Shown piece by piece: positions 1 through 46,168 of a stretch of DNA of 46,168 nt. The translations under genes and the position numbers were made by a program. Source of the DNA: a virus. The stretch spans positions 1-46,168 of the IMG/VR virus record IMGVR_UViG_3300028909_000034. One strand, given 5' to 3'. Position 1 is the stretch's first letter. Each line of letters opens with the position of its first letter. The notes under the pieces are model-generated. The model did not search any database and was not told the DNA's origin. It saw nothing but the letters and a program-made list of their open reading frames with translations.

Positions 1-1269
1 GAGAGTGCTTTTGTTGATGTCAGTACGAAGTTGCATGTTTGGGATCTGAATTTTATCAATAGCTCTGTCACAACGTCCAGCGGCTTCTTGAATAGACGAA
101 CCTACGCCAATAGGGGCGCAAACAAAACCATAATTACCACTGGTGATAAGGGTTTTCTTGTTCTTAGAAAGCATCACATCATACATGTAAGTGTTACAAA
201 GCTGTTCAAGGTTCTCAGGATCAAGCCCTTCTATTGGAATGTCTTTAGTTTTTGGCAGACGTATCTCGGTAGGATACGGCGGCACAGACAATAACACCGA
301 CACTCCAAACGGCGCCTCCCATTTAATCTCAGGTGTCTGCATAGAGGCTATTTTCTGAAGCATATCAGCATAGCCATGACCATACATCGAAGCTATCGTG
401 GGATCGGCAAGATAACCAAAACGTGGCGTCCATTCTAATCCATAGGCTTGATCTTCTGTCAGGATAGTGTTAAGATCGATCATGCCGGTAAAGCTCACAC
501 TCCGAAGGATCGGAATAATCTTCTTCAGCCCGTCACAATAAAGCTTAGAATCTTCAGAAATCGCAAACACAAGATTTCCGCTGCATCCTGTGTTTGGGCC
601 TTTGTTATCGTTCATGAACTTTTTCTCTTCAAGCGTGCAGGTAAGCATGTAGAAATTTTCACCGTTAAAAAATCCTGCTACAGAAGCCTCAGTGCCTTTT
701 ACAAATTCTTGCAGCAAGAACGGCATGTTTTTAGATTGCTTGTACAACAAGTCAATTACCTTGAGCATATCAGAAGCGTCTTTAGCTACGTAGGTTAATG
801 ACTTGTCTTCGCTTCCACCTGGGCCTTCGTAAGGCTTGTAAACGTATCGTTTACCTTCTTTCTTGATAAACGCCTTTGCCGCTCCTGTCTCGGTAAATTC
901 CTGATATGGCGGCATCTTAATACCGACTTGCTCCATCGCCTCAATGCCTGCTTTTCTATCATCCTCGAACGTATGTTCAAACGTTCCATCTCCAATAGTA
1001 GGCGCATCCTGTCTTGACGCATCTGCTTGCCTAGCTCTGCCGGTAAGATCAAACAACGACAAATCATAACCTTTATACGACGGATACCCATATCCAGCCA
1101 CCGTTCTGCGATGATCTAGCGATAGCTTCTTGGGGGACGGAATAAGTCCCCCAAGAACATCCTCATAGTCTGATTTGGACAAGTAGTAATCTACGTCATG
1201 GCCTTCTGCTAAGAGACGTAGCACAAACCACGCTCCCATGCCGTTATACGAGGACATTGCTATCTTCAT
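1..1269 (-). CDS. PurD-like ATP-grasp ligase (5' part; runs off left edge)
   Basis: Reading leftward from ATG at 1269 the frame is open for 423 codons to the window edge. The protein looks like phosphoribosylamine-glycine ligase (GAR synthetase), the ATP-grasp enzyme joining phosphoribosylamine and glycine. Visible family marks: the central ATP-grasp strands with VYKPYEGPGG, then LLQEFVKGTEASVAGFFNG, the signature-like KGPNTGCSGNLVF, the metal-site region YGLEWTPRFGYLADP, and a C-terminal domain ending IQEAAGRCDRAIDKI...RTDI. The N-terminal domain is more diverged. It is the second-to-last gene of the late unit, two bases after the 122-aa gene. In frame, the right window edge would add 14 residues and a stop, giving 437 aa, close to the usual PurD length. 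Family assignment is firm; the real substrate in a phage (purine synthesis, DNA-base modification or peptide ligation) is unknown. Confidence 0.85.
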   Translation of the reverse strand, partial: MKIAMSSYNGMGAWFVLRLLAEGHDVDYYLSKSDYEDVLGGLIPSPKKLSLDHRRTVAGYGYPSYKGYDLSLFDLTGRARQADASRQDAPTIGDGTFEHTFEDDRKAGIEAMEQVGIKMPPYQEFTETGAAKAFIKKEGKRYVYKPYEGPGGSEDKSLTYVAKDASDMLKVIDLLYKQSKNMPFLLQEFVKGTEASVAGFFNGENFYMLTCTLEEKKFMNDNKGPNTGCSGNLVFAISEDSKLYCDGLKKIIPILRSVSFTGMIDLNTILTEDQAYGLEWTPRFGYLADPTIASMYGHGYADMLQKIASMQTPEIKWEAPFGVSVLLSVPPYPTEIRLPKTKDIPIEGLDPENLEQLCNTYMYDVMLSKNKKTLITSGNYGFVCAPIGVGSSIQEAAGRCDRAIDKIQIPNMQLRTDINKSTL

Positions 1270-1270
1270 G

Positions 1271-1639
1271 CTAGCCTCCAAAAGCTACTTTGTAATACAT
1301 TTTCTTCCAGAAAAATACCCACTTAACATGGATTAATTCACGGATCAGATAGACCAGAGAAGGTTTAGGAAGTTTTACTCTTTTATACTGACCTCTCCAA
1401 AAACCAAAATCAGCATACTCTACGGAAATATTCTCTCCATCGAGAGGAATTTTGATGTAGAGTTTCCTATCTCCTACTCTGACAATAAGAACGTGTTTTG
1501 GAAAAACAGAACCCCATCCTCGGATAATAGATATACCCTGTGGAATAGGATCACATTCTTGTCGCTCTTTGATTTCTTGGAAAGCATCTAGGGGAATTTC
1601 CTGATCCCCTAGATCAAAGTTAGTACGTGTAATAGGCAT
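1271..1639 (-). CDS. hypothetical protein, 122 aa
   Basis: I chose the ATG at 1639 (MPITRTN...) because AAAAGGAG lies eight bases before it; an in-frame ATG six codons upstream would place that Shine-Dalgarno inside the gene. The C-terminal third is basic and aromatic (VKWVFFWKKMYYKVAFGG) and could be amphipathic or membrane-associated. I recognise no family. It sits between a 57-codon gene and the PurD-like ligase, both on the same strand, so it is a late gene; a role in the virion or in lysis is possible but not shown. Confidence 0.7.
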   Translation of the reverse strand: MPITRTNFDLGDQEIPLDAFQEIKERQECDPIPQGISIIRGWGSVFPKHVLIVRVGDRKLYIKIPLDGENISVEYADFGFWRGQYKRVKLPKPSLVYLIRELIHVKWVFFWKKMYYKVAFGG

Positions 1640-1671
1640 TTTCCTACTCCTTTTCATTGCATCGGTTATTG

Positions 1672-1845
1672 TTACTGGTGACAGTTCTCTGGCATATCGT
1701 GTTGATCAGTGTGGCCGGTCTTTTTCTTGTGAACACTGTCACCACTGTTGGCGCCGTGATGCTGTGCGTGGTTTCCTGCTTGCTGTACACGCTCCTGCAT
1801 TGCTTTTGCTTCTTTGAGTGAAAGTCCTGCGGATTGTCCTGACAT
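1672..1845 (-). CDS. small His-rich hypothetical protein, 57 aa
   Basis: The short frame starts MSGQSAGLSLKEAKAMQ and ends DMPENCHQ. It has a very strong Shine-Dalgarno (ACAAGGAGGTAAC just before the ATG). The second half is rich in histidine, with HAQHH, HKKK, GHTDQHD and CHQ, so metal binding is conceivable. It lies 13 bases after the 614-aa gene in the late unit. No family recognised; judged real from the ribosome site and the tight packing. Confidence 0.65.
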   Translation of the reverse strand: MSGQSAGLSLKEAKAMQERVQQAGNHAQHHGANSGDSVHKKKTGHTDQHDMPENCHQ

Positions 1846-1858
1846 GTTACCTCCTTGT

Positions 1859-3703
1859 TTAGTCGTTGATTGTTTTAGCAGGGTATACCTGATTAGCTAT
1901 GATGTTCCCTGCTCCTGGAATAGCCTGTTGTAGAAGATCCTTGGCAAGCGGCTTGATATTATGCTTGCCTGTCTTGGTAGACTTCGTTGTGAAATTAATC
2001 GCATCTTGACCAGTACGAACCGCATCACCTGCGATCGGCCCCATGAGAGCAAGTGCGAGTCTGTCACCATGAGATGCGGTGATAAAACCATGCATGATAC
2101 CCCATGAGCCAAAGTATGAGAGCATGTCAAGATACTCGGCGACGTACTGAGCTACGCTCTGAGGATGAGTTAGATGTTTGTAGTCACTTTGCATACCTTG
2201 TAATGCCCTGTCTGGAGAAGCTGTGCGAGCAAAAGTCTCGGCGGCTTTAAGCATCGGTGCCATCATTGGAAACATCAAGCCGACTGTGCCAGCAAGGCGC
2301 GCGATACCGATATAGTCTCCTGCTTCAAACTTCTTCTGTAACTCACGACGCATGAAGCGTTGTTGGCTTGAGACATAGCCATGAAACATTGTTAACATAC
2401 GTGTCCAAGGATTACGAGTCGCATTTAGAGAGCGATCAAACGGACGCGAGATGAAAATGCGATCATTTGTAAAGTAGTACATTCCTTTGATCTTTTCTTC
2501 TCGTGTAAGCTCACCTTTGCGTTTAATGATTTCTTCAGGATCAAGACCAAGCTCTTTAAGCTCAAGGATAGCGCTCTTGTCACCTTCTACAGCTTTGGAT
2601 GCCCAGTAGTTAGTAGCGTGATACCCCATTAGCGCCGAGGCTTTAAGCTGTGCCTTACGGATAAAGTTGAATCCTGGGTTATGAAAAATTTGCCCATACA
2701 AGCGTCCTGCTTCTGGCATTTCGATCTTAGTAGCAATACGGCCAGTCTCATTCAACATGTCCTCTGAAAGCATGTGAAAATTCTGTGAAGCAAACACAGC
2801 AGAAGCATCCATAAGTTCTTTGATCTCGCCGTTACCCATACCACCCATAGCTTTAGAGATGCTTTCTAGCGGCGTAGACAGAAGCGGATTCATAAACGTG
2901 CTTATGTGATTCACTGCAATCATAGGAGCAAGATACCACCGAGCACGTTGGGAAGCAAAACGCTCAATAACATTAGTACGTTCATGGACGTTAGAAGTAT
3001 CAAACTTCTTCAAGTCCACGTGTAACGGCTCCATGTCGTTTGCTGTTCTATATTTATTCTCAAGCTGCAAAGCTTTCTTCATGTCAATCTTGACTTTAGA
3101 TTGATCCACACCAGATAACGAAGCTCCTAGTTCGTTAACTTCCAGAGTCCTTGTGGCATCGTGAAACTGGTTCGAGGCAATATTAAGCAATGCATTCGCA
3201 TGAGCCTCGGCAACAGGATCACCGCTCTCGTACAGAGGCATTATATCACCAATCAGCAGAGCATTGTTCTTACCAATGTTCTGATCATGTGAAAGCAGCC
3301 GAGCCTGTGCTATGATCTTACTCGAATACTCCGGCAACGTCATGTCAGCATTCTTAGGATCAAGACCGATAATCTGTGCAGTATGAGAGGCGGTAGGATG
3401 ATTTTGGTTCTTCAGATCAGAATGAATCTTTCCAAGCGTAGACTGAAGTTGTGTAGAATCGTTCTTGATAACTTCATGCACGGCGTTAGCAGGCTTGTAA
3501 AGCTCATTCAAGATCTGCTGGCGTTTAAAGTCATAGTCTTTGAGTCTCGCTCCAGCTTTCATAGCCTCAGGAGAAAGCTTAAACTCTTCCTCTTGAGCAA
3601 TAAAAGTCTCTCCAGCCATTTTCTTAACGCCAGAGCTACCGAGTTTATCCATTGCCCCACGAGAGAGATTACTGATCGCGTCTACTGCTCCACCGATAGC
3701 CAT
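1859..3703 (-). CDS. putative ejection (internal virion) protein, 614 aa
   Basis: Large late protein, last of a run of long proteins after the tail genes. It is mostly helical-looking and charged in the first half, while the C-terminal 180 residues contain hydrophobic stretches (for instance AGTVGLMFPMMAPMLKAAE and SYFGSWGIMHGF). That pattern fits proteins stored in the capsid and injected to cross the cell envelope, as with the gp14-gp15-gp16 set of T7-like phages, but I see no sequence match to those. Its start overlaps the stop of the 917-aa gene by one base, implying translational coupling. Alternatives: a structural or polyvalent helper protein. Function inferred from position, size and composition only. 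Confidence 0.6.
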   Translation of the reverse strand: MAIGGAVDAISNLSRGAMDKLGSSGVKKMAGETFIAQEEEFKLSPEAMKAGARLKDYDFKRQQILNELYKPANAVHEVIKNDSTQLQSTLGKIHSDLKNQNHPTASHTAQIIGLDPKNADMTLPEYSSKIIAQARLLSHDQNIGKNNALLIGDIMPLYESGDPVAEAHANALLNIASNQFHDATRTLEVNELGASLSGVDQSKVKIDMKKALQLENKYRTANDMEPLHVDLKKFDTSNVHERTNVIERFASQRARWYLAPMIAVNHISTFMNPLLSTPLESISKAMGGMGNGEIKELMDASAVFASQNFHMLSEDMLNETGRIATKIEMPEAGRLYGQIFHNPGFNFIRKAQLKASALMGYHATNYWASKAVEGDKSAILELKELGLDPEEIIKRKGELTREEKIKGMYYFTNDRIFISRPFDRSLNATRNPWTRMLTMFHGYVSSQQRFMRRELQKKFEAGDYIGIARLAGTVGLMFPMMAPMLKAAETFARTASPDRALQGMQSDYKHLTHPQSVAQYVAEYLDMLSYFGSWGIMHGFITASHGDRLALALMGPIAGDAVRTGQDAINFTTKSTKTGKHNIKPLAKDLLQQAIPGAGNIIANQVYPAKTIND

Positions 3704-6456
3704 TACTGAACCTCCGCACTAGCCATTACTTTACGTACTCTAGCCATTAACTTGGCTACTTTGTGAGCATCGCCGCTGAGATAAGCATCCATCTCTTGAT
3801 CGTGAAGAAGCTTTAACGAACTTTCGTAGCGTGTGCGCGCTTCAATAGCAGCCTTTGACTTGCCAGGATAGAACTCTTTGCCTTTAGCAATGTCGAGTTT
3901 GTGCGCGCTCTCAATCAACCTAGAATCACGTTGCCACTTAGAAAGCGAGTTTTCTCCGTGTATTCCAGGTTGAGAGGAGCTAAACACATTCCGTTTACCG
4001 TACTGTTTATACCACTTCGAGCGTGTGAAAATATCTACATGGTTTTGAATCGCTTGACCAAACTCATCAATCTTCGCTGTAGTAGGACGTGAGCCAAGGA
4101 GCTTACTCATCTTAGGACTGTTCATCAAGACTTCTTCAAGCTTGTTTGCTACAGCTTTAGGAAGTTTGCTTCTGTATGAGTGCATGTAGGCTAAGAAGTT
4201 TGTATAGTCTCCGCCTTGAGTGTTAGCTTTCTCGAAGGTTAAGCCGTAGTCTTTGAGAGGATTGAAGTAAGTTCTCAAATCATCAGCTAGTGCATGTGCA
4301 ACGCTAACGTCATCATCGTTCTTGCCAGCTATATCGGCGACGTACTCTTGCCAAAACTTAGCAGAGCTCTTGCCACCTTTAGCTCTTGCTGCTGCATCTG
4401 CGGCGACGTTCCAATTAAACGAGATGCCCATTTGATAGCCAGTAACACGTCCAGTCTTGTCGTAGTCATAACGAGACTCCACACGTCGTGAAGCAGTCTC
4501 GATAGGCTGATTCTTTGCAACGTTCTCTGGACCTGTGACAAGCTTATCCTCAGCAGCTTTTCTGACAGCTTCGGTACGACGTTTAAGCATCGTAGCTTCT
4601 GCTACTTTTTTTGCTTTCTCAGCGCCACCAGGATGCTCTTTGAAAGCTTCTTGCTGCTTCGCAAGCTCCTGTTCCCACTCCTGTTTTCCAGCAGGAGTCT
4701 TCATATAATCTTCAAGCAACTCCTGTCCTTTCATCTGCTGTACTTCAGGAACATGAAGATCCATCTCTATGGCGGCTTGGTTAGCTTGGGTGTGCAGAAA
4801 CTCTATCAAACCTTTAAATTCTCTTGACTGTGGATCAAGATCTTTCAGCATCAATCCACGTTCTTTGAGATAGTTATGAATCATCGTCACAGCAGAAAAT
4901 ACAGGTTTATAGTGCGCAGGATCGTTCTTGATCTGAGCCTTGGCCCATGCAATATGCTCTGCTTCAGTAATAGGCGCACGCTCTGTCATAACAACTCGTG
5001 CAAGAGCTTCTTCGTAGATAGAGTGTTGAAGTGACATTCCTCCAGCAGCGATATTCGATGCCATTTCACGGCGGTGAGCTTCTAAGTACTCGTCAGGAGT
5101 AGCAGAACGCTTTCCTTGCATCCCAAGTTCAGCCTCACGCTCCGCCGCTGACATAGAAGCTTTCTCAGCTCCTTCAGGAAGCATATCAACTAACTTAGAC
5201 ACGCCTTTACCTGCAAACGAGAACAGTGTTCCCGCAGCAGCAAACTGTAACACCGTCTTCCAAGCATCTTTTTCATCCTTCGCATCAACAGTAAGATCAT
5301 TAAAGATAAGACCTTCAGTTCCATAGGTTAACATCTTAGCAGCAGTTTGGCCTAGTTTCGTAGCACCAAGAGTCTCAGTAAGATTCTTGATAATTGGAAC
5401 ACCTTCTCCAGCCTTACCGACTAAGCCTATGCCAAGCTCTGAGGCTTTGCCGATAGCGCCAAAGAGAGGAAGTAGCATAGCATTCTCTACCACAAACGAG
5501 GATGCTTTCTCAGTAAACGTTCTCGCGGGAGTTACATCACGCCAGAAGCTTTGCTGAGAGGATATATCGTGCATCCACTTAGAACCACCAGTGGGATTAC
5601 GTTCGCCGGTTTCTTCGATAGTTTCGGATACTCCTGTGAGTAGGCCGTCTTCTTTCACACGATTGTGCATGTTTACAAACAGGTTGTAGAAACCTGTCAA
5701 GCCTGTCAGATCACCACTCTTGATTGAGTCCTCAAAGGCTACAATAGGAAGCCCAGCAACGTTTGTGATACTGCGTACAGCATTCATTGTAGAAGCAATG
5801 GCGCTATCTTCACCATGCAAAGCGCCTTTGAAAAAGCCTCCGCTGTACGCCTGCGAAGGATCATAAGATAAACCAGTCTTCCAAGCATTACGAAGCCATA
5901 TGTCCTTAGACAGAGGAGGAGCACCCATCTTCTGATACAGCGGCGCCAGCGTTTCATCGTAGTATTTTGATGCTATCTGCGTTTTTGTAGCGTCGTCTTT
6001 GCCAGAGAATACCGGCGCTTCCTGTGCCCAACGACTCATACTGTTTGCTAGACCGTCATATGGATCGTCAAACAGAAACGGATTCAAGCTGGTGTCTTTC
6101 ACAGCTTGAATCTTCTCGCTATCGTGTAACGAGTTCAACGAATGATACTTCTGCCTAATCTCCGAGACCTGAGACTGGCGGATAAAATTACCCATCTCTT
6201 CTTGCAACGCGCCACGAAGATTAACGCTTGTGCTAGTCTGATTTTGACTTGTCCGGGTCGAAGAATCTTTCGAGCTTCCTGGCATCTTTATTAACGGAGT
6301 CAACGGTTTGCTCGACGTTATGGCTGAGGATACCTTCTCCGTAGTGCGCTTTAATAAGGAGTCTGTCTGTTGTTGAAACGCCAGACTTCCAGGGAGCGCC
6401 TGTTCTGGGGTCGAGGTCGGTACTTGGGGTTGTGCTTGTGCTAGCTGCTCCGCCAC
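3703..6456 (-). CDS. putative ejection (internal virion) protein, 917 aa, GTG start
   Basis: Starts with GTG at 6456, preceded by GCGAAGGAGTACAAA, an excellent ribosome site, so the start is well supported. The first 75 residues (rich in Q, S, T, P) are encoded on top of the end of the neighbouring 522-aa gene in another frame, a 224-bp overlap. The middle has two hydrophobic helices (near residues 315-340 and 390-415) followed by long charged helices (600-650). No catalytic motif is recognised. Size, hydrophobic patches and position after the tail genes suggest a protein ejected with the DNA; this is inference. Confidence 0.6.
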   Translation of the reverse strand: MAEQLAQAQPQVPTSTPEQALPGSLAFQQQTDSLLKRTTEKVSSAITSSKPLTPLIKMPGSSKDSSTRTSQNQTSTSVNLRGALQEEMGNFIRQSQVSEIRQKYHSLNSLHDSEKIQAVKDTSLNPFLFDDPYDGLANSMSRWAQEAPVFSGKDDATKTQIASKYYDETLAPLYQKMGAPPLSKDIWLRNAWKTGLSYDPSQAYSGGFFKGALHGEDSAIASTMNAVRSITNVAGLPIVAFEDSIKSGDLTGLTGFYNLFVNMHNRVKEDGLLTGVSETIEETGERNPTGGSKWMHDISSQQSFWRDVTPARTFTEKASSFVVENAMLLPLFGAIGKASELGIGLVGKAGEGVPIIKNLTETLGATKLGQTAAKMLTYGTEGLIFNDLTVDAKDEKDAWKTVLQFAAAGTLFSFAGKGVSKLVDMLPEGAEKASMSAAEREAELGMQGKRSATPDEYLEAHRREMASNIAAGGMSLQHSIYEEALARVVMTERAPITEAEHIAWAKAQIKNDPAHYKPVFSAVTMIHNYLKERGLMLKDLDPQSREFKGLIEFLHTQANQAAIEMDLHVPEVQQMKGQELLEDYMKTPAGKQEWEQELAKQQEAFKEHPGGAEKAKKVAEATMLKRRTEAVRKAAEDKLVTGPENVAKNQPIETASRRVESRYDYDKTGRVTGYQMGISFNWNVAADAAARAKGGKSSAKFWQEYVADIAGKNDDDVSVAHALADDLRTYFNPLKDYGLTFEKANTQGGDYTNFLAYMHSYRSKLPKAVANKLEEVLMNSPKMSKLLGSRPTTAKIDEFGQAIQNHVDIFTRSKWYKQYGKRNVFSSSQPGIHGENSLSKWQRDSRLIESAHKLDIAKGKEFYPGKSKAAIEARTRYESSLKLLHDQEMDAYLSGDAHKVAKLMARVRKVMASAEVQ

Positions 6457-7801
6457 TTTGTACTCCTTCGCCTACTTTAACTGTGGGAATCTGAAGACGC
6501 GAATCGGTTACATCTACACCGAGACCTTTTGCTATGACGTTACGATTGAGAGTAAAAGCGTTCTTGGCTTGTTCATCCATAGCGTCCATGCTTTGAAGCT
6601 GACGCCGGATCTCAGCACCACGACTCGCGCTTGCTTTATCTAACTCATTGTTTAGTGCTTGACGACTTTTCTGATTCTCGGTGATAGCTGTCTCATAATT
6701 CTTCTGAGACTCGTTAAAAGCTTTAAGCACTTCAACTGGATTACCTTGTTTAAGCATTTCAAGAGAACGATCAGCACTTTTCCTGTAGGCTTCGAGACTA
6801 AGAGAAGCTGCGTTATTCTTATCATCCTGCTTATTTTTAAGAAGCTGCGTGTCGATCTTAGAATCAGCCTCTATAGCTGCCTTACGAAGATCAGCGGCTT
6901 TGTTAACTTCTGCCACGTTGAGATTACCTTCCGCCCGCATTTTTTCAACCCAAAGAGGACCGAGAGCTTTGACAGTTTCAAGACGTTCTTTATTCTGGTT
7001 CTGAATAGCTGCGATTTGATTTTGTGCTAAGACGTTTGCCGCCATCCCCTGTGGCTGGCCTTTAGCAAAAGCTTCGCCAGCGACTTTACCACGAGCCTCG
7101 TTCTGTCTTTGCTGCTCTTCTTTCATTATTTGGCGCTTCTCTTGCCATGAGTGAGCCTCCTTCATCGCAGACATCGCAGCCATATGCGCTGGAGTTTTAT
7201 TCGATTCAGGATCAGTATAGCTGATATCAAAACCTTTGACTAGTTCTTTTCTTCTCTTAGGATCAGCAAGGATAGCCTCTTTAGTCTTTGTATTTTGATC
7301 AATCATCTCCTGAGCCTTTGTCGCCATAGCTTTGTACTGAGCTTGAGCAGGATCGTCTGGTTTAGAATTCTGCATCAAAGACTGAGCAGACTCTAATTGC
7401 TGTTTGGCTTCGTCAATCATTTGTTGAGATTGTATAAGCTTAAGTGCAGAGTCTTTGATCTCGTTCTGCTTAATCTGCGCTTCCTTCGTGACGACAGCGC
7501 CGATAGCATTGGTAGCGCCTGTGATAGCATTACCGATGCCTTGAAGCTTTGCGGCCTTTCTGCCAACAACTTGACGCTGATCCATCGGCCTGTCTTGATG
7601 AGGACCAATAGGCTGCTGTAACGACGAAGGCACCTGCATAGCATGTCCACCTTGCACAGGCGTTGTCGCTGATTGAGTCAAGCCCTGTGGAAATGGCAAG
7701 GAGATATTCTGAATCAGACTTGCAATATCAAGTCCGCCGTTAGCTTGTGCCGAGGGTGTTGCTGGTACACCTTGTACTTCTGCTGCGCTTGGAAAAGGCA
7801 T
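6233..7801 (-). CDS. putative internal virion protein, coiled-coil rich, 522 aa
   Basis: A long Q/K/A/E-rich protein, predicted largely helical from about residue 80 to 430, with a low-complexity P/Q N-terminus and a G/S/T linker near residue 455. No enzymatic motif seen. It lies between the 252-aa and 917-aa proteins in the presumed ejection block; its last 224 bp are shared out of frame with the start of the 917-aa gene. By position it resembles the middle ejection protein of podoviruses, but no homology is visible to me. Confidence 0.6.
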   Translation of the reverse strand: MPFPSAAEVQGVPATPSAQANGGLDIASLIQNISLPFPQGLTQSATTPVQGGHAMQVPSSLQQPIGPHQDRPMDQRQVVGRKAAKLQGIGNAITGATNAIGAVVTKEAQIKQNEIKDSALKLIQSQQMIDEAKQQLESAQSLMQNSKPDDPAQAQYKAMATKAQEMIDQNTKTKEAILADPKRRKELVKGFDISYTDPESNKTPAHMAAMSAMKEAHSWQEKRQIMKEEQQRQNEARGKVAGEAFAKGQPQGMAANVLAQNQIAAIQNQNKERLETVKALGPLWVEKMRAEGNLNVAEVNKAADLRKAAIEADSKIDTQLLKNKQDDKNNAASLSLEAYRKSADRSLEMLKQGNPVEVLKAFNESQKNYETAITENQKSRQALNNELDKASASRGAEIRRQLQSMDAMDEQAKNAFTLNRNVIAKGLGVDVTDSRLQIPTVKVGEGVQSGGAASTSTTPSTDLDPRTGAPWKSGVSTTDRLLIKAHYGEGILSHNVEQTVDSVNKDARKLERFFDPDKSKSD

Positions 7802-7810
7802 TTTTAACTC

Positions 7811-8569
7811 CTATGCATAAGTTGAAAGACCGGGAAGATCGTTCGCGCCAGTAGAACCAAGTGAAGAAGGCACAGGACTGGCGCCGCCGAAAGAACCCAT
7901 CTTTGATGCTACACCCATGCCTCCTGTGACCTCATCAAGCCCCATAACATCTCCTGCTACAGAACCAACGTCACCAAGAACCTGTCCGATCATATTAAGC
8001 GGGCTAGAGTCTGACACCTGCTTCGCTGCTGTAGGAGCAATGCCCATAAGCATTTGCTCAGTCATTTGCTCTTGGTTTTGTATCAGCGAATTACTTTCTC
8101 CTGCAATCATACCTGTTTCCTGGGCCTGAAGGTTTGCATTACCGATTGCTGCAACAGAGGAATTAGATCCTACCCCTCCAGCACCAAGAGACATATCAAG
8201 GTTAGACTGAGCCTTAGCTTCTTGAGGCTGAAGGCTCTGGATATAGTTCTGCAACACAACAGAGTTTGTGCCACTCATAGAGTCGAGAAAAGAATTTAAC
8301 GATCCTCCTACGCCAGCGCCGTAAATATCACCAAGCTGATTCCCTAGCGCCCCACCCCCATTAACAGAAGGAACAACAGAAGTCGGCATTGCTCCTGTGG
8401 ATGCTGTCGCAGGAATCAATGGATTCGATGTAGTTGCTTGCGCTGTTCCTGTGCCTGCTATTGGATTAGGAGTAGCGATAGCAGGAAGCTTAGCCTGTGT
8501 TCCAGCGCCAGGAGTGGTTTGGTTGTTTCCTGCTGGATTCGAGTACGGCACCATGTTATTTGTCGCCAT
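7811..8569 (-). CDS. putative internal virion protein, Gly/Ser/Ala-rich, 252 aa
   Basis: Low-complexity protein rich in G, S, A, N and Q with an Ala/Pro/Thr-rich first 70 residues and a C-terminal run of short glycine-rich hydrophobic segments (IGQVLGDVGSVAGDVMGL). Such composition is common in small ejection proteins that insert in membranes. It immediately follows the 253-aa head-tail candidate (1-base gap) and precedes the coiled-coil 522-aa protein. No family recognised. Confidence 0.6.
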   Translation of the reverse strand: MATNNMVPYSNPAGNNQTTPGAGTQAKLPAIATPNPIAGTGTAQATTSNPLIPATASTGAMPTSVVPSVNGGGALGNQLGDIYGAGVGGSLNSFLDSMSGTNSVVLQNYIQSLQPQEAKAQSNLDMSLGAGGVGSNSSVAAIGNANLQAQETGMIAGESNSLIQNQEQMTEQMLMGIAPTAAKQVSDSSPLNMIGQVLGDVGSVAGDVMGLDEVTGGMGVASKMGSFGGASPVPSSLGSTGANDLPGLSTYA

Positions 8570-8570
8570 G

Positions 8571-9332
8571 CTAATTCCCCATTCTCAGGCGAAACCTGCG
8601 AGTTGTGGTAGATTGATCTCGGTTACGTTGTGAGGTACGCTGGAAGATAAGTCCCGGCGCTCCTTCGATACCGCTGCTGGTTTGAAACTTTTGATCGCCG
8701 TATAACGATGTGTGAAGTTCGTTCTTTTTATTTGCTAGATTCACCTGCGGCGCAATTCTGATAGCTGCGGCATATTCTACAATCTCCATCCACTCATCAG
8801 CCATCATGATCTGCTGCGCCGAGAATGCTGCTGTGCTTGGAGCATCGTCAATAACAACCTGCGTCAGTGGATGCTGAGTCTGATAACGCATAAACACAGG
8901 ATACGCACTGTCTGGCATTGATGCAATATAAATCTGGTTATTATTCCGTGTCCAGTACATCGGTAAACCAGGAATGTTAAGCAAGACCTCGATTGAGTCT
9001 ACGCTACGATACTTCAAATCGTAGCCTGCGTTTGTTACAAGATTTCCTGGCCCTGGAGCGGCGTAACCGCTGTTGTAGACGAAGAAAGAATTAACTTTAC
9101 TAAGATCCAACGGCGCTTCAAGAGCTTGCAAGAAGAAACTCGGTGTGTAGTTATTCTGATACGCTACTAGATTAGTAATCGGTCCCGTATCCTCAAGCAA
9201 CGGGTGTTTGTAATCTGTGGTCAACTCAAGCACTGCTTTCCTGATAGCCTCCATCATAATGACAGGCGCCACGGTACGATTCATCAAAAGTCCACTGATT
9301 CCTGTCGTACAATCCTGAGCAACAAAACTCAT
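8571..9332 (-). CDS. putative head-tail adaptor or tail tubular protein, 253 aa
   Basis: Globular protein without low complexity, beginning MSFVAQDCTTGISGLL and ending in a very basic tail (RTSQRNRDQSTTTRRFRLRMGN region, Arg-rich). Located between the large tail protein genes and the ejection proteins. In length and position it fits an adaptor or tail-tube/gatekeeper component joining portal and tail hub of a short-tailed phage. The segment AEYAAAIRIAPQ-like (residues 185-200) reads as a helix, as in adaptor proteins. No firm family assignment. Confidence 0.5.
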   Translation of the reverse strand: MSFVAQDCTTGISGLLMNRTVAPVIMMEAIRKAVLELTTDYKHPLLEDTGPITNLVAYQNNYTPSFFLQALEAPLDLSKVNSFFVYNSGYAAPGPGNLVTNAGYDLKYRSVDSIEVLLNIPGLPMYWTRNNNQIYIASMPDSAYPVFMRYQTQHPLTQVVIDDAPSTAAFSAQQIMMADEWMEIVEYAAAIRIAPQVNLANKKNELHTSLYGDQKFQTSSGIEGAPGLIFQRTSQRNRDQSTTTRRFRLRMGN

Positions 9333-9342
9333 AGTAGACTCC

Positions 9343-9735
9343 TTAGAATACGTACACTGTAGCGTTTACTGTGTTATCAGATGGTGTGATTGTGATCAAA
9401 TTCTCGTCCGGCGCTGACGGTTGCCAGATGCGTAAATCTTTGTCTGAACTCACGACGTGTGCTCCGATTGGTTGACGAAGAAGCTTGTGGTTAATCACTA
9501 ATGATCCTGACGCCGGCCATGTATAATCATTATCTGTCGTTCCTGTGGCGCCAATGCGAATAAGATTCCCTGAACCGTTTCCTTTGTCAAACTTATTGTA
9601 TTGTCCTGTCGCATCCTTACTATTCGGAGTTCCCATGTCAATATTACCTGTGAGAACTTGCTGGGCTGACTGAACCCACTGTCTGTGTGAGTTATCAAGC
9701 TTATGTGCGAAAGTGTTTGGATCATAAGGAAGCAT
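9343..9735 (-). CDS. tail-associated hypothetical protein, 130 aa
   Basis: Small late protein starting MLPYDPNTFAHKLDNSH. The second half (ASGSLVINHKLLRQPIGAHVVSSDKDLRIWQPS and onward to TVNATVYVF) is beta-rich and reads like a receptor-binding or tail-needle domain. Its start overlaps the end of the 960-aa tail protein, so the two are probably co-translated and may interact. No family recognised. Confidence 0.6.
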   Translation of the reverse strand: MLPYDPNTFAHKLDNSHRQWVQSAQQVLTGNIDMGTPNSKDATGQYNKFDKGNGSGNLIRIGATGTTDNDYTWPASGSLVINHKLLRQPIGAHVVSSDKDLRIWQPSAPDENLITITPSDNTVNATVYVF

Positions 9736-12617
9736 TATACTGGCCTCTGTGCTGGATCAAATGAACCGAACCATGCTACTTTAATAACTCGAAGTTGTGC
9801 AGTCCCGTTATCAGGAAGTCCTGAGACAACAATCTGAAGTTGTGGAGCATGCACGGTAAAAGCTCCAGAAGAATTTACGGTTGTTGGAAAAATCTGAAGT
9901 TCGATAGGATTACTGTTCAATGTGTTAAACTGGGTTGCTGAAAGAGTCACTACAGCAAATACTACACCACTGAAACTAAAGGTTACTTGCACATCCTCAG
10001 AAAAGTCTCCTACCAGCGAAACATACAACGCGTCGATTGTTATATCTCTCCCAAAAGCAAGTTCCTCTTGTGCAAACGTCACACTACTTGCTTGAGAGAT
10101 AGCGTTTATATTCGTCAAACCTTCTTGCAAAGCAAAAAACTGTGGCGGAGCAGTAGTTGAACTAAGAAACGAACTGGCTTCAAGTTGTATACCTACGACA
10201 GAAAGACTTTGATTATATTTATTAGCCCCTGCTGAAGTATTACTAGAAGCAAAAACTCCAAGAAACTCTGTCGCAAGAACAGGTCGTACAAGAGTATTTG
10301 GAATGATTACTGGATAGGTAAACGTAACCCAGGAAGCGTTACTTGTGTTATAAGCAAAGATATTTACATTGGTTACTCTTTGGAGACCTATACCTTGTGA
10401 AGGTACGACAGCCGGAGCCAGAAAATTCACAAGAACAAAAGTATCACCACCTATGTAGACTGAACAAGTGTTCGCGCTGAGTAACTTAAAAGAGTTACCT
10501 GAAGCAATTGCTTGAAAAAGCAAGGCTTTTATCTTCGCACCGATTGAAGATATAGAAGAGGAGATTTGGTAAACATCCGAGTTACCAACGTAAGCTCCAG
10601 TCTGGTCATATTGACACACAAGACTTGAAATCTGCGCTCCTTCTCCTTCATCGCCGAGACCGATGTGAGCAATAGCAAAAGGAAGAGTAGCATTACCAGT
10701 CGGAGTTGCATAGCTAATTCCTTCTGAGCGGATGATAAACGCCGTGCCACTTGTGACAATGAGCCCAGAAAGATAATCAGCTATATCAGCAAGTTGCTCA
10801 AAGCCAGCACCAGTAATGTTACCTGTGAGATCCAGTGGATTCCAGTTATCAAGCTTTCCTGCTGTAGTCCAAGCAAAGATCATATCTGTCGATTGAATTA
10901 CGGTTCCCGGCGCAGGAATAAGACCAAGTCCAATCAGAGAACCGGTGAACTTTCTAAGTACACGCACACCTTGATATGTAGTGGAAACTACGAAAGCACC
11001 AGGACCGCCATATTTGATAATCGCAGGTCCAATATTACCTATGTAGAGTGTTCCACCAACAGCTGTGATCGAAGCTTGTGTTGGAAGCAGAGTAGAAAGT
11101 ACAGTACCACTTCCAGCTCCATCTGAACCACCTGTGAGATTTCCAAAAAGTGGCTCATGAAAAGGAAAGAAATAATAAAACAAATCCGGCCCAGTAATCG
11201 TTGAGCGATCTTGAACAGTGATGCTATTTCCTATGGCACCAGGAATAATCGCTGTAAGCACTAAAGCACTGTGACCGCTGTCAACTTCTGCTGTCACATT
11301 TGCATCAGGAGGATAAGTTCCAGTACCTTTTATATCTGAAGCCATCGTATTTAAAATAAACGCTGGTCCTGTAGTAAGCGTTGGTACTGGTGCAGCAGAT
11401 AAAGCCATAAACGATAAAGGACGACAAAGATAACCTGTGTTCGCATCTCCGGCAGATATAAGTTCAAAAGAAACAACAGAACCACCAGGCCCAACCTCAG
11501 TGATTAAAACTTGCGCATTTGCTCCTGTATAACCTGAAACTTGCCCAATCAATTCATATAGCTCTCCAACATTAAAACCAGCTCCTCCCCCACCAAAACA
11601 AGAGATCAAAGGCCCGATACTTAATGTATCGTCTGTAAAATTATGTCTCACCCCGCCTGCCGCAACCTCTATAACTTGACAAAGTGTAACCCCAGCAAGA
11701 GTGGGTGTTGTTGGAGTAATACCGTTACTCTCAACAGTGTATGTAGCAGTACCGCTCGGCCCATTAATATTAAGTATCACATCGCTATTCTGTGTATATA
11801 CAAGAGCCGCAGCTCCTACTGCATAGTTCCAACCAGCTACACCAACACTAACCGGAAGATAGGAAACGTTCACGTAGTTAGCGGTAAAAGAATCTGGTAC
11901 AAGAGTGAAACCTATGATATTGCCACCGCCTCCAACAGCAGTAACAATGATTTGAGCGGTTACATTCGTTCCTTGTTGAATCCAATAAGTCGAACCGACT
12001 GAGTAGTTAATACCTCCTGTTACAGTTAAAGCCGTAATAATTCCAGGAAGACTAAAAGCAGTATTCGAGGGACTTCCAGAAGTTGCACCTGTGAGAGTTG
12101 TTACTCCAGTTATAGTAACCGTCGCCCCAGTTCCCGGCGTTGCAGAACTGGTAGTCTGAAGCTGCAACGAGATTGATGCCGCCGTGTCTGGTGTTAAACT
12201 ATTAAACAATGTATAATTTAGCGTATCATTATAAAACGTCGCCGGATTTCCAGGAATCCAAGAAGTCATGTAGAACGTATATGCTACTCCAGTAGGAGAA
12301 CCTGCTACTGCGACAGCAGTATAACCAAGAGCGTAGTTTAATGTACCATACTTAGGACTATAAAAGTTTCCAAATCCAATCAGCGTCACACCAACAATAC
12401 CGTTCCAGAGAACAGGAATCTGCACTGGAACAAGCGATGCTGCGACTAACTTATTGTCTACTACTATGAAGCCATCGCACTGTGTAAAACACCGTGGATC
12501 AATGTAAGCTGGCGGCGCAGACGAATCCACGCCGCCAAATGGAGCTTCTATTCCACCATAGGTAACCTCAAGTCCGATGTTACCGTTTGAGAGTTCCTCT
12601 GTTTTGATATGCCCCAC
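9735..12617 (-). CDS. large tail hub / tail tubular-like protein, 960 aa
   Basis: The largest protein in the window. It is almost entirely beta-rich, with many G/T/S/V repeats in residues 130-470 and an alternating strand pattern from 520 to 800 (for example ADYLSGLIVTSGTAFIIRS followed by ISYATPTGN). Such long beta-structured proteins between the head completion genes and ejection proteins are typically the tail nozzle/stabilisation protein (T7 gp12-like) or a hub. The starting residues contain the phrase EAPFGGVDSSAPPAYIDPR, resembling the opening of tubular B-type proteins, where a similar phrase introduces the list of subunits; I regard this as suggestive only. Confidence 0.6.
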   Translation of the reverse strand: MGHIKTEELSNGNIGLEVTYGGIEAPFGGVDSSAPPAYIDPRCFTQCDGFIVVDNKLVAASLVPVQIPVLWNGIVGVTLIGFGNFYSPKYGTLNYALGYTAVAVAGSPTGVAYTFYMTSWIPGNPATFYNDTLNYTLFNSLTPDTAASISLQLQTTSSATPGTGATVTITGVTTLTGATSGSPSNTAFSLPGIITALTVTGGINYSVGSTYWIQQGTNVTAQIIVTAVGGGGNIIGFTLVPDSFTANYVNVSYLPVSVGVAGWNYAVGAAALVYTQNSDVILNINGPSGTATYTVESNGITPTTPTLAGVTLCQVIEVAAGGVRHNFTDDTLSIGPLISCFGGGGAGFNVGELYELIGQVSGYTGANAQVLITEVGPGGSVVSFELISAGDANTGYLCRPLSFMALSAAPVPTLTTGPAFILNTMASDIKGTGTYPPDANVTAEVDSGHSALVLTAIIPGAIGNSITVQDRSTITGPDLFYYFFPFHEPLFGNLTGGSDGAGSGTVLSTLLPTQASITAVGGTLYIGNIGPAIIKYGGPGAFVVSTTYQGVRVLRKFTGSLIGLGLIPAPGTVIQSTDMIFAWTTAGKLDNWNPLDLTGNITGAGFEQLADIADYLSGLIVTSGTAFIIRSEGISYATPTGNATLPFAIAHIGLGDEGEGAQISSLVCQYDQTGAYVGNSDVYQISSSISSIGAKIKALLFQAIASGNSFKLLSANTCSVYIGGDTFVLVNFLAPAVVPSQGIGLQRVTNVNIFAYNTSNASWVTFTYPVIIPNTLVRPVLATEFLGVFASSNTSAGANKYNQSLSVVGIQLEASSFLSSTTAPPQFFALQEGLTNINAISQASSVTFAQEELAFGRDITIDALYVSLVGDFSEDVQVTFSFSGVVFAVVTLSATQFNTLNSNPIELQIFPTTVNSSGAFTVHAPQLQIVVSGLPDNGTAQLRVIKVAWFGSFDPAQRPV

Positions 12618-12629
12618 TAGAAGCCTCGC

Positions 12630-12905
12630 TTACTTAGTACCGAGATACAAGTCAACTTCACCAGTAAATGTGCCGCCGAAGGTTACAGGTCCAGAGAGCC
12701 AACCAAGTTCTCCGAACGTTATCTGTTGTGTACTAGCAGTCCATGTCCAAGTGTAAAGTCTGCCAGCTTCGTCTGTGATTGTAAAGGTGTTCGTGGACGT
12801 ACCACCTGTCCACGAGCCACCTTTGACTTTGACGTTTAACGTACCGAAAGGAGTTGATCCAGCTTGTGTTACCTTCCAGATACGGCCTGTGAAATCATTT
12901 GCCAC
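12630..12905 (-). CDS. small beta-rich virion protein, 91 aa
   Basis: Short protein rich in T, G and W, with alternating strands (TFTITDEAGRLYTWTW, QQITFGELGWLSG, GTFTGEVDLYLG). Likely a small decoration or tail component given its place between the 234-aa protein and the tail hub. Shine-Dalgarno AAGGAGG is visible before its ATG. No family recognised. Confidence 0.6.
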   Translation of the reverse strand: MANDFTGRIWKVTQAGSTPFGTLNVKVKGGSWTGGTSTNTFTITDEAGRLYTWTWTASTQQITFGELGWLSGPVTFGGTFTGEVDLYLGTK

Positions 12906-12920
12906 AAGCTACCTCCTTTC

Positions 12921-13625
12921 TTAGTTAAGGTTATAGGAGCAATTCAACATCACTCCATAAAAATTGATCGTACCGCCAGAGCCGGCGGTGAGATTGATAT
13001 TAACAAGAACTGCTGTGTCTCCTGCTTGTGCTGGTACAATCATTGCAGGCGAGGTTACAGGAATGTTTGTAACCTGAGGCTGTGCGCCAATAGCAGTAGG
13101 CAGACCGTTTGCACCAAGCGCGATTATATTAGTCACAACCGGTGCTACAAGATTCTGAAACTGTGTCTTTGTAAGTGCAGCTGTAGCTGCGCCTGCTGTT
13201 ACAGCCAGCACTTGATAGACTACATCTATCGAGTTGACTTGCCAACCTTTAGCAAGCGGTCCACGCTGAACATTACCAAGAGTTGCAAGCTGTGCTGCTG
13301 TGAGAGGCGGAAAACCAGCAGAAAGTCCTAGAGGCCCACCAGTATTTGCTACAGTAGAAGGACCAGGAACAGAAGCAGCAGTTCCAAACTGTTCTTGATC
13401 AATCGCTGATGATGCGTAAACACCAGAGCGCAAAGTTGTTGCTTCTGGAGATTTGAAAAACTTAGCTGCCGCAGTAGAAGGAACTGTTACGTAAAGCAAT
13501 CCTTGTGCGGGAGCCGCAGGTCTGGTTGCCACAGCAGCAAAGTCCACAAACTCGTCTGCGCCAATCCAAAGATGTGCGTCAGACTGTGGAGTTCCTTGTT
13601 CCCATTTACCCTCAGTAAAACTCAT
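12921..13625 (-). CDS. putative minor head/tail protein, 234 aa
   Basis: Alanine/valine/threonine-rich protein downstream of the capsid and zinc-motif genes. The C-terminal half has beta strands (AGDTAVLVNINLTAGSGG, INFYGVMLNCSYNLN). Its ribosome site (GAGGAG) is directly preceded by a perfect 5-bp hairpin with a two-base loop (13639-13650), the same arrangement seen before many rightward genes. Function unknown; decoration or head completion protein is the most natural guess. Confidence 0.6.
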   Translation of the reverse strand: MSFTEGKWEQGTPQSDAHLWIGADEFVDFAAVATRPAAPAQGLLYVTVPSTAAAKFFKSPEATTLRSGVYASSAIDQEQFGTAASVPGPSTVANTGGPLGLSAGFPPLTAAQLATLGNVQRGPLAKGWQVNSIDVVYQVLAVTAGAATAALTKTQFQNLVAPVVTNIIALGANGLPTAIGAQPQVTNIPVTSPAMIVPAQAGDTAVLVNINLTAGSGGTINFYGVMLNCSYNLN

Positions 13626-13638
13626 TTTGTCACTCCTC

Positions 13639-13650
13639 GCGGCACGCCGC
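13639..13650 (-). promoter_or_regulatory. hairpin adjoining Shine-Dalgarno of the 234-aa gene
   Basis: On the minus strand GCGGC-GT-GCCGC forms a perfect 5-bp hairpin with a 2-nt loop, followed after one base by AGGAG and the ATG. It begins at the stop codon of the preceding gene. It matches the hairpin-then-Shine-Dalgarno layout of several early genes. Confidence 0.5.
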
Positions 13651-13931
13651 TAGATTAGAAAATCTTCTACTTCTTCTGCAAAATCTGGATGACGAAGCTT
13701 ATCTACAGGAACGAGTTCTTCTTTGCCGTCGGTCAAGACTTGTGCTATCCTAACATCCCGTTCACCGATAAGTCCCAGTTTACCATTAGAGTCCTGACAT
13801 TCAGGACCAAGCAGCAAGCCTCGTTCCCATTTCATAACTGCTATCTTCGTTTTCTTGTCACACCGATCGCAGTAATGCCACGGTCCTGTCCAGAAGGTAT
13901 GTCGAAGTCCGGTTTGTGCAAAGAAGCTCAT
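13650..13931 (-). CDS. small zinc-motif head-module protein, 93 aa
   Basis: Residues 20-45 read HYCDRCDKKTKIAVMKW...GPECQD, a Cys-x2-Cys with a later Cys and nearby His, plausible for one structural zinc. The rest is acidic at the C-terminus (FAEEVEDFLI). It follows the major capsid gene, where phages often encode a small zinc protein of unknown role. No family name assigned. Confidence 0.65.
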   Translation of the reverse strand: MSFFAQTGLRHTFWTGPWHYCDRCDKKTKIAVMKWERGLLLGPECQDSNGKLGLIGERDVRIAQVLTDGKEELVPVDKLRHPDFAEEVEDFLI

Positions 13932-13985
13932 TTAGAATCCTTTTAGCAGATCGGGGCCGGGAGCAGGCTCGACCCCTTTCCACTA

Positions 13986-14009
13986 TTCGTAATGATGCTC
14001 TATTACGAA
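13986..14009 (-). other. intercistronic inverted repeat after the capsid gene
   Basis: TTCGTAAT and ATTACGAA form a perfect 8-bp stem with an 8-base loop. It lies 6 bases past the capsid stop codon and about 55 bases before the next start. There is no U-run, so it is more likely an mRNA-stability or processing hairpin than a terminator. Confidence 0.5.
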
Positions 14010-14014
14010 ACTGT

Positions 14015-14974
14015 TTACGGTCCCTGAGTCCCCCAGACTCCCTGCCACCGTGGGCACCAAGCAGCAACTCTCATACGAGTCTTCTGCTTGATAGCGTCGG
14101 TATCAAAATCATCATCAAAGTCTGTAGTAGGCTTTTCACGATTAATGACTTCCAGAGCATGATCCGCCTTATCTGCGACAAGATACCATGCGCTAGGAGA
14201 GTTAAGCCACGGAACCTCGATGTTCTTGTAATCCTCAGGCAACAGAGAGTTGATGGTGTTATCTGCTGTATAAGGCTTACCAGAAGAACCGAGGATCTCA
14301 CGAACTAGGAAGCGTAATTCAGGAGGCGTGATCAAGTTAACCCAACGCAGTCTGATCGGGAAACCCATGTTGTCAATCATACGCGCTGCGTGATTAGTGG
14401 CAAGTTGCAGACCAGCAACCGAGAAATCTACGTCCACCGAGGGACGGTTAGGATATGTACCCGGCGCTGAGATAACACCCGCTGCTCCAGGAGCGATCTG
14501 CGTAGCCTGTGCTCCGCCGAGAAGAGCGTGAGTATTGTAGAACAAAGGATTACCGTCAAAAGTCGTAACCGCTGACGTGAAGCCTTGATTAAACACATTC
14601 CACGCGATCATCTCTTTGGTGAACGCTGCGCTACGAGCAAGCAACGTCGGTCCTTTCTTGCCGACAAGACCGTATCTGTCATCATCGTACAATTCCTTGG
14701 AAGTTCTAATACCCAAGGAATACGTGAGTGGCTCGACTCTCTTGGAAGCGCCCTGCTTCATTTCTGTATAAGCGGTCGAACTATTTTCAGGTTTTTCTTG
14801 AAGAACCGAAATCCCGGCCATTTCAAGCTCTTGCTCGTACTCAAATTCCGAATCTACCTCGTGAAAGACTTTCGGATAATCTGAAGCTTTGAGCTGGTTA
14901 TCGAGGCTGTCAAAGTAGATTTTCCTCAGCCCCGGCTGCATTAGTTGTGAAAACTTCGCTCGTACTTGAGGCAT
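14015..14974 (-). CDS. major capsid protein, HK97 fold, Mu gpT-like
   Basis: 319 aa, the usual length. The sequence follows the Mu gpT-like pattern: an N-terminal region with DSLDNQLKASDYPKVFHEVDSE..., a middle TFDGNPLFYNTHALLGG, then NRPSVDVDFSVAGLQLA, LITPPELRFLVREILGSS, KPYTADNTINSLLPEDY, VPWLNSPSAWYLVADKADH, and a C-terminal FDDDFDTDAIKQKTRMRVAAWCPRWQGVWG. It forms the icosahedral shell. It sits in the expected order portal, scaffold, decoration candidate, capsid. Confidence in the role is high; the family was recognised from the order of these motifs, not from a search. Confidence 0.9.
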   Translation of the reverse strand: MPQVRAKFSQLMQPGLRKIYFDSLDNQLKASDYPKVFHEVDSEFEYEQELEMAGISVLQEKPENSSTAYTEMKQGASKRVEPLTYSLGIRTSKELYDDDRYGLVGKKGPTLLARSAAFTKEMIAWNVFNQGFTSAVTTFDGNPLFYNTHALLGGAQATQIAPGAAGVISAPGTYPNRPSVDVDFSVAGLQLATNHAARMIDNMGFPIRLRWVNLITPPELRFLVREILGSSGKPYTADNTINSLLPEDYKNIEVPWLNSPSAWYLVADKADHALEVINREKPTTDFDDDFDTDAIKQKTRMRVAAWCPRWQGVWGTQGP

Positions 14975-14991
14975 GTTAAATCTCCTTTGAG

Positions 14992-15615
14992 TTAGTTAAT
15001 CTGGATCGCGGTTGTAAGGAACTGAAAGTAAACAGGATAGTTAAGACCCGAGCCAAGAGGAAGAGCCACGATCTGTACAACCGCAGAGCCACCTGTTTTG
15101 GACTTGTCTACATACCAAGTTCCATCACCTGTGCTCTTGGTCAAGCCATAGCTTTTACCAATGTCAGACTGTACTGGAGTCCAATCAGCAGCGAGAGCGC
15201 CGGTAAGATTGTCAAACAACGCCGAGAAGATGCTGTCTTGATTCGGCGTCATGTAGAGAGTACGCCCATCGGATACAGGAGTACCGATAGCAATATTGAC
15301 ACCGCTCGGTTGTCCAGGAACGTTGCCATAAGTTGCAATGGCGATATTGCCTGTAATTCCACCAAACGGAGGCACAGGCGCTCCAGCACCGGCGCTACCG
15401 AGATTAAGTCCAAAGGATTCTGAGATACCCAGAATCCCAGCTGCTACAGTCGCGCCATCCCAAGCTTGTACAAAACCTGAGGCGTTCAACTGTACCGGAG
15501 TTCCAGATAGAAAAGTCTGCCCCGCCGCTTCGTTATTGGAGACAGTAAATGGCGTGGTTCCCGCCTTCTCCAACACTTGAATAATCGGCAGATGAGTAGT
15601 GAGGTTTGCCGCCAT
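14992..15615 (-). CDS. putative capsid decoration/head fibre protein, 207 aa
   Basis: Immediately upstream of the capsid gene. It is beta-rich and glycine-rich, beginning MAANLTTHLPIIQVLEKAGTT, with a compact middle (SGTPVQLNASGFVQAWDGATVAAGILG) resembling the small beta-barrel of capsid-stabilising proteins. Position between scaffold block and capsid is typical. Exact family not recognised. Confidence 0.6.
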   Translation of the reverse strand: MAANLTTHLPIIQVLEKAGTTPFTVSNNEAAGQTFLSGTPVQLNASGFVQAWDGATVAAGILGISESFGLNLGSAGAGAPVPPFGGITGNIAIATYGNVPGQPSGVNIAIGTPVSDGRTLYMTPNQDSIFSALFDNLTGALAADWTPVQSDIGKSYGLTKSTGDGTWYVDKSKTGGSAVVQIVALPLGSGLNYPVYFQFLTTAIQIN

Positions 15616-15642
15616 AGTACTCTCCTCTGTTTTCTGCTTTGG

Positions 15643-15658
15643 GGCATCCTGCTATGCC
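15643..15658 (-). other. small hairpin before the decoration-candidate gene
   Basis: GGCAT and ATGCC pair around a 6-base loop, 27 bases before the ATG at 15615 and ahead of its AGAGGAG. Weak on its own; recorded because similar leader hairpins recur in this window. Confidence 0.3.
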
Positions 15659-15672
15659 GCGTTAAGGTTTAG

Positions 15673-16284
15673 TTACATAATCGGATCGTAATAATCCAAT
15701 CCACCACCGAGAGTGGGAGTTTCTCCAAGCTCAAACGTGCCTTTTACACGAGCTGAAGGAGGACGCCTGTTATTACCAAGTTGACGCTGAGAAAGCTCTA
15801 AGCCTCTACGACGTTTGCCATAGAGAATACGCTTGTGAACTCTCATGCACACTACGTCAACGTACATGTAGTGGCCCTCGGAGTTAAACGGTAGAGGAAT
15901 CTTGAAATCAGGATGAATGTGCTCTGGCTTTAGATACTCGTAACCTTCAGCCAAAAGTTGACCAATACGACGATTATCTGTTGAAGCCCACACACATTCA
16001 AACTCAGGATCTTTCAACTTCATGTTCATGTAATCAGGAAGATCATGGTCGATTACAGGAATGTACATTTGCATGTTGTAAGAGTCGGCTTCGGTGATTT
16101 TAGACCAGTCCGGCTCTTGTGGTTGCGCCGCAGCTACAGCGGCAGCACGATTTTTCTTGAGAATTCCTTCAATCACTTTCTCAAGTTCGGAAGCGTTTTT
16201 CGTAGGCTCAAGCATCGCAGCAGCAAGTTCTTTTGCTTGCGCAGGTTCCGTTATAGCAGGAGTTTTATGGTTAATTTCAGACAT
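15673..16284 (-). CDS. hypothetical head-module protein, 203 aa
   Basis: The first 70 residues are an A/E/K-rich helical region; the rest is globular, containing FECVWASTDNRRIGQLLAEGYEYL and VDVVCMRVHKRILYGKRRRGLELSQRQLG, a basic patch. The start overlaps the scaffold stop codon (ATG at 16284). Proteins with this two-part plan lie beside scaffold genes in other phages, but I do not recognise a named family. Confidence 0.6.
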   Translation of the reverse strand: MSEINHKTPAITEPAQAKELAAAMLEPTKNASELEKVIEGILKKNRAAAVAAAQPQEPDWSKITEADSYNMQMYIPVIDHDLPDYMNMKLKDPEFECVWASTDNRRIGQLLAEGYEYLKPEHIHPDFKIPLPFNSEGHYMYVDVVCMRVHKRILYGKRRRGLELSQRQLGNNRRPPSARVKGTFELGETPTLGGGLDYYDPIM

Positions 16285-17015
16285 TAAGCGTACCCAATCC
16301 CTTCTTCGTCCAGTATCTTAGCGTAATCAGCAGGTTTCATTCCAAGAAGACGAGCTGTTTTGAGAACTAATGGATCATTCTCAAGGCCACGGAGAGTAGA
16401 GGCTTTGTCGTCAGCAGCACCGCTTGAGCCAGCAGAACCATTAGAGGTTCCGTTTGTGCTTGTAGATCCAGCGAAGCGACTCTTGATCTTGCCTTCTACA
16501 ATCTCATCATTGTGACGACCAAGAACTGTAAGATAACAGTTCTTGATAACAGAGGGATCATTCCGAGCCTGAAGCGTTTGACCGGCGATAAGAGTGTCGA
16601 TTTCTTTTTTGATGTCGCCGTGGTAGTACTTGAATTCTTTCTCATCTTCAAACACTTCACGACGAATATTAGCAGCATTCAGTGTCAAGATAGCCGAAGT
16701 ATGTCCCTGAGTAGCCTTGGCTATAGCAGCTTTTGGATCAGTCAGAAACAATTCCTCAATCTCAGCATCAGTTTCTTCTTGCGTCCTAGAGTTCTTGAGC
16801 CTCAACGCTGTTGCTGCTTCGGCGTCTTCCTTGTCTTTATGCGCCTTAGACTGCGTTTCCATGATACTCTTAAGTCCATTAAGAGTCTCCATCAGCTTCG
16901 GCATCTGCGCCGCTGCATCAGCACCAGCTTTGATCTGATTCTGAAGCTCGTCAGGAAGAGTGAACTCCTCTGTTCCATCTTCCTTTGGTTTTTTCTGCCA
17001 TGAAAATAGTGCCAT
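16284..17015 (-). CDS. putative scaffolding protein, 243 aa
   Basis: Highly charged, helical protein: residues 20-130 are E/K/A-rich with coiled-coil character, then a G/S/T-rich linker (residues 185-200) and a C-terminal helix ending LLGMKPADYAKILDEEGIGYA. Helical, charged, low in aromatics and located between portal and capsid: the usual profile of a phage scaffold that guides procapsid assembly and then leaves. No protease motif seen. Confidence 0.7.
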   Translation of the reverse strand: MALFSWQKKPKEDGTEEFTLPDELQNQIKAGADAAAQMPKLMETLNGLKSIMETQSKAHKDKEDAEAATALRLKNSRTQEETDAEIEELFLTDPKAAIAKATQGHTSAILTLNAANIRREVFEDEKEFKYYHGDIKKEIDTLIAGQTLQARNDPSVIKNCYLTVLGRHNDEIVEGKIKSRFAGSTSTNGTSNGSAGSSGAADDKASTLRGLENDPLVLKTARLLGMKPADYAKILDEEGIGYA

Positions 17016-17332
17016 TAGAGTTCGCCCCTTTCTTGTGAAGCTTGATACTGTTCCAGCTTACTTGCTACTCGTTCATTTCGATCTTCGATTTCTTTTAACA
17101 CTTGTGGAAGTTGAAGAACCGAGTTAAAAGACTTGAGTTGCGTTACTTGAATCCTTGTTTTAGCTGCAATAACCTCATCAGAGTCTAACAGATTTAAAGC
17201 GCACATAGCTTCATACGCTTCTTGTCTCACTCTACTTAGGTAAGCCAGTACCGGCTGGAACTCCTCCCGCTCCCACAACTCCTGAAGGGACTTGCGATAC
17301 GGGAGAAGATCCCCTACTTTGCTGATTTCCAT
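17015..17332 (-). CDS. small helical protein overlapping portal end, 105 aa
   Basis: Starts at 17332 inside the last 101 bp of the portal gene, in another frame, with GGAGCAGGAGCAGGTA before the ATG. The protein is entirely helical (LPYRKSLQELWEREEFQP, VLKEIEDRNERVASKLEQYQ) and could be a scaffold partner or portal-associated coiled coil. The overlapped portal tail is low-complexity Gly/Gln/Ser/Pro, consistent with tolerance for overprinting. Function unknown. Confidence 0.65.
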   Translation of the reverse strand: MEISKVGDLLPYRKSLQELWEREEFQPVLAYLSRVRQEAYEAMCALNLLDSDEVIAAKTRIQVTQLKSFNSVLQLPQVLKEIEDRNERVASKLEQYQASQERGEL

Positions 17333-19184
17333 TACCTGCTCCTGCTCCAGGCTGTGCCTGAGCCATTTTCATGGCAGCTTCGACAATCTGTTCCACGGAA
17401 GGAAGCTGTGTTTCAGTATTGTCTGAGTTAAAAGAACGCAGCAAAGCTTGCATAGTAGCCCTTGTTGCAAGAAGAGATTCGCAGTAGTACATTTTAAGGT
17501 CGGGTGGAATGTTCGGAGTAGTGATTGCTTGGATCATTTGAGACTGTGAAGCGTAGTAGCGATCCAGGCGATCAGAGAGCAAGATGCCGTTCTGACGCTC
17601 AAGTTCTTTGTTCATAGAGGCGCTAGATGGACGAAGCCGTAGTCCAAGAGTGCCGTCTTTATAGAGTTCCAACGCTTTCTTAAGCTTATCAGCGGAGTTG
17701 TTATACTTCTTAAGCTTTTCTCCAATTCCAAAGTGTGAATACATCGTCAAAAACTTACCGCCAAGCTTAACATGTGATGAGCGTATATCACCAGTTCGGA
17801 GACTGTTTCTGTTGTTTTGTTGCATCATCACCATGCTAGTACCAGCGGCGCTGTAGATACCGCGCTTCTGGTTTACAATGCCGCCGCCAGTACCACCCAT
17901 CGCAGGATCTACGCCAGTACGTTCTTTAGCGATAGCCATGTGAAATTGATCAGGACCATCATTGTAGCCGACGTCTACTCCAGTCTTAATCCACTCTACC
18001 TCATCCTTACGTCCAGGAATAGCGACACCAGGAAAAATATCAAGTATCGAAGAGAGCTTCGACTCGGGATCCACACGCCATGCTCCGAGCATAGCATAGT
18101 TACGATTGTCTGTGCGCCAGTTGTTGTTCTGCGAAAGCTCTTTCTGTACCATATGAATCATCTCAGCAAACCCAGTGCCAAGATAAGACTCGTCATCGTA
18201 GGCAAGCTTCGAGTCCTGGTACGGAAGCATATTCTTGGGATAGTTATTAAACACTATCCATAAAATCTTCTCAGTCGCCTTGTGGTACTTCGCCTGAAAC
18301 GCATACGTCAAGCCGTTCAGAATAAATGTAAAGTGGACATTATACACATACCAGCGAGCAGCGCCAGTATCGACTCCACTAGAATCAATAGAAAATTGCG
18401 CATTTATCTCACGTTCCATTTCTGTTTCTTGCACGGCGTCAGGACGATTGAGCAAGTCGTCTATGTCAGATTGTTTGTAATAAGGACTCTTGGATTTAAG
18501 ATCCTTAACAGCCCAATAATCAAGAGATTCAATATGACCCATGAATTTCATGTTTTCGAGCTTCGGAACTGAAGGATCAAAGATGAATCTGTTCAGCGGC
18601 ATCAGTTCAGGATGAGGGCCATCACGTTTTGTGAAGATATGGTCTGTAGATGTAACCGGCTCTTCTCCTAGTCCACCGCTGCCATAGAGACGCTCAACCT
18701 GTTCCTCATACTCGTATGGAGAGTAGATAACTCCTGTGCCATATTTAATAGCGCTATGCCACGAACTCTGCTCGACCCTGTATAAATCAAGCTCGTCAGG
18801 ATCATAAGCCATGTCCATGAGGAAGTTTTGAATTATGCTCTTGAGTTCCTCTGTATCCTTCGTCGGCAAATCCCCAGACATTACCGCAGACCACAACGGA
18901 TCGTACATATAAATGCCGCCCATAACACGAGCGAGCAACTCATCACAGGCAGTGCCGATAACAGGAATTACCAGATTCGCAGCGCCAGGCCAAGGAAAGT
19001 CCTTCGTCTCATTCTTAGGCTTAGCCTTGTATAACCGCACATACTCAGGCAGCTTCTCAGTCCTGAAAGTCTGCAAGCGTCTATCAAGATGAGCGCATTT
19101 ATCCTTGATAAACATACACAGGTCAGCGTAGTTATCCTTGCCAAAAAGCTTCTCGGTAACTAACGTAGGCGGTTGATAGGGCAT
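17232..19184 (-). CDS. portal protein, 650 aa
   Basis: The dodecameric ring at the packaging vertex. Evidence: length about 650 aa; the N-terminal phrase KDFPWPGAANLVIPVIGTACDELLARV typical of one portal lineage; later a helix-rich wing and crown with KELSQNNNWRTDNRNYAML and RPSSASMNKELERQNGILLSDRLDRYYASQSQM, and a disordered Gly/Gln-rich C-terminus. Gene order (terminase, small genes, portal, scaffold, capsid) supports it. It starts with TAATG overlapping the preceding stop codon. Confidence 0.88.
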   Translation of the reverse strand: MPYQPPTLVTEKLFGKDNYADLCMFIKDKCAHLDRRLQTFRTEKLPEYVRLYKAKPKNETKDFPWPGAANLVIPVIGTACDELLARVMGGIYMYDPLWSAVMSGDLPTKDTEELKSIIQNFLMDMAYDPDELDLYRVEQSSWHSAIKYGTGVIYSPYEYEEQVERLYGSGGLGEEPVTSTDHIFTKRDGPHPELMPLNRFIFDPSVPKLENMKFMGHIESLDYWAVKDLKSKSPYYKQSDIDDLLNRPDAVQETEMEREINAQFSIDSSGVDTGAARWYVYNVHFTFILNGLTYAFQAKYHKATEKILWIVFNNYPKNMLPYQDSKLAYDDESYLGTGFAEMIHMVQKELSQNNNWRTDNRNYAMLGAWRVDPESKLSSILDIFPGVAIPGRKDEVEWIKTGVDVGYNDGPDQFHMAIAKERTGVDPAMGGTGGGIVNQKRGIYSAAGTSMVMMQQNNRNSLRTGDIRSSHVKLGGKFLTMYSHFGIGEKLKKYNNSADKLKKALELYKDGTLGLRLRPSSASMNKELERQNGILLSDRLDRYYASQSQMIQAITTPNIPPDLKMYYCESLLATRATMQALLRSFNSDNTETQLPSVEQIVEAAMKMAQAQPGAGAGNGNQQSRGSSPVSQVPSGVVGAGGVPAGTGLPK

Positions 19185-19510
19185 TAGCTTCCTTTTACAC
19201 CTTTGTATTCCTTGGCTACTGATGCTTGACGAGATGCTCTATGCGTCTCAGGAGTGGTATCAAGATTCTTGTGCAGATAAGTACTTTCTCTTACTACTCT
19301 TGATCTTTCTGGAGTGCTGGGATCAGTCGTCATAATCCCGTACATTTCACGACTACTTATATCCTTAGCGATTCCAGTCTTGTTGCCTTTGTTCTGTTTG
19401 ACAAGCCTGTTAGACGTTACTTCGTCTTGCGCAGTCTCTCTCATGCCCTGTTGCTGAGAGGCTATACGTTTCTTTCCTTCGGCCTTCACATCAATACTAT
19501 CGTCTGACAT
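19184..19510 (-). CDS. small basic protein with C-terminal AKEYKG motif, 108 aa
   Basis: I chose the ATG at 19510 (MSDDSIDV) because AAAGGAGG lies 6 bases upstream; the ATG two codons earlier abuts the ribosome site. The protein is polar and probably disordered. Its last 20 residues (HRASRQASVAKEYKGVKGS) closely resemble the end of the 82-aa protein at 24038-24286 (HKAARQAKTAKEYKGIAGH), suggesting a shared docking tail. It is next to the portal gene. Function unknown. Confidence 0.65.
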   Translation of the reverse strand: MSDDSIDVKAEGKKRIASQQQGMRETAQDEVTSNRLVKQNKGNKTGIAKDISSREMYGIMTTDPSTPERSRVVRESTYLHKNLDTTPETHRASRQASVAKEYKGVKGS

Positions 19511-19523
19511 CTCCATCCTCCTT

Positions 19524-19784
19524 TTACTTCACTTCCTCGGTCTGCGCGGGTACAGAAGTTGTAGTAATTTCACCTGTTGTGATCGACTTCATAGCAGGAA
19601 GCTTCGGTGTTGGAAACTGCGCTGCGTAGCTTTTGAAATCAGCTACAAGCAAGTTCATAAACTTGTAAAAAAATGTATACCACGGATTACCGTTTGGTGC
19701 AGGTAAAGCCTGCACCAAAGCCGAAGCGATCTGATTAGCGACATAAAAGATAAGAAGCCACTGCTCAACTTGAGTCGTGTTCAT
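19524..19784 (-). CDS. hypothetical protein with amphipathic N-terminus, holin candidate, 86 aa
   Basis: The first 50 residues are hydrophobic or aromatic (VEQWLLIFYVANQIASALVQALP, then PWYTFFYKFMNLLVADF), followed by a polar tail rich in T, P and E. It lies beside another gene with a membrane segment, between TerL and portal, a place where lysis or membrane genes can occur. Holin is possible; the hydrophobic stretches are not ideal transmembrane helices, so this is weak. Confidence 0.5.
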   Translation of the reverse strand: MNTTQVEQWLLIFYVANQIASALVQALPAPNGNPWYTFFYKFMNLLVADFKSYAAQFPTPKLPAMKSITTGEITTTSVPAQTEEVK

Positions 19785-19794
19785 GTTAAACCTC

Positions 19795-20079
19795 TTACAC
19801 TGTTACTTGCTCGTCGATTCTTCTAGTCCCAACGTTTGAACCAGTACGTACTGCTGCGTTATAACCATTCTTCCACTCTTCAAGACGCCCAAGTTGTACT
19901 TCATGTGCTGTAAGTCTCGTATCAAAATGTGCGTGATCTGAGGCATTTGTCTTCAATCCTTCTACAGCAGTTGCAACTTTCTCAGACAATGTTCCCCACA
20001 TCACACCACCGACTCCCACTACACCAACAAGAGTGATGACAGAGACAATCGCTGATATAGCAGCCCAGTTAATCTCCAC
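19795..20079 (-). CDS. membrane-anchored coiled-coil protein, 94 aa
   Basis: One strong N-terminal membrane segment (ISAIVSVITLVGVVGVGGVMW) followed by a helical soluble part (EKVATAVEGLKTNASDHAHFD and LTAHEVQLGRLEEWKNGY) with coiled-coil character. This plan resembles XhlA-like accessory lysis proteins or small i-spanin-like anchors. Adjacent to the holin candidate. No endolysin is found nearby, so a lysis role is only a suggestion. Confidence 0.6.
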   Translation of the reverse strand: MEINWAAISAIVSVITLVGVVGVGGVMWGTLSEKVATAVEGLKTNASDHAHFDTRLTAHEVQLGRLEEWKNGYNAAVRTGSNVGTRRIDEQVTV

Positions 20080-20087
20080 TTTTTCTC

Positions 20088-21956
20088 CTATGCTGCTGAT
20101 GCAGCCATACGACGTACGAACTTAGCACGTTGCTTGGACATGAAGTCTTCGATATGTTCTTGAGAGCGTGTGTCAAATTTCCACACTTGAGGACCGTAGC
20201 TTATAACATCAAGCAAGTCGATTAAACCTTTTCGCTGACCATAGTTTTCAGCTTCTTCTTTGAACTCGGTGCAGTTGTTAGCATCCAGCCAGAGTTCGTG
20301 CGCCTCGACCGTAGGGATAAAGTTCTCGATTCTCTCAGCCTTGGCGCCAGCATTCTGTGGAGTCTTGAGAGGAAGAAAAACAATCGCTGCTATCTCAGGT
20401 CGTGAACCTTTATGGTCTGCGACAAACTCGTTGAGATGATAGAGCAAGTACTTCTGCGCTGCTACAGCCTCGACGTAGACCTTTGTAAGCTTCCATTTCA
20501 CAGCAAAGAAAAAGACAGCTTTGACAAACTCCTTGATGTCTACAGCCTTAGCCCACTGATCGAGCAGATAGATTCTACGAGGATCACGACTCACACCAGT
20601 CACCGCGATAGCATGACGGCATCGTCCTTCTTTACCTGCCTCTTGTCCAAGGTGTGAGCCACCATGATTAGGATCGACAACCATGTAACGATCGAGGTTA
20701 CGTGGGAATATATCTTTTTCTACATCTCCATCAGCTACGTGATGACGGATAGTTATTCTGTACTGCTGAGGCTGCGAAAGCTCAAAGAGACGTGACGCTG
20801 AGGATTCTTTGGGAATCGAAAGAGCGCCAGTAACTTTCTCGAAATTGAAATATCTAAAGTCCGCCATATTAAACCTGGCTTTAGTCGGATCAATAGGATA
20901 GTTGAGAAATTGACAAGAAAAATGATAGCTACCAAGACGGCGCTTCCAGCGTAGAAGCTTCTCACGTGTGAAAGCCTCAGGAAATATAGGCTCGCCGAAA
21001 GGATGAAGAGCACAGCATCCACCAAGAGCAGAGTGTGTTGTCCAAGAGAAATAAGGTTCTTCCTTGCGGATGTGGCTATTAAGATCATCGTGACTCCATC
21101 TGTTTCCTACTACGATTTCATCAAAGTCTCGTCCGGGATTATCGGGATCACTATCTGTGGCGCCGACAAGAATCTGGTGGTAGTCGATTGTGTCTGCCAT
21201 GACGACTGAGGATTTTCTTGCTTCTCTTCCGACAAGATCATCCTGGACCACAACGTTATAGTGTCTGGACTGCAAAGCCGCTCCAACACCGATAAAATCA
21301 AACGTTCCTTCGCCCTGTCCACGCCCGGCTGGAGTTCTACGTTGATGCAAACTCTCATTCGTCCATGTCTCTTTCTCGGTAGGCATTATCTCTGGAAAGA
21401 GATGCCTAAAGAAGGTGTTGTTCTCGTAGTGATTTGAGATACGAATACCTAGTTTGATAGCGTTCTTAATTGTCTCAGAGACCAAGAGGATACGAATGTC
21501 TTGAGAATGCGTTCGTCGCATCCATTCAATATACAAGTCTGAATATCCGATACTGGTGAAGAAATCTTCTTCCCGTTTACCGAATGGTAAAGCACGCCAG
21601 ATTGGAAAACACTCGCTGTAGACAGTAGATTTAAAGTGATCTCTAGGTATTTCAATTCCTTCTTTAAGGCCATCTTTCATCACCGTGAGACACATTTGAT
21701 AGTGGAGGTTCTTGGATTTGTCAGGGTTTTTAGAGAAGCGGTTCTTACCCATGACCACGGTGGCGAAGTAGTATAGATCCATCAGAGCATTAGCGCGAAA
21801 GATTTGCTTTTTCTCGTCTGAGGTCTTGGCTATGTCTGTGGGTATCAGATTATAACCTAAGATCGTAGATCTAGGTACGAAAGTATCTCCAGTCTCTCCT
21901 ATCTCTAGGGAGCGGAGAATCTCTCGTACCTTCTGATCTACTTCACGCTGACTCAA
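20088..21956 (-). CDS. terminase large subunit (ATPase-nuclease), 622 aa
   Basis: The packaging motor that translocates DNA into the procapsid and cuts it. Visible: N-terminal ATPase with a Walker A-like EIPRDHFKST (residues 102-111), in the deviant form common in terminases, and Walker B VVVQDDLVG (235-243) with acidic pair D239/D240; then the C-terminal RNase H-like nuclease with RYMVVDPNHGG (about 425), a second acidic site in VYVEAVAAQ and the third in LIDLLDVISYG near 590. Length is slightly above the family average. Located upstream of portal with several small genes between. Confidence 0.9.
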   Translation of the reverse strand: MSQREVDQKVREILRSLEIGETGDTFVPRSTILGYNLIPTDIAKTSDEKKQIFRANALMDLYYFATVVMGKNRFSKNPDKSKNLHYQMCLTVMKDGLKEGIEIPRDHFKSTVYSECFPIWRALPFGKREEDFFTSIGYSDLYIEWMRRTHSQDIRILLVSETIKNAIKLGIRISNHYENNTFFRHLFPEIMPTEKETWTNESLHQRRTPAGRGQGEGTFDFIGVGAALQSRHYNVVVQDDLVGREARKSSVVMADTIDYHQILVGATDSDPDNPGRDFDEIVVGNRWSHDDLNSHIRKEEPYFSWTTHSALGGCCALHPFGEPIFPEAFTREKLLRWKRRLGSYHFSCQFLNYPIDPTKARFNMADFRYFNFEKVTGALSIPKESSASRLFELSQPQQYRITIRHHVADGDVEKDIFPRNLDRYMVVDPNHGGSHLGQEAGKEGRCRHAIAVTGVSRDPRRIYLLDQWAKAVDIKEFVKAVFFFAVKWKLTKVYVEAVAAQKYLLYHLNEFVADHKGSRPEIAAIVFLPLKTPQNAGAKAERIENFIPTVEAHELWLDANNCTEFKEEAENYGQRKGLIDLLDVISYGPQVWKFDTRSQEHIEDFMSKQRAKFVRRMAASAA

Positions 21957-21974
21957 CGTTAGCTACTTTCTAGG

Positions 21975-22484
21975 TTAGACAGTTTGTGCGAACGAGCCGC
22001 CGGTGACGTTAGAGGCAGGCACGATACCAGTCTCCGTGACAGTGCCAACGACAGTGGCGACAGAGCCATCGACGTTAACATAAGTCCAAGTGACTGTGAT
22101 AGCTTCACTGCCGCCAGTCGGCGTCGCTGTAATAGGAATCACGGCGGTCATGTTAAGACCAGTCAGATCTGTAGGATCAAGCGTGATCGGGAAGTTAACC
22201 GGATCGCTAGAGACGACCGAGGCAGCAGAAGCGAGCGTGGTAAACGCAGCGCCGCTGAAGGTGGGAGTGATTGCAAACTGAGGACTGTTGCCGGGTGTGA
22301 TGGGAAGCATTGGATCTCCTGATTGTTGGAATCTACCGCCAACTACGGTGCTAGGAGGGAAAGGACTGATAAACTTGAGAATTTCATGCGCAAGCATACG
22401 AAGCTCATGCAACTGCTCAATAACGAACTTCTCAAACTCTTTTTCGTAACGAGTTTTCTCGTTACGAATTTCAATAAAAGGCAT
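21975..22484 (-). CDS. hypothetical protein with Ig-like C-terminal domain, 169 aa
   Basis: A charged helical N-terminus (residues 1-45) is followed by a Pro/Gly linker and a beta-rich domain of about 95 residues (FPITLDPTDLTGLNMTAVIPITATP... GSEAITVTWTYVNVDGSVATVVGTVTETG) that looks like a bacterial Ig-like fold. Ig-like domains commonly decorate phage virions and bind carbohydrates. Gene lies between TerL and small genes. Not assigned to a specific structure. Confidence 0.55.
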   Translation of the reverse strand: MPFIEIRNEKTRYEKEFEKFVIEQLHELRMLAHEILKFISPFPPSTVVGGRFQQSGDPMLPITPGNSPQFAITPTFSGAAFTTLASAASVVSSDPVNFPITLDPTDLTGLNMTAVIPITATPTGGSEAITVTWTYVNVDGSVATVVGTVTETGIVPASNVTGGSFAQTV

Positions 22485-22492
22485 AGAATCCT

Positions 22493-22720
22493 TTACTTCG
22501 TTGCTACAACAGTTACCGTAGTCGCGGCGGTAGCAGCAGGAACTGTCGGTGCTGGACCAAGCTGTGCTTCGATAACCTGAAGCATCTGTGCTACAGAGTT
22601 AATGAGCTTCCCTGCGGTGGCTTGAGAGTTAGGATTCTTCACAAAAATCGACGCCGCCATAGAACCCATTAGCAGCGTATCTTCGAGGATCTCATCGAGA
22701 TTTTTAAAGCTAAATGCCAT
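22493..22720 (-). CDS. small hypothetical protein, 75 aa
   Basis: Short protein with two helical segments (DEILEDTLLMGSMAASIFV and TAGKLINSVAQMLQVIEAQLG) and an Ala/Thr/Val tail. No family recognised. Preceded by AAAAGGAG. The 95-base gap upstream holds a perfect 10-bp inverted repeat. Confidence 0.6.
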   Translation of the reverse strand: MAFSFKNLDEILEDTLLMGSMAASIFVKNPNSQATAGKLINSVAQMLQVIEAQLGPAPTVPAATAATTVTVVATK

Positions 22721-22764
22721 TTTCTTCTGCTCCTTTTGTTACGGTTATGGTATGTCTGTTGTCA

Positions 22765-22802
22765 TAATCTCTGCCCAGTACATCCACTCGAAGCAGAGAT
22801 TA
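22765..22802 (-). other. intercistronic 10-bp inverted repeat
   Basis: TAATCTCTGC and GCAGAGATTA form a perfect stem with an 18-base loop in the gap between the GNAT gene and the 75-aa gene. No U-run follows on either strand, so an mRNA-stability or processing element is more likely than a terminator. Confidence 0.5.
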
Positions 22803-22815
22803 CAGGGATTGAGTT

Positions 22816-23259
22816 TCATCGCCGTCGCTCCCACATGATAGCGTCTTGAAAATCGCCATAGAAATCAGGTACGTATTGCACGACTTTGAAACCGAGAGAC
22901 TGATGAAAGTTGATCGAGGCGACGTTGTCTACATGACAGTGAGAGTTAATTATGCCAATAGAAATCTCGCTCTCTGTAGCAATCTTAAAGAGTCTAGTCC
23001 CAAGCCTCATCTTGCGATACTGTTCGTTTACTGCCACAGAATAAAAGTACCACATTCCTGTGTTAACAGAGGAAGACTTTAGTACAAGCACAGCGGCGAG
23101 ATCGTTCTGTTCATCTCGTGCTGTGTAGATAGCGACGTAGCCATTTGAAAGCATCTGTCGCCACTCTTCTTCATCCATCTTATGATGCTCATCAAAATTA
23201 ACATCATCAAAATGAGCAAGCAAGACGTCTGTCAAGACTTCTTTTTGAATCTTCATCAT
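22816..23259 (-). CDS. GNAT-family N-acetyltransferase, 147 aa
   Basis: Typical GNAT length. The acetyl-CoA pyrophosphate loop is seen in VAVNEQYRKMRLGTRLFKIA (R/Q-x2-G-x-G/A form, residues 77-96), preceded by a beta strand (DLAAVLVLKSSSV) and followed by VDNVASINFHQSLGFK, the classical C-terminal helix and strand. The acceptor is unknown: host proteins, antibiotics or small metabolites are all possible. Start overlaps the stop codon of the terminase-small candidate (ATGATG in ATGA context), showing coupling. Placement inside the packaging cluster is unusual. Confidence 0.8.
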   Translation of the reverse strand: MMKIQKEVLTDVLLAHFDDVNFDEHHKMDEEEWRQMLSNGYVAIYTARDEQNDLAAVLVLKSSSVNTGMWYFYSVAVNEQYRKMRLGTRLFKIATESEISIGIINSHCHVDNVASINFHQSLGFKVVQYVPDFYGDFQDAIMWERRR

Positions 23260-24038
23260 TGCACACTCTCTGTCGTCGGCGGCATAGCCTCAAGCAACGC
23301 CGCGCCGGTGTCAGCGTCTTCTAACACAGCCCGCTCCAACGCTTCAAGCGCCTGTTGCTGATCCACGGCGCTGAGAGTATGACTATTCGAGAACTCTCTG
23401 TTTGCTTCTATGGCAGCCGCCGTGTGCTCTCCTAAGAACGCTGTTACAGCATCTCGCGGATTCATGGGTCCGGCGGCGCGCGGCGCTGGAGCAACGCCAC
23501 GAATAGCAGAAATAATACTCCGTGACGCTTCGTCAGCTCTCTCAAAATCAAACGCATCCACAGGTTTGATCTCTGTTCTAGAAACTTTGGCGAACGTTCC
23601 CTCGCGGTCCAGCAAGTCTTGAACGATAGCAGCTTTGTGCTTACGCTCGGCAAGTGTAGTTGCTTTCGCTCGGATTTCATTCGCCAAACTCTGCCATGCT
23701 TCAGGTAGAAGCATAGTCAACATCTCTTTACGCTGCTCACGAATAATATCGGACTTTGAAGCATGATCTACGATGATACCGTGAGTGATAGCAAGACGTA
23801 CAATTTGGTAGTCGGGTTTTTGTTTTAGATGTTGAAGACGGTGTTTGCTGATGCATAGCATCGCAGCTTGAGCTGCTTCAGGAATGCCTGCGTTTTCCAT
23901 CTGCGCCATTAAAGTGTAACGTTGTTGCTCTTTAAAGGTCTTTCCCGGCGCAGGACGAGGACTAAGACGACCGCTCGCAGAAAGCCAGCCCCCAGGCTTT
24001 CCCATGCTACCGCCGAAGTGTAGAGGATTAGATGACAC
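23256..24038 (-). CDS. putative terminase small subunit, 260 aa
   Basis: Residues 40-75 (TLMAQMENAGIPEAAQAAMLCISKHRLQHLKQKPDY, read in parts) look like a helix-turn-helix that would recognise pac/cos DNA, followed by long helices (residues 100-150) for oligomerisation and an acidic C-terminus. Location a few genes ahead of TerL agrees. No clear family match is visible, so an alternative is a DNA-binding regulator of late genes. Confidence 0.55.
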   Translation of the reverse strand: MSSNPLHFGGSMGKPGGWLSASGRLSPRPAPGKTFKEQQRYTLMAQMENAGIPEAAQAAMLCISKHRLQHLKQKPDYQIVRLAITHGIIVDHASKSDIIREQRKEMLTMLLPEAWQSLANEIRAKATTLAERKHKAAIVQDLLDREGTFAKVSRTEIKPVDAFDFERADEASRSIISAIRGVAPAPRAAGPMNPRDAVTAFLGEHTAAAIEANREFSNSHTLSAVDQQQALEALERAVLEDADTGAALLEAMPPTTESVQ

Positions 24039-24286
24039 TAGTGGCCTGCTATTCCTTTGTATTCTTTTGCTGTCTTAGCTTGGCGTGCCGCTTTATGAGA
24101 TTCGATTGTGGCAGCTTCCTGTGCTCTCTTCTCCGCCGGCGTATCCCAGTGAATCGGTGTACCTGATGCTGGCTTTGGAGGACTAACGAGATTATGCAGC
24201 GTCTCCCCTACCTTTGCCACAGCGTTCACAGGTTTACGAATTAGATCCTTCCCTGCGTTGATGAGATCAGAAGCAGTATCTGCCAT
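24038..24286 (-). CDS. small basic protein with C-terminal AKEYKG motif, 82 aa
   Basis: Polar, probably helical protein starting MADTASDLINAGKDLIRKP. It ends in a 20-residue tail closely matching that of the protein at 19184-19510 (shared H-x-A-x-RQA...AKEYKG). The start overlaps the preceding stop as TAATG, and its own stop overlaps the next start. The first clearly supported gene of the late unit. Function unknown. Confidence 0.65.
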   Translation of the reverse strand: MADTASDLINAGKDLIRKPVNAVAKVGETLHNLVSPPKPASGTPIHWDTPAEKRAQEAATIESHKAARQAKTAKEYKGIAGH

Positions 24287-24462
24287 TACAGATCATCTCC
24301 TTGTGGACCGACGCGAGCGGCGGTAATAGAGGGATATGTCTTGAAATAATCACGCAGAATACGGCGCAGCGGCGAGGTATCAGCGTGACGCTGCTGATCT
24401 AGTGCTGGCGCTGTCTCTGCGACATCTTTTGTGCTAGGTCGCGCGCTCGTATGGCTGTCCAT
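24286..24462 (-). CDS. first leftward ORF, 58 aa, possible leaderless start
   Basis: Reading from ATG at 24462 the protein runs MDSHTSARPSTKDVAETAPA to PQGDDL, ending in TAATG that overlaps the next start. Middle part RRILRDYFKTYPSITAARVG could be helical. A sigma-70-like promoter ends 7 bases before the ATG, so the transcript could start at or near this codon with no leader. Coupling with the next gene favours a real gene. Confidence 0.5.
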   Translation of the reverse strand: MDSHTSARPSTKDVAETAPALDQQRHADTSPLRRILRDYFKTYPSITAARVGPQGDDL

Positions 24463-24468
24463 ACCTTA

Positions 24469-24497
24469 AGGCTACCACACTACCGGCGGCGTGTCAA
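24469..24497 (-). promoter_or_regulatory. late (leftward) sigma-70-like promoter
   Basis: On the minus strand TTGACA (24492-24497) and TAGCCT (24469-24474) are separated by 17 bases. The -35 is perfect; the -10 is weak. Predicted start of transcription is about 24462, the A of the first ATG. It is the only good promoter I see for the 24-kb leftward unit. Confidence 0.5.
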
Positions 24498-24710
24498 GGG
24501 CTTTGATGCTATTTTCAACGCAAAAATTACTCCTGCCGCTGGCTGTATACACGTTGGCCTGTGGCCTTATAATATACACATTCTTATGCTAGGTAATATC
24601 CTATATAATAATACAAGCTTCAGATTTTTTGAAAAAATTAGTAGGGATGCCCCCCTCGAATTCTGTGAGCGTTTGAGATTTTTTAGGCGGAGGGCGCATA
24701 ATACATGTTT

Positions 24711-24782
24711 GATGTAACATGCAGCAGAGATATAAAAGATAGCAGAGATGTAACATGCAGCAGAGATGTAACATGAGAGTGA
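24711..24782. repeat. four 18-bp tandem iteron-like repeats
   Basis: Units begin at 24711, 24729, 24747 and 24765, with consensus GATGTAACATGCAGCAGA. Units 1 and 3 are identical; unit 2 is degenerate (GATATAAAAGATAGCAGA); unit 4 matches the first 11 bases. They lie beside AT-rich DNA at the divergence point, as iterons of a replication origin or operator arrays do. Confidence 0.65.
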
Positions 24783-25091
24783 GTATCACAGAGAGCATAG
24801 ACTTGTCAATAGTATCAATGGTAATGAGAGAGATGGTTACTAGAGAGTATGAAGATTGTTACTAAGGTTTCGTTTCACAGAGAGTCAACGGGTGTACTAT
24901 CTAAGAGTGGACAGTTATAGAGTCTACAGCAAGGCGAGCTAAGAGCCGCCGGAATTGCAAAGATTGAACGTTGACAATCTAACCCCGGTGTATAGCGCGT
25001 AGTCTACGCCACACTTTGCGGTCATAGCATAAGGATAGCATACCGATACCTGCTACCTTGCGTTACACCGTAGTTAGTGCGACACTGTTTA

Positions 25092-25172
25092 GTATCCTTT
25101 GACAGAGAATACAGCCTAACTGTATGTGTGGCGACACTCGTCTGTAGAGGATACGCACAGCTTAGGCTGTGC
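25092..25172 (+). other. structured leader of the first rightward gene
   Basis: Outer stem GTATCCT (25092-25098) with AGGATAC (25148-25154); inside it ATACAG/CTGTAT (25109-25125) and GTGT/ACAC. It is followed directly by a perfect 7-bp hairpin GCACAGC-TTAG-GCTGTGC (25155-25172) that ends two bases before the AGGGGG ribosome site. Confidence 0.5.
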
Positions 25173-25473
25173 TAGGGGGTAATGACAATGAGTAATCTAA
25201 TCTTTGATCTATTGTTTCCAGTAGATCATGCATCCACTATTCGTGATGTAAACGTGATACACTGCATGATAAACGCATTACATCATGCAGCACAGTCTGA
25301 TCAGCGGGGAGAGAAAAGCGGTTATTTGTCCACTGTACAACTTGTGAAGAATGGTCGTATTCACATGCAAACCAATGTGATACGTACCTATACTCCATCT
25401 ACTAAAGATGGAGTAATCATTCCATTCAATTGCAAGATTGATTGAATGGAGCTAGGCTACCCCCTAGCACAGC
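25166..25473. repeat. 16-bp inverted repeats flanking the 87-aa gene
   Basis: GCTGTGCTAGGGGGTA (25166-25181) and its exact reverse complement (25458-25473) bracket the gene at 25182-25445. The left copy holds that gene's ribosome site; in mRNA the right copy could pair with it and with part of the local hairpin. Confidence 0.7.
25182..25445 (+). CDS. first rightward gene, hypothetical, 87 aa
   Basis: Starts MTMSNLIFDLLFPVDHAS behind GCTAGGGGGTA, an unusual but strong ribosome site. The protein looks globular, with helix INALHHAAQSDQ and a beta-rich second half (STVQLVKNGRIHMQTNVIRT). No family recognised. Being the first gene after the leader, it may be expressed immediately on infection. 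Its ribosome site is in a 16-bp repeat whose complement follows the stop codon, a possible translational lock. Confidence 0.6.
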   Translation: MTMSNLIFDLLFPVDHASTIRDVNVIHCMINALHHAAQSDQRGEKSGYLSTVQLVKNGRIHMQTNVIRTYTPSTKDGVIIPFNCKID

Positions 25474-25483
25474 TTAAGGCTGT
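25469..25483 (+). other. hairpin before AGGAG of the 172-aa gene
   Basis: ACAGC and GCTGT pair around TTAAG, ending two bases before AGGAG (25486-25490). This sequence is also the right arm of the 16-bp inverted repeat, so two competing pairings are possible. Confidence 0.4.
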
Positions 25484-25496
25484 ACAGGAGAATACA

Positions 25497-26015
25497 ATGA
25501 AGAATGAGACAATGACAGAGCAACTGTCAAACGTGACAGTCGCAAGTGTGACGCCAGTAATACTTAGCGTTGCAAGTTTCAACCCTATGGATGTGCTGAG
25601 CGAGAGGCAGAAAATCGCCCTCGCTTCACGCTGGGCCGCGCTGAAAGACAGCGAGCGGGATCAGTATACAGAGTATGCGCAAATGGGCGTCACCGATAGC
25701 GCTACGCTGTATACGATTCACGCGATCAAGGCAGAAGCTGATTCGAAGATCTTCAGCGAGAGCCGCGCGGTGTATCTAGGGACGTTGGCTCAATGGTATC
25801 TGAGCCTTATCAGCGGCGAAAAAGCGATCAAGGATTTCGCTGAGAACGAACTAGGCAAGCTTCGCGATATTACCAGCGGTACGCAACAGAGTACGCTGCT
25901 TTCCGCACTCAAAGCGAAGCTTCTGGACAAGCGTACGTTCTTACCAGAAGTACAGGAGAAAGCTTTCCGCGCATTGTGCCGTTTCTACGGCTTTGACGTT
26001 AACATGATTAAGTAA
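25497..26015 (+). CDS. hypothetical early protein, 172 aa
   Basis: I chose ATG at 25497 (MKNETMTEQ) because AGGAG sits 6 bases upstream; the frame is open farther upstream but covers the leader structure. Mainly helical, with ERQKIALASRWAALKDSERDQY and a C-terminal FLPEVQEKAFRALCRFYGFD. No domain recognised. GC-richer and more regular than neighbours. Likely a host-interaction protein; not shown. Confidence 0.7.
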   Translation: MKNETMTEQLSNVTVASVTPVILSVASFNPMDVLSERQKIALASRWAALKDSERDQYTEYAQMGVTDSATLYTIHAIKAEADSKIFSESRAVYLGTLAQWYLSLISGEKAIKDFAENELGKLRDITSGTQQSTLLSALKAKLLDKRTFLPEVQEKAFRALCRFYGFDVNMIK

Positions 26016-26036
26016 CCACGCAACCACGGCCAACTT

Positions 26037-26098
26037 ACTGACAGGCTACAGTAGCATGGAAGGATGCTACAGAGTGGCCTGTCAGTGTGCTTGCACAC
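26037..26098 (+). other. stem-loop leader element
   Basis: Perfect 10-bp outer stem ACTGACAGGC (26037-26046) with GCCTGTCAGT (26077-26086), enclosing a perfect 7-bp hairpin GTAGCAT/ATGCTAC (26051-26070). A second perfect hairpin GTGTGC-TT-GCACAC (26085-26098) overlaps its end by two bases and leads into AGGAG and the start codon at 26113. Confidence 0.6.
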
Positions 26099-26112
26099 TT
26101 TAGGAGAATACT

Positions 26113-26307
26113 ATGGACTCTCTCTCTTTTAAGCCACACCCTTTCTGCTATTGGTGTAGGACTCTGACTTCTCACACTCTCTCTGAGCATGAGCATAGCG
26201 TGAGATTGAACACGCCAGATGAGAATCCTCTCTCTCACGAGCCAAAACATCCTACCGATGCGGTGGCGTATGATATAACGAAACCGTTCTCTACTGATAA
26301 GGCGTAG
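26113..26307 (+). CDS. small zinc-motif protein, 64 aa
   Basis: AGGAGAATACT precedes the ATG. The protein contains CYWCRTLTSHTLSEHEH, i.e. Cys-x2-Cys followed by several His, a credible single zinc site, then a polar tail. No family name. It is introduced by a double stem-loop leader. Confidence 0.65.
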   Translation: MDSLSFKPHPFCYWCRTLTSHTLSEHEHSVRLNTPDENPLSHEPKHPTDAVAYDITKPFSTDKA

Positions 26308-26595
26308 CCGAACAGTGATTTAGCGCGCTGGTGACAGTTCAAGGATGCGAAAACTTGGGTAAGGCGTTTGTTTTCAGGAGTTTGGGCTAGGCTCCCTACT
26401 ACGGGTAGAAAAAAAGTTGCCGTGGTGAGGTGCCTACCCGAAAAAGGCCCGCCGCAGACATATGGTAAACAGTATTCTTATCTCTGTCAACGTCAACAAA
26501 TGTCATCTAAAAAATAATATTATATATAGTAGTATATATAAAGAACAAAAAGGATTTCTCTCTTTGGGAGTTGGTTCTATGGTTTTACACGGCGG

Positions 26596-26638
26596 CCTCG
26601 CCGGAGGTGAAGCGACCTCACCGGCGGGGTGTTTTTTC
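26596..26638 (+). terminator. intrinsic terminator
   Basis: CCTCGCCGG pairs with CCGGCGGGG (9 bp, one G-U) and continues with AGGT/ACCT around GAAGCG, with a two-base bulge; it is followed by TGTTTTTTCT. A classical GC-rich stem plus U-run ending the first rightward transcript. Confidence 0.8.
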
Positions 26639-26723
26639 TACCCGTAAGGGCAGGGGCAAGCTAAGCCGATGAATCCAAAGGGCTTAGCCAAGGAGTTTGA
26701 TTCTTGACCTGTCACCAGCCGCC

Positions 26724-26753
26724 TTGACAAGCCGCGCCAGAGGCACGTATACT
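26724..26753 (+). promoter_or_regulatory. sigma-70 promoter
   Basis: TTGACA (26724-26729), 18-bp GC-rich spacer, TATACT (26748-26753). Start expected near 26760, 17 bases ahead of the ATG at 26777. It follows the terminator at 26596-26638. Confidence 0.75.
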
Positions 26754-26776
26754 TGTAAGAGTGAGGGCAGACACAA

Positions 26777-27379
26777 ATGAGTTTTGGTAAAGCGGTAAAA
26801 AGAACACAGATACCTGAGTATACGGAATACTGTGCGGCGATGCTTGTGTATAAGAAAGATTGTAGCGCGCATCAGATGCTTATGCGTAAGCTGAAACATC
26901 TTAAAGACTCAACGAACGTGCTTGAGAGAGCGCAGTTTTATGATGAGAGAGCAAAGTTCTCTCAAGCGTGTAAGAATTTTCACAATGCACGAAAGAACTA
27001 TGAAACTGCTGTAGCTATGGCAGAGATCAAAGCCAAAGGAGTTGATCTCTCTTTGGTAGAGATAGCCAAGATTATGAATATCACGATTCCGTTGTCTATG
27101 GCACAGATTATAGAAGCTGAGAAGAAAGAACGTGTCTTAGCGTCTGTGACACAGGAGCAATGGGATATGTTGGAAGAGGCTCAGAAGATCAGGAGAAACA
27201 GAGGCAGTCTCAAGGATAGTTTTCTTGCAGACAAGAACTCTGGTCATTCTGTGTTAAAGGAAGATCCTACGTTGAATGATTTTGAGGATCTTCCTGAGCC
27301 GGCGCTTGCGCCTGCGATAGCTGAACCTGTGGACGCTGATACCAGCATAGAGTTTGATCCAGAGTTTGATAAGCTATAG
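26777..27379 (+). CDS. hypothetical early protein, 200 aa
   Basis: First gene behind the promoter at 26724. The first 100 residues are helical and basic (KKDCSAHQMLMRKLKHLKDS, ARKNYETAVAMAEIKAK); the segment LSLVEIAKIMNITIPLSMAQII could be a helix-turn-helix; the last 40 residues are acidic and proline-rich. This resembles small DNA-binding or host-binding phage proteins, but no family was recognised. Confidence 0.7.
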   Translation: MSFGKAVKRTQIPEYTEYCAAMLVYKKDCSAHQMLMRKLKHLKDSTNVLERAQFYDERAKFSQACKNFHNARKNYETAVAMAEIKAKGVDLSLVEIAKIMNITIPLSMAQIIEAEKKERVLASVTQEQWDMLEEAQKIRRNRGSLKDSFLADKNSGHSVLKEDPTLNDFEDLPEPALAPAIAEPVDADTSIEFDPEFDKL

Positions 27380-27381
27380 CA

Positions 27382-27393
27382 GCAGCTTGCTGC
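27382..27393 (+). other. two-base-loop hairpin GCAGC-TT-GCTGC
   Basis: Perfect 5-bp hairpin 11 bases before AAGGAG (27405-27410) and a six-codon ORF. The same 12-base sequence recurs at 35803-35814. Confidence 0.4.
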
Positions 27394-27408
27394 CGCCGGA
27401 AAGAAAGG

Positions 27409-27506
27409 AGAACAAGCCTATGCGTCAGCATAGAGGTTAAAGCTGACTATACTCAATAGAGGAGAGAAATCCTCTGGCAGACAAGTCACGACTCGGTGCT
27501 TGTTCT
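27409..27506 (+). other. structured intergenic element A
   Basis: Outer 9-bp stem AGAACAAGC (27409-27417) with GCTTGTTCT (27498-27506). Inside: a perfect 6-bp hairpin CTATGC-GTCA-GCATAG (27418-27433), stacked directly on the outer arm, and AGAGGA/TCCTCT (27458-27475) around GAGAAA. Confidence 0.6.
27420..27440 (+). CDS. possible six-codon leader peptide (MRQHRG)
   Basis: AAGGAG lies 9 bases before ATG CGT CAG CAT AGA GGT TAA. The coding bases form the hairpin 27418-27433, so translation would open this structure. Could be a leader peptide or chance. Confidence 0.25.
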   Translation: MRQHRG

Positions 27507-27507
27507 G

Positions 27508-27616
27508 CCATAGCAGCAGGAAGAGTTGCGGATTTGTTTAACCTAGCTTTCTTCGGTATTCATATGATACCGGCACTGACTAGCACAAGTCTTAGATACT
27601 GGCCCTGCTGCTATGG
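27508..27616 (+). other. structured intergenic element B
   Basis: Perfect 13-bp outer stem CCATAGCAGCAGG (27508-27520) with CCTGCTGCTATGG (27604-27616), enclosing a hairpin CGGTAT/ATACCG (27554-27572). It follows element A after one base and precedes the gene at 27659 by 42 bases. Confidence 0.65.
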
Positions 27617-27658
27617 GAGCGCATCGCATCTAAAGCGTTTCGCACAAGGAGAATTTAG

Positions 27659-27847
27659 ATGATCTTGAAAACAGTCAAGGTAGTAGACAAACGCCAATGT
27701 TTCAAAAACAATCCTCAAGGTGAAGAGACTGAGATACAGTATCTTGTCACTTTCAGAAATCTTGGTTGCGAGCATGTAACAGAAGACTTGTTTAATGCTG
27801 TGAGCCTTGGACAAGAATTCCAGCTCGAATTAACAGAGGTGAGATAA
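27659..27847 (+). CDS. small hypothetical protein, 62 aa
   Basis: AAGGAGAATTTAG precedes the ATG. Beta-rich sequence (TVKVVDKRQCF, EIQYLVTFRNLG, EFQLELTEVR) that reads like a small OB- or SH3-type barrel. Ends four bases into the start of the next gene. No family recognised. Confidence 0.65.
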   Translation: MILKTVKVVDKRQCFKNNPQGEETEIQYLVTFRNLGCEHVTEDLFNAVSLGQEFQLELTEVR

Positions 27848-28086
27848 TGAACACACCTCGTTGGTGGATTAATCTCTGTTGGCGTATCGGCGGTTTCTAC
27901 GCTGATCGTGTGCGTGATCCATATCTCATGCTGGCTCATGCACAGTCACATTTACTGAGCGAGTTTGCATCACAAGCCAGCGTTAAAGAACGCGGCGCGT
28001 TAACTCCAGCTCAGTATGAGGCACTCTCTATCATAGAAGAGTGTCGTAGACCGCTACTTGGCAGTGTAAGTGTATGGGTAGCATAA
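27847..28086 (+). CDS. small hypothetical protein, 79 aa
   Basis: Tryptophan-rich N-terminus (MNTPRWWINLCWRIGGFYADR) then helices ending ALSIIEECRRPLLGSVSVWVA. The start overlaps the previous stop codon. No family recognised; could attach to the membrane by the N-terminus. Confidence 0.65.
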   Translation: MNTPRWWINLCWRIGGFYADRVRDPYLMLAHAQSHLLSEFASQASVKERGALTPAQYEALSIIEECRRPLLGSVSVWVA

Positions 28087-28129
28087 CCACAACTCCGCTG
28101 CCGCCGAGAAGATAGCAGGTGATAGCTTT

Positions 28130-28333
28130 ATGCCACAAATCAAACGACAACCGACGTGTATATGTGGACATGTACAAGACAAACACTATAAACTCATCGG
28201 CGTATGTGATGCACAGGATGTGTTTACAGGAGCATCTTGTGCGTGTCCTCGTTTTCGACAGTCAATACAGTCTCTAAAGGAGCAGGAGAATCAACATGGC
28301 AATCAGCAAAACAGCAAAGAAAACAACGCCTAA
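28130..28333 (+). CDS. small CxCGH zinc-motif protein, 67 aa
   Basis: Contains CICGHVQDKH, then C-x-C-x2-F (GASCACPRF). The same order is found in the C-terminal half of the protein at 35383-35625 (CTCGHAREDH...CGCSCF). This is a recurrent small zinc module in phage proteins, function unknown. A polar Gln/Asn tail follows, overlapping the next gene. Confidence 0.7.
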   Translation: MPQIKRQPTCICGHVQDKHYKLIGVCDAQDVFTGASCACPRFRQSIQSLKEQENQHGNQQNSKENNA

Positions 28334-28616
28334 GCTACAGTATGTGATCGTGCGTACTTACTCCGCTGGCGTATTCGCAGGTTATCTCAAGCACCGTGAA
28401 GGCAAAGAGGTAACTCTCACGCAAGCTCGCCGTCTTTGGTATTGGGATGGTGCAGCCTCACTCTCACAACTTGCTATGGAAGGCACTTCAAAACCTCAAA
28501 ACTGTAAGTTTCCTCCTATCGTTGATAAGCAGATTCTTACAGAAGCAATTGAGATTATCAATTGTTCTATGGCTGCTCAAACTTCTATTGAAGGAGTAAA
28601 GGTATGGAGAGCTTAA
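28296..28616 (+). CDS. DUF6948-like protein, 106 aa
   Basis: The central sequence YVIVRTYSAGVFAGYL, then GKEVTLTQARRLWYWDGAAS and LSQLAMEGTSKPQNCKFP, matches a phage/plasmid family I know as DUF6948, function unknown. Start overlaps the preceding gene by 38 bases; AGGAG lies upstream inside that gene. Its end overlaps the start of the glycine-repeat gene. Confidence 0.75.
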   Translation: MAISKTAKKTTPKLQYVIVRTYSAGVFAGYLKHREGKEVTLTQARRLWYWDGAASLSQLAMEGTSKPQNCKFPPIVDKQILTEAIEIINCSMAAQTSIEGVKVWRA

Positions 28617-28831
28617 AAAAGGGCTCTGGCTCTGGCTCTGGCGCTGGCTCTGGCTCTGGCAATGGCTATGGCTATGGCACTGGCACTGGCAATGGCACTG
28701 GCAATGGCTTTGGTTATGGCAATGGCTCTGACTATCTCTATGGCACTGGCTATGGCGATGGCTCTGGCTATGGCGATGGCTATGGCGATGGCTATGGCGA
28801 TGGCTATGGCGATGGCTATGGCGATGGCTAA
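28604..28831 (+). CDS. Gly-X dipeptide-repeat protein, 75 aa
   Basis: After MESLKK the protein is a strict alternation of glycine with S, A, N, Y, T, F, L or D, ending in five near-identical GYGD blocks (12-bp DNA unit GGCTATGGCGAT). Every glycine is GGC and nearly every partner codon ends in T. AAGGAG precedes the ATG, which overlaps the end of the DUF6948-like gene. Such Gly/Tyr/Ser repeats are disordered and may self-associate. All other frames are also open only because of the repeat. Confidence 0.65.
   Translation: MESLKKGSGSGSGAGSGSGNGYGYGTGTGNGTGNGFGYGNGSDYLYGTGYGDGSGYGDGYGDGYGDGYGDGYGDG
28621..28830 (+). repeat. hexamer/dodecamer coding repeat
   Basis: About 35 copies of GGC-NNT (6 bp), becoming a regular 12-bp repeat GGCTATGGCGAT toward the 3' end. 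Likely to expand and shrink by slippage in multiples of 6, keeping the frame. Confidence 0.8.
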
Positions 28832-28839
28832 TCTCAACA

Positions 28840-28930
28840 AGCAGAGGCACTTGCTCTGCTTTAGCCCCTCAAACGTAAGAAGCTACTGATAGATTCTTAC
28901 ACACAGAGATTCACTCTCTAGGGGCTAAAG
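28840..28930 (+). other. structured intergenic element
   Basis: Hairpin AGCAGAG/CTCTGCT (28840-28860) overlaps by two bases an 11-bp outer stem CTTTAGCCCCT (28859-28869) with AGGGGCTAAAG (28920-28930), which encloses GTAAGAA/TTCTTAC (28875-28900). AAGGAG of the next gene follows 14 bases later. Confidence 0.6.
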
Positions 28931-28956
28931 GAGCGCAAGTCTCCAAGGAGAATAGT

Positions 28957-29190
28957 ATGTATGATCCTATCACAGCGGCCACGCCGCCGCCGGAAACAGA
29001 AGTTCTGGACGCTAAGAATACGAGAGTTTTTAATGAAGCTCGTATCAGTATCGAGAATCTACATCGTGACTATACAATGAATCACGGTACGTTGTATCGT
29101 CGTGATATTCGCATGAACAAAGCGGAGAAGAAAGCCGCAAAACGTCGTCGGCATACGCTGGCGAGAAAGGCACACGAGGTCACAGCGTAG
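28957..29190 (+). CDS. small basic hypothetical protein, 77 aa
   Basis: AAGGAGAATAGT before the ATG. N-terminus polar and Pro-rich, C-terminal half strongly basic (MNKAEKKAAKRRRHTLARKAH), so nucleic-acid binding is plausible. No family recognised. Two bases separate it from the next gene. Confidence 0.65.
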   Translation: MYDPITAATPPPETEVLDAKNTRVFNEARISIENLHRDYTMNHGTLYRRDIRMNKAEKKAAKRRRHTLARKAHEVTA

Positions 29191-29191
29191 C

Positions 29192-29692
29192 ATGGCTAGC
29201 TATAACAGTCCACTGAATCATCTTCAAGCAAAGAATTTTGCTAGCGCTTTACACGCATTAGCTTCATTCTACGAAACGCATCCAGAGTTTGAAGCGCCTT
29301 ATATCCCAGTCATGGGCGTGTATTTTCTGGATGCTGAGTCAATCAAAGCTGCCGCGGCGTTGCCGGGAATCGACAAAGATAAGGACTACAGCGACACAGA
29401 TATGTATCTGAAGCTAAAAATTCCTTATACCGAGATTCTCAACGACGAAGGCACGACAGAAACAGGCTTCGTTCAACTCAACTTTCACACTGCTCGCACA
29501 AACGTTTGCACAAAGAAAGTAACAGGAAAGAAACTCGTAGCTGAGCAGGTTATTCCTGGCTATGCTTCGAGAGTTATTCCTGAGCACGAAGAAGATGTAG
29601 TAGAATGGGATTGTCACTCTTTGCTTGCGCCTGAGCCTGAAGCTGAGACTCTTGAGCTTCCTCAAGTAGAAGCTGACGCTGAAGTAATCTAA
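29192..29692 (+). CDS. hypothetical early protein, 166 aa
   Basis: Starts MASYNSPLNHLQAKNF right after the previous stop, probably by coupling. Globular, with helix ASALHALASFYETHPEFEAP and beta-rich middle (GFVQLNFHTARTNVCTKKV); the last 25 residues are acidic. No family recognised. Confidence 0.7.
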   Translation: MASYNSPLNHLQAKNFASALHALASFYETHPEFEAPYIPVMGVYFLDAESIKAAAALPGIDKDKDYSDTDMYLKLKIPYTEILNDEGTTETGFVQLNFHTARTNVCTKKVTGKKLVAEQVIPGYASRVIPEHEEDVVEWDCHSLLAPEPEAETLELPQVEADAEVI

Positions 29693-29703
29693 CTCTTCAT
29701 AGC

Positions 29704-29754
29704 CCACGCCGTAGGCCATAATCTGATTAGCCTATTTTACACCCTACGGCGTGG
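29704..29754 (+). other. 12-bp stem-loop after the 166-aa gene
   Basis: CCACGCCGTAGG (29704-29715) pairs perfectly with CCTACGGCGTGG (29743-29754); inside is TAAT-CTG-ATTA. No U-run, so a processing or stability element rather than a typical terminator. Confidence 0.55.
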
Positions 29755-29770
29755 CGTATATAGCTTGCTT

Positions 29771-29877
29771 TCTGTAGGATGGTAGCACAGTCAATAACAT
29801 AGAGGGAAACAATCTTAGTGTAACAGCTAAGTATGTTATTGCTGACCTCGGCTACCATCCTACAGAGCGCACGCTCT
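29771..29877 (+). other. long rod-like RNA element plus hairpin
   Basis: Perfect 16-bp outer stem TCTGTAGGATGGTAGC (29771-29786) with its complement at 29851-29866; a 10-bp middle stem CAATAACATA (29792-29801) with TATGTTATTG (29832-29841); a 5-bp inner stem CTTAG/CTAAG. A second hairpin AGAGCG-CA-CGCTCT (29864-29877) overlaps its end and precedes AAGGAG by three bases. Confidence 0.7.
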
Positions 29878-29891
29878 ACAAGGAGAATGAG

Positions 29892-30082
29892 ATGGGAAAC
29901 TAACTGCCAGACAGCGATTTTTTGCTTTTTTACCCGACAAGTTGCGAGATGATTTTATCTTCGAGATCGTCAAAGCTCACGATAACGCATATGAAGATCG
30001 TGAGATTGTTGAGATTGTATACAACTTCACTACAAAAGTAGTAAAACATTTTGAAAATCTGGTGAATGAAAATGAACAGTAA
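29892..30082 (+). pseudogene. small gene interrupted by a one-base frameshift near its start
   Basis: AAGGAG leads to ATG GGA AAC TAA (29892), only three codons. One base out of frame, the sequence reads on as KLTARQRFFAFLPDKLRDDF and continues to ENLVNENEQ with stop at 30080-30082, a convincing 60-residue protein with no start codon of its own. Adding one A to the GGGAAAC run would give MGKLTARQRFF... Either a sequencing error in the run, a real mutation, or programmed shifting. Function unknown. Confidence 0.55.
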
Positions 30083-30155
30083 GCTACAGTTTAGCCCAGC
30101 AATCTTCTTCTCGCTCGTTGTAATTGGCCTAGTCGTAGGCTGGTTTTTGGGCTAG
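30066..30155 (+). CDS. single-membrane-span peptide, 29 aa
   Basis: Two in-frame ATGs (30066, 30072) open MKMNSKLQFSPAIFFSLVVI then GLVVGWFLG and TAG. Almost the whole peptide is one hydrophobic helix with a basic N-terminus. It overlaps the end of the frameshifted gene. Could be a small membrane effector or lysis/superinfection peptide; nothing proves translation beyond the coupling overlap. Confidence 0.5.
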   Translation: MKMNSKLQFSPAIFFSLVVIGLVVGWFLG

Positions 30156-30204
30156 AAAGTCGCCTTGACCCGCACATTTCACGGTCTTTAGGCCCATTTC
30201 TCAC

Positions 30205-30233
30205 TTGACAACCCGGCGGTGCCGGTGTACCAT
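30205..30233 (+). promoter_or_regulatory. sigma-70-like promoter
   Basis: TTGACA (30205-30210), 17-bp GC-rich spacer, TACCAT (30228-30233). Start near 30240, 14 bases before ATG of the 82-aa gene. Confidence 0.6.
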
Positions 30234-30253
30234 TAGTAGATGGAGCAACCCAA

Positions 30254-30502
30254 ATGCCAGAACAGCAACAACCAGCAGCTTCTACAGTTCCCACTGTCTT
30301 TCCACACGAGCTGACACTCTCTCTCACTCTCAAACTCTCTGTCATTGATGCAGATGATCTCAAATACTACACCAGCATTGGCTTCAAAGCTGACTTGTTT
30401 GATATTCTCTGCGAAGCAACGAACATGGATCTTATCTCTATCAACGATAAGACACTTGAGCAAATCCGGCTTGAGCTTTCAAAAGCTGAAGGAATAAGCT
30501 AA
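30254..30502 (+). CDS. hypothetical early protein, 82 aa
   Basis: Starts MPEQQQPAASTVPTVFPHEL just behind the promoter at 30205 with GGAG upstream. After a Pro/Gln-rich leader it has LTLSLTLKLSVIDADDLKYY and helices to the end (KTLEQIRLELSKAEG). No family recognised; independent promoter suggests strong early expression. Confidence 0.65.
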   Translation: MPEQQQPAASTVPTVFPHELTLSLTLKLSVIDADDLKYYTSIGFKADLFDILCEATNMDLISINDKTLEQIRLELSKAEGIS

Positions 30503-30839
30503 GAGTCTCAGAGCAGCACTGTTTCTAGAACGGTGCATAAGCCTTAGAGGGTGAAACCTACCCAGTGGTTTGACGTTGGTAGTACAGAGAGGAAACTACC
30601 AAAGAATACATTCACTATCACTGTGAGATGCTTTCCAAGAGCGTAAACAGCAGTGGTGTATTCTTTAGGACTCAGACGAAAAGACTCTTCATCCAGATGC
30701 TTATCTAGCGATCCGCTTCTGGAGATTCTCCTCTTTTCCTGAGTCCTAAAGAGTACACGCAGCCAAGGCTGCTACTCTAAGTCTCCTATTAGAGGAGAAT
30801 CTAACAAGGAAGCGCCACGGCGCTAAGGAGCATTACGTA
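30503..30839 (+). other. 337-nt structured leader of the 209-aa gene
   Basis: No gene. Elements in order: hairpin GCACTGTT/AACGGTGC; TTGGTAGT/ACTACCAA; AAGAATACA (30602-30610) able to pair with TGTATTCTT (30657-30665); the latter also starts a 19-bp stem 30657-30675 with 30739-30757 (one G-U); hairpin GCAGCC-AA-GGCTGC (30759-30772); TCTCCT/AGGAGA (30783-30799) hiding an AGGAG; and AGCGCC-AC-GGCGCT (30811-30824) directly before AAGGAG. Confidence 0.65.
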
Positions 30840-31469
30840 ATGGCTACAAACGCAGTCGTACCGGAGCAGACTGGGTCTATTTCAACGCAGAAGCAGACCT
30901 ATCGTTTCTATGTCAAGACTGACACTGACACAGAAGGCAAGACAACTATTACAAAGAAGTCATCTGTCGCAGAGACGGACAAGAAAGCGCCGGCAACGTT
31001 GAAGGATGGCACCAAGAATCCTAGCGCCGGTTTGTCTGATAACTGGGCAAAGCTGGAAGCAGAAGGCTACACGCTTCTGTCAGAGAATGAGTTTATCAAA
31101 TACAGCGTCAAGACTGTAGAAGCGGCGCGGCTTTTGGTGCCTGATGAGACTCAGTTTGTTTACATCTTCCAAAGCGGCTTGAATTATCTCCAGAACGCGA
31201 AAGCCAATGGAATTATGACGGCGCTCAAGGAAGGGACCAGCGAGCCGGAGCCGTTGTATAATCAACTCGTTATTGACCTCGCCAAGGGCGTGGACGAAGA
31301 GGGCTCTTATAGTATCAATGAAGCACCCACTCGCCGCACTCTGTCTGACGAAGACAAGCTCCGTAAGCAACTCACTGCTATGGGTGTGCCTGCTGACAAG
31401 CAAGAGGCTGTATTGGCTGCTATGCTTGCTGCTATGGTGACATCGGAAGAGGAAACTGTTACGGCGTAA
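30840..31469 (+). CDS. hypothetical protein, 209 aa
   Basis: AAGGAG lies 9 bases before ATG. The sequence has a polar N-terminal half (TYRFYVKTDTDTEGKTTITK) and helical C-terminal half; residues 175-200 (DKLRKQLTAMGVPADKQEAV then LAAMLAAMV) look like a small helical domain. No family recognised. Flanked on both sides by the two most structured gaps of the genome, which suggests tight control and high expression. Confidence 0.7.
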   Translation: MATNAVVPEQTGSISTQKQTYRFYVKTDTDTEGKTTITKKSSVAETDKKAPATLKDGTKNPSAGLSDNWAKLEAEGYTLLSENEFIKYSVKTVEAARLLVPDETQFVYIFQSGLNYLQNAKANGIMTALKEGTSEPEPLYNQLVIDLAKGVDEEGSYSINEAPTRRTLSDEDKLRKQLTAMGVPADKQEAVLAAMLAAMVTSEEETVTA

Positions 31470-31506
31470 CTTTATCTCATGTGCTAGTGTCAGTGAGTAG
31501 CTGATC

Positions 31507-31543
31507 TACAGGAGCAAGGATTTAAACGGGCCTTGCTCCTGTA
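31507..31543 (+). terminator. 13-bp stem-loop after the 209-aa gene
   Basis: TACAGGAGCAAGG (31507-31519) pairs perfectly with CCTTGCTCCTGTA (31531-31543); the loop holds TTTAAAC. Followed by TCTTTAATATAG, a poor U-run, so termination is possible but not certain; it may be a processing site. Confidence 0.45.
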
Positions 31544-31562
31544 TCTTTAATATAGTTTCTAT

Positions 31563-31621
31563 GGTCCCATAGACAAGCCTTCTCGTGGCGGGACTGAGCG
31601 TATACTAATTGTCTACTCGGC
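31563..31621 (+). repeat. 59-bp direct repeat, copy 1, pseudoknot-capable
   Basis: Identical to 31706-31764. GTCCC (31564-31568) can pair with GGGAC (31590-31594), while TAGACAA (31570-31576), lying between them, can pair with TTGTCTA (31609-31615): an H-type pseudoknot with a small GCC/GGC hairpin inside. A hairpin GGCTC/GAGCC (31619-31636) follows. Confidence 0.75.
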
Positions 31622-31640
31622 TCTCACTAGCGAGCCACTA

Positions 31641-31702
31641 AGCACAGGGATACGGGAGTCCAAGGCCCGTATCTTAAACGAGGCAATAAACCTGCCTGTG
31701 CT
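31641..31702 (+). other. outer-stem element with TTAAAC, copy 1
   Basis: Outer AGCACAGG (31641-31648) with CCTGTGCT (31695-31702); immediately stacked inner hairpin GATACGGG/CCCGTATC (31649-31673); then TTAAAC (31674-31679) and a short AGGCA/TGCCT hairpin. Same plan as 31872-31927. Confidence 0.6.
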
Positions 31703-31705
31703 AAA

Positions 31706-31764
31706 GGTCCCATAGACAAGCCTTCTCGTGGCGGGACTGAGCGTATACTAATTGTCTACTCGGC
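31706..31764 (+). repeat. 59-bp direct repeat, copy 2, pseudoknot-capable
   Basis: Exact copy of 31563-31621, offset 143 bp. It is followed by a different but equivalent hairpin, GGCCAT/ATGGCC (31762-31777), so the stem is kept while its sequence has changed. Confidence 0.75.
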
Positions 31765-31780
31765 CATTACTATGGCCACA

Positions 31781-31859
31781 AGTAGAGTGGGGGGTTGAGC
31801 TAATAGCACCGTAGATGAAACAAGCTACGTTTCGCCCAAAGCTATCCTCCCACTCTACT
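31781..31859 (+). other. outer-stem element after repeat copy 2
   Basis: AGTAGAGTGGG (31781-31791) pairs perfectly with CCCACTCTACT (31849-31859); inside are CGTAG/CTACG around ATGAAACAAG and possible GCTA/TAGC pairs. Confidence 0.6.
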
Positions 31860-31871
31860 GTGACAATCAAA

Positions 31872-31927
31872 TACAGGGGATAACCACCTTCAATGGTTAT
31901 CTTAAACATCCATTAAGGTGCCCTGTA
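31872..31927 (+). other. outer-stem element with TTAAAC, copy 2
   Basis: Outer TACAGGG (31872-31878) with CCCTGTA (31921-31927); stacked inner hairpin GATAACCA/TGGTTATC (31879-31901); TTAAAC (31902-31907). CACCTTCAATGG in the inner hairpin could instead pair with CCATTAAGGTG just after TTAAAC, an alternative fold. Confidence 0.6.
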
Positions 31928-31984
31928 AAACTCAATCTCCACTAACTTCTTAGCAGCGTCGCTGCGAGAAAGGACGGCGTAGCC

Positions 31985-32545
31985 GTGTACCTCTACTACG
32001 AACACCACCGCGATGAGCATGGAAAAATCTTGCTTTCTGAGATGCGTCTTAGTTCAGATGGCTCGGGTGAGTTATTTATCTCGCATAAAAATCCGCGTGA
32101 ACAGTTATTAAAAAATCTCTGTGTCCCGATTCTCAAATGGCCACCAATAGCTAAGCGTTCAATGAACGAACGTAATTGGTGTTGGACTTATTTTGACGAC
32201 TGGGGTGAGCAAGTAATCGACAGGCTTAAAGAGGTTACTCGTATAATCAGCGAGATTCAGTGTATCGAAGTAGAAGACCTCGCAGCGCAGGCTATGAATC
32301 ATAAGGTTAGCCTGAAGAAACGTGTAGATGTACGAGATTTCTTCTACCAACAAGTTCCTGTAGCAGCAACGCCTACGCTTACAAAAGAGCAAGTAGCAGC
32401 CAAGCTTCGCTTGATTCTCGGCACCGATACTGTAGACAAATCATCCTACCGTCGTGCGGCGCTACGACTCCACCCTGACAGAAACAACGGCGATGGCAAG
32501 CCTATGTCGGAACTTAACATGCTATGGCAGGTGTATAATGCTTAG
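31985..32545 (+). CDS. J-domain protein, 186 aa, GTG start
   Basis: GTG start with AAGGA 10 bases upstream; the start codon is in the 3' arm of hairpin ACGGC-GTA-GCCGT (31974-31986). The C-terminal 45 residues form a J domain: SYRRAALRLHPDRNNGDG with the HPD motif at residues 163-165, followed by MSELNMLWQVYNA as helix III; helix IV is missing. J domains stimulate the ATPase of DnaK-type Hsp70. The first 130 residues are unrelated to DnaJ and probably bind a client. Phage J proteins can redirect host Hsp70, as large T antigen does in eukaryotic viruses. A separate gene (45154-45894) carries DnaJ-type zinc fingers. Confidence 0.8.
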   Translation: MYLYYEHHRDEHGKILLSEMRLSSDGSGELFISHKNPREQLLKNLCVPILKWPPIAKRSMNERNWCWTYFDDWGEQVIDRLKEVTRIISEIQCIEVEDLAAQAMNHKVSLKKRVDVRDFFYQQVPVAATPTLTKEQVAAKLRLILGTDTVDKSSYRRAALRLHPDRNNGDGKPMSELNMLWQVYNA

Positions 32546-32702
32546 CTTAGTTATTAAGTTTGGACTGGCTATGCTTGCTATAGTTTGGTTCTGGTTTCTT
32601 TGTGAGGAGCTCAGCTATTGGAATTGGCGTTATCAATATCGTAAGTATGATCAGGAGAAAGCAAAATGTCCTTCAACATCACCAATCCAACAAAAGCCTT
32701 AG
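32538..32702 (+). CDS. small membrane protein, 54 aa
   Basis: I chose ATG 32538, overlapping the J-protein stop codon. N-terminal membrane helix LVIKFGLAMLAIVWFWFLC followed by an aromatic, basic segment (YWNWRYQYRKYDQEK). It overlaps the start of the VWA gene by 37 bases. Function unknown. Confidence 0.6.
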   Translation: MLSLVIKFGLAMLAIVWFWFLCEELSYWNWRYQYRKYDQEKAKCPSTSPIQQKP

Positions 32703-33475
32703 ACGCTAAGCGTGCTGCTATAGAAGCAGCAAAAAACGCTGCTGCATCTAAGGCTCTAGGTAACGGCTCCGAGAATAAAGCTGCCTTGATTCGCTTTATT
32801 CCCGCCGCTGAGTGTCCAGACAGGAACAGAATTGTCTTCGACGACTCTGGCTCTATGTCCGGTCAAATCGAGAATGCAAAACAAGGCGTCGTGGAGTATC
32901 TACGAAACTGCATTCCTAACCAAACAGCGGCGGCGATACACTTTATGTGTACAAAGAGCTGGAGCACGACGCTACGCTCGGACCTACCACAACTTAGCGC
33001 AGACTTGCAAGAAGCACAGCTTCAGCTCGGCAGCACGCCGTTTTTTAACACATGCAAAGCTGCTCTAGAAGCTACGCCTGTGCTCACGCGCTTGATCGCA
33101 TTTACAGACGGCTCACCGACAGATGAGTTGCAGGCAGAAGAACGCGAGACTGGAGCTATACAAGGATTCTACAGCCGTGGCGCCGACTCATGGAAAGCCT
33201 CCGCCGATGTTATCATCACAATTGCCAAGAACACACTCAAAGATGGTAAGTGTGTTCCTGTCGACACAGTATTCTTCGGCGTAGATTCTGAGTGGTCCAA
33301 GCGAGAGCGTGAACTTCTCAAGTATCTGAGCGACGCTACCGGCGGATACTTCATGGTATTTGATCCTGCGAAAGTTAACTTCAGAACAGCATTCAAGTAT
33401 CTCGCGCCGGTGAACAGGCTTATGCTTGCATCTTCTTCTGTTCGTTCGGAGATTGAGAATGGCAAACGCACATAA
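32666..33475 (+). CDS. von Willebrand factor A (VWA) domain protein, 269 aa
   Basis: AGGAGAAAGCAAA precedes ATG. The MIDAS metal site is complete: IVFDDSGSMSG gives D59-x-S61-x-S63, the threonine is in LGSTPFF (T124) and the aspartate in AFTDGSPTD (D148). VWA domains bind protein partners through Mg2+. In bacteria they often work with MoxR-type AAA ATPases; none is seen here, though the FtsK-like, Sak4-like and DUF3987 ATPases are in the same unit. The 45-residue N-terminus is Ala/Lys-rich and helical. Role in the phage unknown; assembly of a protein complex is likely. Confidence 0.85.
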   Translation: MSFNITNPTKALDAKRAAIEAAKNAAASKALGNGSENKAALIRFIPAAECPDRNRIVFDDSGSMSGQIENAKQGVVEYLRNCIPNQTAAAIHFMCTKSWSTTLRSDLPQLSADLQEAQLQLGSTPFFNTCKAALEATPVLTRLIAFTDGSPTDELQAEERETGAIQGFYSRGADSWKASADVIITIAKNTLKDGKCVPVDTVFFGVDSEWSKRERELLKYLSDATGGYFMVFDPAKVNFRTAFKYLAPVNRLMLASSSVRSEIENGKRT

Positions 33476-33653
33476 AAACGGTCCTGACGGGCCGTCAAAA
33501 GGACTCAAGCCTCTAGAAGAGATTGCTAAAGAACTTGGCGTGTCTGTCAGAACCATTGGTTATGACTATAGACGTGCTATGGATAAACTTCGGCAAAATC
33601 CAAAGATGCTTGAGATTCTTATGTTTTTGAAGGAGAAAAAGAACTATGAATGA
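33459..33653 (+). CDS. small sigma-region-4-like HTH protein, 64 aa
   Basis: ATG at 33459 (MANAHKNGPDG) with GGAG upstream; overlaps the end of the VWA gene. Residues 20-50 (LEEIAKELGVSVRTIGYDYR then RAMDKLRQNP) form a helix-turn-helix as in sigma-70 region 4 or LuxR-type proteins. It could act as an anti-sigma/co-sigma regulator or a DNA-binding adaptor. Too small for a full sigma factor. Confidence 0.7.
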   Translation: MANAHKNGPDGPSKGLKPLEEIAKELGVSVRTIGYDYRRAMDKLRQNPKMLEILMFLKEKKNYE

Positions 33654-33765
33654 TTTTCTTGTCTGGCTCGGTATCATGTGCGGAGCGTATGCGCTGATAC
33701 TGTTATTCAGAGGTCTGTTCTACGCTATGCAGTATCTTAACATTCTTTGGAGAAGGGAGAAATAA
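33646..33765 (+). CDS. small membrane protein, 39 aa
   Basis: ATG overlaps the preceding stop (ATGAATGA). MNDFLVWLGIMCGAYALILL then FRGLFYAMQYLNILWRREK: one membrane helix with a basic C-terminal tail. A GGGAG for the next gene is in its last codons. Function unknown. Confidence 0.55.
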   Translation: MNDFLVWLGIMCGAYALILLFRGLFYAMQYLNILWRREK

Positions 33766-33766
33766 C

Positions 33767-34195
33767 ATGGGATGTGATATTCACGCACATGCAGAAGTGA
33801 AAATCAACGGTGTCTGGTATCATCTTAATTATTACAATTGGTCACGTAATTATGATCTTTTTGCTAAAATGGCAGGAGTGAGAAATTACGAAAACAAGAT
33901 TGTGCCGATCTCGAAACCACGTGGTGTTCCTTGTGATATGACTTTTCTGACTCAGTATGACTGTGACAGAATGGGAACAGACGGTCACTCTCACTCGTGG
34001 CTAAACGCCGCTGAAGTAGTAGAGCTTAATAAATGGTGGCTAGTCGAAATGAGGAAATGTAACTCAGATTATTATTACGAAGAAGAGCTTATCAACTTCA
34101 TCTTTGGTAATGGCTGGGATCAATTTACAGAATACCGTGACGAACTAAGAGAAGGATTAGAAGACGCACGTATCATCTTCTGGTTCGACAACTAA
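33767..34195 (+). CDS. MGCDIH-type hypothetical protein, 142 aa
   Basis: Starts MGCDIHAHAEVKINGVWYHL, the opening of a family common in phages and bacteria whose function is not known to me. Cys, several His and Asp at the N-terminus suggest metal binding. Also MGTDGHSHSWLNAAEVVELN in the middle, typical of the family. One base separates it from the previous stop codon. Confidence 0.75.
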   Translation: MGCDIHAHAEVKINGVWYHLNYYNWSRNYDLFAKMAGVRNYENKIVPISKPRGVPCDMTFLTQYDCDRMGTDGHSHSWLNAAEVVELNKWWLVEMRKCNSDYYYEEELINFIFGNGWDQFTEYRDELREGLEDARIIFWFDN

Positions 34196-34205
34196 GGAGA
34201 ACTCA

Positions 34206-35396
34206 GTGTTACCCTCTGAAGCCGCAAAACAACACCTCGAACTCCTAGCACAGTATCCGCCGCTTGTAAGGCAGCAAGTCTCTGTCCTTACCCGTAAGAT
34301 GCTGGTGCTAGGATTTTCTGCGCTCTTTACAGAGCTGGTAGAAGGTCCAATTGTTCGTACCTTCTATTTTAAGCCTGTGGGCGAGCCTAAGTTTTCTAAC
34401 ATTCTCAACAAAGAAGAAGAGATAGCAGGATCGCTTGCTGTAGAGTCTGTACGAATCGAGCGTTCTCTCGGCAACGTCTCTATCTCGGTGCCACGTGAGG
34501 ATCGTCAAACGATACAGTTTGACGCTTGCTTACATAAAATGCTCACGTCAACAGAAACCGCTAACATGGCCCTGCCTCTTCTAATGGGCCAATCCACGAT
34601 TGGAGAACATCTCTATGCGGATCTGGCAAATCAACCTCATCTGCTCATTGCAGGTGCAACAAATAGTGGTAAAAGTGTCTACACGGCCCAGCTTATTTGT
34701 TCGCTTGCTCTCTTTCGTAGCCCGGAGGAGCTGGAGTTTATTCTTGTGGACACAAAGAACCTTGATCTTGTACTATTTAGGGGACTTGAACACGTCAAGT
34801 ATGTTCTCAACAACGTTTCCGATTTACGAGCATCGCTGTCGCAGCTACTTGAAGAAGTTAGACTGAGGAATGCTCAAATGAGTGGGTTGGCGAGGAATAT
34901 CAGGGAGTGGAATCAGCTTCAGACAGGAGCTAGTATCAATCCACGTAACTGCCTGTCTACGATGAAATACAAAGTCCTAATCGTAGACGAACTCGCTGAT
35001 GTATTCATGCAAGATGAAGCGGAGCTTAGTCGTATAGAGCGTAAGCTCCGCCCTCCCACAATCGAGTTCCTACTTCAGCAAATCTCGCAAATCAGCCGCG
35101 CCGCGGGAGTACACTTAATCCTTGCTACACAGCGTCCTAGTGTGGATGTACTCCCCGGTACAATCAAAAACAACTTTCCAGCTCGCGTATGTTTTAAGGT
35201 TCCCGCCAGCGTCGATAGCCGCGTTGTGCTTGATACCGTCGGCGCTGAAAACCTTCTTGGAATGGGTGATTACTTGTACAAGATCGCCGGTTCTGATACC
35301 GTCAAACGTGCTCACAGCGCTTTTGTGAGTATGAATGACATAGCTAACATCATCGCTCAGAATGAGCAGATAAGGAGACAGTATGAGTCAATCTGA
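34206..35396 (+). CDS. FtsK/SpoIIIE-like DNA translocase, 396 aa, GTG start
   Basis: AAGGAGAACTCA then GTG. The motor core is plain: Walker A LIAGATNSGKS (residues 147-157), Walker B KVLIVDELAD (256-265), and the FtsK signature run ILATQRPSVDVLPGTIKNN, then PARVCFKVPASVDSRVVLD and GAENLLGMGDYLY. There is no membrane domain and no C-terminal gamma winged helix, so it is a free cytoplasmic pump, close in plan to SpoIIIE motors or plasmid-transfer FtsK-HerA relatives. It could move phage DNA during replication or resolution of concatemers. It is separate from the terminase motor at 20088-21956. Confidence 0.88.
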   Translation: MLPSEAAKQHLELLAQYPPLVRQQVSVLTRKMLVLGFSALFTELVEGPIVRTFYFKPVGEPKFSNILNKEEEIAGSLAVESVRIERSLGNVSISVPREDRQTIQFDACLHKMLTSTETANMALPLLMGQSTIGEHLYADLANQPHLLIAGATNSGKSVYTAQLICSLALFRSPEELEFILVDTKNLDLVLFRGLEHVKYVLNNVSDLRASLSQLLEEVRLRNAQMSGLARNIREWNQLQTGASINPRNCLSTMKYKVLIVDELADVFMQDEAELSRIERKLRPPTIEFLLQQISQISRAAGVHLILATQRPSVDVLPGTIKNNFPARVCFKVPASVDSRVVLDTVGAENLLGMGDYLYKIAGSDTVKRAHSAFVSMNDIANIIAQNEQIRRQYESI

Positions 35397-35625
35397 CGCA
35401 GAAGCAAACCGTCTTATGGAACAGCAGAGGCTCGGCGGAGATTATATGTCGCCACAAGATAGAGGCTTAGCTGATCCTGACGAAGATAGAGAGTATGACG
35501 GAACTGGTTGGGACCTCGATCTATGTACTTGTGGTCATGCAAGAGAAGATCATATGACCTACAGAGAAGAATGTGCAAAATGTGGCTGTTCATGCTTTGA
35601 ACTTGATCTGGAGAAATTCAAATGA
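35383..35625 (+). CDS. CxCGH zinc-motif protein, 80 aa
   Basis: Starts inside the end of the FtsK-like gene. Acidic first half (DPDEDREYDGTGWDLD), then CTCGHAREDHMTYREECAKC and GCSCFELDLEKF: a C-x-C-G-H...H...C-x2-C-x-C-x-C array able to bind zinc, the same module as in the 67-aa protein at 28130-28333. Function unknown. Confidence 0.7.
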   Translation: MSQSDAEANRLMEQQRLGGDYMSPQDRGLADPDEDREYDGTGWDLDLCTCGHAREDHMTYREECAKCGCSCFELDLEKFK

Positions 35626-35786
35626 CCGTCCAACAAATCGCCGAAGCTATCTACGATAAGCTCTACGAGCCGCTTATCACACCGTCCACTGCCACAGACG
35701 CCGCCGCTCAAGCAGACATGCTTGCAAAGCTGTTTCGTTTCGAGAAGGTAAAACAAATCAAAGAAACTCTGGAGAAGTGTCAATAG
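35622..35786 (+). CDS. small helical protein, 54 aa
   Basis: ATGA overlap with the previous gene. MTVQQIAEAIYDKLYEPLIT to KETLEKCQ, two helices joined by an Ala/Thr/Pro stretch. No family recognised; coupling and codon use support it. Confidence 0.6.
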   Translation: MTVQQIAEAIYDKLYEPLITPSTATDAAAQADMLAKLFRFEKVKQIKETLEKCQ

Positions 35787-35847
35787 CATGAAAATGCTTG
35801 TAGCAGCTTGCTGCACGGAGGCACCCTGCGGGGTTTGGGGTGCCTCC
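35785..35847 (+). terminator. three successive hairpins ending the translocase operon
   Basis: AGCAT-GAAA-ATGCT (GNRA tetraloop, 35785-35798), GCAGC-TT-GCTGC (35803-35814) and a perfect 10-bp GGAGGCACCC/GGGTGCCTCC (35817-35847). No U-run follows the last, so termination would be factor-assisted or the cluster stabilises the 3' end. A new promoter starts 50 bases later. Confidence 0.45.
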
Positions 35848-35870
35848 CAAGGTGGCGAAGGGCTAAGTCG

Positions 35871-35935
35871 TTGAAAAAGTGCGACTTAGGGGCAACTTGA
35901 CGGGTGCATGCAGCCCTGTTATGATAGGCAAGTCG
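35871..35935 (+). promoter_or_regulatory. sigma-70 promoter with AAGTCG inverted repeats
   Basis: TTGACG (35897-35902), 17-bp spacer, TATGAT (35920-35925). AAGTCG occurs on either side and CGACTT just upstream, forming an inverted repeat around TTGAAAAAGTG; such short repeats are typical operators of ribbon-helix-helix proteins like the one encoded downstream (autoregulation inferred). Confidence 0.65.
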
Positions 35936-35967
35936 CCATCCCGCGACCCCGGAGCACATCAGCCAAT

Positions 35968-36207
35968 ATGAGCGCACGCAAAAATCTAACCGTCGGCACC
36001 ACAATCAGAATCCTTAAAACACACGCAGCGGCATTAGAGCAACTACGGCTCAAAGATGGTGTCGCTGCTTCTGTTTTAGTGCGAGTATTGCTACAAGAAT
36101 ACTTTGATGGCAGGATTCCACAAGCAGAAGACGCTATCGCGTTAGACTTGCAACGCGCAAAACAAGCTCTATGTAGCGCACAGTTTAAGCAGCGAACAGC
36201 AGCATAG
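35968..36207 (+). CDS. ribbon-helix-helix regulator, 79 aa
   Basis: I chose ATG 35968 because the longer frame begins inside the promoter. NLTVGTTIRI reads as the DNA-contacting strand, followed by helices KTHAAALEQLRLKDG and VAASVLVRVLLQEYF: a CopG/Arc-type RHH fold. The C-terminal 30 residues are helical. First gene behind the promoter at 35897; probably represses it. Confidence 0.7.
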   Translation: MSARKNLTVGTTIRILKTHAAALEQLRLKDGVAASVLVRVLLQEYFDGRIPQAEDAIALDLQRAKQALCSAQFKQRTAA

Positions 36208-36218
36208 GAGCAATGAGA

Positions 36219-36962
36219 ATGTCAGATGAAGAAATTGTCGATTTATCCGACTCACCAATCGAAGAGGACTCGGAACTTCCTGTGGAAGTGTTTGTTCCTA
36301 CGGATGAAGCCGAAGAAATCACCGCAGAGGAAGCAGCGACTACCGATATACCGCTTCCAGCTCCAGAAGAAGACGCAGGGCATCTTACATGCACGGTGTG
36401 TGATTGTTGTCTTGAATTGAATTTGACAACGAAGACTGTGATAACATGCCAGAGATGTGAGCAGGCGTTCTGTTATCACTTTGCTTCATCGGTTGATCCG
36501 ATGTATTGTGTGAACTGTCTCAGTGATATTTCGATGCAAAAATCTCTTATCACGAAGACTTATGAGCACACGAATCCAGAGACAAGCGAACACACATTCT
36601 ATCGTCGCCGCGCTCGTGAGATCAAGATCGACGGACTTGACTGGTTGTTTGCTCAGCGGAAGATCACAGAACTCAGCGACGTAGAGCTTGATTTGATGAT
36701 AGAGTATCATCGGAACATTCTATCGTTGATGATTACCGAAGGCGAGCAACGTCGGGCAGCTAAAATGCACAGGTATGCTAACGTAAAGTTGCATATAGCA
36801 ACACCTTCGTCTACTACAGTAACAGATTCGACGCATACGACGGTGAAGAAAGTGCGCACGGTTTCAAAGAACAAAGCCGCGGAGCAGATGGCAGCATTGT
36901 TAAAGAGTATGCTCAACAAAGGCATAACGGCGGAGATGATCGCTAGGATGGTGAAGAAATGA
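36219..36962 (+). CDS. zinc-finger hypothetical protein, 247 aa
   Basis: ATG 36219 (MSDEEIVD) is 8 bases after AGGAG; another ATG two codons upstream is too close. The first 55 residues are very acidic. Then CTVCDCC, CQRCEQAFCYH and YCVNC give eight Cys and one His, like a B-box or RING-type double zinc site. The C-terminal half is helical and ends in a basic KNKAAEQMAALLKSMLNKG segment. No family recognised; DNA or protein binding likely. Confidence 0.65.
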   Translation: MSDEEIVDLSDSPIEEDSELPVEVFVPTDEAEEITAEEAATTDIPLPAPEEDAGHLTCTVCDCCLELNLTTKTVITCQRCEQAFCYHFASSVDPMYCVNCLSDISMQKSLITKTYEHTNPETSEHTFYRRRAREIKIDGLDWLFAQRKITELSDVELDLMIEYHRNILSLMITEGEQRRAAKMHRYANVKLHIATPSSTTVTDSTHTTVKKVRTVSKNKAAEQMAALLKSMLNKGITAEMIARMVKK

Positions 36963-37243
36963 GTGCAGTTTCTTTTGAAAACGTCCAAAGAACAATCGAA
37001 GATCGTCAATCTCGGCATGGCGATTACGGTAATACGTCCTCAGTAGCGCAAGAGTTGAAGATGGTTATGAGAGCCAGTAAGAGATGGGCTTATCTTAAGC
37101 CGTCTAGGAAAGAATCCTTAGAGTTAATCGCTACTAAACTAGCACGTATTCTTTCCGGCAATCCAGAGGATCTAGATCACTGGCATGACATTGAAGGTTA
37201 CGCACACCTTATCTCAGAAGATATAAAGGAGATGATGAAGTGA
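36959..37243 (+). CDS. DUF6378-like (MazG-fold) protein, 94 aa
   Basis: RHGDYGNTSSVAQELKMVMR, then ESLELIATKLARILSGNPED and DHWHDIEGYAHL follow the pattern of a phage family I know as DUF6378, related to all-alpha nucleotide pyrophosphohydrolases. It could hydrolyse nucleotides, but the EExxE metal helix of MazG is not plain. ATGA overlaps on both sides. Confidence 0.75.
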   Translation: MSAVSFENVQRTIEDRQSRHGDYGNTSSVAQELKMVMRASKRWAYLKPSRKESLELIATKLARILSGNPEDLDHWHDIEGYAHLISEDIKEMMK

Positions 37244-38298
37244 AACTCTCAACCCAACTCTTAGAATTTCTCGAAGCTACACCGTTACCGTGGATTCACT
37301 ACGACTTCACGAAGAAAAAGCTAATCGTAGTCGTAGATAACCACTTGCTCAACACTTATCGCAACTGTCCTCAATACTTCTTTCACTCCAACGTAGAAGG
37401 CTGGCAAAAGAAATCTGATCTACGCGAAGGCGAGAAAGAACGTGCTTGGTATCTTGAGTTTGGCATCTTGATTCATAAGATGTTGGAGCTGTACTACCAG
37501 CAGTTTAGACTCTCCAGCTTCGACGTTACAGAATGGGCTACCAAACGTGCTGTCTCTGAGTGGAACGAAATGGAGATGGACGTTCACGTTAACCACAAGG
37601 AATGTCACATGCTCGGCGGAGTTCACGGATTCGCGGCGTTGCTTTATCAATACGCTACTGTAATGACGCCGATGAATGAGAAACTACGCGTGCTTGGTAC
37701 AGAAGTATCGTTCGGTCGCGGCTACGAGGTTCCACTCTATATTGGCGAGGATATAGAAATCTATCTTGCCGGTCGTATGGACCTAATCGTAGACGATGGC
37801 TACTTTATCTGCCCGCTCGATCACAAAACAATGGGCAGCTTCCGTGGCGATCCATCTCTGCAATTTGAAACAGAGGAAGGTCCGACTGGTTATATCTTCG
37901 CTATGTCAAAGATTCTTCCGACGTTCGTACCAGCAGAGCAATTGCTTAAACGTGATTGCTCGAAGATTCTGATGAATCTTATCTCCAAGAAGCCTACCGA
38001 TAATCCTCAAGAACGGTTTAAGCGTTTTCCTGTTCGCAAGTCGGCGGCACAGCTTGAACAGTATCAATGGCGTATGGTAGCTACTGTAGAAGCTCTGGTT
38101 GCTGATCTTACACGCTTCTCTACAAGCTATCCTATTCAACGCAACACAACCGCTTGCACAAACTGGCATATGACCACTTGTATCTTCCGTGACGTATGCC
38201 GTCAAGCTTCACCTGAAGCAGAGCAGGCTACTTTAACTAACGGCTTCCTCAGGTTGCCTATCTGGAACACAGAGGAAGTCAAACCCGCAACAGTTTGA
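37240..38298 (+). CDS. Cas4/RecB-like PD-(D/E)XK nuclease with Fe-S site, 352 aa
   Basis: Single-strand exonuclease family. Catalytic residues: His in GILIHKMLE (H79), acidic E155, D181 in GRMDLIVDDG and D194-x-K196 in PLDHKTMG. One Cys at the N-terminus (NCPQYFF, C43) and three near the C-terminus (C306, C314, C320 in TACTNWHMTTCIFRDVC) form the 4Fe-4S pattern of Cas4 and AddB. No CRISPR array is present, so the role is phage recombination or end processing with the neighbouring Sak4-like ATPase. Overlaps the previous gene by ATGA. Confidence 0.85.
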   Translation: MKLSTQLLEFLEATPLPWIHYDFTKKKLIVVVDNHLLNTYRNCPQYFFHSNVEGWQKKSDLREGEKERAWYLEFGILIHKMLELYYQQFRLSSFDVTEWATKRAVSEWNEMEMDVHVNHKECHMLGGVHGFAALLYQYATVMTPMNEKLRVLGTEVSFGRGYEVPLYIGEDIEIYLAGRMDLIVDDGYFICPLDHKTMGSFRGDPSLQFETEEGPTGYIFAMSKILPTFVPAEQLLKRDCSKILMNLISKKPTDNPQERFKRFPVRKSAAQLEQYQWRMVATVEALVADLTRFSTSYPIQRNTTACTNWHMTTCIFRDVCRQASPEAEQATLTNGFLRLPIWNTEEVKPATV

Positions 38299-38313
38299 GA
38301 GCAGGAGAAAATC

Positions 38314-38511
38314 ATGCCGGGAATAAATCTCGAATACGCGACAGATCATATCTGGACGATGGAAGATAAAGAAGGTTTTATCGGCCTTCGTGTAGATTGT
38401 GGAGATAGCGGTGTAGTTTATTTTACACCTTCGCAGGCATTGGATGTTGTAGCCGCTTTTAGTGCTCATCTAAATGCTAAGATAATGAAAGTCGAATTCA
38501 AACAGTTGTGA
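38314..38511 (+). CDS. small hypothetical protein, 65 aa
   Basis: AGGAGAAAATC precedes ATG. One domain with IWTMEDKEGFIGLRVDCGDSG and a C-terminal helix (SQALDVVAAFSAHLN). No family recognised; lies between nuclease and a zinc-motif gene. Confidence 0.65.
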   Translation: MPGINLEYATDHIWTMEDKEGFIGLRVDCGDSGVVYFTPSQALDVVAAFSAHLNAKIMKVEFKQL

Positions 38512-38531
38512 GCAGGAGAAAAGAGTACCCC

Positions 38532-38885
38532 ATGTCAAACGTAACTAAGACCTACACAGAACTATCCACTCTTCCCCTTGGCCTAGGACCGGGACAGTTT
38601 CAGATTGGTAAATGTTCCGGTATCCTTGACAATCACATGCAGTGCTGGCGCTCGGCTGATATTCTTGTCACAGTCGTTACGCCGACGGAAAAAGAAGGCG
38701 ATGTGACAGAGGGTGTCTCGTCTTATTACCTCTGCCGCCGTCACGCACAGCTTGACCAGCAAGCATACGAGTCAGCAAAGCCTGTACAGGAGCCGGTTGT
38801 AGAACCTGAGCCTGTTCCTGTTGTAGATGTAAAGCCTGTGACAGCATCAACCTCAACCTTCACTCCACCGCCAGCAAAGAAATAA
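38532..38885 (+). CDS. hypothetical protein with Cys/His motif, 117 aa
   Basis: ATG 38532 (MSNVTKTY) is preferred over an in-frame GTG at 38508 that overlaps the ribosome site, although AGGAG is 14 bases off. Central C..C (KCSGILDNHMQCWRSAD) and CRRH could bind zinc. The last 40 residues are Pro/Val/Glu-rich, likely disordered. Confidence 0.6.
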   Translation: MSNVTKTYTELSTLPLGLGPGQFQIGKCSGILDNHMQCWRSADILVTVVTPTEKEGDVTEGVSSYYLCRRHAQLDQQAYESAKPVQEPVVEPEPVPVVDVKPVTASTSTFTPPPAKK

Positions 38886-38926
38886 TCGCAACGTAGTCGC
38901 ACACGTTCAACAGGAGCAGGCACTAA

Positions 38927-39724
38927 ATGTCTACTTTACCTAATCCCTTTGCTGGTATGTCAGGAGTACGCTCTGAAGACATACAAGCAGAGGTTCAGCT
39001 TCGCATCGCAATCCTAGGAAAGCCAAAGAGCGGAAAGAGCTGGTTTGCTGCTACAGCGCCCGGCCCTATACGCTATTATGACTTTGATAACAGGTCGGAA
39101 AGCTTAGAAGGAAAACCGAATCTTTACATTCTTTCTAAACCTACGATGCTTCAAGTGGAGACAGACTTGTCTGTTATGAAAGCAAACAAGATCAAAAAGT
39201 TTCCACTTCCTACAACCGTAGTGTTTGACAGTGTGACTTATATGAATCGTGCGATGGAAGAAGAAATCTTCCGCCAAGACCCTAAGCTTTGTCGTACGAT
39301 TCGTGTAGGCAACAGTACCAGCATGAAGATCCGCAATGGTTGGGATACAATCAACGGTATTCAACGCTATGTTGAGTATCTCATAGCGGAGTTTACTACT
39401 CTAGGCACAAACATTATCTTCGTTTTCCACGAGAAGGACGAGAAGGATAAGGCGGAGTCAACCGTAGACAAGACAGCTTACACAGGTCTTGTAACGACTG
39501 ATCCGCAGTATCTTCAGAATAGCCTCAGCCTTTTCAATGAAGTCTACCGCATCACTGTGGACGGCAACAAGAAATACGAAGTCACCTGCCGTCCAAACTG
39601 GGACGTTAACGCATCAACAACCATGCTTCTTGACGATAAAGAGAAGCCTGATCTAATGGCGATGATCGAGAAACATCGGCAAAAACGTGCAGCGCTGCCG
39701 AAGAATGCGCTCGTTAAACTGTAG
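38927..39724 (+). CDS. Sak4-like RecA-fold ATPase, 265 aa
   Basis: Walker A LGKPKSGKS (30-38) and Walker B TTVVFDSV (96-102) with the Sak4/AAA_24-type order: after the P-loop comes YYDFDNRSE, and later NGWDTINGIQRYVEYLIAEF and NIIFVFHEKDEK. Sak4 proteins assist single-strand annealing in phage recombination. The next gene encodes a DUF669-like protein, its usual partner. It is preceded by CAGGAGC and a small AACGT/ACGTT hairpin (38890-38907). Confidence 0.8.
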   Translation: MSTLPNPFAGMSGVRSEDIQAEVQLRIAILGKPKSGKSWFAATAPGPIRYYDFDNRSESLEGKPNLYILSKPTMLQVETDLSVMKANKIKKFPLPTTVVFDSVTYMNRAMEEEIFRQDPKLCRTIRVGNSTSMKIRNGWDTINGIQRYVEYLIAEFTTLGTNIIFVFHEKDEKDKAESTVDKTAYTGLVTTDPQYLQNSLSLFNEVYRITVDGNKKYEVTCRPNWDVNASTTMLLDDKEKPDLMAMIEKHRQKRAALPKNALVKL

Positions 39725-39734
39725 TAGCGACACC

Positions 39735-39749
39735 GATGGCGCAGCCATC
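39735..39749 (+). other. hairpin before AGGAG of the DUF669-like gene
   Basis: GATGGC-GCA-GCCATC, perfect 6-bp stem, ending four bases before AAGGAG (39753-39758). One of the hairpin-then-ribosome-site arrangements. Confidence 0.5.
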
Positions 39750-39766
39750 CAGAAGGAGTAAATGTT

Positions 39767-40273
39767 ATGGCTTTTAAAATGGGATTCTCACGTGAAGAAA
39801 TCTCTGGACCAGTTCCAGTTCCAGCAGGATGGTATACACTACAGATCAAATGCTTTCGTCCAAAGGTGTCGAAGGATAAGGAATCGGTTTCCTTTAACGC
39901 CGAGCTTGCTATCATCAACAATCCAGAGTATGAAAACCGACGAGTTTTCGTAGGCTTGAATACCAAGGGCGGCTGGATTTTTCCTGACTTCGTTCATGCT
40001 ACAGGTTTACAGATGGAAGTTGTGCAGGATGGTAACGAGGGAACCGAGAAAGAGCAGCTTGCGTTGCCTGGAGTTTTTGAGGGCAGCGATACTCACCCAG
40101 ATGATCCTTCACAGTGGAAGTATGAAGGATCGCTCACGAACGCTACGATGGAAGCTGAGCTTGCAGAGATTCCGGCGTCGGCACAGTACAAAGCAAAGAA
40201 CGAGGTTCGTCAGTTCAAGTGTGCTGTCGCGGGTTGCACAGACAAGCACTCCACTAATCTGATTAAGAACTAG
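39767..40273 (+). CDS. DUF669-like ssDNA-binding protein, 168 aa
   Basis: AAGGAG lies 8 bases before ATG. PVPAGWYTLQIKCFRPKVSK and ESVSFNAELAIINNPEYENR resemble the first strands of the OB-fold DUF669 family found with phage recombinases. C-terminal third is basic with Cys residues (FKCAVAGCTD). It should coat single-stranded DNA for the Sak4-like ATPase and polymerase. Confidence 0.7.
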   Translation: MAFKMGFSREEISGPVPVPAGWYTLQIKCFRPKVSKDKESVSFNAELAIINNPEYENRRVFVGLNTKGGWIFPDFVHATGLQMEVVQDGNEGTEKEQLALPGVFEGSDTHPDDPSQWKYEGSLTNATMEAELAEIPASAQYKAKNEVRQFKCAVAGCTDKHSTNLIKN

Positions 40274-40278
40274 TACCG

Positions 40279-40352
40279 TTAGACAGGAGTACAAGATACT
40301 CCTGTCTAAAGCTAGAGGCTTTGTTTGATACTTAGCTTCTAGCTTTAGACAG
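40279..40352 (+). other. switch-like leader with two competing stems
   Basis: Fold 1: 13-bp hairpin 40279-40291 with 40297-40309 (loop CAAGA). Fold 2: 15-bp stem 40302-40316 with 40338-40352. CTGTCTAA (40302-40309) is used by both. Fold 2 ends three bases before AGGAG. Confidence 0.6.
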
Positions 40353-40371
40353 AATAGGAGAAAGGGGAACC

Positions 40372-40461
40372 ATGCAAGAACTGACGAAGGAACAGTACGA
40401 GAGAGCGGAAGCGGTGATCATGAGGAGAGAAGCTGATGAGCTATCACAACCTAAGCAGTAG
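40372..40461 (+). CDS. short helical ORF, 29 aa
   Basis: AGGAG and AAGGGG precede ATG. MQELTKEQYERAEAVIMRRE then ADELSQPKQ. Overlaps the next gene in another frame, which then starts inside it at 40436. Possibly a leader or a real mini-protein. Confidence 0.5.
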   Translation: MQELTKEQYERAEAVIMRREADELSQPKQ

Positions 40462-40642
40462 TAGTTTATCTCCTGATGAACGTCAAGAAGAAGCGCAGCG
40501 AATCTGTAAGATGCTTGATGATTATGCTGACGAGCTGAAGCAGAACGAGGTTAATCTCGTAGTGACCGTCGAGAACGGCGGCGCTGTGAGTGTGAAGATG
40601 TTGTTTTGGCTGAGGGATATAAAGGATAGGGTGATGGGATGA
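40436..40642 (+). CDS. small hypothetical protein, 68 aa
   Basis: Starts within the 29-aa ORF. Helix DERQEEAQRICKMLDDYADE then beta strands (NLVVTVENGGAVSVKMLFWL). No family recognised. ATGA overlap with the next gene. Confidence 0.6.
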   Translation: MSYHNLSSSSLSPDERQEEAQRICKMLDDYADELKQNEVNLVVTVENGGAVSVKMLFWLRDIKDRVMG

Positions 40643-40839
40643 CAGTACAAGAGTTTGTGCTTCTTGAATATCCTAACGCTAAGTGTATTTTGGAATGCTC
40701 GACAGATCACCTAGATGATTGGGAAGGTCCTGCTTTGTATGATTACATCATAAGAGAAGACGGGAAAGCTATTAGTGATTATGCTCATACACCGTATGAT
40801 GCATGGGTAGCTTGCAAAAAAGAAATCGAGTCGCGCTAA
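40639..40839 (+). CDS. small hypothetical protein, 66 aa
   Basis: ATG overlaps the previous stop. MTVQEFVLLEYPNAKCILEC and a middle WEGPALYDYIIREDGKAISD; ends with TAATG overlapping the exonuclease gene. No family recognised; belongs to the replication operon. Confidence 0.6.
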   Translation: MTVQEFVLLEYPNAKCILECSTDHLDDWEGPALYDYIIREDGKAISDYAHTPYDAWVACKKEIESR

Positions 40840-41927
40840 TGCCCTACATCGGTCCACGCGGTACGTCAAAGGCTCGGATATGGGTGCTTGTTCATAAGCC
40901 TTTTGGCTCTGACACCGGCACTCTCTTCAGCGGCGGCATGGGTCATATCTTCGAGAAGATGCTACGAGAAGCAGGACTCTCATACTCTGACTGCTACGTG
41001 ACAGCTCGTGCTCCTAACACAGACGACGCTCATGCTTTCGCAAACCTTGAGGCAGAGTTGAATTTTCATCAACCACCGTTGATTCTCTCTCTCGGCGACG
41101 TATGCGGTTGGTTTCTTCCGCCACTACGAGAGCCGAAGAGTATGAACACAAGCGCGGGGCAGCTTCAGAAGTATGCAGGCTCGCTGCTTGAATGCAAGTC
41201 TCTAACCTATCCACACTACATGATGCCGCTCTACGGTCCTGATCGTTGCGTCGCAGACTGGACGGAACGGAACATAACAACATACGTTGATCTACAGAAG
41301 CTACGTGATGAGTATGAATGGTGGAAGAAAAACGGTAGCTTAAAACCTCTACCGGCACGTGTTATGAAGTATCAAGACATGGATATGGACGAGTTATTGA
41401 TGTACCTTGACAGGTTCGACGGCGCAAAGGTTATCTCTGATGATATAGAGAATCCCACGTACAATAGCAAGCTGTACGCGCCACATCCGGGGTATCCTCT
41501 GCTAATGGGTCTTGCTGATTCTTCCACGTTTGGCATCAGCTTCAAACTCTTCCGCGATAAACCTTCTGAGAACCGTGAACTCTGGAGACGCCTTGACAAA
41601 CTTTATTCCAATGTCCCTGTGCTCCTTGGACAAAATTTCTTTAATTATGACGCCCTTTTCCACAACATGCTTGGTTTCCGTGTACGCCTTGACCACGTGC
41701 AGGACACCCTCATTCGTCATCACATACTCTGGCCTGAACTGAGCCATAAGCTCCAGTTTATGACACGTCAATACACTCGTGAGCCGTATTATAAAGACGA
41801 AGGCCACGGCTGGAATATCAGGCACATGGATAAGTATCGGCGGTACAATTGTTTAGACGCGTGTGTCACTATGGAGATTTACGAAGCTCAAGAAGAAGAA
41901 TTCAACCAAAGGAGTCAGTTGAGATGA
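40839..41927 (+). CDS. UDG-like domain fused to DNA polymerase 3'-5' exonuclease, 362 aa
   Basis: ATG 40839 overlaps the upstream stop. Residues 1-150 follow the layout of family-4 uracil-DNA glycosylases (IGPRG start, strand ARIWVLVHK, SGGMGHIFEKMLREAGL, CYVTARAPN, ILSLGDVCG), but the usual catalytic acid is not evident, so it may be a structural relic. Residues 190-350 are a DnaQ/PolA exonuclease: Exo I D202-I-E204, Exo II in LGQNFFNYDALF (N269, D271), Exo III Y336-N-C-L-D340. The polymerase domain is a separate gene at 42229-43734. Together they equal one family-A polymerase cut in two with the UDG domain kept, as in SPO1-type enzymes. Confidence 0.75.
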   Translation: MPYIGPRGTSKARIWVLVHKPFGSDTGTLFSGGMGHIFEKMLREAGLSYSDCYVTARAPNTDDAHAFANLEAELNFHQPPLILSLGDVCGWFLPPLREPKSMNTSAGQLQKYAGSLLECKSLTYPHYMMPLYGPDRCVADWTERNITTYVDLQKLRDEYEWWKKNGSLKPLPARVMKYQDMDMDELLMYLDRFDGAKVISDDIENPTYNSKLYAPHPGYPLLMGLADSSTFGISFKLFRDKPSENRELWRRLDKLYSNVPVLLGQNFFNYDALFHNMLGFRVRLDHVQDTLIRHHILWPELSHKLQFMTRQYTREPYYKDEGHGWNIRHMDKYRRYNCLDACVTMEIYEAQEEEFNQRSQLR

Positions 41928-42085
41928 CGTTTATGATCCAGTACGGCAATAATCCTCTCTGTCAGCTACCAATGCCTGATCCGAAGCATCCAAAGAATCC
42001 GCTGATTACGACGTACTGTATGCGACCGGCGGGACATAAGGGAAAGTGCGAGATTGAAGCACAAAAGGAGGATAAAAATGGATAG
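41924..42085 (+). CDS. small Cys/His protein inside the polymerase split, 53 aa
   Basis: ATG overlaps the exonuclease stop; AGGAG upstream. MTFMIQYGNNPLCQLPMPDP and TYCMRPAGHKGKCEIE: a C-x5-H-x3-C type motif, maybe one zinc. Function unknown. Confidence 0.6.
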   Translation: MTFMIQYGNNPLCQLPMPDPKHPKNPLITTYCMRPAGHKGKCEIEAQKEDKNG

Positions 42086-42248
42086 TGAGAAAGCTGAAAA
42101 GTTTGAGGATCTTCTCAGCGCTGTTTTCTACCAAGAGCAAGGTTTTCCTATTAAAGCACTTATGATGACTTGCAAGGAATGTGGTGCGTTAGTTATTTTT
42201 GAAACGAGAAAACTTCATTTGGAGTGGCATGACAGACAGAGTAACTAG
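42078..42248 (+). CDS. small C2H2-like zinc protein inside the polymerase split, 56 aa
   Basis: AGGAGGATAAAA precedes ATG. CKECGALVIF...HLEWHDR gives Cys-x2-Cys ... His-x3-His, a single zinc finger. Its end overlaps the start of the polymerase gene by 20 bases. Confidence 0.65.
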   Translation: MDSEKAEKFEDLLSAVFYQEQGFPIKALMMTCKECGALVIFETRKLHLEWHDRQSN

Positions 42249-43734
42249 TTCATACGAACACGCTCTGCAAGCTGCTTATTATCACATAGGCAATCGAGGT
42301 ATCTGTGTCAACACAAAAAGAATTGCTGAAGCTAAAGCTATCGTCAAAGCAGAAATCACTCGTCAGCTTGCTATCGCGTCAAATCAATGGGGCACGAAAG
42401 TATTTGTCGGCACGGCAAACGCACCAGACGAAGGTCCAAAGGGAACGAACGCTGGTGGAGCAATAAATCTCAATGCTACACAAGGAAAGTTCGCTCTCCT
42501 AACCGGCCTCAAAAACCTTGGCTACGAAGTAGTAAAAATCACAAAGAAAGACTCGGAGGGAAACTATGAACAAGGATACTCCACCGGAGAACTCGCACTC
42601 CAAAAGATGCTTTCGAAGAACCAATTCAATTATCCAGGCGGTGATCCTGCCCTCAGAGCAATTCTCAAGATTAGAGAGCTTGGTAAGCTCAACTCCAGTT
42701 ACCTTAACGCTCGACTGCTCACGAGAGGGAATGAATCTTTCTTCCTGTCTAACTATAACGTCGCCGGCACCCTTACTGGACGGCGTTCTTCTAGACGACA
42801 TACTTTCGGTTTTGGTAACAACTCTCAGAACTTTCCGAAGCATAGCGATGTAGCGTCGATGTATCGGCGGTGTCTTGTCTCACGACCCGGAAACATTCTT
42901 TTGATGGTCGATCAGATGAGTGCTGAAGACTGGCCTGTATCGGCGCTGTCAGAGAATTATCAAGCGTTGAAAGAGCTACGCGATGATACCGACGTATACG
43001 GTCGCCACACTCGTCTTGCTTCTGTTATCTTCGGCATCTCACTCTCAGCAAAAACTCCGGGCGAGTGGAAAGAATCTATGGAGCGTTATCTCGGCAAGAA
43101 AACTCGTCACGCCAGCAATTATGACATGAAAGCTGGTAGGATGAGTGACGCGTTGGCACAGGAAGGTTTCTCGTTCTCTGAAGCTGACTGTAAGACGTTG
43201 CTTACCAAGGTAGCCGCGCATGATCCTTCTGTACAGAAGGTCTTTCATCGCTACGTACAAGACACCATCAACAAAACTCACACTCTCGTCACGCCGTTCG
43301 GTCGTGAGAGACAGTTCTTAGGAGCGAGACCAAATGATTCTAACGCTACCCTCTTCAAAGAAGCTTATGCTTATATCCCGCAATCAACGGTGGGTGACAA
43401 TACAGGGTTTGCCGTCCTCAAAATGGAAAGTGACTATGGTGTGGATGAGCGTTTCATCGTGCAAGAAGGGCATGACTCGATTGTGCAAGATGTTAGAGAC
43501 GACGCCGATATTGTGCTTAGACAACTTCTTCGCGTTGTCGATAGCTTTAAACGCAACATCGTGTTTCATAACGGAATCTCCGTTGAGATACCTATCGAAG
43601 CAGAGATCGGCTATGACTTTCAAACGACGGTTCGTATAAAGGAGAACACTCTCTCCGGCGTCAAGACAGCAATCGAAAAACTCAAAGATAAGCTAGCGGC
43701 GTTAGAGCCGCAGAAGGTGATGGTGACGGTATGA
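42229..43734 (+). CDS. family-A DNA polymerase catalytic subunit, 501 aa
   Basis: ATG 42229 has GGAG four bases upstream. AGTLTGRRSSRRHTF (179-193) matches the T-x-TGR-x-SS signature. Motif A MVDQMSAED (D228, E233), motif B region KKTRHASNYDMKAGRM (290-304), motif C VQEGHDSIV (H415, D416; the usual Glu after Asp is Ser417). HTLVTPFGRERQF is a further family block. There is no exonuclease domain in this chain. It is the phage replicase, working with the exonuclease protein 300 bases upstream. Confidence 0.85.
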   Translation: MTDRVTSSYEHALQAAYYHIGNRGICVNTKRIAEAKAIVKAEITRQLAIASNQWGTKVFVGTANAPDEGPKGTNAGGAINLNATQGKFALLTGLKNLGYEVVKITKKDSEGNYEQGYSTGELALQKMLSKNQFNYPGGDPALRAILKIRELGKLNSSYLNARLLTRGNESFFLSNYNVAGTLTGRRSSRRHTFGFGNNSQNFPKHSDVASMYRRCLVSRPGNILLMVDQMSAEDWPVSALSENYQALKELRDDTDVYGRHTRLASVIFGISLSAKTPGEWKESMERYLGKKTRHASNYDMKAGRMSDALAQEGFSFSEADCKTLLTKVAAHDPSVQKVFHRYVQDTINKTHTLVTPFGRERQFLGARPNDSNATLFKEAYAYIPQSTVGDNTGFAVLKMESDYGVDERFIVQEGHDSIVQDVRDDADIVLRQLLRVVDSFKRNIVFHNGISVEIPIEAEIGYDFQTTVRIKENTLSGVKTAIEKLKDKLAALEPQKVMVTV

Positions 43735-43898
43735 GCTGGTTAAAGTATATCCCTCATCCACATTGGCGTTGGTTAAATTCTATGTGGCTGAACAGTAGAA
43801 GCACGCCAAGTCTAGAACGTGTTGGTCGTGTTTGCTTTATTCGTACTTGTAAACTATGTGGTAAGATAATTGACAATGGTAGTAGAAGAGGGCGTTAA
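43731..43898 (+). CDS. small Trp/Cys-rich protein, 55 aa
   Basis: ATGA overlap with polymerase. MSWLKYIPHPHWRWLNSMWL to RVCFIRTCKLCGKIIDNG: Cys-x2-Cys near the end. No family recognised; coupled to the polymerase. Confidence 0.55.
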   Translation: MSWLKYIPHPHWRWLNSMWLNSRSTPSLERVGRVCFIRTCKLCGKIIDNGSRRGR

Positions 43899-43912
43899 GA
43901 AAGCCACAACAC

Positions 43913-45157
43913 ATGAGCAGGGTCTTACGCAAGCCGTGGCATGAGGTATATTTTGATTGTGTCTCGCCACACACTGATATGCCGGATAACTTCATAACAT
44001 GGAGTGCCTTCTCTCTGCTTGGCGCGGTGATGAAGAATAATGTACATTTTGAGATCGGCACTTACACACTGTTTCCGAATATGTTCATCGTTCTCGTCGC
44101 TCCGCCGGGTATTGGTAAAGGCACTGCTATGAACATCCTTGAAGACTTAATCAAGGACTGCAAGCCAACAGAGATAGTTAACACTCTCTCTGATCGCATA
44201 ACCGCTGAACGGATTCTCGAACGTATCGCAGATGGTTGGGCTTCACCGCCGAAGATAGTGAACATGCAACTAGCGATGGGTACGAAGGATCATAGCTGTC
44301 TGCTCTTTAGCACAGAGTTACGTGTACTCTTGGGTGCTAGCGAGTGGATGTTGGAGTTTCTCGAAGAAGCATGGAGTAAAAAGACATATGACTATCAGAC
44401 AAAGAATAAAGGCAGCGTGTTTATTGATCACATGTGCTGTTCTCTTCTTGCGGCTAGTGTTCCTGATTTTCTGCGGAATGTCAACAGAGAAGCTCATATG
44501 GTCATCACAGGAGGATTCTCTAGTAGGTGTCTCTTTATCTATGCAGAGAATCCTTCAAAAGATTTACCATTCCCTGAGCCGTTAAAGAAGAATGTCCGTT
44601 CCAAAGCTTTCTATGACAATCTCATCTTAGACCTGCAAGAAATCTCTAAGCTCCAAGGTGAGTTTGTTATTGATCCAGACGCACGAATCATGTTCACGAA
44701 GTTCTTAACCGCCAATCGTATCGCGGCGTCACAAGATGACTCTGAAGCTCTAGCAAACTTTCGTGCTCGTATGAAAGCGCATGTGTTAAAACTCGCTATG
44801 ATCTTCTCTGTCTCGAAGGGTGACTCGTTACATATTGACCAAATGGACATGCTTAATGCTATTGCTGAAGTAAACAAGATCGTATTAAGCTTGTCTAAGC
44901 TCTTCCGCGGCGCCGGTGACGGTATGGATGCCTCTGCTACAGCGCGTATCCAGGATCTAATCGACAAAGCAGGACGCATCTCAAAACGTGAACTACTTCG
45001 TGCTCTGCATCGCCACATGTCATCAGAAACCCTTGATCGTATTCTTTCTATGCTTGAGACAATCGGTAACATAACTCAAGTTAGCCAAAACAAAACCACG
45101 TATTATCAAAACGTGCAACCGCAAATACCGAAGAATGGGAGAGTGGTACATCCATGA
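43913..45157 (+). CDS. DUF3987-type P-loop ATPase (helicase/primase module), 414 aa
   Basis: Starts MSRVLRKPWHEVYFDCVSPH. Walker A LVAPPGIGKGT (61-71); then SCLLFSTELRVLLGAS, the DUF3987 block around Walker B; and the C-terminal HVLKLAMIFSVSKGDSLHID plus a winged-helix-like KRELLRALHRHM. Such proteins replace or assist a replicative helicase in phages and plasmids. No other replicative helicase is visible in the window, so this is the best candidate. Ends by overlapping the co-chaperonin gene. Confidence 0.75.
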   Translation: MSRVLRKPWHEVYFDCVSPHTDMPDNFITWSAFSLLGAVMKNNVHFEIGTYTLFPNMFIVLVAPPGIGKGTAMNILEDLIKDCKPTEIVNTLSDRITAERILERIADGWASPPKIVNMQLAMGTKDHSCLLFSTELRVLLGASEWMLEFLEEAWSKKTYDYQTKNKGSVFIDHMCCSLLAASVPDFLRNVNREAHMVITGGFSSRCLFIYAENPSKDLPFPEPLKKNVRSKAFYDNLILDLQEISKLQGEFVIDPDARIMFTKFLTANRIAASQDDSEALANFRARMKAHVLKLAMIFSVSKGDSLHIDQMDMLNAIAEVNKIVLSLSKLFRGAGDGMDASATARIQDLIDKAGRISKRELLRALHRHMSSETLDRILSMLETIGNITQVSQNKTTYYQNVQPQIPKNGRVVHP

Positions 45158-45894
45158 CAATTTTTAGTTTTCCGCAGGAGATAAATCCTGAGAAAAATAT
45201 TATGCCAGAGGATAACAATCTGGGTGCGTTGGATTTTCTCTCCAAAGAGAAGGCTCGTCTCGAAGCCGAGGACGCCGCCGACGCAGAGTTAAAGTCCTCT
45301 CAAGAGGTCAGACTCGATGGCTCTAATAAAGTCTCGATGCCAGGATTCGCTTACAGCTTTGAGGCTCTAGGTGAACGTATTCTTGTGAGTCTTGATATTC
45401 CGCTGTCAGGCTTTGAGTGCAAAGTCTGCAAAGGCAAGAAACGTATCAAGTACGAGTGTGAGTGTGTAACGAGTGGACATCCTGGAGTAAAATATTCACA
45501 AGAAGAACTAGGTAGACTTAGTGATGTACTTGGTGCTGCTGTAGCAGTTGCCAGAGGTACTCAACCTTGTCCCTCCTGCGGCGGCGATCCAGCGTCAGTC
45601 CGTCGTAACGACATATGCACCGAATGTAACGGCATGGGTGGTGTGCTATGGATTCCACGTAAGGACAAAGAACTTCCTTGTACCGGCGTTGTTGTTTCTA
45701 TGGGTAGCATAGCCAGAGAAAAAGCTTCGTTTAAGGTAGGTGATCGTATACTTTTTAGTCAACACGCTGGCTCGATGATCCCCAACAAAGCTGGCTTGCC
45801 CTTCAAGTACATGGACTGGTACGCCGGCGCTATAAGAATTGAAGGCGCCGACGAAATCAGTGCATTTGATTTTATCTTATCATCTACAGAGTAG
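45154..45894 (+). CDS. GroES-like co-chaperonin with DnaJ-type zinc-finger insertion, 246 aa
   Basis: Residues 1-65 are a helical, acidic extension. GroES fold then starts: strand ALGERILVSLDIP (71-83). Between this strand and the mobile loop lies a 75-residue insert with CKVCKGKK (C89, C92), CEC (102, 104), CPSCGGDP (139, 142) and CTECNGMG (155, 158), the C-x2-C-x-G pattern of DnaJ. Next comes GGVLWIPRKDKELPCTGVVV, matching the GroEL-binding loop GGIVIP and the following strand, VGDRILFSQHAG, and the closing ADEISAF strand. Normal GroES is about 97 aa. It ends the rightward unit; ATG overlaps the previous gene. Confidence 0.85.
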   Translation: MTIFSFPQEINPEKNIMPEDNNLGALDFLSKEKARLEAEDAADAELKSSQEVRLDGSNKVSMPGFAYSFEALGERILVSLDIPLSGFECKVCKGKKRIKYECECVTSGHPGVKYSQEELGRLSDVLGAAVAVARGTQPCPSCGGDPASVRRNDICTECNGMGGVLWIPRKDKELPCTGVVVSMGSIAREKASFKVGDRILFSQHAGSMIPNKAGLPFKYMDWYAGAIRIEGADEISAFDFILSSTE

Positions 45895-45923
45895 ACAGAA
45901 AGGAGCGCGAAGCAGCCAGAGCA

Positions 45924-45962
45924 TAAGAAGCCCCACACAGAATAATAGTGTGGGGCTTCTTA
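45924..45962. terminator. bidirectional terminator
   Basis: Perfect 15-bp stem TAAGAAGCCCCACAC (45924-45938) with its complement at 45948-45962, loop AGAATAATA. It lies between the convergent ends of the rightward unit (stop 45894) and the leftward unit (stop 45969). U-runs are weak on both strands. Confidence 0.75.
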
Positions 45963-45968
45963 GTCGTT

Positions 45969-46085
45969 CTACTGAATAGCTCGCACGTTATAAACGGATG
46001 CTGTTGGTGTGCCGCCCGCAAACAGCGTTGCCAGGCTGTACGGCCCTTTTGTCGCGTCCGTGAAAGTCACTGTCATATAAGCCAT
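45969..46085 (-). CDS. last leftward gene, 38 aa
   Basis: AAAAAGGAG lies 8 bases before ATG at 46085. MAYMTVTFTDATKGPYSLAT then LFAGGTPTASVYNVRAIQ: a tiny beta-rich protein, perhaps a virion component. Ends just ahead of the bidirectional terminator. Confidence 0.6.
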   Translation of the reverse strand: MAYMTVTFTDATKGPYSLATLFAGGTPTASVYNVRAIQ

Positions 46086-46123
46086 CTTTGTTTCTCCTTT
46101 TTCGCTTTTCCGGTTGATACTCC

Positions 46124-46168
46124 TTAGTTTCCCCCACAATGATAAAACAGGTTGCCAGTCAGAGCCGA
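46124..46168 (-). CDS. probable 3' end of the PurD-like ligase gene
   Basis: Reading from the right edge leftward: SALTGNLFYHCGGN and TAA (46124-46126). This is exactly in frame with the open ligase frame leaving the left edge at base 1 (...TDINKSTL). If ends are joined the protein is 437 aa, close to the family length. Inferred, not proven. Confidence 0.5.
   Translation of the reverse strand, partial: SALTGNLFYHCGGN

Follow-up and report, generated by a model that had tools for sequence, protein, structure and literature searches.

A GroES-fold phage protein with a DnaJ-like zinc-finger insert in its predicted GroEL-binding loop

A gene near the right-hand end of a virus contig raises the question of whether a GroES-type co-chaperonin can carry a DnaJ-type zinc finger within its own chain, and of what such a protein would do for a phage. 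The window, that is, the whole stretch of DNA analysed, is an IMG/VR virus record of 46,168 bases from an uncultured phage of soil type. The original prediction, made from the sequence, had placed in it a 246-residue GroES-like co-chaperonin with a DnaJ-type zinc finger ahead of the mobile loop, and the position and length that it gave for the reading frame (45154-45894, plus strand) are exact. The product is almost certainly a GroES-fold protein with a DnaJ-like zinc insert. The reading that we favour, with a probability of roughly 0.6, is that of a phage co-chaperonin that would cap host GroEL while its zinc fingers would keep clients or a partner at the mouth of the chamber. The gene and the parts of its product are as follows.

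45154-45894, plus strand: zinc-finger GroES-like gene; open reading frame from ATG to TAG, 246 aa plus stop; recognized by the Cpn10 profile and by AlphaFold and Foldseek
45154-45351, plus strand: N-terminal extension, residues 1-66, with a predicted helix at 23-48; missing or different in distant relatives
45355-45417, plus strand: residues 68-88, SFEALGERILVSLDIPLSGFE, comprising the first strand of the GroES fold and the mobile loop's N-terminal limb, from alignment and model
45418-45627, plus strand: zinc-finger insert C89-C158, 70 aa with eight cysteines, from the sequence; DnaJ-like by its relatives
45418-45429, plus strand: zinc motif 1, C89xxC92, predicted to form site 1 with motif 4; invariant in 23 of 23 aligned members
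45457-45465, plus strand: zinc motif 2, C102xC104, predicted to form site 2 with motif 3; missing jointly with motif 3 in single-zinc members
45466-45567, plus strand: mosaic, hypervariable helical finger, residues 105-138; identity drop against L004, modelled helices 116-126 and 128-134
45568-45579, plus strand: zinc motif 3, C139xxC142; conserved in the close clade
45616-45627, plus strand: zinc motif 4, C155xxC158; invariant in 23 of 23 aligned members
45646-45654, plus strand: predicted GroEL-binding tripeptide L165-W166-I167, followed by P168; a hydrophobic tripeptide plus P across the family
45655-45843, plus strand: remaining GroES barrel, residues 168-230, with a short roof loop; Cpn10 match 162-210 and modelled strands
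45844-45891, plus strand: C-terminal tail with a GAxxxxAFDFxL motif conserved in clade A, from alignment

Membership of the GroES family is indicated by the Cpn10 profile, the predicted fold and a predicted GroEL-binding tripeptide. In the window protein Cpn10 scores 29.4 bits against a Pfam cut-off of 21.1 (E 8.2e-7), and the PHROG co-chaperonin GroES profile matches at 4.3e-5; Cpn10 is found in 22 of 23 family members and PHROG GroES in 19 of 23. The GroES assignment made earlier therefore holds, and the four strings on which it was based are in GroES order, namely LGERILVSLDIP at residues 72-83, GGVLWIP at 162-168, GVVVSMG at 178-184 and VGDRILF at 195-201. When all PDB sequences were compared with a profile of 14 members, GroES came first (6e-10) and DnaJ-type zinc proteins came next, with DnaJ, BSD2 and anti-TRAP forming the second-ranked group after GroES in the profile searches; some other zinc protein in place of GroES, the adverse outcome envisaged at the outset, did not appear. 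In the same PDB search the SFEALGERILVSLDIPLSGFE limb was aligned to KPVGDRVLVKVDK of Cpn20 (7ekq), and residues 68-88 are kept in all aligned members.

The AlphaFold monomer of the 246-residue protein contains a GroES beta-barrel, the absence of which would have counted against the original prediction. Mean pLDDT is 73, mostly 83-95 in the barrel blocks and below 60 around zinc motifs 1 and 4. One modelled strand (75-80) falls within residues 68-88 and five within residues 168-230 (177-183, 198-201, 207-209, 217-221 and 225-229). The top Foldseek matches of the model are solely GroES, Cpn10, Cpn20-type and gp31 chains, nearly all with probability 0.9-1.0, and the best matches in BFVD are viral GroES proteins and co-chaperonins, mostly of 85-155 aa. 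Compared with GroES/Cpn10 of bacteria and organelles (PF00166), the phage protein shares the fold, the strand order, the tripeptide-bearing mobile loop and the VGDRxxF motif, but differs in its 70-residue zinc insert, N-terminal helix, C-terminal tail and short roof loop.

The predicted LWI-P begins six residues past the last zinc cysteine and is the counterpart of IVL in GroES. Every member has such a tripeptide followed by P (LWI, VWI, III, LVL, LIL, IIL, IIV, LII, IVI, IVL, LVV, IAI, VVV or LEI), and all are hydrophobic apart from the central Glu of LEI in one member. We know of no canonical GroES with a Trp in this tripeptide, as in the LWI of the window. No GroEL gene is encoded in the 25 contigs examined, so the partner would be the GroEL of the host, and it is likely that the window protein caps it.

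A GroES-like barrel of another lineage was also considered, in particular that of medium-chain alcohol dehydrogenases, in which this N-terminal domain likewise bears a structural-zinc lobe. Dehydrogenases do occur among the lower-ranking Foldseek matches, and ADH_N matches one member at 0.0052, but in 22 of 23 members the Cpn10 match is much the stronger, the chain lacks a Rossmann domain, and the mobile loop is where the insert, with its DnaJ-type motifs, is found. Such an origin is very improbable, the alcohol-dehydrogenase-type domain being ruled out by the PDB profile search, Pfam and Foldseek.

Scans of viral contigs for the same fusion, as had been proposed, recovered 26 distinct members from uncultured-virus contigs, with 23-100% identity; these comprise the 23 distinct proteins that were aligned and three from contigs reached via the J-like companion described below. 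One relative comes from a circularly closed genome, a contig of 46,858 bases with a 123-base overlap between its ends, and dN/dS in the GroES parts is well below 1 (0.00-0.19 where computable). A chance open reading frame or an assembly chimera is rejected as exceedingly improbable, given the many separate contigs, the conserved cysteines, the circular genome and the low dN relative to dS in the GroES parts; nothing was found in favour of either.

No relative was found in 84,980 cellular genomes in two scans with narrow patterns. When several members were compared by tblastn with 50,697 phage records, no insert-bearing relative was found among the matches listed, which were plain GroES of 82-87 aa or unrelated Cys-rich proteins. 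The claims of phage origin and of no annotated phage relative with the same architecture are in agreement with these searches. In BFVD a small number of viral GroES-like models are longer (183-304 aa), and these may include an unnoticed relative. No paper on a zinc-finger GroES was found in the open-access literature, and across the collections and papers searched no annotated protein combines GroES with a DnaJ-like zinc finger. The GroES fold family is known; what is new is a DnaJ-like zinc domain inserted in the GroES gripping loop. Because a diversified family is behind it, the anatomy of the protein is well supported, and more strongly than first claimed; its function we infer.

The kinship of the insert to DnaJ was assessed in the window protein and across the family. 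The original prediction counted four cysteine units in about 75 residues placed before the mobile loop. The four units are present (C89xxC92, C102xC104, C139xxC142 and C155xxC158), in an insert of 70 aa, and the GroES sequence is indeed interrupted, but the break is in the N-terminal limb of the mobile loop, just before the tripeptide, and not ahead of the loop. Within the close clade of the window, no full-length member lacks any of the eight cysteines. Taken by itself, the window protein is matched by the DnaJ Cys-rich profile PF00684 over residues 134-162, with E 0.018 and 15.7 bits, against a Pfam cut-off of 32.7 bits. The window motifs are degenerate, with CxC as motif 2 alongside CKVCKGKK, CPSCGGDP and CTECNGMG. 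Among the relatives, PF00684 matches 13 of 23 members (best 1.2e-6), isolated inserts align to the profile end to end (1-65; 2.1e-6 and 6.4e-5), and NCBIfam DnaJ_bact matches L098 at 2.3e-5, exactly over the Cys-rich region. The inserts of clade B (L052, L054, L094, L097, L098 and L127) have four CxxC units, mostly in CxxCxGxG style, which is clear in L052, L054, L098 and L127, and a Foldseek search with the L098 model ranks DnaJA2 and BSD2 after GroES. Cysteine composition as the sole cause of the match is rejected, since none of eight Cys-preserving shuffles matches PF00684. The DnaJ-type module is thus borne out through the relatives, on which the kinship of the window insert rests, its own match being sub-threshold. 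We call the insert DnaJ-like because no listed score exceeds the cut-off (the best, 28.3 bits, is for the isolated L054 insert) and because of the E-value of the window protein.

The phage module shares with DnaJ the CxxCxGxG repeats, a predicted nested pairing and, in the DnaJ-like members, the end-to-end profile match. It differs from DnaJ in that it is embedded in a GroES loop, in a chain without a J domain (no Pfam match to one was found in the GroES-like chain itself) or C-terminal DnaJ domains, and in that motif 2 is CxC and the helical finger is long in the window's clade. BSD2 is a plant DnaJ-type zinc protein that acts on the Rubisco large subunit after the chaperonin. It is a free-standing DnaJ-like zinc domain working beside a chaperonin and is a structural match to L098, but it is separate, unfused to a co-chaperonin. 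A similar zinc module occurs in lambdoid Q-like antiterminators (phrog_127, TIGR02642), with weak matches and no GroES fold; they are a possible source of the module. As a separate observation, a protein of a 642-kb phage (LR756502; L148, 3-1241) has a long array of DnaJ-like CxxC repeats.

Pairing of the motifs was considered by analogy. In DnaJ the first and last motifs, with C147, C150, C200 and C203, make up zinc site 1 (PMC8262869). Across the phage family the insert varies from 24 to 104 residues, with 4, 8, 9 or 12 cysteines, and six members (L044, L047, L048, G028, G029 and G032) have a single CxxC pair. In L044, L047 and L048 the retained pair aligns with motifs 1 and 4, and that of G028, G029 and G032, outside the 23-member alignment, is likewise assigned to motifs 1 and 4. 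Motifs 2 and 3 are accordingly present or absent as a unit, the pattern expected of nested pairing. From DnaJ and the single-zinc members, motif 1 is predicted to pair with motif 4 and motif 2 with motif 3. In an insert-free tree L044, L047 and L048 are at three places, but the branches are weak and three events are not forced. At the other extreme, a member at a contig end (L090, 3851-4573) has 12 cysteines, as six CxxC units, in its GroES insert.

Between motifs 2 and 3 is a finger of 34 residues, which, like the J-domain-like companion, goes beyond the original prediction. The window protein and L004 are 35% identical in amino acids over residues 105-138 and 99% identical across the rest of the compared core; at the DNA level, identity falls from ~90% to ~50% at the finger, and the borders of the drop are sharp and coincide with the conserved zinc motifs. 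L004 is a 15-kb contig, and its DUF3987 neighbour gene is 90% identical in DNA to that of the window. The same drop at the finger is seen in L028 and L032, an independent case, and the window finger resembles the L028 finger (53%) more than the one in its sister L004 (35%). The finger appears to be swapped at constant length among close relatives. The sequence pattern looks like recombinational exchange of a recognition element, with strong diversifying change as the alternative, and exchange among close relatives suggests that the finger may be a recognition surface.

The zinc domain might instead be a structural spacer, giving a longer and stiffer mobile loop for a given host GroEL, or a larger chamber, without binding clients. 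T4 gp31 is a precedent: its mobile loops have 22 residues where those of GroES have 16, its chamber is ~8% larger, and it has no roof loop (PMC6318259). The insert is exactly in the mobile loop, its length varies over 24-104 residues while the barrel is conserved, and the roof loop of the phage protein is also short, as a spacer would have it. A spacer leaves the conserved DnaJ-like zinc motifs and the constant-length finger swaps unexplained, however, and the likely major capsid protein of the window, at 319 aa, would fit a normal chamber. We regard the spacer as unlikely, though far from negligible. T4 gp31 is also a precedent for a mobile loop altered to suit a phage client (PMC6318259). 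In DnaJ the zinc domain binds unfolded substrates and works with DnaK (PMC8262869). That the phage zinc domain binds a client or partner is possible, at a little under even odds.

The genes around the locus bear on what the clients might be.

43913-45157, plus strand: DUF3987 primase/helicase gene, directly upstream; Pfam DUF3987 2.2e-22, PHROG DNA primase 3e-32
45925-45961, plus strand: inverted repeat AAGAAGCCCCACAC...GTGTGGGGCTTCTT, a strong repeat found by sequence inspection
31985-32545, plus strand: companion protein of 186 aa with a C-terminal J-domain-like segment containing HPD; PF00226 0.0011

There is a 4-base overlap between the start of the GroES-like gene, at its ATG, and the stop of the primase/helicase gene, and the DUF3987 gene is the upstream neighbour throughout clade A, the window type. 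In this clade the order is DNA polymerase, DUF3987 primase/helicase and GroES-like gene, converging on leftward structural genes; the GroES-like gene closes the replication operon, outside the structural genes, and the inverted repeat is probably the terminator closing this rightward operon. In clade B the gene directly adjoins those for terminase large subunit and portal, as does the plain GroES of phage DSL-LC05, and this adjacency fits a role in head assembly. T4 gp31 and plain phage GroES proteins (phrog_3188; DSL-LC05 and Bacteroides phage SJC03) share the GroES fold and phage encoding, and some are beside portal or terminase genes, but the two plain ones compared have 82-87 aa and no zinc insert. 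Steering of GroEL to the capsid protein, as suggested originally, is only one option, since the window's clade has the gene at the close of the replication operon.

That same position, converging on the structural genes, would also suit a repurposed GroES fold that blocks or redirects host GroEL in host takeover or counter-defence, or that serves as a virion or redox protein, and that no longer folds phage proteins; the fast-changing finger could then mean an arms race. The family-wide retention of barrel and tripeptide and the terminase and portal neighbours in clade B, shared with the plain GroES of DSL-LC05, argue against such a change of function, which we consider quite improbable.

Several other features of the window and its relatives were recorded. 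The DNA polymerase is split over two open reading frames (40803-41927 and 42199-43734, plus strand), both phrog_17, with a similar split in relatives, and the N-terminal one has a weak uracil-DNA glycosylase superfamily match (0.0001). At 1-1281 (minus strand) an ATP-grasp, GARS-like protein is cut by the left end of the window. In relatives the neighbours of the ATP-grasp gene are the zinc-finger GroES gene and a signal-peptide-like tail gene. The two window ends are therefore probably adjacent, with a tail gene missing between them. The early region encodes an FtsK/SpoIIIE-like ATPase (34206-35396, plus strand) and a von Willebrand A-domain protein (32666-33475, plus strand). At 28488-28850 (minus strand) HSHRHSQ-type repeats are read in the reverse frame, so the other strand may carry a short tandem repeat. 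A GNAT acetyltransferase gene (22816-23259, minus strand) is beside the packaging genes, and a similar N-terminus occurs in L051 (1787-2227), between polymerase genes; these different genomic places suggest a mobile gene.

The companion protein of the window has HPD but no clear helix I, and its PF00226 score is 19.4 bits against a cut-off of 27.8. Its homologues reach 6e-10 and 35.4 bits, and HPDRNNG is invariant in their alignment. The J-like companion is present in 10 of 10 clade-A contigs of more than 33 kb and in none of three large clade-B contigs. A search starting from the J-like protein gave new contigs, and all three of 48-50 kb carry the zinc-finger GroES; fragments without the latter also lack the DUF3987 gene, so that this region is probably just missing from them. 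The co-occurrence is limited to one clade of related phages and is accounted for equally well by common descent and by a shared task. A distantly J-domain-like 64-kb viral contig has a plain GroES match in an open frame of 99 aa (L209; G037, 9628-9885).

On the favoured reading, that of a phage co-chaperonin capping host GroEL, the GroES barrel would form a ring and cap the host chaperonin through the retained mobile-loop tripeptide. Motifs 1 and 4 would make one zinc site, pinning the two loop limbs together beside the tripeptide, and motifs 2 and 3 a second, bearing the helical finger that would project from the loop. Seven fingers would then be located at the seam between GroES and GroEL. 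From there they could bind phage clients, or a partner, for example the DnaK/J machinery, and pass them into the chamber. In the window's clade, the separate J-domain-like phage protein may activate host DnaK, so that two phage proteins, one attached to GroES, would share out the functions of DnaJ between them. We infer ring formation, GroEL capping, zinc binding, client binding and DnaK handover from these comparisons. That the system couples DnaK to GroEL is doubtful, and the fuller scheme, with DnaJ split in two proteins, DnaK-held clients passed directly to host GroEL and an exchangeable finger setting the client or partner, is at least as doubtful.

The usual description of a GroES-type lid is that of a passive cap, with client choice made by GroEL. 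In a diverse natural family with DnaJ-type fingers in the lid loop, the lid itself would have a surface for binding clients or partners. Such a lid would offer a handle on client handover between Hsp70/Hsp40 and the chaperonin and would be a natural design for specialised chaperonins, and through domain swaps the mosaic finger allows client recognition to be put to the test.
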